Positions 1 to 37,999 of a stretch of DNA of 37,999 nt are shown here, piece after piece. The notes under the pieces are model-generated. The model worked only from the letters and a program-made list of their open reading frames with translations, did no database searches and was not told where the DNA came from. A program made the position numbers and the translations under genes. Each line of letters opens with the position of its first letter. Position 1 is the first letter of the stretch. Location of the stretch: NCBI GenBank assembly GCA_017962105.1, contig JAGCVY010000072.1, positions 1 through 37,999 of the forward strand, in the 5' to 3' direction. Origin of the DNA: Lachnospiraceae bacterium. Lineage in GTDB: Bacteria; Bacillota; Clostridia; Lachnospirales; Lachnospiraceae.

Positions 1-1
1 A

Positions 2-181
2 CAAGTAATTCATAGACTTTTTGAAGCATGTTACAAAACCAATCTTCATTCCATTTGGGCCAAAAGAGAACTGTATAAAGGAAACTCCTGGGATGACTTC
101 CGTGTGATTCTTGCCAAAAACATGAAGCCGATATACGACTCCGCAAAACGGCAAGGGTATGAGGTTTGGAATAAATGTTAA
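2..181 (+). CDS. C-terminal end of an unidentified protein (partial)
   Basis: An open frame enters from the left edge and runs 59 codons to TAA at 179-181, ending in WNKC. The composition is that of a real protein, with mixed charged and aromatic residues and segments such as WAKRELYKG and YDSAKRQGYEVW. No start is visible because the gene begins outside the window. I do not recognise the family. The next gene starts 30 bp downstream with its own ribosome binding site, so the two may be co-transcribed. Confidence 0.5.
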   Translation, partial: QVIHRLFEACYKTNLHSIWAKRELYKGNSWDDFRVILAKNMKPIYDSAKRQGYEVWNKC

Positions 182-211
182 GCAGTGAAATAACCATGTA
201 GGAGGCACCCC

Positions 212-1081
212 ATGTTCACCATCCCCACTTACAAACAAATTCGCGTCATCCTCGATACGGATGCGGCGTGCGAGGCGGACGATCCGTTCGCAATTGTTCA
301 TGCGCTGCTGAGCCCGAAGCTGATCGTGAAGGGAATCTGCGCGGCGCATTTTGCAAGCGTTGGTTCCATGGAGCGGAGTTGCGAGGAGATCAAGACTATC
401 CTGGCGGCCATGGAAATCGATGTGCCCGTGTTTCGCGGGCAGACGGGGCCGCTTTCGCGGGATACGGCGGTCTCGGAGGCCGCTGCATTTATCGCAGCGG
501 AGGCGATGCGGGAGGATGAGCGGCCGCTCTTTGTGCTTTGCCAGGGGGCGATCACGAACGTGGCGAAGGCCATCGAGGCGGAGCCGGGGATTACGGAGAG
601 GATGACGATCATTTGGATTGGGACGCACGGAAGCGCGTACGGGCCGGCGGCGTTTCGTGAATTTAACGCGGGAAATGATGTCGAAGCCGCGAATTATGTG
701 CTGCAGAGGGCGCGGAAGTTGTGGCTTGTGCCGGCGGACGTGTACACCACGATCCACATCGGCATCGCGGAGATCGAGCGCAGGATTGCGCCGTGCGGGA
801 AGATCGGCAGGCACCTTTTCGAAAACCTGGTGCGATACAACAATTCGGCGGAGGCGGGCTGGACGCAGGGCGAGAGCTGGTCGCTCGGGGATTCGCCGGC
901 GATTGCGCTGGCGATCAATCCCGGGTGTGGGCATTTTACGATGGAGCACGCGCCGCGGGTGGAGGAGGACACGGCCTCTTCGGAGTGCCCGGAGAATCCG
1001 GTGATCCGGATCTACAAGGACGTGGATTCCAGGTACATCCTGGAGGACCTGATCGCGAAGCTGGAGTTGTTTGCGGGATGA
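212..1081 (+). CDS. Nucleoside hydrolase, IunH-like family
   Basis: Predicted cytosolic hydrolase of the N-glycosidic bond of ribonucleosides, releasing base and ribose for salvage. The N-terminal calcium-binding motif appears at residues 15-24 as DTDAACEADD, a version of the family's DTDxGxDD with two extra residues; the EADDPFAIVHALL form is typical of a clostridial subgroup. EFNAGNDVEAA near residue 150 matches the family's second metal and substrate motif, and SLGDSPAIALAIN near residue 230 occupies the place of the usual HDPLA segment. The length of 289 aa is close to the family norm of about 310. ATG 212 follows AGGAGG at 202-207. Substrate preference cannot be read. The altered DTD motif could mean a non-standard nucleoside. 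Confidence 0.85.
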   Translation: MFTIPTYKQIRVILDTDAACEADDPFAIVHALLSPKLIVKGICAAHFASVGSMERSCEEIKTILAAMEIDVPVFRGQTGPLSRDTAVSEAAAFIAAEAMREDERPLFVLCQGAITNVAKAIEAEPGITERMTIIWIGTHGSAYGPAAFREFNAGNDVEAANYVLQRARKLWLVPADVYTTIHIGIAEIERRIAPCGKIGRHLFENLVRYNNSAEAGWTQGESWSLGDSPAIALAINPGCGHFTMEHAPRVEEDTASSECPENPVIRIYKDVDSRYILEDLIAKLELFAG

Positions 1082-1144
1082 CCCGATAGGATAACTGCAT
1101 TGTAAGAAAATGATGGGAAGGATGCCTAACAAGGAGAACAAAGG

Positions 1145-2695
1145 ATGAGAAACAGACCGGAATGGCTTTCAAATGCCGTATTTTACGAGATTTACCCGCA
1201 GTCCTTTCTGGACACGGACGGGGACGGGATCGGCAACATCAACGGGATCACGGAGAAATTGCCCTATATCCGCAACCTGGGGTGCAACGCCATTTGGCTG
1301 AATCCCTGCTTCGACTCCCCGTTCGGGGACGCGGGCTACGATGTCTCGGACTATTACAAGGTGGCGCCGCGGTACGGAACCAACGAGGACCTGGCGACGC
1401 TGTTCGCGGAGGCGCACAAGCTCGGAATGCATGTGCTTCTTGACCTTGTTCCCGGGCATACGTCCTGGAAGCATCCGTGGTTTACGGAGAGCATGAAAGC
1501 CTCGACAAATGAATTCACCGACCGCTATATCTGGACGGACAGCGTCTGGGAGGAGGCGCCGGGGTACGGTTCCCTTCGGGGAATCTCCGACCGGGACGGC
1601 AGCTGTATCGTGAACTTTTTCACGCACCAGCCGGCGCTCAACTACGGCTTCTACAAGCCTGACCGCCCGTGGCAGCAGCCCATGGATTCCGAGGGAGCAA
1701 TGGCCACGAGAAATGCCATGAAGGACGTGATGGCGTTCTGGCTCTCCCTGGGGTGCGACGGATTCCGCGTGGATATGGCGGGGTCTTTGGTGAAGAACGA
1801 TGAGGACTCCAAGGGGACCATCGCGCTGTGGCAGGATGTCCGGAGCTTTCTTGACGAGAGATTTCCGGAGGCTGTGCTTGTCTCGGAGTGGGGCGAGCCG
1901 GACAAGAGCATCGAGGGCGGATTCCATATGGATTTTCTGCTCCATTTCGGACCGTCCCACTATAACGACCTGTTTCGCTGCGAGAAACCGTTCTTCGGCG
2001 GAGAGGGTGATGCGGCTGCATTTGTCGGAAAATACCTGGAGAGCTACCGGAAGGCCGCCGGCAGGGGCCTGATCTGCATCCCGTCCGGCAACCACGATAT
2101 GGACCGACTTGCCCGTCACATCCGCGGAGATCGCGCAAAGATGGCCTTCGCGTTTCTGCTTTCCATGCCAGGGGCACCGTTCCTCTATTACGGCGACGAA
2201 ATCGGCATGCGCTATGTGGAAAACCTGACGTCCGTGGAGGGCGGATACGGCCGGACCGGTTCCCGCTCGCCGATGCAGTGGGACGCCTCCGAGGGCGCAG
2301 GGTTCTCAACGGGGCCGAAGGAAAATTACTATATCCCTCTGGATCCGGACAGCGGACGACCGAATGCAGCGGAGCAGCTTGCCGACGGGGATTCACTGCT
2401 AAACGAAGTGAAGAAACTGATCGGGATCCGGCAGGCACACAAAGCGCTCGGAAACGACGGCGCGATCACATTTGTCTGTGACGGGGCGAAGGGAAAACCG
2501 CTGGCATATTTCCGCACTTCCGGGGATGAGAAGATTTTGGTAGTGATCAATCCTACGAAAGAGGAATGGACAGTGCCTTTCGAGGGGGCGACAGGAGAAC
2601 TTCTGTACAGCCTCGGCGAGCAGCCTGTTTATGCCGCCGGAAGACTGGCGGTTCCCGGCGGGACAGCCTGCTTTTGGGAGGTAATGCATGAGTGA
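1145..2695 (+). CDS. GH13 alpha-amylase family glycosidase
   Basis: Predicted cytosolic alpha-glucan or oligosaccharide glycosidase; there is no signal peptide. The (beta/alpha)8 barrel starts at the N-terminus with VFYEIYPQSFLD. The three catalytic acids are in order: Asp in DGFRVDMA near residue 208, Glu in LVSEWGEP near 247, and Asp in GNHDMDR near 318. GSRSPMQWD near residue 375 is characteristic of oligo-1,6-glucosidase, trehalose synthase and related neutral glycosidases. A C-terminal beta domain ends near residue 510. The length of 516 aa is slightly short for oligo-1,6-glucosidases (about 555). AAGGAG at 1131-1136 sets the start. Exact substrate is open: isomaltose, trehalose or a sucrose-like sugar are all possible. 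Confidence 0.9.
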   Translation: MRNRPEWLSNAVFYEIYPQSFLDTDGDGIGNINGITEKLPYIRNLGCNAIWLNPCFDSPFGDAGYDVSDYYKVAPRYGTNEDLATLFAEAHKLGMHVLLDLVPGHTSWKHPWFTESMKASTNEFTDRYIWTDSVWEEAPGYGSLRGISDRDGSCIVNFFTHQPALNYGFYKPDRPWQQPMDSEGAMATRNAMKDVMAFWLSLGCDGFRVDMAGSLVKNDEDSKGTIALWQDVRSFLDERFPEAVLVSEWGEPDKSIEGGFHMDFLLHFGPSHYNDLFRCEKPFFGGEGDAAAFVGKYLESYRKAAGRGLICIPSGNHDMDRLARHIRGDRAKMAFAFLLSMPGAPFLYYGDEIGMRYVENLTSVEGGYGRTGSRSPMQWDASEGAGFSTGPKENYYIPLDPDSGRPNAAEQLADGDSLLNEVKKLIGIRQAHKALGNDGAITFVCDGAKGKPLAYFRTSGDEKILVVINPTKEEWTVPFEGATGELLYSLGEQPVYAAGRLAVPGGTACFWEVMHE

Positions 2696-2750
2696 AAACA
2701 CGAACGGCATTGCTATCTCGAAGAAAGAAACAAGATCCTTGATGAGATAA
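2688..2750 (+). CDS. 20-codon ORF overlapping the glycosidase end, possible remnant
   Basis: ATG at 2688 overlaps the glycosidase stop (TGA 2693-2695) and opens 20 codons beginning MSENTNGI and ending at TAA 2748-2750, just before a strong terminator. The overlap suggests translational coupling, as in an operon whose next gene was lost. The peptide has no recognisable domain. It may be the surviving N-terminus of a deleted gene or a chance frame. Confidence 0.25.
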   Translation: MSENTNGIAISKKETRSLMR

Positions 2751-2798
2751 TGGCATGGCAGCAGAGCATATATACTCTTGATTGCGCATCGATAAAAG

Positions 2799-2831
2799 GG
2801 CGCCTCCCGGAAAACCGGAGGCGCCTTTTTT
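2799..2831 (+). terminator. Rho-independent terminator
   Basis: GC-rich arms at 2799-2810 and 2815-2825 pair over 11 bp with one bulged C at 2806. An AAAA loop and a T6 tract at 2826-2831 complete it. It ends the nucleoside hydrolase-glycosidase transcript. Confidence 0.93.
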
Positions 2832-2971
2832 GTACAATAAACGTGATCGTAATTATACTTAAGTCACAACCCGTATTGGTATATTTATCGCCCACTAAAT
2901 CGTTTACAATAAGCTCAACAAAAGAAAACCAACCATTCACACAGCGGGTTTTACCGCAGAAGGAGGAGCTT

Positions 2972-3325
2972 ATGCCTAAGAAGATTTATTTTACGATTGC
3001 AGGAATGAACTTCCGTTATGGGACGGAATTTGCCGAAAGGGGCATGGCGGTTACGCTGGAGAAGGACCCGAAAAATGAGTACGACAAGGAGGCCATCAAG
3101 GTCAACATGCCTGGGCTGGGGCAGGTCGGCTGGGTGGCGAACAGCGTCGGGACCGTGCTGGGCGATTGCTACAGCGCTGGACGTGTCTACGACAAGATTG
3201 GCGACACTGCTGAGGCGACCATCGCGTACGTGACGCCGAAGGGGTGCGTGTGCGAGCTGGTGCTGGGCGGCGAGGCTGAGGCAGCGGGACCTGAGGCGAC
3301 TCTGATTACGCAGAAGGATGAATAG
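2972..3325 (+). CDS. HIRAN domain protein
   Basis: Small cytosolic protein of 117 aa, essentially one HIRAN domain. In larger proteins this domain binds DNA ends and stalled forks, and as a single-domain protein its role is unknown. The diagnostic core is at residues 30-65: LEKDPKNEYDKEAIKV followed by GQVGWVANSV, the family pattern of a charged Asn-x-Tyr-Asp-x-x-Ala-Ile-x-V strand and a G-x-V/I-G-W/Y-V strand. ATG 2972 is chosen because AAGGAGGAGC lies directly upstream; the in-frame sequence further upstream crosses the preceding terminator. A terminator follows, so the gene is monocistronic. It lies next to WYL and DUF262 fragments, families often found in defence islands. Confidence 0.8.
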   Translation: MPKKIYFTIAGMNFRYGTEFAERGMAVTLEKDPKNEYDKEAIKVNMPGLGQVGWVANSVGTVLGDCYSAGRVYDKIGDTAEATIAYVTPKGCVCELVLGGEAEAAGPEATLITQKDE

Positions 3326-3352
3326 AATAACGAGCGCGCGAGCGCATGCGAG

Positions 3353-3379
3353 AGGCAGTTCAAGATCGGACTGCCTTTT
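3353..3379 (+). terminator. Rho-independent terminator after the HIRAN gene
   Basis: AGGCAGT (3353-3359) pairs with ACTGCCT (3370-3376), followed by a short T run. The stem is only 7 bp and the tract is short, so it may be leaky. Confidence 0.6.
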
Positions 3380-3484
3380 CGGCATTTGACGGAATAATTT
3401 GCACGAATCATGCGGAAAATATGCTCTCCGATAACGGTGAGCAAAAAACTTGTTGGAATGTGCCATAAATCACTCTCAAGCGGT

Positions 3485-3513
3485 TTTCAAAAAGGTTCCC
3501 GATGTGGTATAAT
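3485..3513 (+). promoter_or_regulatory. Extended -10 promoter for the WYL/DUF262 block
   Basis: TATAAT at 3508-3513 has an upstream TGG (extended -10) and a poor -35 (TTTCAA, 3485-3490) at 17 bp. The start codon at 3544 has AAGGAGGT at 3530-3537. The intergenic stretch from 3380 to 3484 shows nothing else. Confidence 0.65.
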
Positions 3514-3543
3514 CAAGTATCTCGATACTAAGGAGGTGCAGTT

Positions 3544-3942
3544 ATGCCTAAGGGAGCCGGTCAGAAGCTGAAATTGTACTACTTAAGCCGCATCATGCTG
3601 GAGAAAACCGACGAAGACCACATGATCACCATGCCGGAGATCAAGAAGGCGTTGGAAGCGTATGGCGTGACGGCGGATCGGAAGAGCCTCTATGACGACC
3701 TCCAATCGCTCGAGGTTCTCGGAATCGAGGTTATTGGGGAAAAAATCGGACACAACTACTATTATCACGTGTCAAGCAAGCAGTTCGAGATCGCGGAGCT
3801 GAAGCTCCTCGTGGATGCCATCCAGTGCTCCAAATTCATTTCCGCCAAGAAATCCGATGCCCTCATCAAGAAACTGACCGGCCTGGTCAGCAAATACGAG
3901 GCCGAGCAGCTGAAGCGCCAGGTCGTCATCTTCGTGAGATGA
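3544..3942 (+). pseudogene. WYL-family transcription regulator, C-terminally truncated
   Basis: The N-terminal winged-helix part of a WYL regulator is intact: MPKGAGQKLKL at the start, MPEIKKALEAYGV, then the recognition region RKSLYDDLQSLEVLGI at about residues 47-62. The linker IAELKLLVDAIQCSKFI follows at 84-100. Similarity to the family ends at LKRQV near residue 127, where intact members continue into a WYL ligand-binding domain of roughly 180 residues. Here the frame stops after five unrelated residues at TGA 3940-3942. The stop overlaps the start of the DUF262 fragment. A DNA-binding stub could still be made, but effector sensing should be lost. Confidence 0.8.
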
Positions 3943-4811
3943 ACGAACTCGAGGTCACAGAAACAGAGCGTATCGTTCGGATGTGGGAAAATTTGAACCA
4001 GTCGAAGTTGGCAGGTCTTTTCAATGATTATCTTTACCGTCTGAAGGAATGGATTAAAGGTAATCGAGCGTTGGAACTTACTGAGCATAATATCGAGATG
4101 TTCAAGGGTGTGACGGCCAAGGATAATCATCCGTATGCACAGTACTATAAGGGCGCATTTGCCTATGCGGAAGAATTGAACAGTTCGCATGTTCCGTTTG
4201 TTACGGGTCTTCAGAAACTGAGTCCTTTCCAGATTAATGTTCCGATTATTGCCGGAAAGGCTTTCTTCGAGTACGCAAAACACTATTTTGATATCCTTGC
4301 GGACATTCGGAATAACGATAAGTATGAAGGATATTTCATTAATGACGATCCAATCGTGAAGACTTTGGATCTCAGAAAATACAAGAACGGCGTCGGCAAT
4401 GGCATCACCAGGTTGATGTTTGATTCGGCAATCCTTTTGTATGTCGATCGGTTCTGCCCATCTATCCCCTCAAAAACCGATATCGAGTATCTGAACCAGT
4501 TTGTGGTTGCAGCATTTGTATGGGCCTATTCCATGCGTGCGCAATACACTAACGTCGGCTGGCTTGTAGCCCAGAATTATATTATGGGGACTACACCACG
4601 GGAGGAAATTGTAAATGCGTTCAATATCTACAAGGTAATCTCGGAGTCCGATTCGCCAGGGGTATTGCTGAGCGAGTTGTCTGATTTGCTGATTCCACTG
4701 CCTCACAGGATAAAGGCAGACACCAGAGATGTTCATGCGACAGACGAGGATGGTGTTCAGTTAAACTATTTGCATTATTTTGCAAAGCACCGATTCTGGG
4801 AGGAAAACTGA
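3939..4811 (+). pseudogene. C-terminal half of a DUF262 (GmrSD-like) protein
   Basis: This reading frame resembles the region that follows the DUF262 domain in GmrSD-type proteins: a helical segment (TETERIVRMWENLNQ) and a later conserved stretch RLMFDSAILLYVDRF near residue 170. No DUF262 catalytic motif is present. The ATG at 3939 lies within the WYL stop overlap, and the family-like sequence seems to start in frame just upstream (HLREMNELE), so the start may be secondary. The N-terminal half appears to have been lost in the deletion that also cut the WYL gene. The assignment rests on remembered family patterns and is moderately sure. Confidence 0.5.
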
Positions 4812-5626
4812 TGAACAAAAACGAACTGCCTCTTGGAGAGGTTTCCATCGAAGAACTGTTTTTCGGCAACGTGAAGTGTACGTACGAGATTCCTATTTAC
4901 CAGAGAAACTATGCCTGGGAGAAGGAAGAGATCACGGCGTTGATCCAAGACGTTTACGACTCCTACAAAAAGGATCCCGTACGACCGTATTATATAGGCA
5001 CGCTTGTTTCCTACCACAAAGGCGATGATGTTTATGAGATTATCGACGGGCAGCAGCGTTTGACGACGATTCGCATACTGCTGGCAGTGCTCGGGATTAG
5101 GCCTGGAAATCAGCTTACTTATCGTGCTCGCAAGAAATCGGACGACACGCTGAAGGTGATTCCGAATTTTGACAGCGTGGAAGAAAAAGACAACGGAATC
5201 GTTAACGGCTTCCGCTATGCTAAGGCGGAGGTGGACGATCTGCTCGAGACTCCGGAGGTGCGCAGCGGTTTCATTGATTACTTCCGCAGAAATGTGCATA
5301 TCGTTCATTATCGTGTCCCAAAAGACATTGATCTGAACCATTATTTTGAGATTATGAATTCCCGAGGTGAGCAGCTCGAAAAGCATGAGATTGCCCCGGT
5401 CAAGGGCATCGGCCGGCTGCTTCAGAAATTGAAGGGGCGCATGGTCAAACTGGATTTCTTCGACGGGGAGTGTGACACGGACCTGATCATGAAGCCCTGC
5501 CGCATCCTGGAGTTTGACGGAAACTGGGCTAAGGTTTCCGTTGAAACGAAGAAAGGGACCATTGAGAAACTGATCGCGATCTCGTCCGTTCAGTCCATTG
5601 AGTTGATGGAGGAGGAAGCAAGATGA
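4811..5626 (+). CDS. DUF262 N-terminal domain joined to a small SH3-like/Lsm-like tail (chimeric)
   Basis: Residues 1-196 form a DUF262 domain. YQRNYAWEKEEI near residue 36 and IIDGQQRLTTIR near 79 are the diagnostic motifs of this ParB/Srx-like NTPase and nuclease fold, seen in GmrS of type IV restriction. Family similarity stops at EQLEKHEI (about residue 196). The remaining 75 residues, KLKGRMVKLDFF to ELMEEEAR, resemble a small beta-barrel domain. Its end (KGTIEKLIAISSVQSIEL) is like the end of the next gene (TTKEKLIRVEAVKSLLEI). The frame stays open across the join. GGGAGGAAAACTG precedes the ATG, so it is probably translated. Restriction activity is unlikely without the C-terminal half. 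Confidence 0.7.
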   Translation: MNKNELPLGEVSIEELFFGNVKCTYEIPIYQRNYAWEKEEITALIQDVYDSYKKDPVRPYYIGTLVSYHKGDDVYEIIDGQQRLTTIRILLAVLGIRPGNQLTYRARKKSDDTLKVIPNFDSVEEKDNGIVNGFRYAKAEVDDLLETPEVRSGFIDYFRRNVHIVHYRVPKDIDLNHYFEIMNSRGEQLEKHEIAPVKGIGRLLQKLKGRMVKLDFFDGECDTDLIMKPCRILEFDGNWAKVSVETKKGTIEKLIAISSVQSIELMEEEAR

Positions 5627-5991
5627 TCTACGTGGCATACGCATTTGGTATTCTCGGCCTGGTTGCATTTCTCGAAACATTCACGCTGCAGAGCCGCCTC
5701 AACAAGATTGAGGCGCAACTTTCGAAAATGAGCGGTACTCCGCAAAATGAGGAGCGCCTCTCCATGATCGAGGCGGCGCGCGGGTACATCGGACGCCCCG
5801 TGCAGATCGAGTTGAAGGAGGACTACGAGGACTCGGATATTTTGTCCTACGGGAACACGAAGCACGGCACCAACACGATCCTGGAAGTTGACGATGACTG
5901 GCTTCTGGTGAAGATCGTCACGCCGAAAACCACCAAGGAGAAACTGATCCGGGTGGAAGCCGTCAAGTCTCTCCTGGAGATCAACGGCTGA
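5623..5991 (+). CDS. Small membrane-anchored protein with a beta-barrel-like domain
   Basis: 122 aa with one N-terminal membrane helix (YVAYAFGILGLVAFLETF, residues 3-20), a short coiled segment (LQSRLNKIEAQLSKM) and a soluble domain of about 75 residues with alternating beta-strand pattern. The domain resembles the tail of the upstream chimeric protein, so the two were probably paralogous neighbours before the rearrangement. The ATG overlaps the upstream stop (ATGA), and GGAGGAGGAAG provides the binding site. The topology suggests a single-pass protein facing the cytosol, by inference. Function unknown. Confidence 0.65.
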   Translation: MIYVAYAFGILGLVAFLETFTLQSRLNKIEAQLSKMSGTPQNEERLSMIEAARGYIGRPVQIELKEDYEDSDILSYGNTKHGTNTILEVDDDWLLVKIVTPKTTKEKLIRVEAVKSLLEING

Positions 5992-6005
5992 CAGAGGGTA
6001 TGTGT

Positions 6006-6458
6006 ATGAAGGAACCCTTAGAATTTACAGTGAAACATTTTTCGGAGCTCACGCCCTGGGAACTCTACGAGATCATCAAGACCAGGTTCGAGATCTTCGT
6101 CATCGAGCAGCACGTGATCTGTGAGGATCTGGATGACCGGGACAAGGAGGCCATCCATGTGTTCTGTCGGAATGAGGCGGGCCGGGTGACGGGGTATCTC
6201 CGCGTGTTCTGGAATGACGAGAACGCGGGGGTGGCGCAGATCGGCCGGGTGGTGACGCTGGAGCATGGCCGGGGCATCGGCGGAGCGCTCCTCAAAAAGG
6301 GCGTGGAGGTCGCCGAGAAGCAGTTGCACGCGCGGTCGATTTACCTGCACTCCCAGCAGTACTGCACCGGATACTACGCCAAGGAAGGCTTTAAGATCGT
6401 GTCCGACGTCTTCATCGAGGACGAGATCCCTCACGTGGAAATGGTGAAGCAGTTGTAG
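6006..6458 (+). CDS. elaA: GNAT acetyltransferase, ElaA family
   Basis: Predicted acetyl-CoA dependent N-acetyltransferase. The ElaA signature is present: FSELTPWELYEIIKTRFEIFVIEQ at the N-terminus, then DLDDRDKEAIHV. The acetyl-CoA loop IGRVVTLEHGRGIGGALLKK lies near residues 78-97, with the R/Q-x-x-G-x-G/A pattern as RGIGG. Length about 150 aa is typical. ATG 6006 is preferred over ATG 6000 because AGAGGG (5993-5998) is only 1 nt from the latter. The biological substrate of ElaA proteins is not established. The gene follows the DUF262 block by 14 bp and may be in the same transcript. Confidence 0.85.
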   Translation: MKEPLEFTVKHFSELTPWELYEIIKTRFEIFVIEQHVICEDLDDRDKEAIHVFCRNEAGRVTGYLRVFWNDENAGVAQIGRVVTLEHGRGIGGALLKKGVEVAEKQLHARSIYLHSQQYCTGYYAKEGFKIVSDVFIEDEIPHVEMVKQL

Positions 6459-6500
6459 GCAACATCACAGAATAATCAATCTCCTGCAAACGATAATACA

Positions 6501-6529
6501 TTGTTGGGGCATCTGCCGAATGATAGAAT
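6501..6529 (+). promoter_or_regulatory. Promoter for the aldo/keto reductase
   Basis: TTGTTG (6501-6506) and TAGAAT (6524-6529) are separated by 17 bp. The -10 region sits in CCGAATGATAGAAT, a 14-nt block repeated exactly upstream of the DXS-like gene at 32743-32756. An untranslated leader of about 80 nt follows. Confidence 0.6.
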
Positions 6530-6615
6530 GAAACCGTAACGAGGCCGCAGGCAGTTTCGTTCCCGTGCAACGCCGGGCTGCTGGCGGTAACGCAATAAGA
6601 AGGAGGTTGAGGGGT

Positions 6616-7467
6616 ATGAGAGATCAAAACGATACGTATAAGTTGGCAAATGGGGTTGAGATCCCGTGCATCGGTTTCGGCATGTGGCAGACGCCGGATG
6701 ACCGGACCGGCATCGAGGCGGTGAAGAGCGCGATCCGTGCAGGGTACACGCACATCGATACAGCGCAGGCGTACGGCAACGAGGAGTGCGTGAAGATCGC
6801 CATCGAGGAGGCCGACGCGGACCGGAGCAAGCTTTTCATCACGACGAAGATCTGGAACAACAATCACAGTTATGACCTGGTCATGAGTTCCTTCGAGCAG
6901 TCGCTTAAGAAACTCGGGACGGACTATGTGGACCTGCTCCTGATCCATTGGCCGAACCCGGCGCCGTTTCGAAGCCGCTGGCAGGCGGCCAATGCGGAGA
7001 CCTGGAAGGCGATGGAGGAGCTGTACGAGGCCGGTAAGATCCGCGCCATCGGCATCAGCAACTTCCGCCCGCACCACATCGAGGAACTGCTGAAGACAGC
7101 GAAGGTCAAGCCGATGGTGAACCAGATCCGGCTGTGCCCCGGCGAGACGCAGGACGAGGTTGTCGACTACAGCCGCGCACAGGGGATGATCCTGGAGGCG
7201 TACAGCCCGCTCGGAACCGGCAGGATCTTCGACGTTCCGCAGATGCAGGCGCTCGCGGACAAGTACGGCAGGAGCATCGCACAGATCTGCATCCGGTGGA
7301 GTCTGCAGAGAGGATATCTTCCGCTGCCGAAGTCGGTGACGCCGTCGAGGATCGAGGAGAACCTCAAGGTGTTTGACTTCGAGCTTGAGGAGGCGGACGT
7401 TCAGCTGATCGCCTCGCTCACGGGCTGCGTCGGATTGTCCAGCGACCCGGACACGAGACCGTTCTGA
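6616..7467 (+). CDS. Aldo/keto reductase
   Basis: Predicted cytosolic NAD(P)H-dependent carbonyl reductase with a TIM-barrel fold, 283 aa. The catalytic tetrad is complete: Asp48 and Tyr53 (DTAQAYGNE), Lys78 (ITTKIW) and His111 (LLLIHWP). GISNF near residue 143, and near the C-terminus LPKSVTPSRIEENLKVFDF, are the cofactor-binding signature of this family, resembling 2,5-diketo-gluconate reductase-type members such as YvgN. ATG 6616 is chosen for AAGGAGG at 6600-6606; in-frame codons upstream lie in the leader. Monocistronic, with its own promoter and terminator. Substrate is unknown; detoxification of aldehydes or methylglyoxal is typical for relatives. Confidence 0.92.
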   Translation: MRDQNDTYKLANGVEIPCIGFGMWQTPDDRTGIEAVKSAIRAGYTHIDTAQAYGNEECVKIAIEEADADRSKLFITTKIWNNNHSYDLVMSSFEQSLKKLGTDYVDLLLIHWPNPAPFRSRWQAANAETWKAMEELYEAGKIRAIGISNFRPHHIEELLKTAKVKPMVNQIRLCPGETQDEVVDYSRAQGMILEAYSPLGTGRIFDVPQMQALADKYGRSIAQICIRWSLQRGYLPLPKSVTPSRIEENLKVFDFELEEADVQLIASLTGCVGLSSDPDTRPF

Positions 7468-7518
7468 GACTGGACTGGACTGAGCGCGTGAAAACGGAAC
7501 AGAAACCGTAACTATGGC

Positions 7519-7547
7519 AGGCCTCATCCGAAAGGGTGGGGCCTTTC
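7519..7547 (+). terminator. Terminator after the aldo/keto reductase
   Basis: GGCCTCATCC and GGGTGGGGCC form a 10-bp stem with G-U pairs around a GAAA loop, followed by TTT. The tract is short. A second, stronger terminator follows at 7591. Confidence 0.7.
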
Positions 7548-7590
7548 TAATGATTCGGGGAGATGTCCCCAAGCGACAGATCAATGGATC

Positions 7591-7619
7591 AGAGCGAATC
7601 TTCGGATTCGCTCTTTTTT
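7591..7619 (+). terminator. Strong Rho-independent terminator
   Basis: AGAGCGAATC (7591-7600), a TTCG tetraloop, and GATTCGCTCT (7605-7614) form a perfect 10-bp stem with a T6 tract to 7619. It insulates the ohrR promoter, which starts 5 nt later. Confidence 0.93.
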
Positions 7620-7623
7620 GTGC

Positions 7624-7652
7624 TTGACAAACAAATTTATATTTGATACAAT
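7624..7652 (+). promoter_or_regulatory. Sigma-A promoter of the ohrR-gpx operon
   Basis: TTGACA (7624-7629), 17-bp spacer, TACAAT (7647-7652): near-consensus. The -10 lies inside a palindrome (7646-7662), consistent with repression by the downstream regulator. Confidence 0.9.
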
Positions 7653-7662
7653 CTAATTGTAT
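7646..7662 (+). promoter_or_regulatory. Palindromic operator, probable OhrR site
   Basis: ATACAAT (7646-7652) and ATTGTAT (7656-7662) are perfect inverted repeats with a 3-nt spacer. They overlap the -10 element. MarR/OhrR regulators bind AT-rich palindromes of this size, commonly at their own promoter. Binding here is inferred. Confidence 0.7.
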
Positions 7663-7682
7663 AAGAGATAAACAAGGGAGGG

Positions 7683-8147
7683 ATGTACTTGGATTACGAT
7701 TACCGCGAAGCAATGAAACTCGACAATCAGCTTTGTTTTCCGATCTACGCCGCATCGAGAGTGATCACGCAGCTCTACACGCCGTATCTGAAGCCGCTGG
7801 AGCTCACGTACACGCAGTACATAGTGTTTCTCGTGCTGTGGGAGGAGGACGGGCTCACCGTCGGAGAGATCTGTAAGAGGCTTATGCTCGACAGCGGAAC
7901 TCTCTCGCCGGTGCTCAAGAAGCTGCGCGACCGGGGTTACATTGAGAAGAAGCAGAGTGCTTCGGACGAGCGTTCGTTCATCATAACGCTGACCGATGAG
8001 GGCAGGGCGCTTCAGGAGAAGGCCGGGAACATTCCGCTGCAGGTCGGGAGCTGCGTAAAATTCCCGCTGGATAAGGCGCTGCAGCTCCGCGAGCTGCTCA
8101 GAGAACTGTTGGAAAATAATTCCGACCACACGAAAGGAGAAAACTAA
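7683..8147 (+). CDS. ohrR: MarR-family regulator, OhrR type (peroxide sensing)
   Basis: Predicted repressor that dissociates from DNA when a cysteine is oxidised by organic hydroperoxides. The N-terminal LDNQLCFPIYAASR carries the sensing cysteine (Cys18), matching Cys15 of Bacillus subtilis OhrR. Tyr residues of YTQYIVFLVLWE and the winged-helix segment MLDSGTLSPVLKKLRDRGYIEKK fit OhrR closely. GGGAGGG (7676-7682) touches ATG 7683, so the TTG at 7689 with a 6-nt spacing is a likely true start, shortening the protein by two residues. The stop overlaps the ATG of gpx. A palindrome on the promoter suggests autorepression. Unusually, its partner is a glutathione peroxidase-type enzyme rather than Ohr. 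Confidence 0.9.
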   Translation: MYLDYDYREAMKLDNQLCFPIYAASRVITQLYTPYLKPLELTYTQYIVFLVLWEEDGLTVGEICKRLMLDSGTLSPVLKKLRDRGYIEKKQSASDERSFIITLTDEGRALQEKAGNIPLQVGSCVKFPLDKALQLRELLRELLENNSDHTKGEN

Positions 8148-8695
8148 TGAAAACTGTGTATGATTTCACCGTCAAGGACAAAAAGGGCGAAGACGTCAGT
8201 CTCGGAGAGTACAAGGGCAAGGTGCTTCTCATTGTGAACACCGCAACGGGATGCGGATTTACCCCGCACTACGAGCCTCTTGAGGCGATGTACCGCGACC
8301 TGCGGGACAAGGGCTTTGAAATCCTTGATTTTCCGTGCAATCAGTTTGCCAACCAGGCTCCGGGCAGCGATGAGGAGATCCATTCGTTCTGCCAGTTGAA
8401 GTACGGCACGGAGTTTCCGCAGTTCGCGAAGATCGAGGTGAACGGCGACAACGCCGATCCGCTGTTTGCGTACCTTGCGACCGAGAAGCCGTTCACGGGC
8501 TTCGGCAAGGGACTGAAGATCACGCTTCTCAAGAAGTACTCGGATATGAACAACAAGCAGTTCGGAGATAAGGCGTACATCCGCTGGAACTTCACGAAAT
8601 TCCTGGTCGACAGGGACGGCGTTGTGCTGGAGAGATTCGAGCCGACCGCCGATATGGCTGATGTGAGGAAGGCCGTGGAAAAACTGTTGGGGTGA
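8147..8695 (+). CDS. Glutathione peroxidase-family thiol peroxidase
   Basis: Predicted cytosolic peroxidase that reduces hydroperoxides, most likely with thioredoxin as reductant, as for other bacterial members. The peroxidatic cysteine is Cys36 in NTATGCGFTPHYEPLE. The Gln of the active site is in FPCNQFANQ (Gln70), and the Trp is in IRWNFTKFLVDRDG near residue 145. There is no selenocysteine codon at position 36 (TGC). Length 182 aa is normal. The gene overlaps ohrR by one base, with AAAGGAG just upstream, so both are under the peroxide-responsive promoter. Confidence 0.92.
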   Translation: MKTVYDFTVKDKKGEDVSLGEYKGKVLLIVNTATGCGFTPHYEPLEAMYRDLRDKGFEILDFPCNQFANQAPGSDEEIHSFCQLKYGTEFPQFAKIEVNGDNADPLFAYLATEKPFTGFGKGLKITLLKKYSDMNNKQFGDKAYIRWNFTKFLVDRDGVVLERFEPTADMADVRKAVEKLLG

Positions 8696-8699
8696 TACT

Positions 8700-9800
8700 A
8701 TGAATACTATGCCGGAAGAGTTCGACCTTCAAAACTACATGACGGAGGGCGTGGAGCGCATCGTGACCGATGCGATCAAGGCCACGTTCAAGAACCCGAA
8801 GGAAAGCGCGTTCATGCTGCGATTTGCCGCAGCGAGCCGCACCGCGTCTAAGAAACGGCGCAAGGCGGAGGACAAGGGCGAGCATATTCCGCCGTTTTTG
8901 ATCGCAAGCATCACGAGCAGCTGCAATCTGCACTGCGCCGGCTGCTATTCCCGGTGCAACCACGCGACCGTCGACAGCGAGCCCGTAAAGCAGCTGACCG
9001 ACGAGGAGTGGCTTAGGGTGTTCGACGAGGCCGAGGGGCTCGGGATCAGTTTCATCCTGCTTGCGGGCGGTGAGCCGATGTTACGGCGCGGCGTCATCGA
9101 GGCGGCGGGCAAAAAGAAGAAGATCCTGTTCCCGATATTTACCAATGGAACATTTCTCGACGAACAATATCTCAAGCTGTTTGCGCGGTGCCGCAATCTG
9201 ATCCCAGTGATGAGCATCGAGGGCAACCGCGAGGTGACCGATGAGAGGCGCGGCGAGGGAATCTATGACATGTTGATCAACAACATGGAGGAGCTCAAGA
9301 AGCGCGGACTGATCTTCGGCGCATCCGTGACGGTCACGACGAGGAACTACAAGGAAGTGACGTCGCCGGAGTTTCTGAGCAGTCTCTCGGAGCGCGGCTG
9401 CAAGGCGGTCATTTACGTCGAGTACGTGCCCGTGACCGAGGAGAGCAGGGAGCTTGCGCCCGGCGAACGGGAACGCGAGTATATACAGCAGGAGATCCAG
9501 CGCTTGCGGGAGACCAGTCCGGAAATGGTGTACATTTCCTTCCCGGGCGACGAGAAGAGCTCAGGCGGCTGTGTCGCAGCCGGCAGAGGATTCTTCCACA
9601 TCAACTCCCACGGCGGTGCGGAACCGTGTCCGTTCTCACCGTTCTCGGATATCAACGTGCGCGACCGTTCCCTCAGGGACGTGATGAACTCGCCGCTGTT
9701 CAAGAAACTGCGGGATGAGGGCTATCTGCTCGAGGACCACGACGGCGGCTGCATCTTGTTTGAGAAGAGAGAGTTGGTGGAACAGCTTCTCAAGGGATAA
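8700..9800 (+). CDS. Radical SAM protein with C-terminal cysteine-containing region
   Basis: Predicted iron-sulfur enzyme that cleaves S-adenosylmethionine to start radical chemistry. The cluster motif is C-x3-C-x2-C at Cys75, Cys79 and Cys82 (SSCNLHCAGCYSRC), with two further cysteines nearby. LLAGGEPMLR near residue 120 is the SAM-binding GGEP motif. The region from about residue 285 (GGCVAAGRGFFHINSHGGAEPCPFSP) has the look of a reduced SPASM or twitch-like segment with few cysteines. It starts 5 bp after gpx, so it belongs to the ohrR operon; this links an unknown radical reaction to peroxide stress. No precursor peptide gene was seen nearby. Substrate unknown. Confidence 0.85.
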   Translation: MNTMPEEFDLQNYMTEGVERIVTDAIKATFKNPKESAFMLRFAAASRTASKKRRKAEDKGEHIPPFLIASITSSCNLHCAGCYSRCNHATVDSEPVKQLTDEEWLRVFDEAEGLGISFILLAGGEPMLRRGVIEAAGKKKKILFPIFTNGTFLDEQYLKLFARCRNLIPVMSIEGNREVTDERRGEGIYDMLINNMEELKKRGLIFGASVTVTTRNYKEVTSPEFLSSLSERGCKAVIYVEYVPVTEESRELAPGEREREYIQQEIQRLRETSPEMVYISFPGDEKSSGGCVAAGRGFFHINSHGGAEPCPFSPFSDINVRDRSLRDVMNSPLFKKLRDEGYLLEDHDGGCILFEKRELVEQLLKG

Positions 9801-9853
9801 ACCAACACAAGCCGCTATCAAGGACATGAAGTAAGCAATTAAGCAGTATTCAG

Positions 9854-9901
9854 AGAGACTAAACAACCTTTCCGATCGGAAACTTTGTTTAGTCTCTTTT
9901 T
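9854..9901 (+). terminator. Long hairpin terminator of the ohrR operon
   Basis: AGAGACTAAACAA (9854-9866) pairs perfectly with TTGTTTAGTCTCT (9885-9897), followed by a T tract. The loop holds a second perfect palindrome, TTTCCGATCGGAAA (9869-9882). Confidence 0.9.
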
Positions 9902-9928
9902 GTTTGCTCACAAGGGAGCAGGATACCC

Positions 9929-9957
9929 TTGACAGGTTATATTGCGTCCGATATACT
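9929..9957 (+). promoter_or_regulatory. Sigma-A promoter
   Basis: TTGACA (9929-9934), 17-bp spacer, TATACT (9952-9957). It drives a 20-codon ORF and probably the two membrane protein genes after it. Confidence 0.85.
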
Positions 9958-10011
9958 GAACTTATCGGAATTCTTTTATGTTTCAAAATGGTATTTAAGG
10001 AGGAAAATGGC

Positions 10012-10074
10012 ATGTCAGAAGAAGGGTTTATTGCGTTATTAATTGGTTGTTGCATCGTAGAAGGACGGTGCTGA
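10012..10074 (+). CDS. 20-residue hydrophobic peptide ORF
   Basis: ATG 10012 is preceded by AAGGAGG at 10 nt and lies about 50 nt after a consensus promoter. The peptide (MSEEGFIALLIGCCIVEGRC) has an acidic start, a short hydrophobic core and three cysteines. It could be a tiny membrane peptide, a leader peptide, or the remains of a larger gene. The remaining gap of the 343-bp stretch (10075-10143) shows a weak inverted repeat (ACTATCAAAAC/GTTTTGAGATAGT) but no U tract. Confidence 0.4.
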   Translation: MSEEGFIALLIGCCIVEGRC

Positions 10075-10143
10075 TAATCCGAGCTGAGACTATCAAAACA
10101 TAGGTTTTGAGATAGTAAAAGAAATAGTGTGGGGGACAATTGA

Positions 10144-10626
10144 ATGAGTAAGAAAAGGATTGTGCTGGATGTTTTGGCGGCGGTCTCGCTGATTGCCGCT
10201 GTGGTAATCTATGTGACTGCGGAATCGGCATGGCGGAAGGAAGTGGAAGCGAATCATTGGTCGGGCTTTGAGGCCCTCAGCATGTATGACTTGTTGCTCG
10301 CTTTGGCTGTTGTTTTTTTGATCGTTTTTTGGAGAAGTCTTGTCTGCCTCGTGTGCGGCATCGCCAAATGGCCGCTGGAGCGGGCGGGACATGTTTTCTT
10401 CATCGCGGTCAGCCTCCTGGGTGTAGAGAATATGGCAGGCGGACCGGTCACAAAAACAGCGTGGCGGGCTCTTCCGTCGGATGTCAGATCATACTTTTGG
10501 GTGTTGGTCATAGCGCTTCCGATCCTGCGGATCATACACGCCGCGGTTTGGTTCATAAAGCATATGTCGGAAAATGAAGACCCGCAGAGCGAAGGAACCG
10601 GAAGCACAGCGGCCGGGGCATTGTGA
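10144..10626 (+). CDS. Unknown membrane protein, about four helices
   Basis: 160 aa with hydrophobic segments near residues 5-25 (VLDVLAAVSLIAAVVIYVTA), 43-65 (LLLALAVVFLIVFW), 78-93 and 118-138 (FWVLVIALPILRIIHAAVWF). The C-terminal tail is acidic and hydrophilic (SENEDPQSEGTG), probably cytosolic. I do not recognise a family. GTGGGGGACAATTGA precedes the ATG as a weak binding site. The next membrane protein gene follows by 19 bp, so they likely share a transcript. Confidence 0.7.
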   Translation: MSKKRIVLDVLAAVSLIAAVVIYVTAESAWRKEVEANHWSGFEALSMYDLLLALAVVFLIVFWRSLVCLVCGIAKWPLERAGHVFFIAVSLLGVENMAGGPVTKTAWRALPSDVRSYFWVLVIALPILRIIHAAVWFIKHMSENEDPQSEGTGSTAAGAL

Positions 10627-10645
10627 AAGGTATATGGTGGGGGAT

Positions 10646-10969
10646 ATGAGTGACAAGGCTTGGTTTATTGTTATCGGTGTTATATTCATTGTTTTGGGGC
10701 TTCTGTTTGTCTGGCTCGGGTGGCAGATCTGGAGAAAGCGGAGGATGAATCTCATCATCAGTTATCACTGTGATAAGGTGAGCGAGGAGAATAAAGCGGC
10801 GTATTGTACAATCATGGGGATCGGCGTGTTCCTCATGGGGATCGGGTTCCTTCTTTCCGGGATAGGCACGCTGTTCAGTCAGTCTGTCTGCATATTCATT
10901 CCGATGACCGTCGGCTTGGCAGTCGGAATTGTGTTGCTGATCTCGGCATGCGTAAAATACAACCGCTAG
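10646..10969 (+). CDS. Small membrane protein, DUF3784-like
   Basis: 107 aa with helices near residues 6-27, 55-74 and 80-101. Between the first and second helices, LIISYHCDKVSEENKAAYCTIMGIGVFLMGIG resembles the DUF3784 pattern, a short polar loop with Ser-x-Glu-x-Lys followed by Tyr/Cys and a glycine-rich helix. ATG 10646 is preferred, with GGTGGGGG 3-9 nt upstream; ATG 10634 in the same frame would add four residues. Function of the family is unknown. A strong terminator follows. Confidence 0.65.
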   Translation: MSDKAWFIVIGVIFIVLGLLFVWLGWQIWRKRRMNLIISYHCDKVSEENKAAYCTIMGIGVFLMGIGFLLSGIGTLFSQSVCIFIPMTVGLAVGIVLLISACVKYNR

Positions 10970-10992
10970 CAAATTACATGGCAAAGTTCCGG

Positions 10993-11030
10993 TGCCCGAA
11001 TGGCAGTTTATGTCATTCGGGCATTTTTTT
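10993..11030 (+). terminator. Rho-independent terminator
   Basis: TGCCCGAATG (10993-11002) pairs perfectly with CATTCGGGCA (11014-11023), followed by T7 (11024-11030). Confidence 0.95.
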
Positions 11031-11076
11031 GAAGACGGGACCGGATGCGGCCACGAGCTTTCTCACGGATTCATGA

Positions 11077-11106
11077 GTGACAGGGAGTTGTTTTTTGTGA
11101 TATAAT
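11077..11106 (+). promoter_or_regulatory. Promoter with GTGACA -35 and extended -10
   Basis: GTGACA (11077-11082), 18-bp spacer, TATAAT (11101-11106) preceded by TGA. The same GAGTGACA/TATAAT pairing recurs at 27302 and 29031. Confidence 0.7.
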
Positions 11107-11138
11107 GACATAACAGCTTTTTTTCAAGGGAGGAGGAT

Positions 11139-11204
11139 ATGGACCCGATCTTTCCGGAGAAGCGCTCCGGGTTCATCGCGAGTTCGGTTGATGAAGTACA
11201 TTAG
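11139..11204 (+). CDS. 21-codon upstream ORF with strong ribosome binding site
   Basis: ATG 11139 has AAGGGAGGAGG directly upstream, far better than the signal for the next gene. It encodes 21 residues starting MDPIFPEKRSG and stops at TAG 11202-11204, 14 nt before the next ATG. It may deliver ribosomes to the following gene or be the remnant of a deleted gene. The peptide has no recognised domain. Confidence 0.35.
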   Translation: MDPIFPEKRSGFIASSVDEVH

Positions 11205-11218
11205 GGGTTCTTTGGAAA

Positions 11219-12421
11219 ATGATTGATTTTACAACTGTGACAGCCTGCGGGGAATGCTGCATCGGCTGTGCGAAAAAAGAAAGCGGGATATGCCCCGGAT
11301 GCATAGAGGCTGAGGGAAAGGTGCCCGAGTGGGCGGAGTCCGGAATATGCAGGATCTATGCCTGCTGCCGGGAACATAATACCCGCTTTTGTTTCCTGTG
11401 CGAGGAGTTTCCGTGCGGGAAGCTTCCCGAGATGATATCCTGGAATCCGGATATCGTCAGTCATCTTTCGGAACTGCGGGATGAGTATAAGCGCCGACAG
11501 GCATTTTCCGACTCTGACGAAATGGGCCGCATCGACAGTGTCCTGGCACATTGGGATCTCGATGCTCCCAAGATCAGCGATCAGTTCAATAAGGATTCCG
11601 GCCGGTCGATCTATAAGGTCACAACGGCAGCGGGCGATTATCTGCTGAAAGGGTTTCGGAACGGTACGCCGGAGTCCGTGATCCGGGGAAATGTTCAGGC
11701 GCATCTCTTCTTAGGGAACGAGCATGGCATGGCGCCGATGCTGTATCCGACCAAGGCCGGACAATATTATGTAAACGACCTCGGGCATTGGTTTTACCTG
11801 ATGGAGTTTATCGACGGCAGGCAGATGGAGGAGACCCCGGAGGATGAGTATAAACTCGGACAGGCAACCCGGAAAATGCATTCGCTGCAGGGCTATGCCG
11901 CGAAGTCTCCCCTGACGCAGAGCAAGGCGAGATATTACAGCTGGTTCCGAAACCATGAGTTTGTGAAGGAATTTGACGAGATCCTGGATGCAATCCCGGA
12001 CTTTGAGGAGCTGGATCTGTGTTTCGTTCATACCGACATCGGACCGCACAATGCAATGCTGCGGGCTAACGGAGACGTGGTCTTTATTGACCTGGACGAC
12101 TCCGGCTGGGGAAGCCGGTATTTGGATCTCGGCTGGCCGTTCATCATGCAGTTCGTCGATTTTAACCATGAGACGGAGGAAATGACCTACCGCTTTGATC
12201 TGGCGCAGAGCTTCCTGCGCGGGTACTATGGTGAGGAGGGCCCTTCCCGGGAAGAATACGATCTGGTCTTTCAGGGAGCTATCCAAATGCACATCTCCTA
12301 CATGCAGGCATACGGACCCTATGCGGTGGATTCGCTTTGGAAAATACTGCGGTTCGGCATGGAACAGAAGGAGGCGTTGTGGTCCGGGAACAGAAGGGCG
12401 GAAGAAAATGGAGAAGAATAA
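11219..12421 (+). CDS. DUF3795-like cysteine-rich domain fused to an aminoglycoside phosphotransferase-like kinase
   Basis: Residues 1-85 hold a Cys-rich zinc or metal-binding module: CGECCIGCAKKESGICPGC, then CRIYACCREH and CFLCEEFPCGKL, the DUF3795 pattern. Residues 110-400 form a protein kinase-like fold of the APH/CotS type. SIYKVTTAAGDYLLKGF supplies the nucleotide-binding Lys, FVHTDIGPHNAML near residue 277 is the catalytic loop (His-x-Asp-x-x-x-x-Asn), and FIDLDDSG near 293 is the metal-binding Asp. So it should phosphorylate a small molecule in the cytosol. The binding site before ATG 11219 is weak, with only TAGGGG 12 nt away. The fusion, in one frame without a gap, is unusual. Confidence 0.8.
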   Translation: MIDFTTVTACGECCIGCAKKESGICPGCIEAEGKVPEWAESGICRIYACCREHNTRFCFLCEEFPCGKLPEMISWNPDIVSHLSELRDEYKRRQAFSDSDEMGRIDSVLAHWDLDAPKISDQFNKDSGRSIYKVTTAAGDYLLKGFRNGTPESVIRGNVQAHLFLGNEHGMAPMLYPTKAGQYYVNDLGHWFYLMEFIDGRQMEETPEDEYKLGQATRKMHSLQGYAAKSPLTQSKARYYSWFRNHEFVKEFDEILDAIPDFEELDLCFVHTDIGPHNAMLRANGDVVFIDLDDSGWGSRYLDLGWPFIMQFVDFNHETEEMTYRFDLAQSFLRGYYGEEGPSREEYDLVFQGAIQMHISYMQAYGPYAVDSLWKILRFGMEQKEALWSGNRRAEENGEE

Positions 12422-12476
12422 TGAAATTGTATTGTTTGAGACGAAAGACAGAGAGATTAAGCTTAGTGTAAGATAA
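12408..12476 (+). pseudogene. N-terminal remnant of a RhuM-family protein
   Basis: ATG 12408, overlapping the end of the kinase gene, opens 22 codons reading MEKNNEIVLFETKDREIKLSVR before TAA. RhuM-type proteins begin with this pattern (Asn-Glu-Ile-x-x-x-x-Thr-x-Asp ... Ile-x-Leu-x-V-R) and continue into a DNA-binding-like domain, which is missing here. The next gene's binding site starts 5 nt after the stop. This is a deletion scar. Confidence 0.55.
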
Positions 12477-12494
12477 AACGTGGAGGGAAAAACG

Positions 12495-13646
12495 ATGGAA
12501 GAAATTCTTGAGTATGTGTTGGAAAAGGCGTTGCCGACAGGGCTTACATACAAGACGGAGCGTCGGGAGTACAGTCTTTATCTTCCGGAGGTTGACATTA
12601 CCATCACCCCCAGGGTTGCGCAGGTACAAGATAACAATGTTGGATTGGAGTTTTATGTACATATAAAGAAATATGACAGGACTCTTTATGAATGGTGCAC
12701 AGGATGGGGATCTGATGTGATCATCTCCGCAGGTTCAGCCACAGCATCTTTCTGCTTTGCATTTATGTTCGGATTGCGGAAAATGTGCAATGACGAGGAT
12801 CCGGAGTCTTTCGAAACGGAGTTCGCGGGGAAGAAACACAATTGGAAGGCGTATCTCGGTGAAGTGGTGACTATGGGAGATCCGGGAGAAGGGGGATACA
12901 CGTTTGACGCAACAGGCTACTGGCAGTTGCTTGGAGAAGAGATTAAGAAACGTCTCGGCAACCAGAAGATGGTTTACGTGAAGATTTTTTCAGCAAGATA
13001 TCCGGATGAAATCATCGGCGAGTGCAGGATTGATGATGTTGCGGTTCCGGAACTCGGCAGGATGGTTGCTGATTTTGTGAGACAATGGCCAACGGACAAG
13101 ATTTTTACCGAGAAGCAGTTCTTCTTTATCGAGCAGAATGAAGAAACGATCATTCCGAGCCCGTACGATGGTCAGGAGGGCAGGGACAAGCTTGAGAAGA
13201 TTGTTGTCGCGTATCTGAAACTGTTTCGGCAAGCCACTACGGATGAGCTTTACAGTCGACTCCCGGAGGATGCGGAGCAGATTACCGGCGATCCTATTTT
13301 GGCAAACGAATGCGTTTATTTTCTGCCTGAAATCTGTGCAATCCATGCTGTTGTCGAAAAATTTCAGGGAAAATACGAGGTTTCCGATCGTGCTATATTC
13401 AACATGGCAGACGGATCACACAGCGTTTATGTTTCGCAGTTGATGGATTACGACAGGCTCGATCGGTGTATTTGCGACATCCTTCAGAAAAGACTGTTCG
13501 GAGACCAGACACAGGAGTTGTATTATGAACTGCTCGGCTGCAGTTCGATTACCAAGCTAATTGACGAAGTACAGAAAAAGGATATTCGTGATCCGAAACC
13601 AATCTGCATTTTTTATAACATGGGTAAAGGATTCGAATTGCGATAA
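12495..13646 (+). CDS. Unknown protein, tentatively DUF6348-like
   Basis: 383 aa, soluble, acidic. The N-terminal half (residues 1-190) has the pattern of DUF6348-type proteins: YSLYLPEVDITITPRV, then LEFYVHIKKYDRTLYEWCTGWG and an Ala/Ser-rich SAGSATASFCFAFMFGL segment. The C-terminal half (PSPYDGQEGRDKLEKIVVAYLKLF onward) is not recognised. ATG 12495 follows TGGAGGG with about 8 nt spacing; the in-frame codons before it overlap that site. It has no conserved neighbours here and may be an orphan immunity-like or regulatory protein, which is speculation. Confidence 0.6.
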   Translation: MEEILEYVLEKALPTGLTYKTERREYSLYLPEVDITITPRVAQVQDNNVGLEFYVHIKKYDRTLYEWCTGWGSDVIISAGSATASFCFAFMFGLRKMCNDEDPESFETEFAGKKHNWKAYLGEVVTMGDPGEGGYTFDATGYWQLLGEEIKKRLGNQKMVYVKIFSARYPDEIIGECRIDDVAVPELGRMVADFVRQWPTDKIFTEKQFFFIEQNEETIIPSPYDGQEGRDKLEKIVVAYLKLFRQATTDELYSRLPEDAEQITGDPILANECVYFLPEICAIHAVVEKFQGKYEVSDRAIFNMADGSHSVYVSQLMDYDRLDRCICDILQKRLFGDQTQELYYELLGCSSITKLIDEVQKKDIRDPKPICIFYNMGKGFELR

Positions 13647-13739
13647 GAATCATAGACTGGATAATAAAACCTTAATATGCAGCAGGTTCTTTGTTAACTA
13701 TATTCCGGTGTTTTAAATGACCTTTTAAGGGGGTAAATC

Positions 13740-14387
13740 ATGATATTATGGACGAATAATAGTTTTTGGAAGGGCTTAATGCAGATAGACGAAGATTTTT
13801 CGTTTAAAAAAATGCGATGGCTGCATGTAAATCCCTACCCCCACGCAATCAGCGTTTTGAGGTTTTTGATACAGGAGGCCTGTTGTCCTACGAATGATTG
13901 GCTAATCATACGGGGACGAGAAGGAATCCTGAGAATTGACAGAATATGGCGGCTTGAGCATATCCTTGAGGAAGCAAAAGAGTGCATTGATCTTACCGAC
14001 GATTGGGAATACCGGCGCTTCTTAGAGTTGGTCGAGCTTTCCGCTTTTGAGTTGCTGCCGGAGGTAATCCTTATCGGAAAAGATTCGGACAATGAGGACA
14101 TCAGAGAAGCTTCGCAGGATTTTCGGGAAAATTATGAATATTTGTCTGCACATAAGGATGAATGCTTTCGTAATGATATTATAAAAGTGGATTTGAACTG
14201 TATCGACAACTTTGATCTGGCGGAAATCGCACATAAATACAAGGCCCTCGGGATGAGCCGGGACCACATGCTTGAGCTGCTGCAGGCAATAAAAAGCGAG
14301 ATGGAGACAGAGGATCAAGAAAATAAGATTCTTAATCTTATGGATTTCGTGACCGGATGGTGTCATCCGGATTGGAAGATTTTTTAA
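13740..14387 (+). CDS. Unknown soluble protein
   Basis: 215 aa, acidic, largely alpha-helical by composition, without membrane segments or cysteine motifs. Recognisable stretches are WRLEHILEEAKECIDLTDDWEYRRFLELVEL (helical, residues 60-90) and DLAEIAHKYKALGMSRDHMLELLQAIKSEM near the end. A start with AGGGGGT at 6 nt supports translation. Size, acidity and isolation near a Tdi1-like and DUF6348-like protein resemble orphan immunity proteins of polymorphic toxins, but no family match can be claimed. Confidence 0.55.
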   Translation: MILWTNNSFWKGLMQIDEDFSFKKMRWLHVNPYPHAISVLRFLIQEACCPTNDWLIIRGREGILRIDRIWRLEHILEEAKECIDLTDDWEYRRFLELVELSAFELLPEVILIGKDSDNEDIREASQDFRENYEYLSAHKDECFRNDIIKVDLNCIDNFDLAEIAHKYKALGMSRDHMLELLQAIKSEMETEDQENKILNLMDFVTGWCHPDWKIF

Positions 14388-14398
14388 ACGGCAGATAA

Positions 14399-14947
14399 CT
14401 GTCAGGTGCAGCAGGATATGAGCACAGTATCAGGGATGCCGTGGAATTCGGATGCGGAGAGGGCAGAAATGCAATCTTTCTGGCGAAAAGAGGAATTGAT
14501 GTAACAGCCATAGATTCTTCTGACATTGCAATCCGTAATGCGAAGGATAAAACGGAAGATTTGAAAAATGTGCGGTTTATTTGCAGCGATTTTCTGGCGG
14601 TTGATTTTGAAGACCGAAAGTATGACCTTGTACTTGACAGCGGAATGTTTCATCATCTGGCACCACACAGAAGACTGCAGTACAGAGAACTGCTTAAGGG
14701 GCTTCTGAAAGAAAACGGAAACTTTGTATTGTTATGTTTTTCGGCTGATGAAGGTGGAGCCGAAGAACTTGATGATCTGGAGTTTTATGCAAAAAGAAAT
14801 ACGGGAGTGGCATTTTCAGAACAAAGACTAAGGGACTTTTTTGGTTCCGATTTTGAGATCATCAGCATCGAGAAACGCGGGCAGGAAATAACGGAAGATT
14901 ACATAGACATCCCGTTACTGTATGGCCTTGTCATGAAGTTAAAGTAG
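14399..14947 (+). pseudogene. SAM-dependent methyltransferase lacking its N-terminus
   Basis: The frame opens after TAA 14396 and reads through VEFGCGEGRNAIFLAKRGIDVTAIDSS, the SAM-binding motif I and acidic loop of class I methyltransferases. DLVLDSGMFHHLAP (motif IV region) follows, and the C-terminus YGLVMKLK looks complete. No ATG exists upstream of motif I in this frame. The first possible start, GTG 14441, lies at the motif itself and has no ribosome binding site. About 30-50 N-terminal residues usual in this family are absent, so the protein is probably not made or not active. Confidence 0.75.
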
Positions 14948-14992
14948 ATCAGACGGTGCGGCCGACAGGCTGTTTCGGTTTCCGGGAGGCAT

Positions 14993-15355
14993 ATGGGGAA
15001 AAAGATTACAATACTACTTTTGAGTTTGCTGCTTCTGGCGTCTTTGGGTCTGGCGATAAAAGAAATCTATTCCGCGCTTCACCCGACGAAAGACCCGGAA
15101 GTTATTGCTGATCTGTGCTATGGAAAGAACGGACATACGGACTGTTTGGTGTATGTAAAGGAAGACGGAAAATATAAGTACGCTGCGATCCATATCGACA
15201 GACCCTTTGACAATCCGTTTGTTACGATCCCGGGCGCGTATCATACCCTGGGGGATTTCATGAGGACCAACGGCCTGAGGCAGGCGTATGAAGGAGTCAT
15301 CCCCTGTTTTGAGACAGACGGCGAGAGCATGGATGTGTATATCGCCTGCGAGTAA
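14993..15355 (+). CDS. Small secreted or membrane-anchored protein
   Basis: 120 aa with a charged start and a hydrophobic helix at residues 5-22 (ITILLLSLLLLASLGLAI), consistent with a signal peptide or anchor without a lipobox. The rest has two Cys pairs (Cys42/Cys51 and Cys105/Cys119 approximately) that could form disulfides outside the cell. The domain HTDCLVYVKEDGKYKYAAIHI to FETDGESMDVYIACE looks like a small beta-rich extracytoplasmic domain. Not recognised. GGGAGG lies 5 nt before the ATG. A terminator follows. Confidence 0.6.
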   Translation: MGKKITILLLSLLLLASLGLAIKEIYSALHPTKDPEVIADLCYGKNGHTDCLVYVKEDGKYKYAAIHIDRPFDNPFVTIPGAYHTLGDFMRTNGLRQAYEGVIPCFETDGESMDVYIACE

Positions 15356-15389
15356 GCAAAGATACGAACTATAACGAAATGGAGGAAGC

Positions 15390-15428
15390 GGCGCCGTCCG
15401 ACACTATCATGTGTAACGGCGCCTCTTT
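15390..15428 (+). terminator. Hairpin terminator before the sulfur island
   Basis: GGCGCCGT (15390-15397) pairs with ACGGCGCC (15416-15423), with an inner ACAC/GTGT pairing. The T tract is interrupted (TCTTT), so efficiency is uncertain. Confidence 0.65.
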
Positions 15429-15438
15429 ACATCTCAAT

Positions 15439-15459
15439 ATACCTATTGACATAGTAGGT
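15439..15459 (+). promoter_or_regulatory. Operator copy 1, Rrf2/CymR-like box
   Basis: An imperfect palindrome with ACCTA and TAGGT arms around TTGACATAG. It covers the -35 of the rhodanese-fusion promoter. The same 21 bases occur at 16678-16698. The CC-n11-GG spacing resembles sites of Rrf2-family regulators such as IscR and CymR, which control cysteine and Fe-S genes. No Rrf2 gene lies in the window. Confidence 0.75.
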
Positions 15460-15474
15460 AAGTGCAGTTATTAT
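15446..15474 (+). promoter_or_regulatory. Promoter of the rhodanese-TusA-DsrE gene
   Basis: TTGACA (15446-15451), 17-bp spacer, TATTAT (15469-15474). The -35 is inside the operator box, so a bound protein would block polymerase. A second TATAAT at 15487-15492 has no matching -35. Confidence 0.8.
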
Positions 15475-15515
15475 AGTTCCCAATACTATAATCGCATTTG
15501 GAAAGGGATACATGT

Positions 15516-16619
15516 ATGGAAGAGGTCACATATAAAAACATTTCGGCTGAGGAATTTTCCGGTTTGGACTACGCAGGGGTAACACTGGTGGATCTGAGAG
15601 AGCCGGATGAGTTAATCGTCAGTGGAATAGAGGGAGCTGTTAACCTTCCGTTCAGTAGTTTCCCGAAAGGGATCGATGATATACCGAAGGATAAGCCGGT
15701 GTGTGTATTCTGCCGTGAAGGCAGTTTCAGTGAGGAGGTGGCTGAAATACTGGCAGACAGAGGATATGAGGTTTACAACCTGGTCGGGGGGTACAATGCG
15801 TACAGAAAGCCGGAAGAGAATAAAGACAGCAGTAAAGAGGAAAAGGAAGTCTTTATAAATGCGAAAGCATTGCGATGCCCGGGCCCGATTGTGAAAGTGG
15901 CTGATACACTGCGCAGTCTCCCTGAGAACAGCATAGTGAGAGTTGAAACGACAGAAGATGCTTTTTACTCGGATATTAAGGTCTGGACGCAGAGAACCGG
16001 CAATAAGCTGCTTTCTTTGGCTGCAGATAACGGAGTGATCACGGCAAGGATTCAGAAGAAAAGCAGAGCGGAAGGAAACGGAGGTTTGAACGGAGATCCC
16101 GGCTTTAATGCGGAAAATGGTACTCTGGGCGGGAAACACGTCCAACTTGGAGAAGATAAAACTTTTATTGTATTCAGCGGTGATCTTGATAAAACGATCG
16201 CTGCATTCATCATTGCAAACGGAGCCGCCAGTCTGGGACGAAATGTGACAATGTTTTTCACGTTCTGGGGACTGAACATTTTACGAAAAGCAAACCGGGT
16301 CAAAGTAAAGAAGAGTTTTATAGAGAAGATGTTCGGGTTTATGATGCCCAGAGGCAGCAAAAAACTAGGACTGTCACGCATGAATATGTGTGGTGCCGGG
16401 AGCAAAATGATACGCGGCATAATGAAGAGCAAAGGAATCTCTTCGCTGGAAGAACTGATGCAGGACGCGATCGATCATGGTGTCCGTCTGGTTGCATGTC
16501 AGATGAGTATGGATGTAATGGGAATCCGAAGGGAGGAGTTGATTGACGGCGTTGAACTCGGCGGAGTAGCTACATTCATCGGTGCCGGCGAGACTTCGGA
16601 CATCAGCCTGTTCATATAG
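15516..16619 (+). CDS. Rhodanese-TusA-DsrE triple-domain sulfurtransferase
   Basis: A persulfide relay in one 367-residue chain. Residues 6-97 are a rhodanese domain with catalytic Cys66 in the loop CREGS. Residues 112-182 are a TusA domain with the CPGP motif (Cys121). Residues 215-367 are a DsrE/DrsH-like domain with FSGDLDKTIAAFIIANGAAS and a conserved cysteine in ACQMSMDVMG. A flexible Gly/Asn-rich linker (185-212) joins the last two. The architecture is that of stand-alone versions of the C-terminal part of CoA-disulfide reductase-type enzymes. ATG 15516 has AAAGGG at 8 nt. The shared operator with the metY transcript places it in the same sulfur regulon. Confidence 0.92.
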   Translation: MEEVTYKNISAEEFSGLDYAGVTLVDLREPDELIVSGIEGAVNLPFSSFPKGIDDIPKDKPVCVFCREGSFSEEVAEILADRGYEVYNLVGGYNAYRKPEENKDSSKEEKEVFINAKALRCPGPIVKVADTLRSLPENSIVRVETTEDAFYSDIKVWTQRTGNKLLSLAADNGVITARIQKKSRAEGNGGLNGDPGFNAENGTLGGKHVQLGEDKTFIVFSGDLDKTIAAFIIANGAASLGRNVTMFFTFWGLNILRKANRVKVKKSFIEKMFGFMMPRGSKKLGLSRMNMCGAGSKMIRGIMKSKGISSLEELMQDAIDHGVRLVACQMSMDVMGIRREELIDGVELGGVATFIGAGETSDISLFI

Positions 16620-16677
16620 GGACAGGAAAACGAGCGTCTGATCGTTCGGGAAAATCCCATCTTTGAAAGTGTAATAA

Positions 16678-16698
16678 ATACCTATTGACATAGTAGGT
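16678..16698 (+). promoter_or_regulatory. Operator copy 2, Rrf2/CymR-like box
   Basis: Identical over 21 bases to the box at 15439-15459 and placed at the same position relative to the promoter, over TTGACA. Flanking sequence differs, so this is conserved as a site and not part of a longer duplication. Confidence 0.78.
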
Positions 16699-16713
16699 CA
16701 ATGGTGCTATAAT
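16685..16713 (+). promoter_or_regulatory. Promoter of the metY-encapsulin transcript
   Basis: TTGACA (16685-16690), 17-bp spacer, TATAAT (16708-16713): full consensus. Transcription should begin near 16720, only about 20 nt before the leader peptide start. Confidence 0.92.
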
Positions 16714-16741
16714 CGCACCAAATTGTAAAGGAGACGGCGAA

Positions 16742-16852
16742 ATGTTTGAGCAGCAGACAGCTTCAAAACGCAACATGTGTTGGCGAATGCGGTACACCCG
16801 GGCATATACTATGGCTGGGGCGTTTGAATGTCTGCGTTCGCGCCTCTCTTGA
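16742..16852 (+). CDS. Leader peptide ORF (36 codons) of a possible attenuator
   Basis: ATG 16742 has AAGGAG at 16728-16733. It encodes 36 residues with the central run MCWRMRYTRAYTM, containing Cys, Trp and several Met and Tyr codons, plus a second Cys at codon 30, and stops at TGA 16850. It sits between a consensus promoter and a terminator ahead of a sulfur amino acid gene. The segment CCCGGGCA (16797-16804) inside it is an exact complement of TGCCCGGG (16884-16891) in the 5' arm of the terminator. That is the arrangement of leader-peptide attenuation. Which amino acid is sensed cannot be decided; Cys or Met is suggested by context. Confidence 0.6.
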   Translation: MFEQQTASKRNMCWRMRYTRAYTMAGAFECLRSRLS

Positions 16853-16884
16853 GCAAACAAGAACAGATGACTCTGAAGCCATTT

Positions 16885-16921
16885 GCCCGGGAACGGAAAC
16901 AACCAGTTCCCGGGCTTTTTT
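16885..16921 (+). terminator. Attenuator terminator upstream of metY
   Basis: GCCCGGGAAC (16885-16894) pairs perfectly with GTTCCCGGGC (16906-16915), followed by T6. No promoter is seen between it and metY, so transcription of the whole downstream cluster must pass it. Confidence 0.92.
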
Positions 16922-16955
16922 CTGCCCGGAACAATAAACGGAGGGCATGAAAGAC

Positions 16956-18200
16956 ATGGAGACAGATTGTAATTTCGGAACAAAACTTTTACACGGAAAG
17001 GCAGTATCCGCCTATGGGGACAGGGCAATCCTCCCGCCGGTTCATCAGGTTTCTGCGTTTCGATATGAGAGTATGGAGGCCCTTGAAAGAGTTTTTGCCC
17101 ATAAGAACCCCGGATATGCCTACACGAGGATCGGTAATCCCACATTGTCTTCCTTCGAAGGACGGATCAATGAGTTGGAAGGCGGAAGCGGCGCAATCAG
17201 CTGCAGCAGCGGGATGGCGGCAATTTCTTCCGCACTCCTCGCGGTCTGTGAAAGCGGAGACGAAATTATAGCGGGGAGCGGTTTGTACGGTGGAACAGTT
17301 GATCTGCTTCATGATCTCGAAAAACTGGGTATCCACACTGTCTTTGCGGAAAAACTGGATGCCGCTGCGGTGAACACTCTTACCACGGACAGGACGAAAG
17401 TGGTCTTCGGAGAATTTGTCTCAAATCCGTCACTTGAAGTGTTGAACATTTCGGAGATCTCCGAGGCGGCACACGCGAAGGGTATTCCCCTCTTTGTGGA
17501 TGCAACCACGGTAACTCCGTACCTGGCCCGGCCGCTTTCACTCGGCGCGGATGTGGTGATCCATTCCACGTCAAAGTACATCAACGGCGGGGGAAACTCG
17601 ATTGGCGGAGTGATCGTGGACGGGGGGAAGTTCGCATGGAACATTTCCGTCCATACGGCGCTTCGGGGATATGAACGGTATGGGAAAATGGCCCTTCTCA
17701 TTCGCCTTCGAACCGATCTCTGGGAAAACATGGGGGCATGTATGGCACCAATGAATGCGTACCTCTCGAGCATCGGTTTGGACACGTTGGCAATTCGCAT
17801 GGAACGGATCTGTTCGAACGCCGACAGACTTGCACACGCGCTCGCCGGAATAGAGGGGATCAGCGTAAACTATCTGACGCTTCCGGATCATCCGTGTCAC
17901 GCTAAGGCGAAAACGTATTTCGATGGACGGGGAGGAGGCATCCTGACATTCCGGGCAGGAACGAAGGAGAGGGCATTTTCCGTGATCAATAAGCTGCGAT
18001 ATGCCCTCATCGCGAGCAATATCGGCGATATCCGGACTCTTGTGATCCATCCTGCATCTACGTTGTATCGAAAGCTGGACAGCAAAACACGGGAAGCCGC
18101 AGGGGTTTATGAGGATACGGTTCGTGTGAGCGTCGGGATTGAGGATGTCGAGGATTTGATCGCGGATTTCAGAGCCGCGATAGAAGGAGCAGGCCGATGA
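16956..18200 (+). CDS. metY: O-acetylhomoserine sulfhydrylase family PLP enzyme
   Basis: Predicted to add a sulfur nucleophile to O-acetylhomoserine, giving homocysteine or a carrier-homocysteine adduct. Fold-type I Cys/Met metabolism PLP family. AYTRIGNPTLSSFEGRINELEGG near residue 50 and SCSSGMAAISSALL near 80 shape the active site and bind the PLP phosphate. FVDATTVTPYL holds the pyridine-binding Asp, and HSTSKYINGGGNSIGG near 205 holds the PLP lysine. Length about 414 aa is normal for MetY. ATG 16956 is preferred because GGAGGG (16940-16945) is only 1 nt from ATG 16947. The stop overlaps the JAMM gene (ATGA). In Wolinella succinogenes MetY works with a thiocarboxylated carrier, a JAMM protease and an E1, as found here. 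A cystathionine gamma-synthase role cannot be excluded. Confidence 0.88.
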   Translation: METDCNFGTKLLHGKAVSAYGDRAILPPVHQVSAFRYESMEALERVFAHKNPGYAYTRIGNPTLSSFEGRINELEGGSGAISCSSGMAAISSALLAVCESGDEIIAGSGLYGGTVDLLHDLEKLGIHTVFAEKLDAAAVNTLTTDRTKVVFGEFVSNPSLEVLNISEISEAAHAKGIPLFVDATTVTPYLARPLSLGADVVIHSTSKYINGGGNSIGGVIVDGGKFAWNISVHTALRGYERYGKMALLIRLRTDLWENMGACMAPMNAYLSSIGLDTLAIRMERICSNADRLAHALAGIEGISVNYLTLPDHPCHAKAKTYFDGRGGGILTFRAGTKERAFSVINKLRYALIASNIGDIRTLVIHPASTLYRKLDSKTREAAGVYEDTVRVSVGIEDVEDLIADFRAAIEGAGR

Positions 18201-18640
18201 GTACGATTCAGATTACTTCGGAGTGTTTGCAGAGGATCCGAATCCATTCTGAATTGATGTATCCAAACGAAGGATGCGGGCTTTTGTTTAGTGAGGAACA
18301 GAACTCCGACGAGAGAGTTCTCTTAGGCAGTGCGGTTGGGATTATCAACCGGAAGGAAAGCGAGACAGCGAGGAAAGCATATCTCATCAGTCCACGTGAT
18401 CTGATCAGAGCGGAGACGGAATACCGAAGAAAAGGAGTCTTGATATCGGGAATTTTTCATTCTCATCCGGATAAGCCGGCGGTTCCGTCCGAAGAAGACG
18501 GAAACTGGATGATCCCCGGAATTGTCTACGGGATTCTCCCGGTGTACGGCGGAACTGCGGGAAATATACGGTTTTGGATGAAACGATCGGCAGACGAAAA
18601 GCCGACTGAATTATTCGCGGAAGCGCAGAAGAAGGAGTGA
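18197..18640 (+). CDS. JAMM/Mov34 metalloprotease 1 (Mec+/HcyD-like)
   Basis: 147-residue zinc isopeptidase-like protease. The JAMM motif is complete: Glu25 (NEGCGLL), His88 and His90 (FHSHP), Ser98 and Asp101, with the exact H-x-H-x7-S-x2-D spacing. Bacterial relatives either release an amino acid from a sulfur carrier adduct (Mec+) or trim carrier C-termini to expose Gly-Gly (HcyD). It overlaps metY and lies 10 bp before a gene whose sulfur carrier domain has its Gly-Gly buried inside a fusion. So cutting that fusion is an attractive role, by inference. AGAAGGAG precedes the ATG. Confidence 0.9.
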   Translation: MSTIQITSECLQRIRIHSELMYPNEGCGLLFSEEQNSDERVLLGSAVGIINRKESETARKAYLISPRDLIRAETEYRRKGVLISGIFHSHPDKPAVPSEEDGNWMIPGIVYGILPVYGGTAGNIRFWMKRSADEKPTELFAEAQKKE

Positions 18641-18650
18641 AGACAAAACG

Positions 18651-20111
18651 ATGAAGGTGATCATTTCCGCAACATTGCGGTATTTCTTCGGACATACTGT
18701 CGAGGAGGAGATACAGGGCGATACAATCAATGAAGTGCTTGCAAATCTGATCCGGAAGTATCCGGAAGCAAAAAAAGGTTTGTATGACGAATCGGGGCAA
18801 TTGCGCGAGTTCATAAGGATTTTTCTGAACGACAGTGATGTGACGGAGGAGGCTGAACGCCTTAAGACAAGAATCCCGGAAGGTGCAACATTACAGCTCC
18901 TTCCGCTGATTGCCGGAGGAGCTCCAGAGGACAGCTTGATTTCGGAGGAAAGAAGAAAGGCAGTTAACTTCGACGACCGTGATATTGAGCGGTTCAACAA
19001 ACATTTGCTGCTGCGGGAAATCGGTGTTAAGGGGCAGAAAAGAATTCGCGCAGCCAAGGTCGTTGTAGTCGGCGCGGGAGCCCTTGGTTCTGCAGTGATA
19101 CAGTATCTGGCTGCTGCAGGAGTGGGAACGATCAAGATCATTGACTTTGATGAGGTGTCAGTCGGGAATCTGCAAAGTCAGGTGATACACAGCCTCCGTG
19201 ATGTAAAGAGGCCCAAGGCAGCGTCTGCAAAGGATACGGTTCGTAACATTGACCGCAATATTGAGGTTATCGCGGAAAATAAAAAACTGGATGCCGAAAA
19301 TGCAGAAGAGTTGATCGAGGGGTTTGATCTTGTGATAGATTGTACAGACAACTATCCGGCTCGATATATCCTTAACGATGCATGTATATTAAACGGAATT
19401 CCGGTGGTATACGGTGCTATCTATCAATTTGAGGGTATTGTCACTGTCTTCGGATATCGGGATGGGCCGTGTCTTCGGTGTGTTTTTCCGGCACCTCCTT
19501 CACCCGGGCTGGTTCCGACTTGTGCGGAGGGAGGGACCATCAGTCCCCTGGCGGGAATTGTCGGAAGCCTTCAGACAAGTGAGGCATTGAAACTGATCAT
19601 GGGAATCGGCGAGCATCTGAGCGGCAGGCTTCTCACTGTAGATACACTCGGACTGCATTCCGGTATTCGAAAAATCCATCATAATTGCTCCTGTCCGCTT
19701 TGCGGGGACAATCCGGTCATCAGCGAGGTAAGTGATTTCGATTACGAAGAACTTTGCGGATTGAAGGAGAATGATGAGGAAACACCGATTGAAGGATTAA
19801 CGCCGGAAGAACTGGCGCATCGCATTGAAAATCAAGATCCCATGACTATCATCGATGTCAGAGAACCTCACGAAAGGGCGCTGCAGTATTTTCTGGGAGC
19901 GATACCGATACCGATCGGCCAGCTCGCAAGGCGAAAGAAGGAGTTGAATCCGGATGTGGATACAATAATTATCTGCAGGGAGGGAAAGAGGAGCATCCTT
20001 GCGATAAATACGCTTCGGGAAGCGGGGTATCAGGGCCCTCTCTATAACCTGAAAGGCGGAGTGAATGCAATGAAGGATATCGTTTTCTCCATAGAAAGCG
20101 GTCGACTGTAA
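18651..20111 (+). CDS. Sulfur carrier-E1 (MoeB/ThiF-like)-rhodanese fusion
   Basis: 486 aa in three domains. Residues 1-90 are a MoaD/CysO-like ubiquitin-fold carrier ending IAGG (Gly89-Gly90). Residues 107-365 are an E1-like adenylyltransferase with GAGALG (141-146), zinc cysteines 274/277 and 348/351, a catalytic-type Cys291 and Asp233 (DCTDN). Residues 383-486 are a rhodanese with Cys442 in CREGKRS. Two residues are unusual: Lys117 stands where E. coli MoeB has Arg14, and Ser176 (NLQSQ) where it has Arg73, both ATP-contacting. The carrier's Gly-Gly is followed directly by Ala-Pro-Glu-Asp, so it needs cleavage to be activated. The RBS is weak (GGAGTGA), 10 bp after the JAMM stop. Confidence 0.9.
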   Translation: MKVIISATLRYFFGHTVEEEIQGDTINEVLANLIRKYPEAKKGLYDESGQLREFIRIFLNDSDVTEEAERLKTRIPEGATLQLLPLIAGGAPEDSLISEERRKAVNFDDRDIERFNKHLLLREIGVKGQKRIRAAKVVVVGAGALGSAVIQYLAAAGVGTIKIIDFDEVSVGNLQSQVIHSLRDVKRPKAASAKDTVRNIDRNIEVIAENKKLDAENAEELIEGFDLVIDCTDNYPARYILNDACILNGIPVVYGAIYQFEGIVTVFGYRDGPCLRCVFPAPPSPGLVPTCAEGGTISPLAGIVGSLQTSEALKLIMGIGEHLSGRLLTVDTLGLHSGIRKIHHNCSCPLCGDNPVISEVSDFDYEELCGLKENDEETPIEGLTPEELAHRIENQDPMTIIDVREPHERALQYFLGAIPIPIGQLARRKKELNPDVDTIIICREGKRSILAINTLREAGYQGPLYNLKGGVNAMKDIVFSIESGRL

Positions 20112-20191
20112 GAAATCTGTTTAACATCAAAACGTGACATGACTCGAAAGAGTACCAGATAAATGTCAAAAAAAGAAAAGGAGTGAAGCCA

Positions 20192-21145
20192 ATGGCCAAA
20201 GAAACTGAAAAAACAGGGATAAATGCACTCGGCGCAGCCGCAGCATATAATCTCGCCAATGTCACAAAGACCAAGCCCCAGTATGGTGCACTGACACCGA
20301 AGTGGTTGACAAAATTCCTTGAGTTCAAGGGATTGGAAACGGGTATCTTCCGTGTAAACAAAGTTGTGGAGGGAGAGACTCCGCTGGACGTGCTCTGCAG
20401 CCAGACCAAGAAGTCCGATATTATTCCGGACGGATATGTGGAGTATGAAACTGAACCGAGAGAGTACAGACTGAATTCGATCTCTACAATCATCAATGTG
20501 AATACCGCCATTGAGGATGTATACAGTGTTCCGTATGATCAGGTTCAGGAGCAGCTCGGGCTGGCCATCGAATCTCTCAGAGAACGTCAGGAAAGCCAGT
20601 TGATCAACAACGACGATTACGGTCTTTTAAAGAACATCGCGGATTCCCAGAGAATTCAAACGAGAAACGGTGCTCCGACGCCGGACGATCTTGATGAGCT
20701 GATCTCGAAGGTATGGAAGGAGCCGTCCTTCTTCCTTGCGCATCCGAGAGCGATTGCCGCATTCGAGAGAGAATGCACGAGACGCGGAGTTCCGCCGGTT
20801 GTGGTTAATATTGCGGGTGGTACGTTCCTTACATGGAGAGGCATTCCGATTGTACCGACGGACAAATTGCTGGTAGACGGTTTAAAGAACCCGACTTCAC
20901 AGAGCGGTAAGACCAACATCCTGCTGATTCGTACAGGTGAGGCAAAACGCGGTGTGATCGGATTGTTCCAGGCTGGATTAAAGAATGAACATTCCAGAGG
21001 CCTTTCCGTACGTTTCCGTGGAATCGATGACAAGGGAGTTGCTTCTTACCTGCTGTCTCTGTACTGCTCGGCTGCCATTCTTGCTGATGATGCCATTGCG
21101 GTTTTGGAAGACGTGGAGGTAGGTGAATACTATGACTACGATTGA
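20192..21145 (+). CDS. Family 2A encapsulin shell protein
   Basis: 317-residue HK97-fold protein expected to assemble into a hollow protein shell holding a cysteine desulfurase. Diagnostic family 2 stretches are the N-terminal arm with NVTKTKPQYGALTPKWL, then YVEYETEPREYRLNSISTII near residue 90, and VPYDQVQEQLGLAIESLRERQE near 115. In the A-domain, FFLAHPRAIAAFERECTRRGVPP and GGTFLTWRGIPIVPTDKL follow. It lacks a cyclic-nucleotide-binding insertion, so it is family 2A and not 2B. ATG 20192 has AAGGAG at 20177-20182. The gene overlaps the desulfurase start by 14 nt, implying coupled synthesis of shell and cargo. No phage portal, protease or tail gene is near, which argues against a prophage capsid. 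Confidence 0.93.
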   Translation: MAKETEKTGINALGAAAAYNLANVTKTKPQYGALTPKWLTKFLEFKGLETGIFRVNKVVEGETPLDVLCSQTKKSDIIPDGYVEYETEPREYRLNSISTIINVNTAIEDVYSVPYDQVQEQLGLAIESLRERQESQLINNDDYGLLKNIADSQRIQTRNGAPTPDDLDELISKVWKEPSFFLAHPRAIAAFERECTRRGVPPVVVNIAGGTFLTWRGIPIVPTDKLLVDGLKNPTSQSGKTNILLIRTGEAKRGVIGLFQAGLKNEHSRGLSVRFRGIDDKGVASYLLSLYCSAAILADDAIAVLEDVEVGEYYDYD

Positions 21146-22778
21146 ACAGTTGGCAGGAGTGCCAAGTGCGTCGGAACTCACCGAACTGGCGAATGAACTG
21201 TTCCCGGACCTGACAGAGGGCATCTTTACAGCGCCGGAAACTCCGAACACAGCTGTTCCTGAGGTAAATGCATCTCGCGAGTTTGATTGGGAGCATCCCT
21301 TTGCATATGGCGGAAACAGTTCGGATCCGTTTTTGAGTACGGTGGAAGCAGTCAGTGAACCGGACAGCGTTTTTCTGCCGGGCGGAGGAGATATCCCCGA
21401 AGTATCGACTGCGAACAACACTTCGTATGCGCCTGTCGTTCTGTCCCGTTCTCAAGCGGAAGAAAGCGGAAGAAAGATCGATGCACCGACATCCCTCGGA
21501 GGAGATGCGGTTAACCGGGACGGAGGAGGAAGCGCAAGCGACTCTTCCCGGAACGATTCAATTCGGATCGGGAGCAAAACACTGGCGCAGATCCGAGGGG
21601 ATTTTCCGATCCTTTCAGAACAGATTAACGGACACCCGCTGGTCTGGCTTGACAACGGCGCGACGACACAGCGTCCGCAGGCAGTTATCGACAGGCTGAA
21701 ATACTATTATGAGCATGAGAATTCCAATGTTCATCGTGGAGCTCATACCCTTGCAGCCAGATCGACGGACGCTTATGAAGGCGCAAGAGATATCGTCCGT
21801 GACTTCATCGGAGCACCCAGCTCGGAGGAAATCATTTTTGTCAGAGGAACCACAGAAGGCATTAATCTGGTGGCAAACGCGTACGTGAAACCGACGCTTC
21901 AACCCGGTGACGAGATTATCGTTTCCATCCTGGAGCATCACGCCAATATTGTGCCATGGCAGCTGATCGCTCAGGAAACAGGTGCGGTGATCAAGGTGAT
22001 TCCGTGTGATGAGACCGGTCAGCTTCTGCTGCACGAGTACGAAAAACTCTTTACGAAGAAGACAAAGTTCGTTGCCTGTACACATGTATCTAACGTTTTG
22101 GGAACGGTGACGCCTGTGGCGGAACTGATTGCCATTGCGCATCGGCACGGCGTAAGGATACTGATTGACGGAGCTCAGTCGGTTGCCCATATTCCGATCA
22201 GTGTGAGTGCTCTGGATGCGGATTTCTTCGTGTTTTCCGGGCATAAGATCTTTGCACCGACAGGGATTGGTGCGGTATACGGGAAGAAAGAATTGCTGGA
22301 GGTTGCAAGACCTTATCACGGAGGCGGGAACATGATCGCTGATGTGACGTTTGAGCGAACAATATACAACCCAATCCCGAACAAGTTTGAGGCAGGAACG
22401 GGAAGTATTGCGGATGCCGTCGGGCTCGGTGCTGCTCTCACTTATCTCACGGAAATCGGAATGCCTTGCGTATACCGATGGGAGCATGAGCTGTTGCAGT
22501 ACGCAATGAAAGAAATGAAGAGCGTTAAGGGGCTTCATCTGATCGGTACGGCATTGAATAAGTCTTCAGCACTTTCCTTCAAGCTGGATGGCTATTCTGA
22601 CGATGAGGTCGGTAAGCGGCTTGACAGTTATGGAATTGCAGTTCGGACGGGGCATCACTGCGCTCAGCCGGTATTGCGTCGTTTCGGGTATGAAGGTTCT
22701 GTGCGACCGACCATCGCGCTTTACAATTCGCCGGATGATATCGATGCGCTTGTTAAAGTATTGAAGACGTTTGCTTAA
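21132..22778 (+). CDS. Cysteine desulfurase, encapsulin cargo, with disordered N-terminal domain
   Basis: 548 aa. Residues about 1-145 are low-complexity and rich in Ser, Gly, Pro and Glu, with a few hydrophobic patches (ELTELANELFPDL, FDWEHPFAYGG, DSVFLPGGGDIPEV). These match the kind of targeting domain that loads this enzyme into family 2A shells. Residues 150-548 are a SufS-type group II desulfurase: LDNGATTQRPQAVID, NVHRGAHTL, SILEHHANIVPWQ, PLP lysine Lys372 (FSGHKIFAPTG) and catalytic Cys510 (RTGHHCAQPVL). It converts cysteine to alanine and enzyme persulfide. ATG 21132 follows GGAGGTAGG. A stem structure separates it from the serine acetyltransferase. Confidence 0.94.
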   Translation: MTTIEQLAGVPSASELTELANELFPDLTEGIFTAPETPNTAVPEVNASREFDWEHPFAYGGNSSDPFLSTVEAVSEPDSVFLPGGGDIPEVSTANNTSYAPVVLSRSQAEESGRKIDAPTSLGGDAVNRDGGGSASDSSRNDSIRIGSKTLAQIRGDFPILSEQINGHPLVWLDNGATTQRPQAVIDRLKYYYEHENSNVHRGAHTLAARSTDAYEGARDIVRDFIGAPSSEEIIFVRGTTEGINLVANAYVKPTLQPGDEIIVSILEHHANIVPWQLIAQETGAVIKVIPCDETGQLLLHEYEKLFTKKTKFVACTHVSNVLGTVTPVAELIAIAHRHGVRILIDGAQSVAHIPISVSALDADFFVFSGHKIFAPTGIGAVYGKKELLEVARPYHGGGNMIADVTFERTIYNPIPNKFEAGTGSIADAVGLGAALTYLTEIGMPCVYRWEHELLQYAMKEMKSVKGLHLIGTALNKSSALSFKLDGYSDDEVGKRLDSYGIAVRTGHHCAQPVLRRFGYEGSVRPTIALYNSPDDIDALVKVLKTFA

Positions 22779-22795
22779 CGATTTATCCGCGTAGG

Positions 22796-22860
22796 ATCCC
22801 GATCTGACGGAGAGTGAATCGCCGGAAAATGCACCGGCGTTTCTTCGGGAAGATCGGGAT
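22796..22860 (+). other. Nested RNA hairpin between desulfurase and serine acetyltransferase
   Basis: ATCCCGATCT (22796-22805) pairs perfectly with AGATCGGGAT (22851-22860). Inside, CGCCGG (22820-22825) pairs with CCGGCG (22834-22839). There is no U tract. It could stabilise or process the mRNA to alter the ratio of shell and cargo to downstream enzymes. Confidence 0.6.
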
Positions 22861-22895
22861 TTCGAAGCGGAACAACCCCTTAGCAGAGGAATGAC

Positions 22896-23855
22896 ATGAA
22901 GGATATTATCCGAAAAGAAGAGATAAACGATATCGTCAATACAATTTTTGACGATTTTGAGGGCGGAAAGATTATTGATGAGATTTCTGTTTTCAACAAA
23001 CCGGACAAAGCCGCGGTATATGAGTTGATTGAAAATCTGTTCGCAATCATCTATCCCGGTTTTTATCGGGAGCGTGCATATAAGACCTATAATCCCCATA
23101 GCAATCTTGCGGTGATTATAGAGGATGTGTTTTATCATCTGCACCAGCAGGTTTTTCTTGCACTGGATTATTGCAAACTCCGAGGTATGATGACTGAGGA
23201 GGAGAGAACTCTTGAGAGTTACCGCATATGCAAGGCTTTTTTCAGAAGAGTACCGATAATACGGGAATTTCTCGAAACGGATCTCAAGGCATTTTACGAG
23301 GGTGATCCGGCTGCCGGGTGCTTTGAGGAAATCATCTTTGCGTATCCGGGGCTTACAGCAATCACAATCTATCGAATTGCGCATGAGCTGTATCTGGAAA
23401 GAGTTCCGGTTCTGCCCCGGCTTATGACGGAGTACGCTCATTCCAAAACAGGAATCGATATACATCCCGGTGCAACCATCGACAGGAGTTTCTTTATCGA
23501 TCATGGAACGGGTATTGTAATCGGAGAAACATCCGTGATCGGTAAGAATGTGAAGATATATCAGGGCGTGACTCTCGGAGCCCTCTCCACAAGAGGCGGG
23601 CAGAAACTTGCCGGAAAAAAACGGCATCCTACAATCTGCGACAATGTTACCATCTATGCGGGAGCTTCCATCTTAGGCGGTGATACGGTAATCGGTGAAA
23701 ATACTGTTATCGGCGGAAACGCATTTATTACAAAATCCATTGATGCGAATACAAGGGTAAGTATGAAGAATCTGGAGATGGAATACAAGACAACCGGAAA
23801 TGAAAGAAGGCGCGAGGAACTCGAACAGAGCGAAGAATGGTATTACATCATTTAG
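22896..23855 (+). CDS. cysE: Serine O-acetyltransferase, EpsC/CysE type
   Basis: Predicted to make O-acetylserine from serine and acetyl-CoA, the precursor for cysteine. An N-terminal helical domain of about 180 residues is followed by a left-handed beta-helix of hexapeptide repeats. The active-site histidine is in GIDIHPGATID (His190), with FFIDHGTGIVIGE next to it and the glycine-rich loop KIYQGVTLGALSTRG binding CoA. Length 319 aa fits EpsC-type enzymes. CAGAGGAATG precedes the start. Placement directly after an encapsulin and its desulfurase is the known family 2A gene order, so it may refill cysteine for the shell enzyme. A short acidic tail ends EEWYYII. Confidence 0.93.
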   Translation: MKDIIRKEEINDIVNTIFDDFEGGKIIDEISVFNKPDKAAVYELIENLFAIIYPGFYRERAYKTYNPHSNLAVIIEDVFYHLHQQVFLALDYCKLRGMMTEEERTLESYRICKAFFRRVPIIREFLETDLKAFYEGDPAAGCFEEIIFAYPGLTAITIYRIAHELYLERVPVLPRLMTEYAHSKTGIDIHPGATIDRSFFIDHGTGIVIGETSVIGKNVKIYQGVTLGALSTRGGQKLAGKKRHPTICDNVTIYAGASILGGDTVIGENTVIGGNAFITKSIDANTRVSMKNLEMEYKTTGNERRREELEQSEEWYYII

Positions 23856-23891
23856 CGCTGAAAAAAGATATAGAACAGGGAGACATAAGAC

Positions 23892-24098
23892 ATGAAGATT
23901 ACAGTTGCAGGAGAACAAAAGGAAGTAGCGGATGGACTGAGCATAGCGGAACTGATCGTTTTGGAAAACGTTGAGACTCCGGAGTATGTTACGGTTTCCG
24001 TGAACGAGGAATTTGTCAATTCGGATTCCTTTGAATCGCTTATTCTGAAGGAAGGCGATGTCGTTGAGTTTTTGTACTTTATGGGAGGCGGAAGATAA
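23892..24098 (+). CDS. ThiS/MoaD-like sulfur carrier protein
   Basis: 68-residue ubiquitin-fold carrier. VTVSVNEEFVNSDSFESLILKEGDVVEFLYFM is the typical ThiS core, with the Asn-x-Glu turn and the glycine tail. The tail reads MGGGR, so the di-glycine that must be adenylated is followed by Arg68. Carriers of the HcyS type also carry an extra residue that a JAMM protease removes, and a JAMM gene is two genes downstream. The stop overlaps the ATG of the E1 gene. AACAGGGAG lies upstream. Role in thiamine synthesis is less likely because no other thi gene is present. Confidence 0.88.
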   Translation: MKITVAGEQKEVADGLSIAELIVLENVETPEYVTVSVNEEFVNSDSFESLILKEGDVVEFLYFMGGGR

Positions 24099-24907
24099 TG
24101 GCGTTTACGAATGAACAGTTGGAACGATATTCCAGACACATCATTTTAAAAGAGATCGGCGTAAAGGGACAGAAGAAACTGTTGAACTCCAAAGTGCTGA
24201 TTATCGGTGCAGGAGGACTCGGTGCACCGGCAGCCATGTATCTTGCAGCAGCCGGGGTTGGGACCATCGGAATTGCAGATGCGGATGTCGTTGATCTCTC
24301 TAACCTTCAACGTCAGATTATCCATACTACTCCCGATATCGGAAAGAATAAGGTTGACTCTGCAGCGGAAACCATGCGGGCAATCAATCCGGATATCACT
24401 GTAAATACGTATCATGAGTTTGTCAGCAGTGAGAATATTCTGGATCTGATCAAGGATTACGATTTCATTCTGGACGGTACCGACAATTTTCCAGCGAAGT
24501 TCCTGATTAACGATGCCTGTGTTATGACGGGAAAACCCTTCAGTCACGCGGGAATTATTCGTTTTAAGGGACAGCTCACAACCATAATTCCGGGAGAAAG
24601 TCCCTGTTACCGGTGTATCTTCAAAAACCCGCCCCCGAAGGATGCGGTGCCGACGTGTAAGCAGGCCGGTGTTATCGGAGCGATGGGAGGCGTGATCGGT
24701 TCCCTTCAGGCGATGGAAGCCGTGAAGTACCTGACCGGTGTGGGTGACCTGTTAGTCGGGTATCTTCTCACCTATGACGCGCTCAAGATGGAGTTTCACA
24801 AGATTAAACTGCCGGCAAGAGGAAAAGGTTGTGCGGTCTGCTCCGATACCCCTACGATCACGGAACTGATCGACTACGAGCAGGCGGCATGTGATCTGAA
24901 ATTATAA
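24098..24907 (+). CDS. E1-like adenylyltransferase (MoeB/ThiF/HcyF type)
   Basis: 269 aa. Predicted to adenylate the carrier's C-terminus before sulfur transfer. All MoeB key residues are in place: Arg13 (RYSRHIIL), GAGGLG (37-42), Arg72 (NLQRQ) and Asp129 (DGTDN). The zinc cysteines are Cys170/Cys173 (CYRC) and Cys245/Cys248 (CAVC), and Cys187 (PTCKQAG) is at the crossover loop. So this copy looks fully competent, unlike the fused copy at 18651. It overlaps the carrier by one base and precedes the second JAMM gene by 17 bp. Confidence 0.92.
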   Translation: MAFTNEQLERYSRHIILKEIGVKGQKKLLNSKVLIIGAGGLGAPAAMYLAAAGVGTIGIADADVVDLSNLQRQIIHTTPDIGKNKVDSAAETMRAINPDITVNTYHEFVSSENILDLIKDYDFILDGTDNFPAKFLINDACVMTGKPFSHAGIIRFKGQLTTIIPGESPCYRCIFKNPPPKDAVPTCKQAGVIGAMGGVIGSLQAMEAVKYLTGVGDLLVGYLLTYDALKMEFHKIKLPARGKGCAVCSDTPTITELIDYEQAACDLKL

Positions 24908-24924
24908 GTGCATGGAGAGTGAGT

Positions 24925-25371
24925 ATGCTGATTACGATCAAACAGGCGGATTTTGACCGGATTTACGAACACGCGCTTGCGGAGCGTCCGAACGAGGCTT
25001 GCGGTCTGATTGCAGGGCATGATACGGAAAATGGAGTCCGTGTTATCGAGAAGGTTTATCTTCTGACGAATATCGATCATACGAACGAGCATTTTTCAAT
25101 CGATCCGAGAGAGCAGCTTGCGGCGATCAAAGATATGCGGACCAACGGACTGAAGCCTTTGGGAAACTGGCATTCACATCCGGAGTCCCCGTCAAGACCT
25201 TCCGAGGAGGACAAGCGTCTTGCTAATGACAGCAGGGCAAGTTACCTGATCCTGTCTCTCATGGAAGAGAAACCGGTTCTGAATGCGTTTCATATTGAGT
25301 CGTCTGAAGATGGGAAAACCGTACGTAAAGAAGAGTTAGAAATCCGCGGAGAAGATTCGGCGGAAGAATAG
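24925..25371 (+). CDS. JAMM/Mov34 metalloprotease 2 (Mec+/HcyD-like)
   Basis: 148 aa. Complete JAMM motif: Glu24 (NEACGLI), His83, His85, Ser93 and Asp96 (WHSHPESPSRPSEED), with the same spacing as copy 1. ATG 24925 is preferred over GTG 24919 because GGAGAG (24914-24919) then has a 5-nt spacing. It follows a carrier ending GGGR and its E1, so it may remove the terminal Arg, release the finished amino acid from the carrier, or do both. It is a closer match to classical Mec+ than copy 1 because of the EACGL context. Soluble, no signal peptide. Confidence 0.9.
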   Translation: MLITIKQADFDRIYEHALAERPNEACGLIAGHDTENGVRVIEKVYLLTNIDHTNEHFSIDPREQLAAIKDMRTNGLKPLGNWHSHPESPSRPSEEDKRLANDSRASYLILSLMEEKPVLNAFHIESSEDGKTVRKEELEIRGEDSAEE

Positions 25372-25381
25372 GAGATTGACA

Positions 25382-25627
25382 ATGGCAGATTATGTAGTGA
25401 CGGACAAGGTTGATATTACAGACGTGAAATGCCCGATCACCTTTGTAAAGGCAAAAGTGGCTCTGGATGAACTGGATGACGGTCAGATCCTGCAGATTCA
25501 CATCAATGACGGTGAGCCGATTAAGAATGTTCCGCGAAGCCTTAAGGAGGAGGGACACGAGATTCTCGGACTCGAGGATAACGGAGACGGAACATTTGAG
25601 TTATATGTCAGAAAAGTCGGTGTCTGA
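25382..25627 (+). CDS. TusA-like sulfurtransferase (CPIT variant)
   Basis: 81 aa, single TusA-like domain passing persulfide sulfur between proteins. The catalytic cysteine is Cys17 in VKCPITFVKAKVAL. The usual second proline of CPxP is Thr here, a variant common in clostridial sulfur-carrier clusters. GEPIKNVPRSLKEEGHEI near residue 46 is the conserved second half. It lies 10 bp after the second JAMM gene with GGAG close to the ATG. It probably accepts sulfur from the desulfurase or rhodanese for loading onto the ThiS-like carrier. Confidence 0.88.
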   Translation: MADYVVTDKVDITDVKCPITFVKAKVALDELDDGQILQIHINDGEPIKNVPRSLKEEGHEILGLEDNGDGTFELYVRKVGV

Positions 25628-25666
25628 TCCGGCGGGATAGGTTTCTGAAAGAAAAGGAGTGGTTGT

Positions 25667-25915
25667 ATGGCACTTAGATTCCGCAGTGAGGAATTCGATC
25701 AGGAGGTTCTTGAGAGCGACATTCCCGTTCTGGTAGATTTTTATGCTGACTGGTGCGGTCCGTGTAAAATGATGGCTCCGATCATCGATAAGCTTTCCGA
25801 GGAGTTTGCGGGAAGGGTGAAAATCGGAAAGCGGTGTGACCCATCGGGGCAAAGTGGGAGAGCCGATCGTAGAATCGACTCTTCTTTTTTTATGATTCAT
25901 CTTGACACTGTTTAG
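25667..25915 (+). pseudogene. trxA: Thioredoxin, C-terminally truncated
   Basis: The first 55 residues are a normal thioredoxin start: [23 protein letters not shown] with the WCGPC redox motif at 29-33. After VKIGK (codon 55, about 25831) the sequence becomes unrelated and Arg/Ser-rich. The frame then runs through a terminator and stops inside the next promoter. Thioredoxins are about 105 residues, so half the fold is missing, including the cis-Pro loop. GAAAAGGAGTGG precedes the ATG. A fragment retaining the CxxC could be made but should not fold normally. Confidence 0.85.
25857..25891 (+). terminator. Terminator at the end of the sulfur island
   Basis: AGAGCCGAT (25859-25867) pairs with ATCGACTCT (25874-25882) with one mismatch, followed by a T7 run. 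It lies inside the broken thioredoxin frame. Confidence 0.8.
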
Positions 25916-25930
25916 ATTGTCGCGTATAAT
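25902..25930 (+). promoter_or_regulatory. Consensus promoter of the TetR-EFR1 operon
   Basis: TTGACA (25902-25907), 17-bp spacer, TATAAT (25925-25930), a perfect sigma-A promoter. Confidence 0.95.
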
Positions 25931-25936
25931 CTAAAC
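25910..25936 (+). promoter_or_regulatory. TetR operator
   Basis: GTTTAGATT (25910-25918) and AATCTAAAC (25928-25936) form a perfect 9-bp inverted repeat with a 9-nt spacer. It fills the space from the -35 spacer through the -10, so a bound repressor would shut off the promoter. Confidence 0.88.
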
Positions 25937-25963
25937 GGCGTTAAGATGTTGGAAGGAGTCGAT

Positions 25964-26503
25964 ATGAAAACGGATACTTATCATCACGGAAATCTAAAAG
26001 AGGAATTGATTGAGAAAGGGCTTATATACATTAACCGGTACGGGACAGAGAGCCTTTCCATGCGCAAACTGGCGGACTCGGTCGGTGTCAGTCCGGCGGC
26101 TCCGTATGCGCATTTCAAAAACAAGGAAGCGTTTCTGACTGCCGTAAGAGAATATATCACAGACCGGTTTTACGTGATGCTTCGGGAGACGGCGGACCGC
26201 TGCGCGAAGCCGGAACGGATGCTGCTTGAGCTGGGGAAAAGTTACGTATTGTTCTTCTATGAGAACCCTCTGTATTATCGGTTTCTGTTCTCAAGGGATG
26301 ATATCGAAACGGAAACCTATCCTCCGTTTATGCTGTTTAAATCCATCGCGCAGCAGTCAATCGGGGAGAAGGGAGACAAGGCGGTACTCGCCCTGTGGGC
26401 TTTGGTCCACGGGCTTGCTTCCATCATTACAATCAAAGGCGCGGTGGATACGGATCATCTTAGCGAGGAAGTCGAGCAGATTCTCTGCTTGGTAAATGTG
26501 TGA
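25964..26503 (+). CDS. TetR-family transcriptional repressor (WHG-domain type)
   Basis: 179 aa. The N-terminal helix-turn-helix is GTESLSMRKLADSVGVSPAAPYAHFKNKEAFL, residues 26-57, very close to the TetR consensus. The ligand-binding half contains LWALVHGLASI near residue 150, the WHG-like motif of the TetR_C_33 group. ATG 25964 is preferred since GGAAGGAG lies at 25951-25958; an upstream ATG at 25946 lacks a site. A perfect palindrome over its promoter supports autorepression together with the downstream EFR1 gene, which starts 10 bp after its stop. Ligand unknown. Confidence 0.92.
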   Translation: MKTDTYHHGNLKEELIEKGLIYINRYGTESLSMRKLADSVGVSPAAPYAHFKNKEAFLTAVREYITDRFYVMLRETADRCAKPERMLLELGKSYVLFFYENPLYYRFLFSRDDIETETYPPFMLFKSIAQQSIGEKGDKAVLALWALVHGLASIITIKGAVDTDHLSEEVEQILCLVNV

Positions 26504-26513
26504 GGAGGCGGAA

Positions 26514-27305
26514 ATGACAGGAGTATATCTAAGTGGTACCGGAAATACAAAGCACTGCATTGAAAAGTTTCTTGCAGGGCTTGATGAAGCAACAGGGTGC
26601 ATCCCGATTGAGGGGAAGGAAGCAGTCGAAGCCATTCATTACAGCGAGGAAGTTGTACTGGCGTACCCGACGCAGTTTTCAAACGTTCCGTATATGGTGA
26701 AAGACTTTGTCAAAAGGAATGCGGAACTCTGGAAAGGAAAAAGAGTTTTCCTGATTACCACCATGGGGGCATTTTCCGGTGACGGAACGGGATGTCTGGC
26801 ACGTGTTTTGAAGAAGTACGGCGCCGTGATCGTCGGCGGGATGCAAATCCGTATGCCGGATGCGGTCTGTGACAGTAAAATGCTGAAGAAATCGTTAGAA
26901 GAAAATCAGAGAATCATCCGGGAAGCAGACGCGAAAATCGAAAGAACAGTAGCAGCTATCAAAGAAAGAGGAAACTACCCGAAAGAAGGGCTAAGCTTCC
27001 CGGCTCACCTGGCGGGACTGTTCGGGCAAAGACTTTGGTTCTATGGGAAAACGACCGGCTACAGTAAAAAACTGAAGATCAGCGATTCCTGTGTCGGGTG
27101 CGGACGTTGCGCCGCGAACTGCCCGATGGGAAATCTGCGCATCGAAAACGGAAAGGCAGTCAGCCTCGGAACGTGCGCTATGTGCTACCGGTGCATCAGC
27201 ACTTGTCCGAAACAGGCAATCACACTGCTCGGGAAGAAAGTTTACGAGCAGTGCAGGTATGAGAAATATGTACAGGAATCGGTCATATCTCAGTTTTCCG
27301 AGTGA
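26514..27305 (+). CDS. EFR1-family flavodoxin-ferredoxin protein
   Basis: 263 aa electron carrier. The N-terminus is flavodoxin-like, with the FMN-phosphate loop in YLSGTGNTKHCIEKFL, and TTMGAFSGDGTG near residue 83. The C-terminus holds two 4Fe-4S clusters: CVGCGRCAANCP and CAMCYRCISTCP, about residues 193-235. It should shuttle electrons in the cytosol, with unknown partner. ATG 26514 follows GAGGAGGCGG. Located 10 bp after tetR, so it is the likely regulated gene of that operon. No membrane segment is seen. Confidence 0.9.
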   Translation: MTGVYLSGTGNTKHCIEKFLAGLDEATGCIPIEGKEAVEAIHYSEEVVLAYPTQFSNVPYMVKDFVKRNAELWKGKRVFLITTMGAFSGDGTGCLARVLKKYGAVIVGGMQIRMPDAVCDSKMLKKSLEENQRIIREADAKIERTVAAIKERGNYPKEGLSFPAHLAGLFGQRLWFYGKTTGYSKKLKISDSCVGCGRCAANCPMGNLRIENGKAVSLGTCAMCYRCISTCPKQAITLLGKKVYEQCRYEKYVQESVISQFSE

Positions 27306-27331
27306 CAGGAGGGATTGTTCTATGGTATAAT
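27302..27331 (+). promoter_or_regulatory. Promoter with GTGACA -35 for the zinc-ribbon gene
   Basis: GTGACA (27302-27307), 18-bp spacer, TATAAT (27326-27331) preceded by TATGG. The GTGACA overlaps the stop codon of the EFR1 gene. Same layout as 11077. Confidence 0.75.
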
Positions 27332-27370
27332 AGGCCAAATAGCCTGTTGGCTTAGAGGGGAGGAGCAAAT

Positions 27371-27412
27371 ATGCAGTATAAAAAGGAAAGACAGTATACT
27401 GTCTATGGTTGA
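27371..27412 (+). CDS. 13-codon upstream ORF coupled to the zinc-ribbon gene
   Basis: ATG 27371 has the strong site GAGGGGAGGAG just upstream. It reads 13 codons (MQYKKERQYTVYG) and ends at TGA 27410-27412, overlapping the region of ATG 27405 in another frame. Either it is a leader that passes ribosomes to the next start, or a frameshift has split the original N-terminus from the gene. Confidence 0.45.
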   Translation: MQYKKERQYTVYG

Positions 27413-28007
27413 ACTGCCGGATTGCATGGCGAACACAAATACGCCGGTAACGAGAACTACCTATTGCAGCGGCTGCAGACAGCCGATCCCGGTCACGGCC
27501 CAGGAGTGCCCGTATTGCGGATGCAAACCCGAAAGGGGGCTTGTATTCCATTTTGACGGCGAAAGCAATATAGACACAAAAGAAATAGAACTGGTGGTAA
27601 AAAAAGCTGCGGCAGGTATCCGCAAGGTCGCCGAGAACGACAGAAAGCGCGAGGAGTTGGACAGGGAGGCGGAGCAGCGCCGGGCCGAGCTGACGGAGCA
27701 GATCAATGCGGGCAACAGCGTTCCGTTCGGCGAGACGAAATGCCATTCCTGCTGGTTTGAAAACCCGCCGGGAACCATCCGGTGCATACAGTGCGGAGCG
27801 CTGCTACGGCGAAGGGACGGGAGGTATTTTCCGGAGATTAAGTACTGTGAGTGCGGGTATGAGAACGAACCCGGAACGACGGTGTGCGCACAATGCCACG
27901 GCTACATAAGGAATGTATGCCCTGAATGCGGGCACGAGAACCTTCCGCAGGTAACCATCTGCGCGAAGTGTCAGTGCCGTTTGGCACCGCCGAAACGCAT
28001 GATATAA
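27405..28007 (+). CDS. Multi zinc-ribbon protein with central coiled coil
   Basis: 200 aa. One zinc ribbon lies near residues 21-39 (YCSGCRQPIP, ECPYCGC). A highly charged coiled-coil segment runs about 65-105 (KAAAGIRKVAENDRKREELDREAEQRRAELTEQI). Three more ribbons follow: CHSCWFENPPGTIRCIQCG, CECGYENEPGTTVCAQC and CPECGHENLPQVTICAKC. Such strings of ribbons usually serve as adaptors for protein or nucleic acid binding. ATG 27405 is the first in-frame ATG after the promoter and has no good site of its own, so initiation probably depends on the overlapping short ORF. The immunity-like gene follows by 18 bp. Confidence 0.75.
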   Translation: MVELPDCMANTNTPVTRTTYCSGCRQPIPVTAQECPYCGCKPERGLVFHFDGESNIDTKEIELVVKKAAAGIRKVAENDRKREELDREAEQRRAELTEQINAGNSVPFGETKCHSCWFENPPGTIRCIQCGALLRRRDGRYFPEIKYCECGYENEPGTTVCAQCHGYIRNVCPECGHENLPQVTICAKCQCRLAPPKRMI

Positions 28008-28025
28008 AAGAGAAGGAGAGAGAAA

Positions 28026-28613
28026 ATGGAACCTGAGATGATCACACGTTTTCTGGAGATTTATGCACCCGGCGAGGATTTGACGAAGCCCGACGAGACC
28101 CTGTTGAATTTCGGCCGTCAGATGCGCCCGCCGGAGATATTGTATCTATGGGAGAATTACGGAGTCGGGGATTACGGCAACGGCCTCCTGAAGGTCGTCG
28201 ACCCCAGGGATTACATGGGCAGCTTATACACCTGGCTCGGCGGACAGGATTTCAACAAGATCCCGATCATGGTGACGGCCTTCGGCGACATCTTTTATTT
28301 CCGGAGACTGGATGAGACGGAAAATGATATCTCCCTTTTGAACATTCATTATCGCAGGATCGACGTGTGCACGTATTCGTATCAGGAGTTCTTCGAGAAC
28401 TATATCATCGAGGAGGATATCAAGGAGGGCGTGCTTCGGGAGAGCCTGTACAATGAGGCTTTGGACACCCTCGGACCGCTGACTCACGAAGAAGTGTTCT
28501 TCTTCGTTCCGGCACTGGCCCTGGGCGGAGGGGAGGACATCAGGTACATTAAAAAAGGCGATGCCAACGTGCATCAACAGCTGTTGTTTGATCTGATGCA
28601 CCATGTTGTTTGA
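28026..28613 (+). CDS. Tdi1-like immunity protein (GAD-like/DUF1851)
   Basis: 195 aa. The family pattern is clear: FLEIYAPGEDL near the N-terminus, PPEILYLWENYGVGDYGNGLLKVVDPRDY (residues 36-64), and KIPIMVTAFGDIFYFRR (near 80). It ends with the DUF1851 HEEVFFFVPALALGGGED segment. Tdi1 protects Agrobacterium from a type VI secreted DNase. Related proteins in Bacillota are often orphan immunity genes with no toxin beside them, as here. A 22-bp tandem duplication at the 3' end changes its last residues. GAGAAGGAGAGAG precedes the ATG. Confidence 0.85.
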   Translation: MEPEMITRFLEIYAPGEDLTKPDETLLNFGRQMRPPEILYLWENYGVGDYGNGLLKVVDPRDYMGSLYTWLGGQDFNKIPIMVTAFGDIFYFRRLDETENDISLLNIHYRRIDVCTYSYQEFFENYIIEEDIKEGVLRESLYNEALDTLGPLTHEEVFFFVPALALGGGEDIRYIKKGDANVHQQLLFDLMHHVV

Positions 28614-28625
28614 TCTGATGCACCA
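28582..28625 (+). repeat. 22-bp perfect tandem duplication
   Basis: Two adjacent identical 22-base copies (28582-28603 and 28604-28625), each ending in GATGCACCA. Because 22 is not a multiple of three, the frame shifts. The duplicated version ends in ...LMHHVV; a single copy would read ...LMHQ and stop at TAA. Confidence 0.95.
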
Positions 28626-28667
28626 ATAAGCGCGTAATATCATCCAACCCAAAAGGAGAAAGAAAAC

Positions 28668-28892
28668 ATGAAAATAACGCTTCTTAAGATCCTTGTCTGC
28701 CTGTCCTGCCTCTGCACCTTGGTTGCGGCAGCCACCGGACTTCTGGCATACCTTGCGGTAACCGGCCTTGACCTTCTGGTGACGGCCAAGAAGACGATGC
28801 CGAAGGTGGCGATCGCTTTAGCGATCGCGGCAGCGGTGCTGTGGATCATCACGTTGATCGTGTATCTGGCGAAAAACGGTTCCCGGAAGTGA
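28668..28892 (+). CDS. Small two-helix membrane protein
   Basis: 74 aa with two hydrophobic helices near residues 5-30 (LKILVCLSCLCTLVAAATGLL) and 47-67 (VAIALAIAAAVLWIITLIVYL), joined by a short basic loop (TAKKTMPK). The end is basic (KNGSRK). AAAAGGAGAAAG is the ribosome binding site. No family recognised. It shares a transcript with the immunity-like gene and could be membrane-anchored help for it, which is speculation. Confidence 0.6.
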   Translation: MKITLLKILVCLSCLCTLVAAATGLLAYLAVTGLDLLVTAKKTMPKVAIALAIAAAVLWIITLIVYLAKNGSRK

Positions 28893-28956
28893 GAGAACCG
28901 GATCAAATAACAACAGCTTCTGTGAGGGATTGAGGTCCGACAGAATAAGAAAACGA

Positions 28957-28997
28957 TAAGGCGGATGCTTCGCTAAGGCGGGGCATTCGCTTATTTT
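28957..28997 (+). terminator. Terminator after the immunity-like block
   Basis: TAAGGCGGATG (from 28957) pairs with CATTCGCTTA (28984-28993), with one bulge and one G-U pair, then T4. Moderate strength. Confidence 0.6.
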
Positions 28998-29030
28998 CTG
29001 ATGAAACATCACTGTTTTTTACTTTTTTGA

Positions 29031-29058
29031 GTGACAAAGTACCGTTTTATGGTATAAT
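29031..29058 (+). promoter_or_regulatory. Promoter with GTGACA -35 for the GNAT operon
   Basis: GTGACA (29031-29036) and TATAAT (29053-29058), preceded by TATGG, with a 16-bp spacer. Third instance of GAGTGACA ahead of TATAAT in the window. Confidence 0.75.
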
Positions 29059-29128
29059 GAGTAAAATCAGTTTACGTCGGCCGGGTTTTGCGGCCGGGGA
29101 AAGTGAGCTGAAGAAGGGGGAAACGGCT

Positions 29129-29581
29129 ATGAGAATTGAGCTTGTGGAATTGTCCGACGAAAACCGGAAACAGTGCTTTGCGCTGAAGGTTGCGGAGTCT
29201 CAGGCGCAGTACATTGATTCCAACGAAGCGTCCTGGGGCGCGGCGCTGGAGAACGCGGAGGTTGCCCGGCCCTTTGCGATCTATGCGGACGGGGAGATGG
29301 TCGGGTTTACCATGTTTGCATTTGACGAGGAGTACGAGGACCCGAACGACCGGTATTGGCTCTGGAGGTTCATGATCGACGAGAGCCTGCAGGGGAAGGG
29401 CTACGGAACCGCGGCCCTTCAGGAGATTATCAAATATTTCCGGGAACACGGCGCAAACAATATCCGCCTCTCCACCAAGGAGACCAATACGGGAGCCCTC
29501 GGGCTGTACCATAAGGCGGGATTCCGGGAGACCGGGGAGATGAACGACGAGGAAATCGTGCTGCAACTGGATCTGATGTGA
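29129..29581 (+). CDS. GNAT acetyltransferase, BltD/PaiA-like
   Basis: 150 aa. Predicted polyamine or amine N-acetyltransferase. AESQAQYIDSNEASWGAAL near residue 15 and PFAIYADGEMVGFTMF near 48 are typical of spermine/spermidine acetyltransferases of the BltD group. The CoA loop is LQGKGYGTAALQEII near residue 90 (Q-x-x-G-x-G). TNTGALGLYHKAGFRETGE supplies the C-terminal motif. ATG 29129 follows GAAGGGGGAAA and lies downstream of the promoter; earlier in-frame codons overlap the -10. DUF3137 and ABC genes follow with no terminator between. Confidence 0.88.
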   Translation: MRIELVELSDENRKQCFALKVAESQAQYIDSNEASWGAALENAEVARPFAIYADGEMVGFTMFAFDEEYEDPNDRYWLWRFMIDESLQGKGYGTAALQEIIKYFREHGANNIRLSTKETNTGALGLYHKAGFRETGEMNDEEIVLQLDLM

Positions 29582-29603
29582 TCCGGAGATAAGGAGAAGA
29601 GTT

Positions 29604-30470
29604 ATGAACGAGATGAACACCCAAGTCAGAGCGTCCAATGAAGCCCTTACCGAGCTGGTGAAGAAGCGGTCCCAGGCGAGCAAATCCATATTTATCGTTT
29701 TGATCGGGGCTTTCTTTCTGTTCCTGCCGCCGATCGGCATTATTATCATTTTCTACGGGATCAGCAGATCCCAGAAGATCCAGCGGGAGATGAAGGCGCT
29801 GTACAAGGATGCCTTTGTCCGCGAGCCGCTGGCCAACAATTTCGACAACGTGGTCTATGAGCCCAACCAGGGATTTTCCGTGGAAAATGTCAAGGACTTC
29901 CGGTTGTGCTTAACGGGCAATTCGTTCTATTCTGAGGACTATATCCGCGCTTCCTACCAGGGCGTGCCCTTCGAGATGGCGGAGGTAAGGGCGTACGATG
30001 TGGACAAGAGTGATGACAGCTCCCGCAGCACGACGTACTTCGAGGGAAGAATGATCGTGTTTAATTTCCCGAACAAGCTGGTTAACTCCGTTTCGGTCTT
30101 CGGCCGGAAGTTTAAGCACAGGGACCTCTCCCGCAGGGAGGAGAAGGAAACCAAGGTTGAGCTTGAGTCGATGCAGTTCAACAATGATTTCGACGTGTAC
30201 TCGCCGATTCAGCAGGACGCGTTTTACCTGATCACCCCGCAGTTCATGGAGCGCCTGGGAGTATTGGCCGGAAAATATGAGAGCATCGCCATGAACGTGG
30301 TCGGCAGCAGGGTTGCGCTCGCGTTCAACGAGCCGGGGAAAAATGCATTTGACGCGGATGTTCCCATCGGGCAGGTGGATGTTGATAAGGAGATGGCCAA
30401 GGTGCAGGCGGAGATTGACGATATCAAGCTCTTCATCTCCCTTATCCTGAACCTGAGAACCTACGGCTGA
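29604..30470 (+). CDS. DUF3137 membrane-anchored protein
   Basis: 288 aa. One long hydrophobic stretch near residues 28-52 (SIFIVLIGAFFLFLPPIGIIIIF) anchors it, perhaps as a helical hairpin. The soluble domain matches DUF3137: YIRASYQGVPFEMAEVRAYD near 113, TTYFEGRMIVFNF near 142, KVELESMQFNNDFDVYSPIQQDAFYLITPQFMERL near 188. The family is often paired with LemA; no lemA is in the window. Function unknown, possibly envelope stress. AAGGAGAAG precedes the ATG. It sits between GNAT and ABC genes in one direction. Confidence 0.85.
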   Translation: MNEMNTQVRASNEALTELVKKRSQASKSIFIVLIGAFFLFLPPIGIIIIFYGISRSQKIQREMKALYKDAFVREPLANNFDNVVYEPNQGFSVENVKDFRLCLTGNSFYSEDYIRASYQGVPFEMAEVRAYDVDKSDDSSRSTTYFEGRMIVFNFPNKLVNSVSVFGRKFKHRDLSRREEKETKVELESMQFNNDFDVYSPIQQDAFYLITPQFMERLGVLAGKYESIAMNVVGSRVALAFNEPGKNAFDADVPIGQVDVDKEMAKVQAEIDDIKLFISLILNLRTYG

Positions 30471-30508
30471 GCCGGCTTCGCGCATGATAAAAAGAGGCTT
30501 GAATTCCC

Positions 30509-31423
30509 ATGAGTGAAACGATTTTGGAAATCAAAAACCTGACGAAGTATTACGGCAAGGTGAAGGGCGTTGAAAACCTTTCGCTCTCCTTAAACCGCGG
30601 GGAGATTTTCGGCTTTATCGGCCCAAACGGCGCCGGCAAATCCACGACGATCCGCTCGATCATGAACCTGATCAACAAGGATGCGGGGTCGGTTCTTTTC
30701 CACGGAAAGGAGCTGACGCGGGACGACGTGGAGGCGAAAAGCCGGATCGGTTACCTGCAAAGCGAGGTCTTCCTGTACGACGATCTCACGGTGAAGGGAA
30801 TCTTCGATCACCATGAGAACTTCTACCGAAACGTACCGTCGGCGGCCGGCATCCATGAGAAGCGGCAGGAGCTGGTCTCCCGCTTAAAGCTCGATGAGAC
30901 AAGGCCCATCGAGGACATTTCCCTCGGAAACCTGAAGAAGGTGGGAATCGTTCTGGCGCTGATGCACAACCCCGAACTGATCATTATGGACGAGCCCACG
31001 AGCGGGCTGGACCCGATCATGCAGAACGTTTTCTACGAGCTGCTGCGGGAGGAAAAGGAGAAGGGTAACACCGTCTTCTACTCAACGCATATCTTAAGCG
31101 AGGTCTCGAAGGTCTGCGACCGGGTGGGTATCATTCGAAACGGCGAACTGATCCGTGCCGGTCAGGTCGACGAGATCAGCGACAAGCAGCTGACGTTTGT
31201 GACGGTCAGCTCCGACGAGGTCGACGCTCTCGTTGCGGAGCTCGGCGTGAAGGTGCTCTCGAGGGAGGAGGATACCGTCCGGTTCGCGAATCATTTTCCG
31301 GATGACGAACTGATCAAGAAACTGTCGAACTACCGGATCCGAAAAATACTCATCGAGGAGGCGACGCTAGAGGAAATGTTCATGCATTACTACGAGGAGG
31401 GGCAGGCAGATGGTAAAGCGTGA
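30509..31423 (+). CDS. ABC transporter ATP-binding protein
   Basis: 304 aa ATPase of an ABC-2 type exporter. Walker A is GPNGAGKST (residues 38-46), and Walker B is LIIMDEPTSGLD (157-168). The His switch follows in STHIL. The signature is degenerate: ISLGNLKKVGIVLAL (137-151) replaces LSGG-x-x-Q, a form typical of the BcrA/YtrB-like subgroup. A C-terminal extension of about 80 residues has a regulatory beta domain common in drug exporters. It overlaps the permease gene by 14 nt. Cargo is not readable; peptide antibiotics or lipids are typical. Confidence 0.93.
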   Translation: MSETILEIKNLTKYYGKVKGVENLSLSLNRGEIFGFIGPNGAGKSTTIRSIMNLINKDAGSVLFHGKELTRDDVEAKSRIGYLQSEVFLYDDLTVKGIFDHHENFYRNVPSAAGIHEKRQELVSRLKLDETRPIEDISLGNLKKVGIVLALMHNPELIIMDEPTSGLDPIMQNVFYELLREEKEKGNTVFYSTHILSEVSKVCDRVGIIRNGELIRAGQVDEISDKQLTFVTVSSDEVDALVAELGVKVLSREEDTVRFANHFPDDELIKKLSNYRIRKILIEEATLEEMFMHYYEEGQADGKA

Positions 31424-32201
31424 GTTAAAGGTCAATCTGCGGGGATTCCTCATCTGGACCGGGACCATGCTGGTGACCCTGCTTCTGATCTATCTGGTCT
31501 ATCCGTCGATCGTCAGCGACGGGAAGGGCAACAAGGTGAATGAGATGCTGGAGGCCTTCCCGCCGGATCTGCTGAAGGCGTTCAACATGGATCTTGCGGG
31601 GCTGGATACCGCCTACGGCTGGCTGAAGTCGGAGGGCTTCACGTTTCTGTATCTCATCATCGGCATATACAGCTGCCTTCTCGGCTCAAACATCGTCCTC
31701 AAGGAGGAGAGCGAGAAGACCATCGAGTATCTGGCGGCGCTTCCGATCACGAGACGGAGGGTGGTTCTGGACAAGGTACTTGTGTCCGTGATCTACATTG
31801 TGTCGATGGTTGCGATCCTCGGCATTTTCAACGTGGCGGCACTGAACATTTCGGAACAGCCGGACAACAAACAGCTTCTTCTGTTGAGCCTCACGCCGCT
31901 CTTCCCGGGCATTGTGCTTTTTGCTCTCGGGCTGTTCATCTCGACGTTTACCCATAAGACGAAGAAGATGCTCGGGATCAGTATCGGTCTGGTGTTTGCC
32001 ATGTACATTCTGGGCGTCATCTCGGAGATGGGAGAGCAGGTCAAGGCGCTCCGATACCTGTCCGTGTTTACGCTGGCGGACTCCCGCGGGGTGATCACGA
32101 ACACCGAACTGAAGCCGGCCTGTGTGATCGTCAGCCTGATCCTTTTTGCGGGGCTGATCATCCTTTCCTTAGTCCGGTACCAAAAGAAAGAACTTGTCTA
32201 G
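31410..32201 (+). CDS. ABC-2 type permease
   Basis: 263 aa with about six membrane helices. The first lies near residues 11-30 (FLIWTGTMLVTLLLIYLVYP), the second near 75-92, the third near 122-142, then 153-175, 184-204 and 236-255. EESEKTIEYLAALPITRRRVVLDK between helices two and three is the conserved cytosolic coupling segment of ABC-2 permeases. GAGGAGGGG at the end of the ATPase gene is its binding site. Together with the ATPase it should form a homodimeric exporter. No response regulator or sensor kinase is nearby. Confidence 0.92.
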   Translation: MVKRELKVNLRGFLIWTGTMLVTLLLIYLVYPSIVSDGKGNKVNEMLEAFPPDLLKAFNMDLAGLDTAYGWLKSEGFTFLYLIIGIYSCLLGSNIVLKEESEKTIEYLAALPITRRRVVLDKVLVSVIYIVSMVAILGIFNVAALNISEQPDNKQLLLLSLTPLFPGIVLFALGLFISTFTHKTKKMLGISIGLVFAMYILGVISEMGEQVKALRYLSVFTLADSRGVITNTELKPACVIVSLILFAGLIILSLVRYQKKELV

Positions 32202-32252
32202 GACGTCGTCCGGAAGGGAGTATTACATAGATTTCCCGGGAGGTGGACAACT

Positions 32253-32693
32253 ATGGAATTCAAGGAAGGCAGCGGCTGGAAATGCTGCTATGATCCCGAG
32301 ACGGGGCGTTACACCGCACAGCTCGGCGCCGGTGTGAACTGCAGTCTGTACGAGATCACGAAAGAGATTTACGACCATGTGGACGATCCGGAGGTCGAGT
32401 GGCCGGCGCGGCTGATCTCCGATGGCCGCCGCTTGTTTATGTCGGTCAATGACCGATGCGGCCCGCCTTACACGATCGTCTTTGACTCGGACTACGAAAA
32501 ATTGTGTCCCTGGAACGACGCTGCGGTTTCGGGAAGAACGTGGGACGATGATTTTACGGACGCGGTGGTCGAGGTCATGGCTTCCGAGAAAAACAACAGG
32601 GAGCAGCGCCGCGCCAAGAAGGCGGAGCGGGAAGCGAAGGCGGAGCAGAGTAAGAAGACGAAGAGCAGGAAGAAAGCAGATTCGCAAGAATGA
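32253..32693 (+). CDS. Unknown acidic/basic two-part small protein
   Basis: 146 aa. Residues 1-108 form a compact acidic domain with conserved-looking aromatic and cysteine residues (WKCCYDPETGRYTAQ, NDRCGPPYTIVFDSDYEKLCPW). Residues 109-146 are a lysine/glutamate-rich tail (EQRRAKKAEREAKAEQSKK), probably a helix that binds RNA or an acidic surface. Family not recognised. GGGAGGTGG lies 5-13 nt before the ATG. It follows the ABC permease by 51 bp. Confidence 0.65.
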   Translation: MEFKEGSGWKCCYDPETGRYTAQLGAGVNCSLYEITKEIYDHVDDPEVEWPARLISDGRRLFMSVNDRCGPPYTIVFDSDYEKLCPWNDAAVSGRTWDDDFTDAVVEVMASEKNNREQRRAKKAEREAKAEQSKKTKSRKKADSQE

Positions 32694-32726
32694 CAACATA
32701 CACAATCTTTTTCAAGGGATAATCCA

Positions 32727-32756
32727 TTGTTTCGGAATTGCTCCGAATGATAGAAT
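32727..32756 (+). promoter_or_regulatory. Promoter of the DXS-like gene
   Basis: TTGTTT (32727-32732), 18-bp spacer, TAGAAT (32751-32756). The 14 bases ending here, CCGAATGATAGAAT, repeat those at 6516-6529, and CATTGTT precedes both. Confidence 0.6.
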
Positions 32757-32806
32757 TATCGCAGTTGATTATCATAAACGAGGTTCTATCGTAAGGAGGT
32801 TTACTT

Positions 32807-34561
32807 ATGTATTTGGAGAAGATTAACGGCCCGGAGGACGTGAAAAAACTGACTGTGGCTGAGCTGCCGATCCTCGCTGATGAGACGAGAGCAGCGGTCA
32901 TTAACCGGGTGAGCAAGAAGGGCGGGCATATCGGCCCGAACCTCGGAATCGTCGAGTTTACGGTTGCGTTTCACTATGTCTTCGATTCGCCGAAGGACAA
33001 GATTGTGTTTGATGTTTCCCACCAGTGCTACCCGCACAAGATCCTTACGGGGCGGAGGGAAGCCTACACGGACGAGGCTCATTTCGGGGATGTGACGGGA
33101 TTCACCAATCCCTTCGAGAGCGAGCATGACATGTTCACCGTCGGGCACACATCCACTTCGGTTTCGTTGGCGTTAGGCCTTGCGAAAGCAAGGGATCTTG
33201 CCGGTGGCACGGAAAATGTCGTCGCCCTGATCGGCGACGGTTCCCTCTCGGGCGGCGAGGCTCTGGAGGCTCTCGATTACGCCGGCGAGTACACGGGCAA
33301 CCTGATCATTGTCGTCAACGATAACGACCAGAGTATCGCGGAAAATCACGGCGGATTGTACAAGACGCTGCGGAGGCTCCGGGAGACCGGCGGGATGGCG
33401 GAGGACAACATTTTCCGGGCCATGGGCCTGGATTACCGCTATCTGGAAGAGGGCAACGATGCAGTGAAGCTCGTGGAGGCGCTTCGGGGAATCAAGGGCA
33501 TTGATCATCCGGTAGTGCTTCACATTCATACCGTCAAGGGCAAAGGCCTGCCGTATGCGGAGAAAAACCGCGAGCAGTGGCACGGCGGGGGTCCGTTCCA
33601 CGTGGAGGACGGTTCGCCGTTGTATCCGGGCGGCGGTGGCGAGAACATCGTATACAAATGCCTGACGGAGCTCATGGATTCCAATCCGAAGGCGGTTGTG
33701 CTCAACGCGGCGACACCGGGCGGAATTGGCTTCGGTCCGGAGCAGAGGGAACCCTACGTGAAGCGCGGGCAGTTCCTCGACGTCGGTATTGCGGAGGAAA
33801 ATGCCGTGGGCATGACCGCGGGGATCAGCCGGAACGGCGGCACGGCGGTGTTTGCCACATTTGCCCCGTTCTTCCAGCGGGTTTATGACCAGATGTCCCA
33901 CGATGTGTGCCTGAACAGCAGTCCGGCCACCTTCCTGATTTCCAATCCGGGAATCTACGGATCCGATTCCAATACACACATTGCGATCTGCGATATTCAG
34001 ATGTTTGCCCATATTCCGAACATGGTTTATCTGGCGCCGGTGAGCAAAGAAGAGTTTGTTCAGATGTTCCGATATGCCACGACGCAGCGGAAGCACCCGA
34101 CGGGAATCCGCTTTACGGGGACACTGCCGTCCTCCGGCATCGAGGACCGGACGGATTACTCGGTCCTTCGCAGTCAGGTGGAGAGACGGGGCTCGGATGC
34201 AGCGATTGTCGCGGTGGGAGTCCTCTTCCCGAAGGCTGTGGCGGTTGCCGAGAAGGTTTTCGCAGAGACCGGGAAGAAGATTACGGTCATCAACCCGAGA
34301 TTCCTTCAGGATGTGGACCGGGAACTTCTTGATTCGCTCAAAAAGGATCATCGGCTGATCATCACCATCGAGGATGGTGAGCTCATGGGCGGATACGGCC
34401 AGAACATCGCCGCTTACTATGGGGACAGTGACATGAAGGTCCGCTGCTACGGAATATCCAAGGAGTTCCACGCGGTACACGATGCGGAGCAGATCCTTGC
34501 GGACTGCGGTATCTCCGTGGAGAAACTCACGGCGGAAATCGAAGCGTTTCTGAATGCTTGA
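32807..34561 (+). CDS. DXS-like transketolase-family enzyme
   Basis: 584 aa thiamine-diphosphate enzyme arranged like 1-deoxy-D-xylulose-5-phosphate synthase. KGGHIGPNLGIVEFTVAFHYVF (His41), FDVSHQCYPHKILTGR and VGHTSTSVSLALGLAKARD match DXS. GDGSLSGGEALEALDYAGE with VVNDNDQSI binds the diphosphate and Mg. The catalytic Glu region is DVGIAEENAVGMTAG. Two substrate-phosphate sites differ from true DXS: the R-A-G-x-V-G-x-D-G-x-T-H motif is NPGIYGSDSNTH (near 380), and the R-Y-P-R motif is RFTGTLP (near 437). So it may act on another acceptor. Length is about 35 residues short of typical DXS. AAGGAGG at 32793-32799 supports ATG 32807. Confidence 0.85.
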   Translation: MYLEKINGPEDVKKLTVAELPILADETRAAVINRVSKKGGHIGPNLGIVEFTVAFHYVFDSPKDKIVFDVSHQCYPHKILTGRREAYTDEAHFGDVTGFTNPFESEHDMFTVGHTSTSVSLALGLAKARDLAGGTENVVALIGDGSLSGGEALEALDYAGEYTGNLIIVVNDNDQSIAENHGGLYKTLRRLRETGGMAEDNIFRAMGLDYRYLEEGNDAVKLVEALRGIKGIDHPVVLHIHTVKGKGLPYAEKNREQWHGGGPFHVEDGSPLYPGGGGENIVYKCLTELMDSNPKAVVLNAATPGGIGFGPEQREPYVKRGQFLDVGIAEENAVGMTAGISRNGGTAVFATFAPFFQRVYDQMSHDVCLNSSPATFLISNPGIYGSDSNTHIAICDIQMFAHIPNMVYLAPVSKEEFVQMFRYATTQRKHPTGIRFTGTLPSSGIEDRTDYSVLRSQVERRGSDAAIVAVGVLFPKAVAVAEKVFAETGKKITVINPRFLQDVDRELLDSLKKDHRLIITIEDGELMGGYGQNIAAYYGDSDMKVRCYGISKEFHAVHDAEQILADCGISVEKLTAEIEAFLNA

Positions 34562-34607
34562 GGCATCACAATGAATTGATTGTGTTGGGAAAGAGAGGGA
34601 GGAGATC

Positions 34608-34955
34608 ATGGATCTGAGAATCGTGCTTGGTATCATTGTTGTTGCTGCCGTCCTCATCTACAACAAGCCCTTCGGAAGTCTTTGGATTGTGAAAAAGAGG
34701 TGCACGGCAACGGCGGAGGGACATTATGTCTACCCGGAGGTCATGTATCGGTCAAACGGAGTCGGGGCCGGGGATTCGTACCTGATCCCGGTTTATGAGT
34801 ATGCGGTTGACGACAAGCTCCATCTGGCGATGATCGAAGGAATGCAGCAGCTTTATGATGTGTTTCCCCTCAATGTCGAGGTGAAGTACAATCCGTCGGA
34901 TCCGGAGGTGTGCTTTGTCAATGGCAAACGGGGAACGATCATCGGAAAGAAGTGA
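34608..34955 (+). CDS. Small membrane protein, DUF3592-like
   Basis: 115 aa with one N-terminal helix (residues 3-18, LRIVLGIIVVAAVLIY). The following domain reads SYLIPVYEYAVDDKLHL, then DVFPLNVEVKYNPSDPEVCFV. This is the DUF3592 layout, with the P-x-Y-x-Y-x-V-D-x-K strand and the closing Y-N-P-x-x-P. GGGAGGAGATC precedes the ATG. Family function unknown. Confidence 0.75.
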   Translation: MDLRIVLGIIVVAAVLIYNKPFGSLWIVKKRCTATAEGHYVYPEVMYRSNGVGAGDSYLIPVYEYAVDDKLHLAMIEGMQQLYDVFPLNVEVKYNPSDPEVCFVNGKRGTIIGKK

Positions 34956-34984
34956 TTTCCGTGCGGTTACAGAGGATGTGAAGC

Positions 34985-35677
34985 ATGACATACGCAGATG
35001 ATTTTACAATAGGGTCGCAGGAGGAGATGATACAGCTCATCGACGAGATGGGCTTTGTACCGTTCTTTGACAACGAGATCGAGGGCTTTTCCCTGGAGGA
35101 GCACATCGCGCCCGGGTGCTGGTATGACGACGGCGATAACGGTTTCTGGCCCGCGTGGGAGTGGAAGGGGCCGGTGATCCGCGAGAGCAAGTGCGCCTAC
35201 GGAAAGTTCCTTCGCGGCAAGGCGATGTACGTCAGCGCAAAATGGTTCCCCGACTTTGCGAATTACCGACGGGACGGATATGATTTCGACGCCCGGTATG
35301 ACGATGGGCTGGCGCCCCGGCAGGATATGGATTTCTATGAGGTTTTGGACGCCAACGCGCCGATCCTGTCGAAGAGCCTGAAGCAGATCGGCGGGTACGG
35401 CAGAAACGGGCGCAAGGGATTCGACACGATCCTTGCGCGTCTCCAAAAGCAGTGCTATGTCGTCACCGCGGACTTCCGCTACAGCATGGACCGCTTCGGA
35501 GAGCCCTACGGCTGGGGAGTCGCCGTGTACACGACGCCGGAGAAGATGTTCGGAAGGAAGTTCACGGATGCAGTGTACAAGCGCACGCCGGAGGAATCCT
35601 ACGCCCGCATCCTTAAGCACCTCCGGAAAATCCTTCCGGAGGCAAGTCAGGAAGAAATTGAAAAAATACTCAGGTAG
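34985..35677 (+). CDS. AlkZ-related winged-helix protein
   Basis: 230 aa, soluble. The motif NGFWPAWEWKGPVIRESKCAYGKFL near residues 53-77 and the following FPDFANYRRDGYDFDARYDDGL match AlkZ-related proteins, distant relatives of the YcaQ/AlkZ DNA glycosylases that unhook interstrand crosslinks. The C-terminus YARILKHLRKILPEASQEEIEKIL is helical. It lacks the full three-winged-helix length (about 400 aa) of AlkZ, so glycosylase activity is uncertain. AGGATGTGAAGC is a weak binding site. Stands 29 bp after the DUF3592-like gene. Confidence 0.75.
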   Translation: MTYADDFTIGSQEEMIQLIDEMGFVPFFDNEIEGFSLEEHIAPGCWYDDGDNGFWPAWEWKGPVIRESKCAYGKFLRGKAMYVSAKWFPDFANYRRDGYDFDARYDDGLAPRQDMDFYEVLDANAPILSKSLKQIGGYGRNGRKGFDTILARLQKQCYVVTADFRYSMDRFGEPYGWGVAVYTTPEKMFGRKFTDAVYKRTPEESYARILKHLRKILPEASQEEIEKILR

Positions 35678-35688
35678 GGGACAGGATT

Positions 35689-35802
35689 ATGAAGCGGAAA
35701 ATATCGGTATTGACAGCGGTTGTGATGGTTATCGCTGCAGTTCTTGTGTTGACTTTCAGCGCTCTTGCCGTATGGGAATCAGATAGGGGGAGAACATGGT
35801 AG
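35689..35802 (+). CDS. 37-residue single-helix membrane peptide
   Basis: ATG 35689, following GGGGACAGG, encodes MKRKISVLTAVVMVIAAVL plus 18 more residues: a basic start and one hydrophobic helix (6-27). It ends WESDRGRTW. It begins 12 nt after the AlkZ-related stop and overlaps the start of the GNAT fragment. Could be a tiny membrane protein, a signal peptide remnant of a deleted gene, or both. Confidence 0.45.
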   Translation: MKRKISVLTAVVMVIAAVLVLTFSALAVWESDRGRTW

Positions 35803-35981
35803 AATTGCGGGATATGACCGAGCGCGATATTGAGGATTATGTGCGCTGGTTTACAACGGAGACGGAGTGGATGAAGACCGACGCTCCGTGGGAGTTCGAA
35901 GGCTCCGGCTGGAACTGTAGGGTCAGCTCCGCTGAAACTCCCGGTTCCGCCGGGTCGTTTAATCGTCGCTCTTTTCGATGA
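35796..35981 (+). pseudogene. GNAT acetyltransferase, N-terminal fragment
   Basis: The first 34 residues (VELRDMTERDIEDYVRWFT, TETEWMKTDAPWE) match the start of a GNAT family common in Clostridia, where about 130 residues follow, including the CoA loop. Here similarity ends near 35898. The rest is Ser/Gly-rich nonsense that runs into the 3' end of the opposing SRAP gene and stops at TGA 35979-35981. AGGGGGAGAAC precedes the ATG, so the fragment may be translated but cannot bind acetyl-CoA. Confidence 0.8.
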
Positions 35982-36585
35982 TCATGTCGGAAAGAGCATA
36001 GGAGAGCAGCTCCTCGGGATCCGAGGAGGGGTTGATCCATTCTTCAATCTTATCCGATGGCAGCATGAGAGGCATCCGGTCGTGGATCTTTGAGAGTTCC
36101 ACGGTGGGTGCCTTTGTCAGTACGACAAAGACCGGATAACCGTCCTCGATGCGGTACAGGCCGCAGAGCCAGGTCACGGTGCAGCCGGCGGGCTGGATGG
36201 CATACTTGTCCCCGGTCCGCTCCCGCCCGTCAGGGCTCTTTAAGTGCTGCCACTCAAAGTAGCAGGAGGCCGGGATGATGCACCGGTGGGACTGCCAGGC
36301 GTCCCGGAAGGTCGGCTTTTCCCCTGCGGTTTCAACGCGGGCGTTGAAAAGCGTCCGCTTGTTATCCTTTGCAAGAAATCCCCACTGCATGGGATATACG
36401 CTCCGGCGGCCCTTGGCGTTCGGCGCGATCACCGGTACGATGTCCGTGGGGCGCACCTCACCGTCAATGATGATCGGCCTTGCGTGGGAGTCAATGAACT
36501 TCTGGAGAAGCAGGGACTGAAGGACATCGTCGATGATCTCCTTCAGCTCGGGGAGATCCTTCTCCAAAGCGTATCGTGTACACAT
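35959..36585 (-). CDS. SOS response-associated peptidase (SRAP/HMCES-YedK family)
   Basis: 208 aa. Predicted to trap abasic sites in single-stranded DNA through a covalent link to Cys2, which is exposed after Met1 removal. MCTRYAL gives Cys2. NARVETAGEKPTFRDAW supplies the Asn and Glu contacts, IIPASCYFEW the active-site Glu, and KIHDRMPLML the active-site His. The start is fixed by Cys2 and by AGGAG 7 nt upstream on the minus strand; in-frame codons further upstream are ignored. It is followed on the same strand by nothing and preceded by a small YolD-like gene and a Y-family polymerase, a frequent lesion-tolerance set. Confidence 0.93.
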   Translation of the reverse strand: MCTRYALEKDLPELKEIIDDVLQSLLLQKFIDSHARPIIIDGEVRPTDIVPVIAPNAKGRRSVYPMQWGFLAKDNKRTLFNARVETAGEKPTFRDAWQSHRCIIPASCYFEWQHLKSPDGRERTGDKYAIQPAGCTVTWLCGLYRIEDGYPVFVVLTKAPTVELSKIHDRMPLMLPSDKIEEWINPSSDPEELLSYALSDMIIEKSDD

Positions 36586-36667
36586 GGCAATTCTCCTGAT
36601 TAATTCTGTGGCCCGCGGGGGTCTTTCTGCGGCTACCTCTGCGGCCGGCCACATTCTCTACGGCCTG

Positions 36668-36919
36668 CTACGGAGCGTCCACAGCATCCTCGGTATCCTC
36701 GAGAAAAGCGTCGGCGGCCTCCGCCTGCGCCTTCGCGAGCTCGTCGTTAAATCCCTTCAATGCGTCAAAAGGACTGAAAATCTTCGCCCGTTTCGTTAAG
36801 TCCATGGGCGGGTGTTTCGCGGAAAATCGGTCGGTCCCGTCGTGCACGGGTTTTCCTTTCTTTAAGACATTGGCGTATCGGAAAGAGGAAGGGACCGACG
36901 CAGTATCGTTCTCACTCAT
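36668..36919 (-). CDS. Small YolD-like protein linked to the Y-family polymerase
   Basis: 83 aa, soluble and charged. FSPFDALKGFNDELAKAQAEA near residues 48-68 is the recognisable part and resembles the conserved core of YolD-type proteins, which are usually encoded next to Y-family polymerases in Bacillota. RYANVLKKGKPVHDGTDRFSAKHPPMDLTKRAKIF precedes it. ATG at 36919 is preferred over one at 36925 because GGAGG is then 7 nt away. Likely a modulator of translesion synthesis, by context. Confidence 0.65.
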   Translation of the reverse strand: MSENDTASVPSSFRYANVLKKGKPVHDGTDRFSAKHPPMDLTKRAKIFSPFDALKGFNDELAKAQAEAADAFLEDTEDAVDAP

Positions 36920-36983
36920 CGTCATTCCTCCGTGTCCGGCGGGCCGGAGACGCCTGCGGCCGCTGCCTGTGGCCGCTGCCGCC

Positions 36984-37997
36984 CTACGCCCGGTGTCCGC
37001 CGATCTGTTCGTTTCTCATCTTCGTGGTGGCGCCTTCCCAAAGGTTGAGGCCCTTTAGAAGCGCGTTGGCGCCGTATCGGGTACGCACCTCCAGGAGGGC
37101 CGCGTGGAGCTGCCGCTCCTTATCCCGGGCCTCGTAGTCGGTGAACATATCCATCTGGTACATGCCGTCGTCGCCCGCGACGTCGCAGGCACAGACGCCG
37201 AGCCGCCGGAGAAGGATCCGGTGGTCGCTTTTCTTTTCGACATCCTGCATGATCCGCTCGGTCACTTCCTTCGCGACGTTGGTGGGAGCGGACAGCCGGA
37301 CGGTCCCGGTGGAGTGGGCGGGGTGAAGCCTCCCGTACCAGTCGATGGAAAGCCGCCCGTCGTAGTTCGGAAAATACTCCAGGCTCTTGTAGTCGTAGCT
37401 GATCCACCACGTGAACCGCGACGACGCAAGGCCTTTTTTGTACATGTCGCAGCAGAGGATGTCGATCATCTCCCGAAGGACGATGCAGGCCTCGTCGTAC
37501 TTGTACGGACGGGGGAGAACCTGACCGTTGGAGAGGGAATGGCTGTCGGTCTTGTAGTGCTTGATGTGGTACATGGTGACGGGCTCGATGCCCCAGGCGT
37601 GGTCGATCAGGATCTCCGCGTCGATGCCGAAGGTCTTGTAAAACCACTCCTCGTCCCACTGGGAGCGCTCCGCCACGTCGCCCATGGTGAACATGTAGTT
37701 CCGCTCAAGCCTTGCCGCTTTGCCGTGGCCGATCTGCCAGAAGTCCGTGAGGGGCCGGTGGTCCCACAGAAGGCGCCGGTAGGACTCCTCCGTGAGGGCT
37801 GCAATGCGGACGCCGTCCCTGTCGGGCGGCGCTTTCTTGGCGACGATATCCATGGCGATCTTGGCGAGGTACAGGTTCGTTCCGATGCCCACCGTCGCCG
37901 TGATCCCGGTGTTTTGAAGGACATCCCGGATCATGGTGAGGGCCATGAAGTGTGCGGGGGGCTGGCCGGCGGCCTTCGCCGCGTCCCCGTAGAGGTG
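36984..37997 (-). CDS. Y-family DNA polymerase (UmuC/DinB-like), N-terminus off the window
   Basis: At least 337 residues, open at the right edge, so the palm catalytic motif (DxD and YSIDE-like) lies outside. Present are VGIGTNLYLAKIAMDIVAKK, the typical conserved segment after the second catalytic block, then RPLTDFWQIGHGKAARL (helix-hairpin-helix DNA-binding region) and the little-finger domain from about residue 180. The sequence resembles the Bacillota UvsE/YqjW-like DinB/ImpB group. It is an error-prone polymerase for damaged templates. The stop at 36984 is 65 bp before the YolD-like gene on the same strand. Confidence 0.92.
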   Translation of the reverse strand, partial: HLYGDAAKAAGQPPAHFMALTMIRDVLQNTGITATVGIGTNLYLAKIAMDIVAKKAPPDRDGVRIAALTEESYRRLLWDHRPLTDFWQIGHGKAARLERNYMFTMGDVAERSQWDEEWFYKTFGIDAEILIDHAWGIEPVTMYHIKHYKTDSHSLSNGQVLPRPYKYDEACIVLREMIDILCCDMYKKGLASSRFTWWISYDYKSLEYFPNYDGRLSIDWYGRLHPAHSTGTVRLSAPTNVAKEVTERIMQDVEKKSDHRILLRRLGVCACDVAGDDGMYQMDMFTDYEARDKERQLHAALLEVRTRYGANALLKGLNLWEGATTKMRNEQIGGHRA

Positions 37998-37999
37998 GA

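Follow-up and report, generated by a model that had tools for sequence, protein, structure and literature searches.

A family 2A encapsulin-desulfurase unit flanked by two sulfur-carrier modules in a Lachnospiraceae genome

Genes for a family 2A encapsulin shell and its cysteine desulfurase are linked to genes for sulfur carriers, E1 enzymes and JAMM proteases, and this linkage is more than chance. The conserved arrangement in many relatives suggests that shell-bound sulfur may be used for the synthesis of sulfur amino acids. In the stretch of 37,999 nucleotides that was analysed (the window), the gene order is MetY, JAMM1, SFR (a MoaD-E1-rhodanese fusion), family 2A shell, desulfurase, serine acetyltransferase, ThiS, E1, JAMM2 and TusA. 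Pfam and NCBIfam support every named gene, and start codons were picked by Shine-Dalgarno sequences. Both TusA matches, both Prok-JAB matches and both ThiS/MoaD matches of the 2.59 Mb assembly (E ≤ 0.001) fall into this region.

All genes from the first up to TusA lie on the plus strand. A rhodanese-TusA-DsrE2 fusion (15516–16619; Rhodanese-TusA-DrsE_2 in Pfam/NCBIfam) is followed by a MetY-type PLP enzyme (16947–18200), whose best family, TIGR01326, scores 392 bits and hence below its cut-off of 495. Next come JAMM1 (18197–18640; Prok-JAB), a JAMM metalloprotease with a complete motif, and SFR (18651–20111; ThiS-ThiF-Rhodanese), which unites a MoaD/ThiS carrier ending in LIAGG, an E1 and a rhodanese in one protein. 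The shell protein (20192–21145) precedes a SufS-type cysteine desulfurase (21132–22778; TIGR01979 sufS, 529.7 bits versus a cut-off of 475) and a serine O-acetyltransferase-like protein (22896–23855), which scores below the cut-off for cysE (168 versus 210.65 bits) and above that for EpsC (155.7 versus 150 bits). The second set consists of a ThiS-type carrier with the C-terminus GGGR (23892–24098), an E1 (ThiF/MoeB) without rhodanese (24098–24907) and the metalloprotease JAMM2 (24919–25371; Prok-JAB), followed by a stand-alone TusA (25382–25627) and, at the region's end, a thioredoxin fragment (25667–25915) whose homology ceases at residue 55. A sequence-only reading had described the shell, desulfurase and serine acetyltransferase as a unit between two sets of carrier, E1 and JAMM, accompanied by MetY, the rhodanese-TusA-DsrE fusion and TusA, and the family models confirm this composition. 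Both carrier sets are indeed present, but the carrier of the first set has no gene of its own and forms one protein with E1 and rhodanese.

The shell protein was assigned to family 2A by its score above the encap_f2a cut-off (489.5 versus 380 bits). Pfam detects no cNMP-binding domain in it, only SrpI-like, and the 2B model stays below its cut-off (380.3 versus 400 bits). The adjoining desulfurase starts with a variable region of ~145 residues that holds conserved islands, and which we infer to be a cargo domain; the match to the encapsulin-cargo model NF041166 falls short of the cut-off (771 versus 800 bits), with model positions 1–224 outside the best match. Shell identity amounts to 89–97% among the best 80 of 495 loci, which are from Lachnospiraceae except for four, found in MAGs with the labels Fibrobacter and Ruminobacter and in one Treponema isolate. 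Recent transfer as the source of this identity was rejected for the whole set, since four-fold sites of the shell gene agree only 34% on average, similar to other genes, which indicates purifying selection.

To describe the neighbourhood in relatives, three samples were used. The close loci come from the best 80 of 495 confirmed loci and are therefore not a random set, with a few genomes doubled (e.g. L027/L069, L024/L129 and L026/L078). The order sample holds 20 shell-bearing genomes, 17 of them above the cut-off; G098 and G139, which look 2B-like, and G249, which is cut by a contig end, were kept too. The third sample consists of phylum loci. SFR lies directly 5' of the shell gene in 70 of 70 close loci from the best 80, and JAMM1 precedes the shell in 67 of these 70 and is lacking in three. 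Order-wide, SFR and JAMM1 both stand before the shell in 13 of 17 loci, JAMM1 being absent from four, and JAMM proteins above the cut-off occur in 15 of 20 shell-bearing order genomes versus 51 of 372 others. The linkage would have been put down to chance by the sequence-only reading if relatives carried the encapsulin unit and the carrier genes in unrelated positions. The inner module (JAMM1-SFR-shell-desulfurase) stays in place in close relatives and in most loci of the order sample, but in the phylum loci JAMM1 is missing in five of five and SFR in four of five. Linkage of the outer module (ThiS-E1-JAMM2) is looser and partly lost: this module is near the shell in 31 of 39 well-flanked close loci (again from the best 80 of 495) and absent within 9.5 kb in the other 8, as well as in 8 of 10 order and 3 of 3 phylum loci. 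An independent case of the same arrangement is a plasmid of Aliarcobacter cibarius, which carries in this order cysteine synthase, JAMM, MoaD, E1, rhodanese, shell, desulfurase, serine acetyltransferase and cysteine synthase, interrupted by two IS elements and one small hypothetical gene.

The stand-alone carriers have extra residues behind GG and the GG of the fused carrier is internal, so that each JAMM has an obvious substrate. Inside the fusion, the carrier end [IV]AGG is found in 87 of 92 SFR frames of at least 400 aa, and G89-G90 are invariant in 36 aligned sequences (36 of 86 available); in the predicted SFR model, pLDDT is below 50 at residues 87–91. The inner carrier is a separate, unfused gene in five order loci. 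Residues beyond GG are present in 67 of 67 ThiS-type carriers, none of which ends in a bare GG. Krishnamoorthy and Begley reportedly described in 2011 a homocysteine pathway of Wolinella in which the carrier has a C-terminal extension. TusA usually lies beside ThiS-E1-JAMM2, and in four relatives' loci JAMM2 is fused to TusA. In 44 of 52 close, 7 of 14 order and 0 of 4 phylum loci, a serine acetyltransferase gene follows within 6.5 kb on the 3' side. Directly 5' of JAMM1, where the window has MetY, nine loci from at least eight genomes have a cysteine-synthase-like gene. Two elements of the sequence-only reading did not hold. The rhodanese-TusA-DsrE fusion, which it had counted as part of the system, is an occasional neighbour only (5 of 39 well-flanked close, 0 of 10 order and 0 of 3 phylum loci; 11 of 106 loci at any flank length). 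TusA-like proteins had been proposed to hand sulfur to both carriers; however, the inner E1 has its own rhodanese and TusA accompanies the rhodanese-less E1, so that TusA is not necessarily the donor for both.

Judged by sequence, a shared palindromic operator and a cysteine-codon attenuator appear to be new elements. The operator ACCTATTGACATAGTAGGT covers a promoter-like TTGACA-17-TATTAT upstream of the rhodanese-TusA-DsrE fusion (15441..15474, plus strand) and recurs over a 12-of-12 promoter-like TTGACA-17-TATAAT site before the MetY-to-TusA genes (16680..16713, plus strand). In 81 loci it yields 47 boxes, 46 of them no farther than 700 b upstream of one of these genes, whereas 20 shuffles gave a mean of 2.3 and a maximum of 6 boxes. 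A putative leader peptide of 36 codons (MFEQQTASKRNMCWRM...; 16742..16852, plus strand) has a Shine-Dalgarno sequence and a Cys codon ahead of Trp and CGA (Arg). The candidate attenuator RNA (model R1; 16764..16920, plus strand) has covarying helices and comprises antiterminator B:E, inner hairpin C:D and intrinsic terminator E:F. It stands directly before 17 clusters only, of 74 sources with such clusters (59 of which have at least 4.4 kb upstream). Operator and attenuator are also found before MetY-like and cysteine-synthase-like genes away from shells. A search of the window against Rfam 15 gave no match above the gathering score, the best sub-threshold E-value being 0.088.

These features are consistent with one co-regulated sulfur-limitation operon, in which sulfur from the desulfurase would reach JAMM-matured thiocarboxylate carriers via the fused rhodanese, a model to which we give even chances. 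Read from the DNA are the genes with their motifs and fusions, the conserved order, the operator boxes, the anatomy of the attenuator and the co-location of the carriers, JAMMs and TusAs found in the assembly; shell assembly, stored sulfur, flow direction, thiocarboxylates, JAMM cuts, the regulator's identity and attenuation are what the model proposes. Upon sulfur shortage, a repressor, probably of the Rrf2 type, would let go and ribosomes would stall at the leader Cys codons, thereby switching on the operon. The desulfurase inside the 2A shell would move cysteine sulfur to a persulfide or sulfane pool in or at the shell, from which the rhodanese of SFR may draw sulfane sulfur. JAMM1 would free the GG end of the MoaD-type carrier, which is then adenylated and thiocarboxylated by the E1 of the same polypeptide. 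In parallel, TusA may supply the rhodanese-less E1, which would charge ThiS once JAMM2 has trimmed the residue(s) that follow GGG. MetY, and probably also cysteine synthase with acetylserine from the serine acetyltransferase, would use the protein-bound sulfur to form homocysteine and cysteine; release of the product from the carrier would fall to the JAMM proteases. The conserved order, JAMM enrichment, carrier ends, JAMM2-TusA fusions, the Aliarcobacter case, operator and attenuator all argue for this operon model, as does the finding that a rhodanese, the type of protein suggested as acceptor of sulfur from the shell (PMC8346489), is here fused to E1 and carrier. On the other hand, JAMM1, outer module and serine acetyltransferase are not universal and the attenuator is present at few clusters, and it is a paradox that a lack of cysteine should induce a cysteine desulfurase, except if the sulfur being spent is stored or foreign.

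A more specific and tentative version, with chances somewhat below even, is that the shell serves as a sulfur bank. Cysteine sulfur would be parked as zero-valent sulfur in the virus-derived shell and, when Cys-tRNA is short, drawn via the rhodanese-E1-carrier polypeptide as protein thiocarboxylates for cysteine and homocysteine. This route would need no free sulfide and, in genomes like this one, would run where no sulfite reductase was detected. The host of the cluster is a rumen-type bacterium. Its assembly contains no NIR_SIR match; early SIR matches in neighbourhoods were not counted because there were 4Fe-4S false positives among them (in the window an EFR1 ferredoxin). Two cysKM-type synthases are encoded elsewhere in the genome, so that cysteine synthesis from free sulfide may run too. 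Sulfite reductase was found in 11 of 30 window-type genomes versus 15 of 20 others (Fisher 0.010, uncorrected for kinship and for genome completeness; 50 of 78 intended genomes, types set by eye before reductases were counted). At order level the trend for shell carriers as a whole runs the other way, with a sulfite reductase in 16 of 20 genomes that have a shell versus 155 of 372 others. This contradicts the shell as a replacement for sulfite reductase, and such a replacement is therefore not claimed.

It is also conceivable, though less likely, that storage shell and thiocarboxylate pathway are two devices that share an operon by regulation only, with no direct passage of sulfur. Co-regulation alone can explain the neighbourhood, given that both regulatory elements are also found 5' of MetY-like and cysteine-synthase-like genes away from a shell; moreover, the outer module is variable in position or missing, and in the order sample the shell accompanies sulfite reductase. 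However, this does not readily account for the rhodanese-bearing SFR directly 5' of the shell in close relatives and most order loci, nor for the repetition of the order on the Aliarcobacter plasmid. We consider it very unlikely that the carriers are ubiquitin-like tags which the JAMMs de-conjugate, in a system that modifies shell or desulfurase and makes no amino acids. Both JAMMs weakly resemble desampylase (33.5 and 75.8 bits; NF041370, cut-off 130) and both E1s the SAMP E1 (297 and 330 bits; cut-off 450), which points in this direction, and conjugation was suggested for JAB-linked E1s by Iyer et al. (PMC1779556), but all these scores are under their cut-offs, a Pfam scan of ten proteins detected no E2-like domain, and the metabolic neighbours (MetY, serine acetyltransferase and, in relatives, cysteine synthase) fit sulfur transfer. 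Also very unlikely is a role of the outer ThiS-E1 pair in thiamine (thiazole) synthesis, placed here by accident of operon building. ThiS does pass the TIGR01683 equivalog cut-off (64.7 versus 37.45 bits) and is the sole stand-alone ThiS found in the assembly; its GG is not terminal, however, as in all ThiS-type carriers compared, JAMM2 and usually TusA adjoin the pair, and classical thiamine operons lack JAB according to Iyer et al. (PMC1779556).

If the operon model is correct, a virus-derived organelle would be tied to ubiquitin-like chemistry. As acceptor of the sulfur from the encapsulated desulfurase, a 2021 survey could only suggest a shell-docking rhodanese, rhodanese being one of the two accessories with the strongest enrichment in 2A desulfurase operons (PMC8346489); with the rhodanese beside the shell fused to E1 and carrier, the acceptor becomes a concrete, testable protein. 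Likewise, the shell would be a candidate sulfur source for CysO-type pathways, whose source was called unknown (PMC3227635), and the attenuator, if real, would offer an in vivo switch that can be read out.

The union of these modules around an encapsulin appears to be new, in that the open-licence papers searched contain none that pairs encapsulin with either ThiF, thiocarboxylate, sulfur carrier or Lachnospiraceae, but the novelty does not extend to the two carrier modules, both in print since 2006 (Iyer, Burroughs and Aravind, PMC1779556). The Family 2A operon of Synechococcus elongatus (SrpI-CyD), which is raised on sulfate deprivation (Nichols 2021, PMC8049743; Andreas and Giessen 2021, PMC8346489), shares with the window the shell, a desulfurase with long N-terminal extension, serine acetyltransferase and rhodanese. 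There, rhodanese is a protein of its own, and the annotation shows neither a JAMM nor a carrier nor an E1 within 6 kb of srpI; the main texts of both papers do not mention ubiquitin, MoeB, ThiF or JAB. The inner module resembles class 4b/4c of Iyer et al. (PMC1779556) and CysM-Mec-CysO with MoeZR of M. tuberculosis (PMC3227635) in that MoaD, E1-rhodanese and JAMM are adjacent, but differs in the fusion of carrier to E1 and the attached shell unit, and MetY stands in place of the cysteine synthase of class 4c, which the nine other loci have. The outer module is like class 4e in its ThiS-type carrier, rhodanese-less E1, JAMM, TusA (SirA) and OAH-sulfhydrylase-type enzyme (PMC1779556), although MetY lies beyond the shell in the window and below the TIGR01326 cut-off; unlike class 4e and the Wolinella module, it is linked to an encapsulin in a genome in which sulfite reductase was not found. 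Cysteine-codon leaders are known from uORFC-8-2 before cysS in Rhodobacterales, which has a terminator too (PMC8632094), and from actinobacterial cys operons (PMC1262725). The window leader shares with them the short peptide with Cys codons and differs in sequence, bacteria and genes.

The stretch makes up a single contig; the assembly it belongs to has 2.59 Mb and is 96% complete. Pfam and NCBIfam profiles identify ten genes on its + strand (16947–25627), overlapping or separated by short gaps, in the order MetY, JAMM1, SFR, family 2A encapsulin shell, SufS-type cysteine desulfurase, serine acetyltransferase-like protein, ThiS, E1, JAMM2 and TusA. JAMM1 and JAMM2 are Prok-JAB metalloproteases and SFR is a MoaD-E1-rhodanese fusion. 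A perfect sigma-70-type promoter-like site, judged by sequence match, is located at 16685–16713 (+ strand), and the next such site on this strand with 11 or 12 matches is found at 25902, beyond the 3' end of the cluster. All matches of the assembly to TusA (two), Prok-JAB (two) and ThiS/MoaD (two) fall within the cluster region. Two cysKM-type synthases over the cut-off are encoded elsewhere in the assembly, and a profile search found no NIR_SIR protein in it. The thioredoxin fragment at 25667–25915, whose homology stops at residue 55 of 82, resembles a remnant.

The shell is matched in 20 of 392 genomes of an order-wide sample (17 over the cut-off) and in 7 of 398 genomes of a phylum-wide sample, both including the own genome. 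We compared the best 80 of 495 confirmed loci from close relatives, 20 order loci (19 genomes) and six phylum loci, counting only loci with enough flank. The desulfurase follows the shell in 76/76 close, 14/14 order and 6/6 phylum loci. SFR is encoded no more than 2.5 kb upstream of the shell in 70/70, 13/17 and 1/5, JAMM1 within 3 kb 5' in 67/70, 13/17 and 0/5, and the serine acetyltransferase within 6.5 kb in 44/52, 7/14 and 0/4, respectively. ThiS, E1 and JAMM2 all occur within 9.5 kb in 31/39, 2/10 and 0/3 loci, with TusA present in 28 of the 31 complete close loci. The full gene order of the window recurs in 25/39, 0/10 and 0/3 loci, and a rhodanese-TusA-DsrE fusion is nearby in 5/39, 0/10 and 0/3. 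Thus, it is the inner module JAMM1-SFR-shell-desulfurase that is conserved; the outer module (ThiS-E1-JAMM2, often with TusA) joins mainly in the close set. The neighbour counts confirm as real and conserved the combination of shell and carrier genes seen in the sequence-only reading, which knew of no description of the full combination. In the papers searched the combination is undescribed, and each of the two carrier modules belongs to a class defined by Iyer, Burroughs and Aravind 2006 (PMC1779556, available portion). Across the order sample, JAMM proteins over the cut-off occur in 15/20 shell genomes versus 51/372 others (Fisher 4.6e-9, kinship ignored).

A cysteine-synthase-like gene directly precedes JAMM1 in nine loci. 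Likewise, cysteine synthase lies directly 5' of JAMM on an Aliarcobacter cibarius plasmid, on which separate genes for carrier, E1 and rhodanese precede the shell in the same order. This version (locus L143, 4457–8593) contains two IS elements, one between JAMM and MoaD and one between E1 and rhodanese. Four of 32 plasmid records with a match were examined; the other three, from Synechococcus, Azospirillum and Variovorax, encode shell and desulfurase and have no annotated carrier genes within 6 kb. Similar clusters reside on MAG contigs with the labels Fibrobacter and Ruminobacter and on one of an isolate labelled Treponema zioleckii (L110, L112, L119, L137), and going by these labels the system may extend across phyla in the rumen. 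Identity to the window's proteins averages 95% for the shell (80 loci, L058–L137; four-fold sites agree at only 34%) and amounts to 90% for the stand-alone E1 (57 loci) and only 36% for JAMM1 (68 loci).

Two ACCTA-N9-TAGGT boxes are present in the window (15441 and 16680; 0.02 expected), one upstream of the rhodanese fusion and one upstream of MetY. With spacers of 7–9 allowed, 81 loci contain 47 boxes, of which 46 lie no more than 700 b upstream of a gene of the cluster set, as compared to a mean of 2.3 and a maximum of 6 in 20 shuffles that kept base pairs only roughly. A further box in the own genome (G000 C101) separates NifS/NifU-like genes from a gene that, judged by eye, encodes an Rrf2-type regulator. 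Between box and MetY (16742–16920), the leader comprises a Shine-Dalgarno sequence, a peptide of 36 codons that include Cys codons, a CGA codon without variation and segments B, C, D, E and F. A Cys codon precedes CGA by at most three codons in 22/22 aligned leaders, with peptide motifs such as M-C-(C/W)-R-M in Lachnospiraceae (attenuator places including L147–L173). Helices B:E and C:D pair in 93.5% and 87.2% of alignment cells, and 8 of their 12 pairs changed on both sides, which was equalled by 1/500 shuffles, the structure being derived from the same alignment that was scored. Support is weaker for the competing terminator E:F (82.6% pairing; 4/10 pairs, equalled by 89/500 shuffles). From this layout we infer a ribosome-controlled attenuator: a ribosome stalled at the Cys codons would leave B free to capture E and transcription would continue, while without stalling E:F would form and terminate it.

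An RNA model of this attenuator (R1) hits 26 places at E <1e-7 in 94 sources, 24 of which belong to, or are near copies of, its training set; 17 of 25 places examined lie directly before a cluster. In family genomes, R1 matches 20/120 (27 places), preceding genes for MetY, a cystathionine enzyme, a MetN-like protein, solute-binding proteins and a nitrogenase-like protein (NifE/NifD-like, below cut-off; one genome, L170 1–1449). Others precede genes without a sulfur link, e.g. those for an SDR and a PepT-like peptidase, and the weakest matches are possibly false. The attenuator is matched by no Rfam family. The Cys-codon leader peptides described in PMC8632094 and PMC1262725 are other leaders, and the papers found on leader peptides in Lachnospiraceae are unrelated by title. 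The operator and leader regulation proposed for this cluster is new.

The carriers may be made as pro-proteins. Those of ThiS type have at least one residue behind GG in 67/67 frames found (GGG-R in 36). The [IV]AGG carrier end is internal to the fusion in 87 of 92 SFR frames of at least 400 aa; the remaining five, all from the order sample, have the carrier as a gene of its own. P85, A88, G89, G90 and the rhodanese residue C442 are invariant in the SFR alignment (36 aligned of 86). The AlphaFold2 model of SFR (pLDDT 78.7, pTM 0.61; best fold matches Uba4, MoeB-MoaD and ThiF) drops below pLDDT 50 at residues 87–91, which hints weakly at a flexible, cuttable joint. A strict, author-written JAMM pattern fits 67/86 JAMM1 and 59/61 JAMM2 frames, and the HxH core is kept in the eight displayed of 19 JAMM1 misses. 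In four loci (L058, L063, L064, L065), JAMM2 and TusA form a single protein. The N-terminus of the desulfurase, the presumed cargo, is variable in 78 sequences outside the islands MTTiE..G.PsA.eL..LAN.lFPDL, FdwehPF and sY.P.V.S, which may act as a loading signal; by eye, Azospirillum and Variovorax cargo has a similar stretch.

According to the available text of PMC8346489, the accessories most enriched in 2A desulfurase operons are rhodaneses and serine acetyltransferases, with a rhodanese proposed to take over sulfur at the shell. Here, the rhodanese partner is one chain with E1 and its carrier, and we therefore think that the desulfurase feeds carrier thiocarboxylation. However, gene neighbourhood and shared regulation are also compatible with two independent devices, and the mobility of the outer module counts against transfer from shell to carriers. 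The desulfurase may also supply Fe-S clusters or other needs. The window's MetY shares 46–56% identity with MetY of separate outer modules and 31–39% with other MetY-like copies in the loci (21% for one partial copy); being closer to the former, it may work only with ThiS. Sulfite-reductase data on shell genomes point both ways.

In our reading of sulfur passing from the desulfurase to the carriers, TusA-E1-ThiS would provide a second outlet toward homocysteine. JAMM-type maturation of a carrier is known from Wolinella HcyD, and the JAMMs of the cluster would first mature the carriers and afterwards free the products. The latter step would be the same as that of Mec, which frees the product from its carrier in M. 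tuberculosis (PMC3227635, in part). Sulfur storage by such shells is credited to Benisch 2024 in the accessible part of PMC12407261, and control by cysteine shortage fits the spending, not the filling, of a sulfur store. The proposed control also matches S. elongatus, whose 2A shell system is induced by sulfate deprivation according to an excerpt of PMC8049743.
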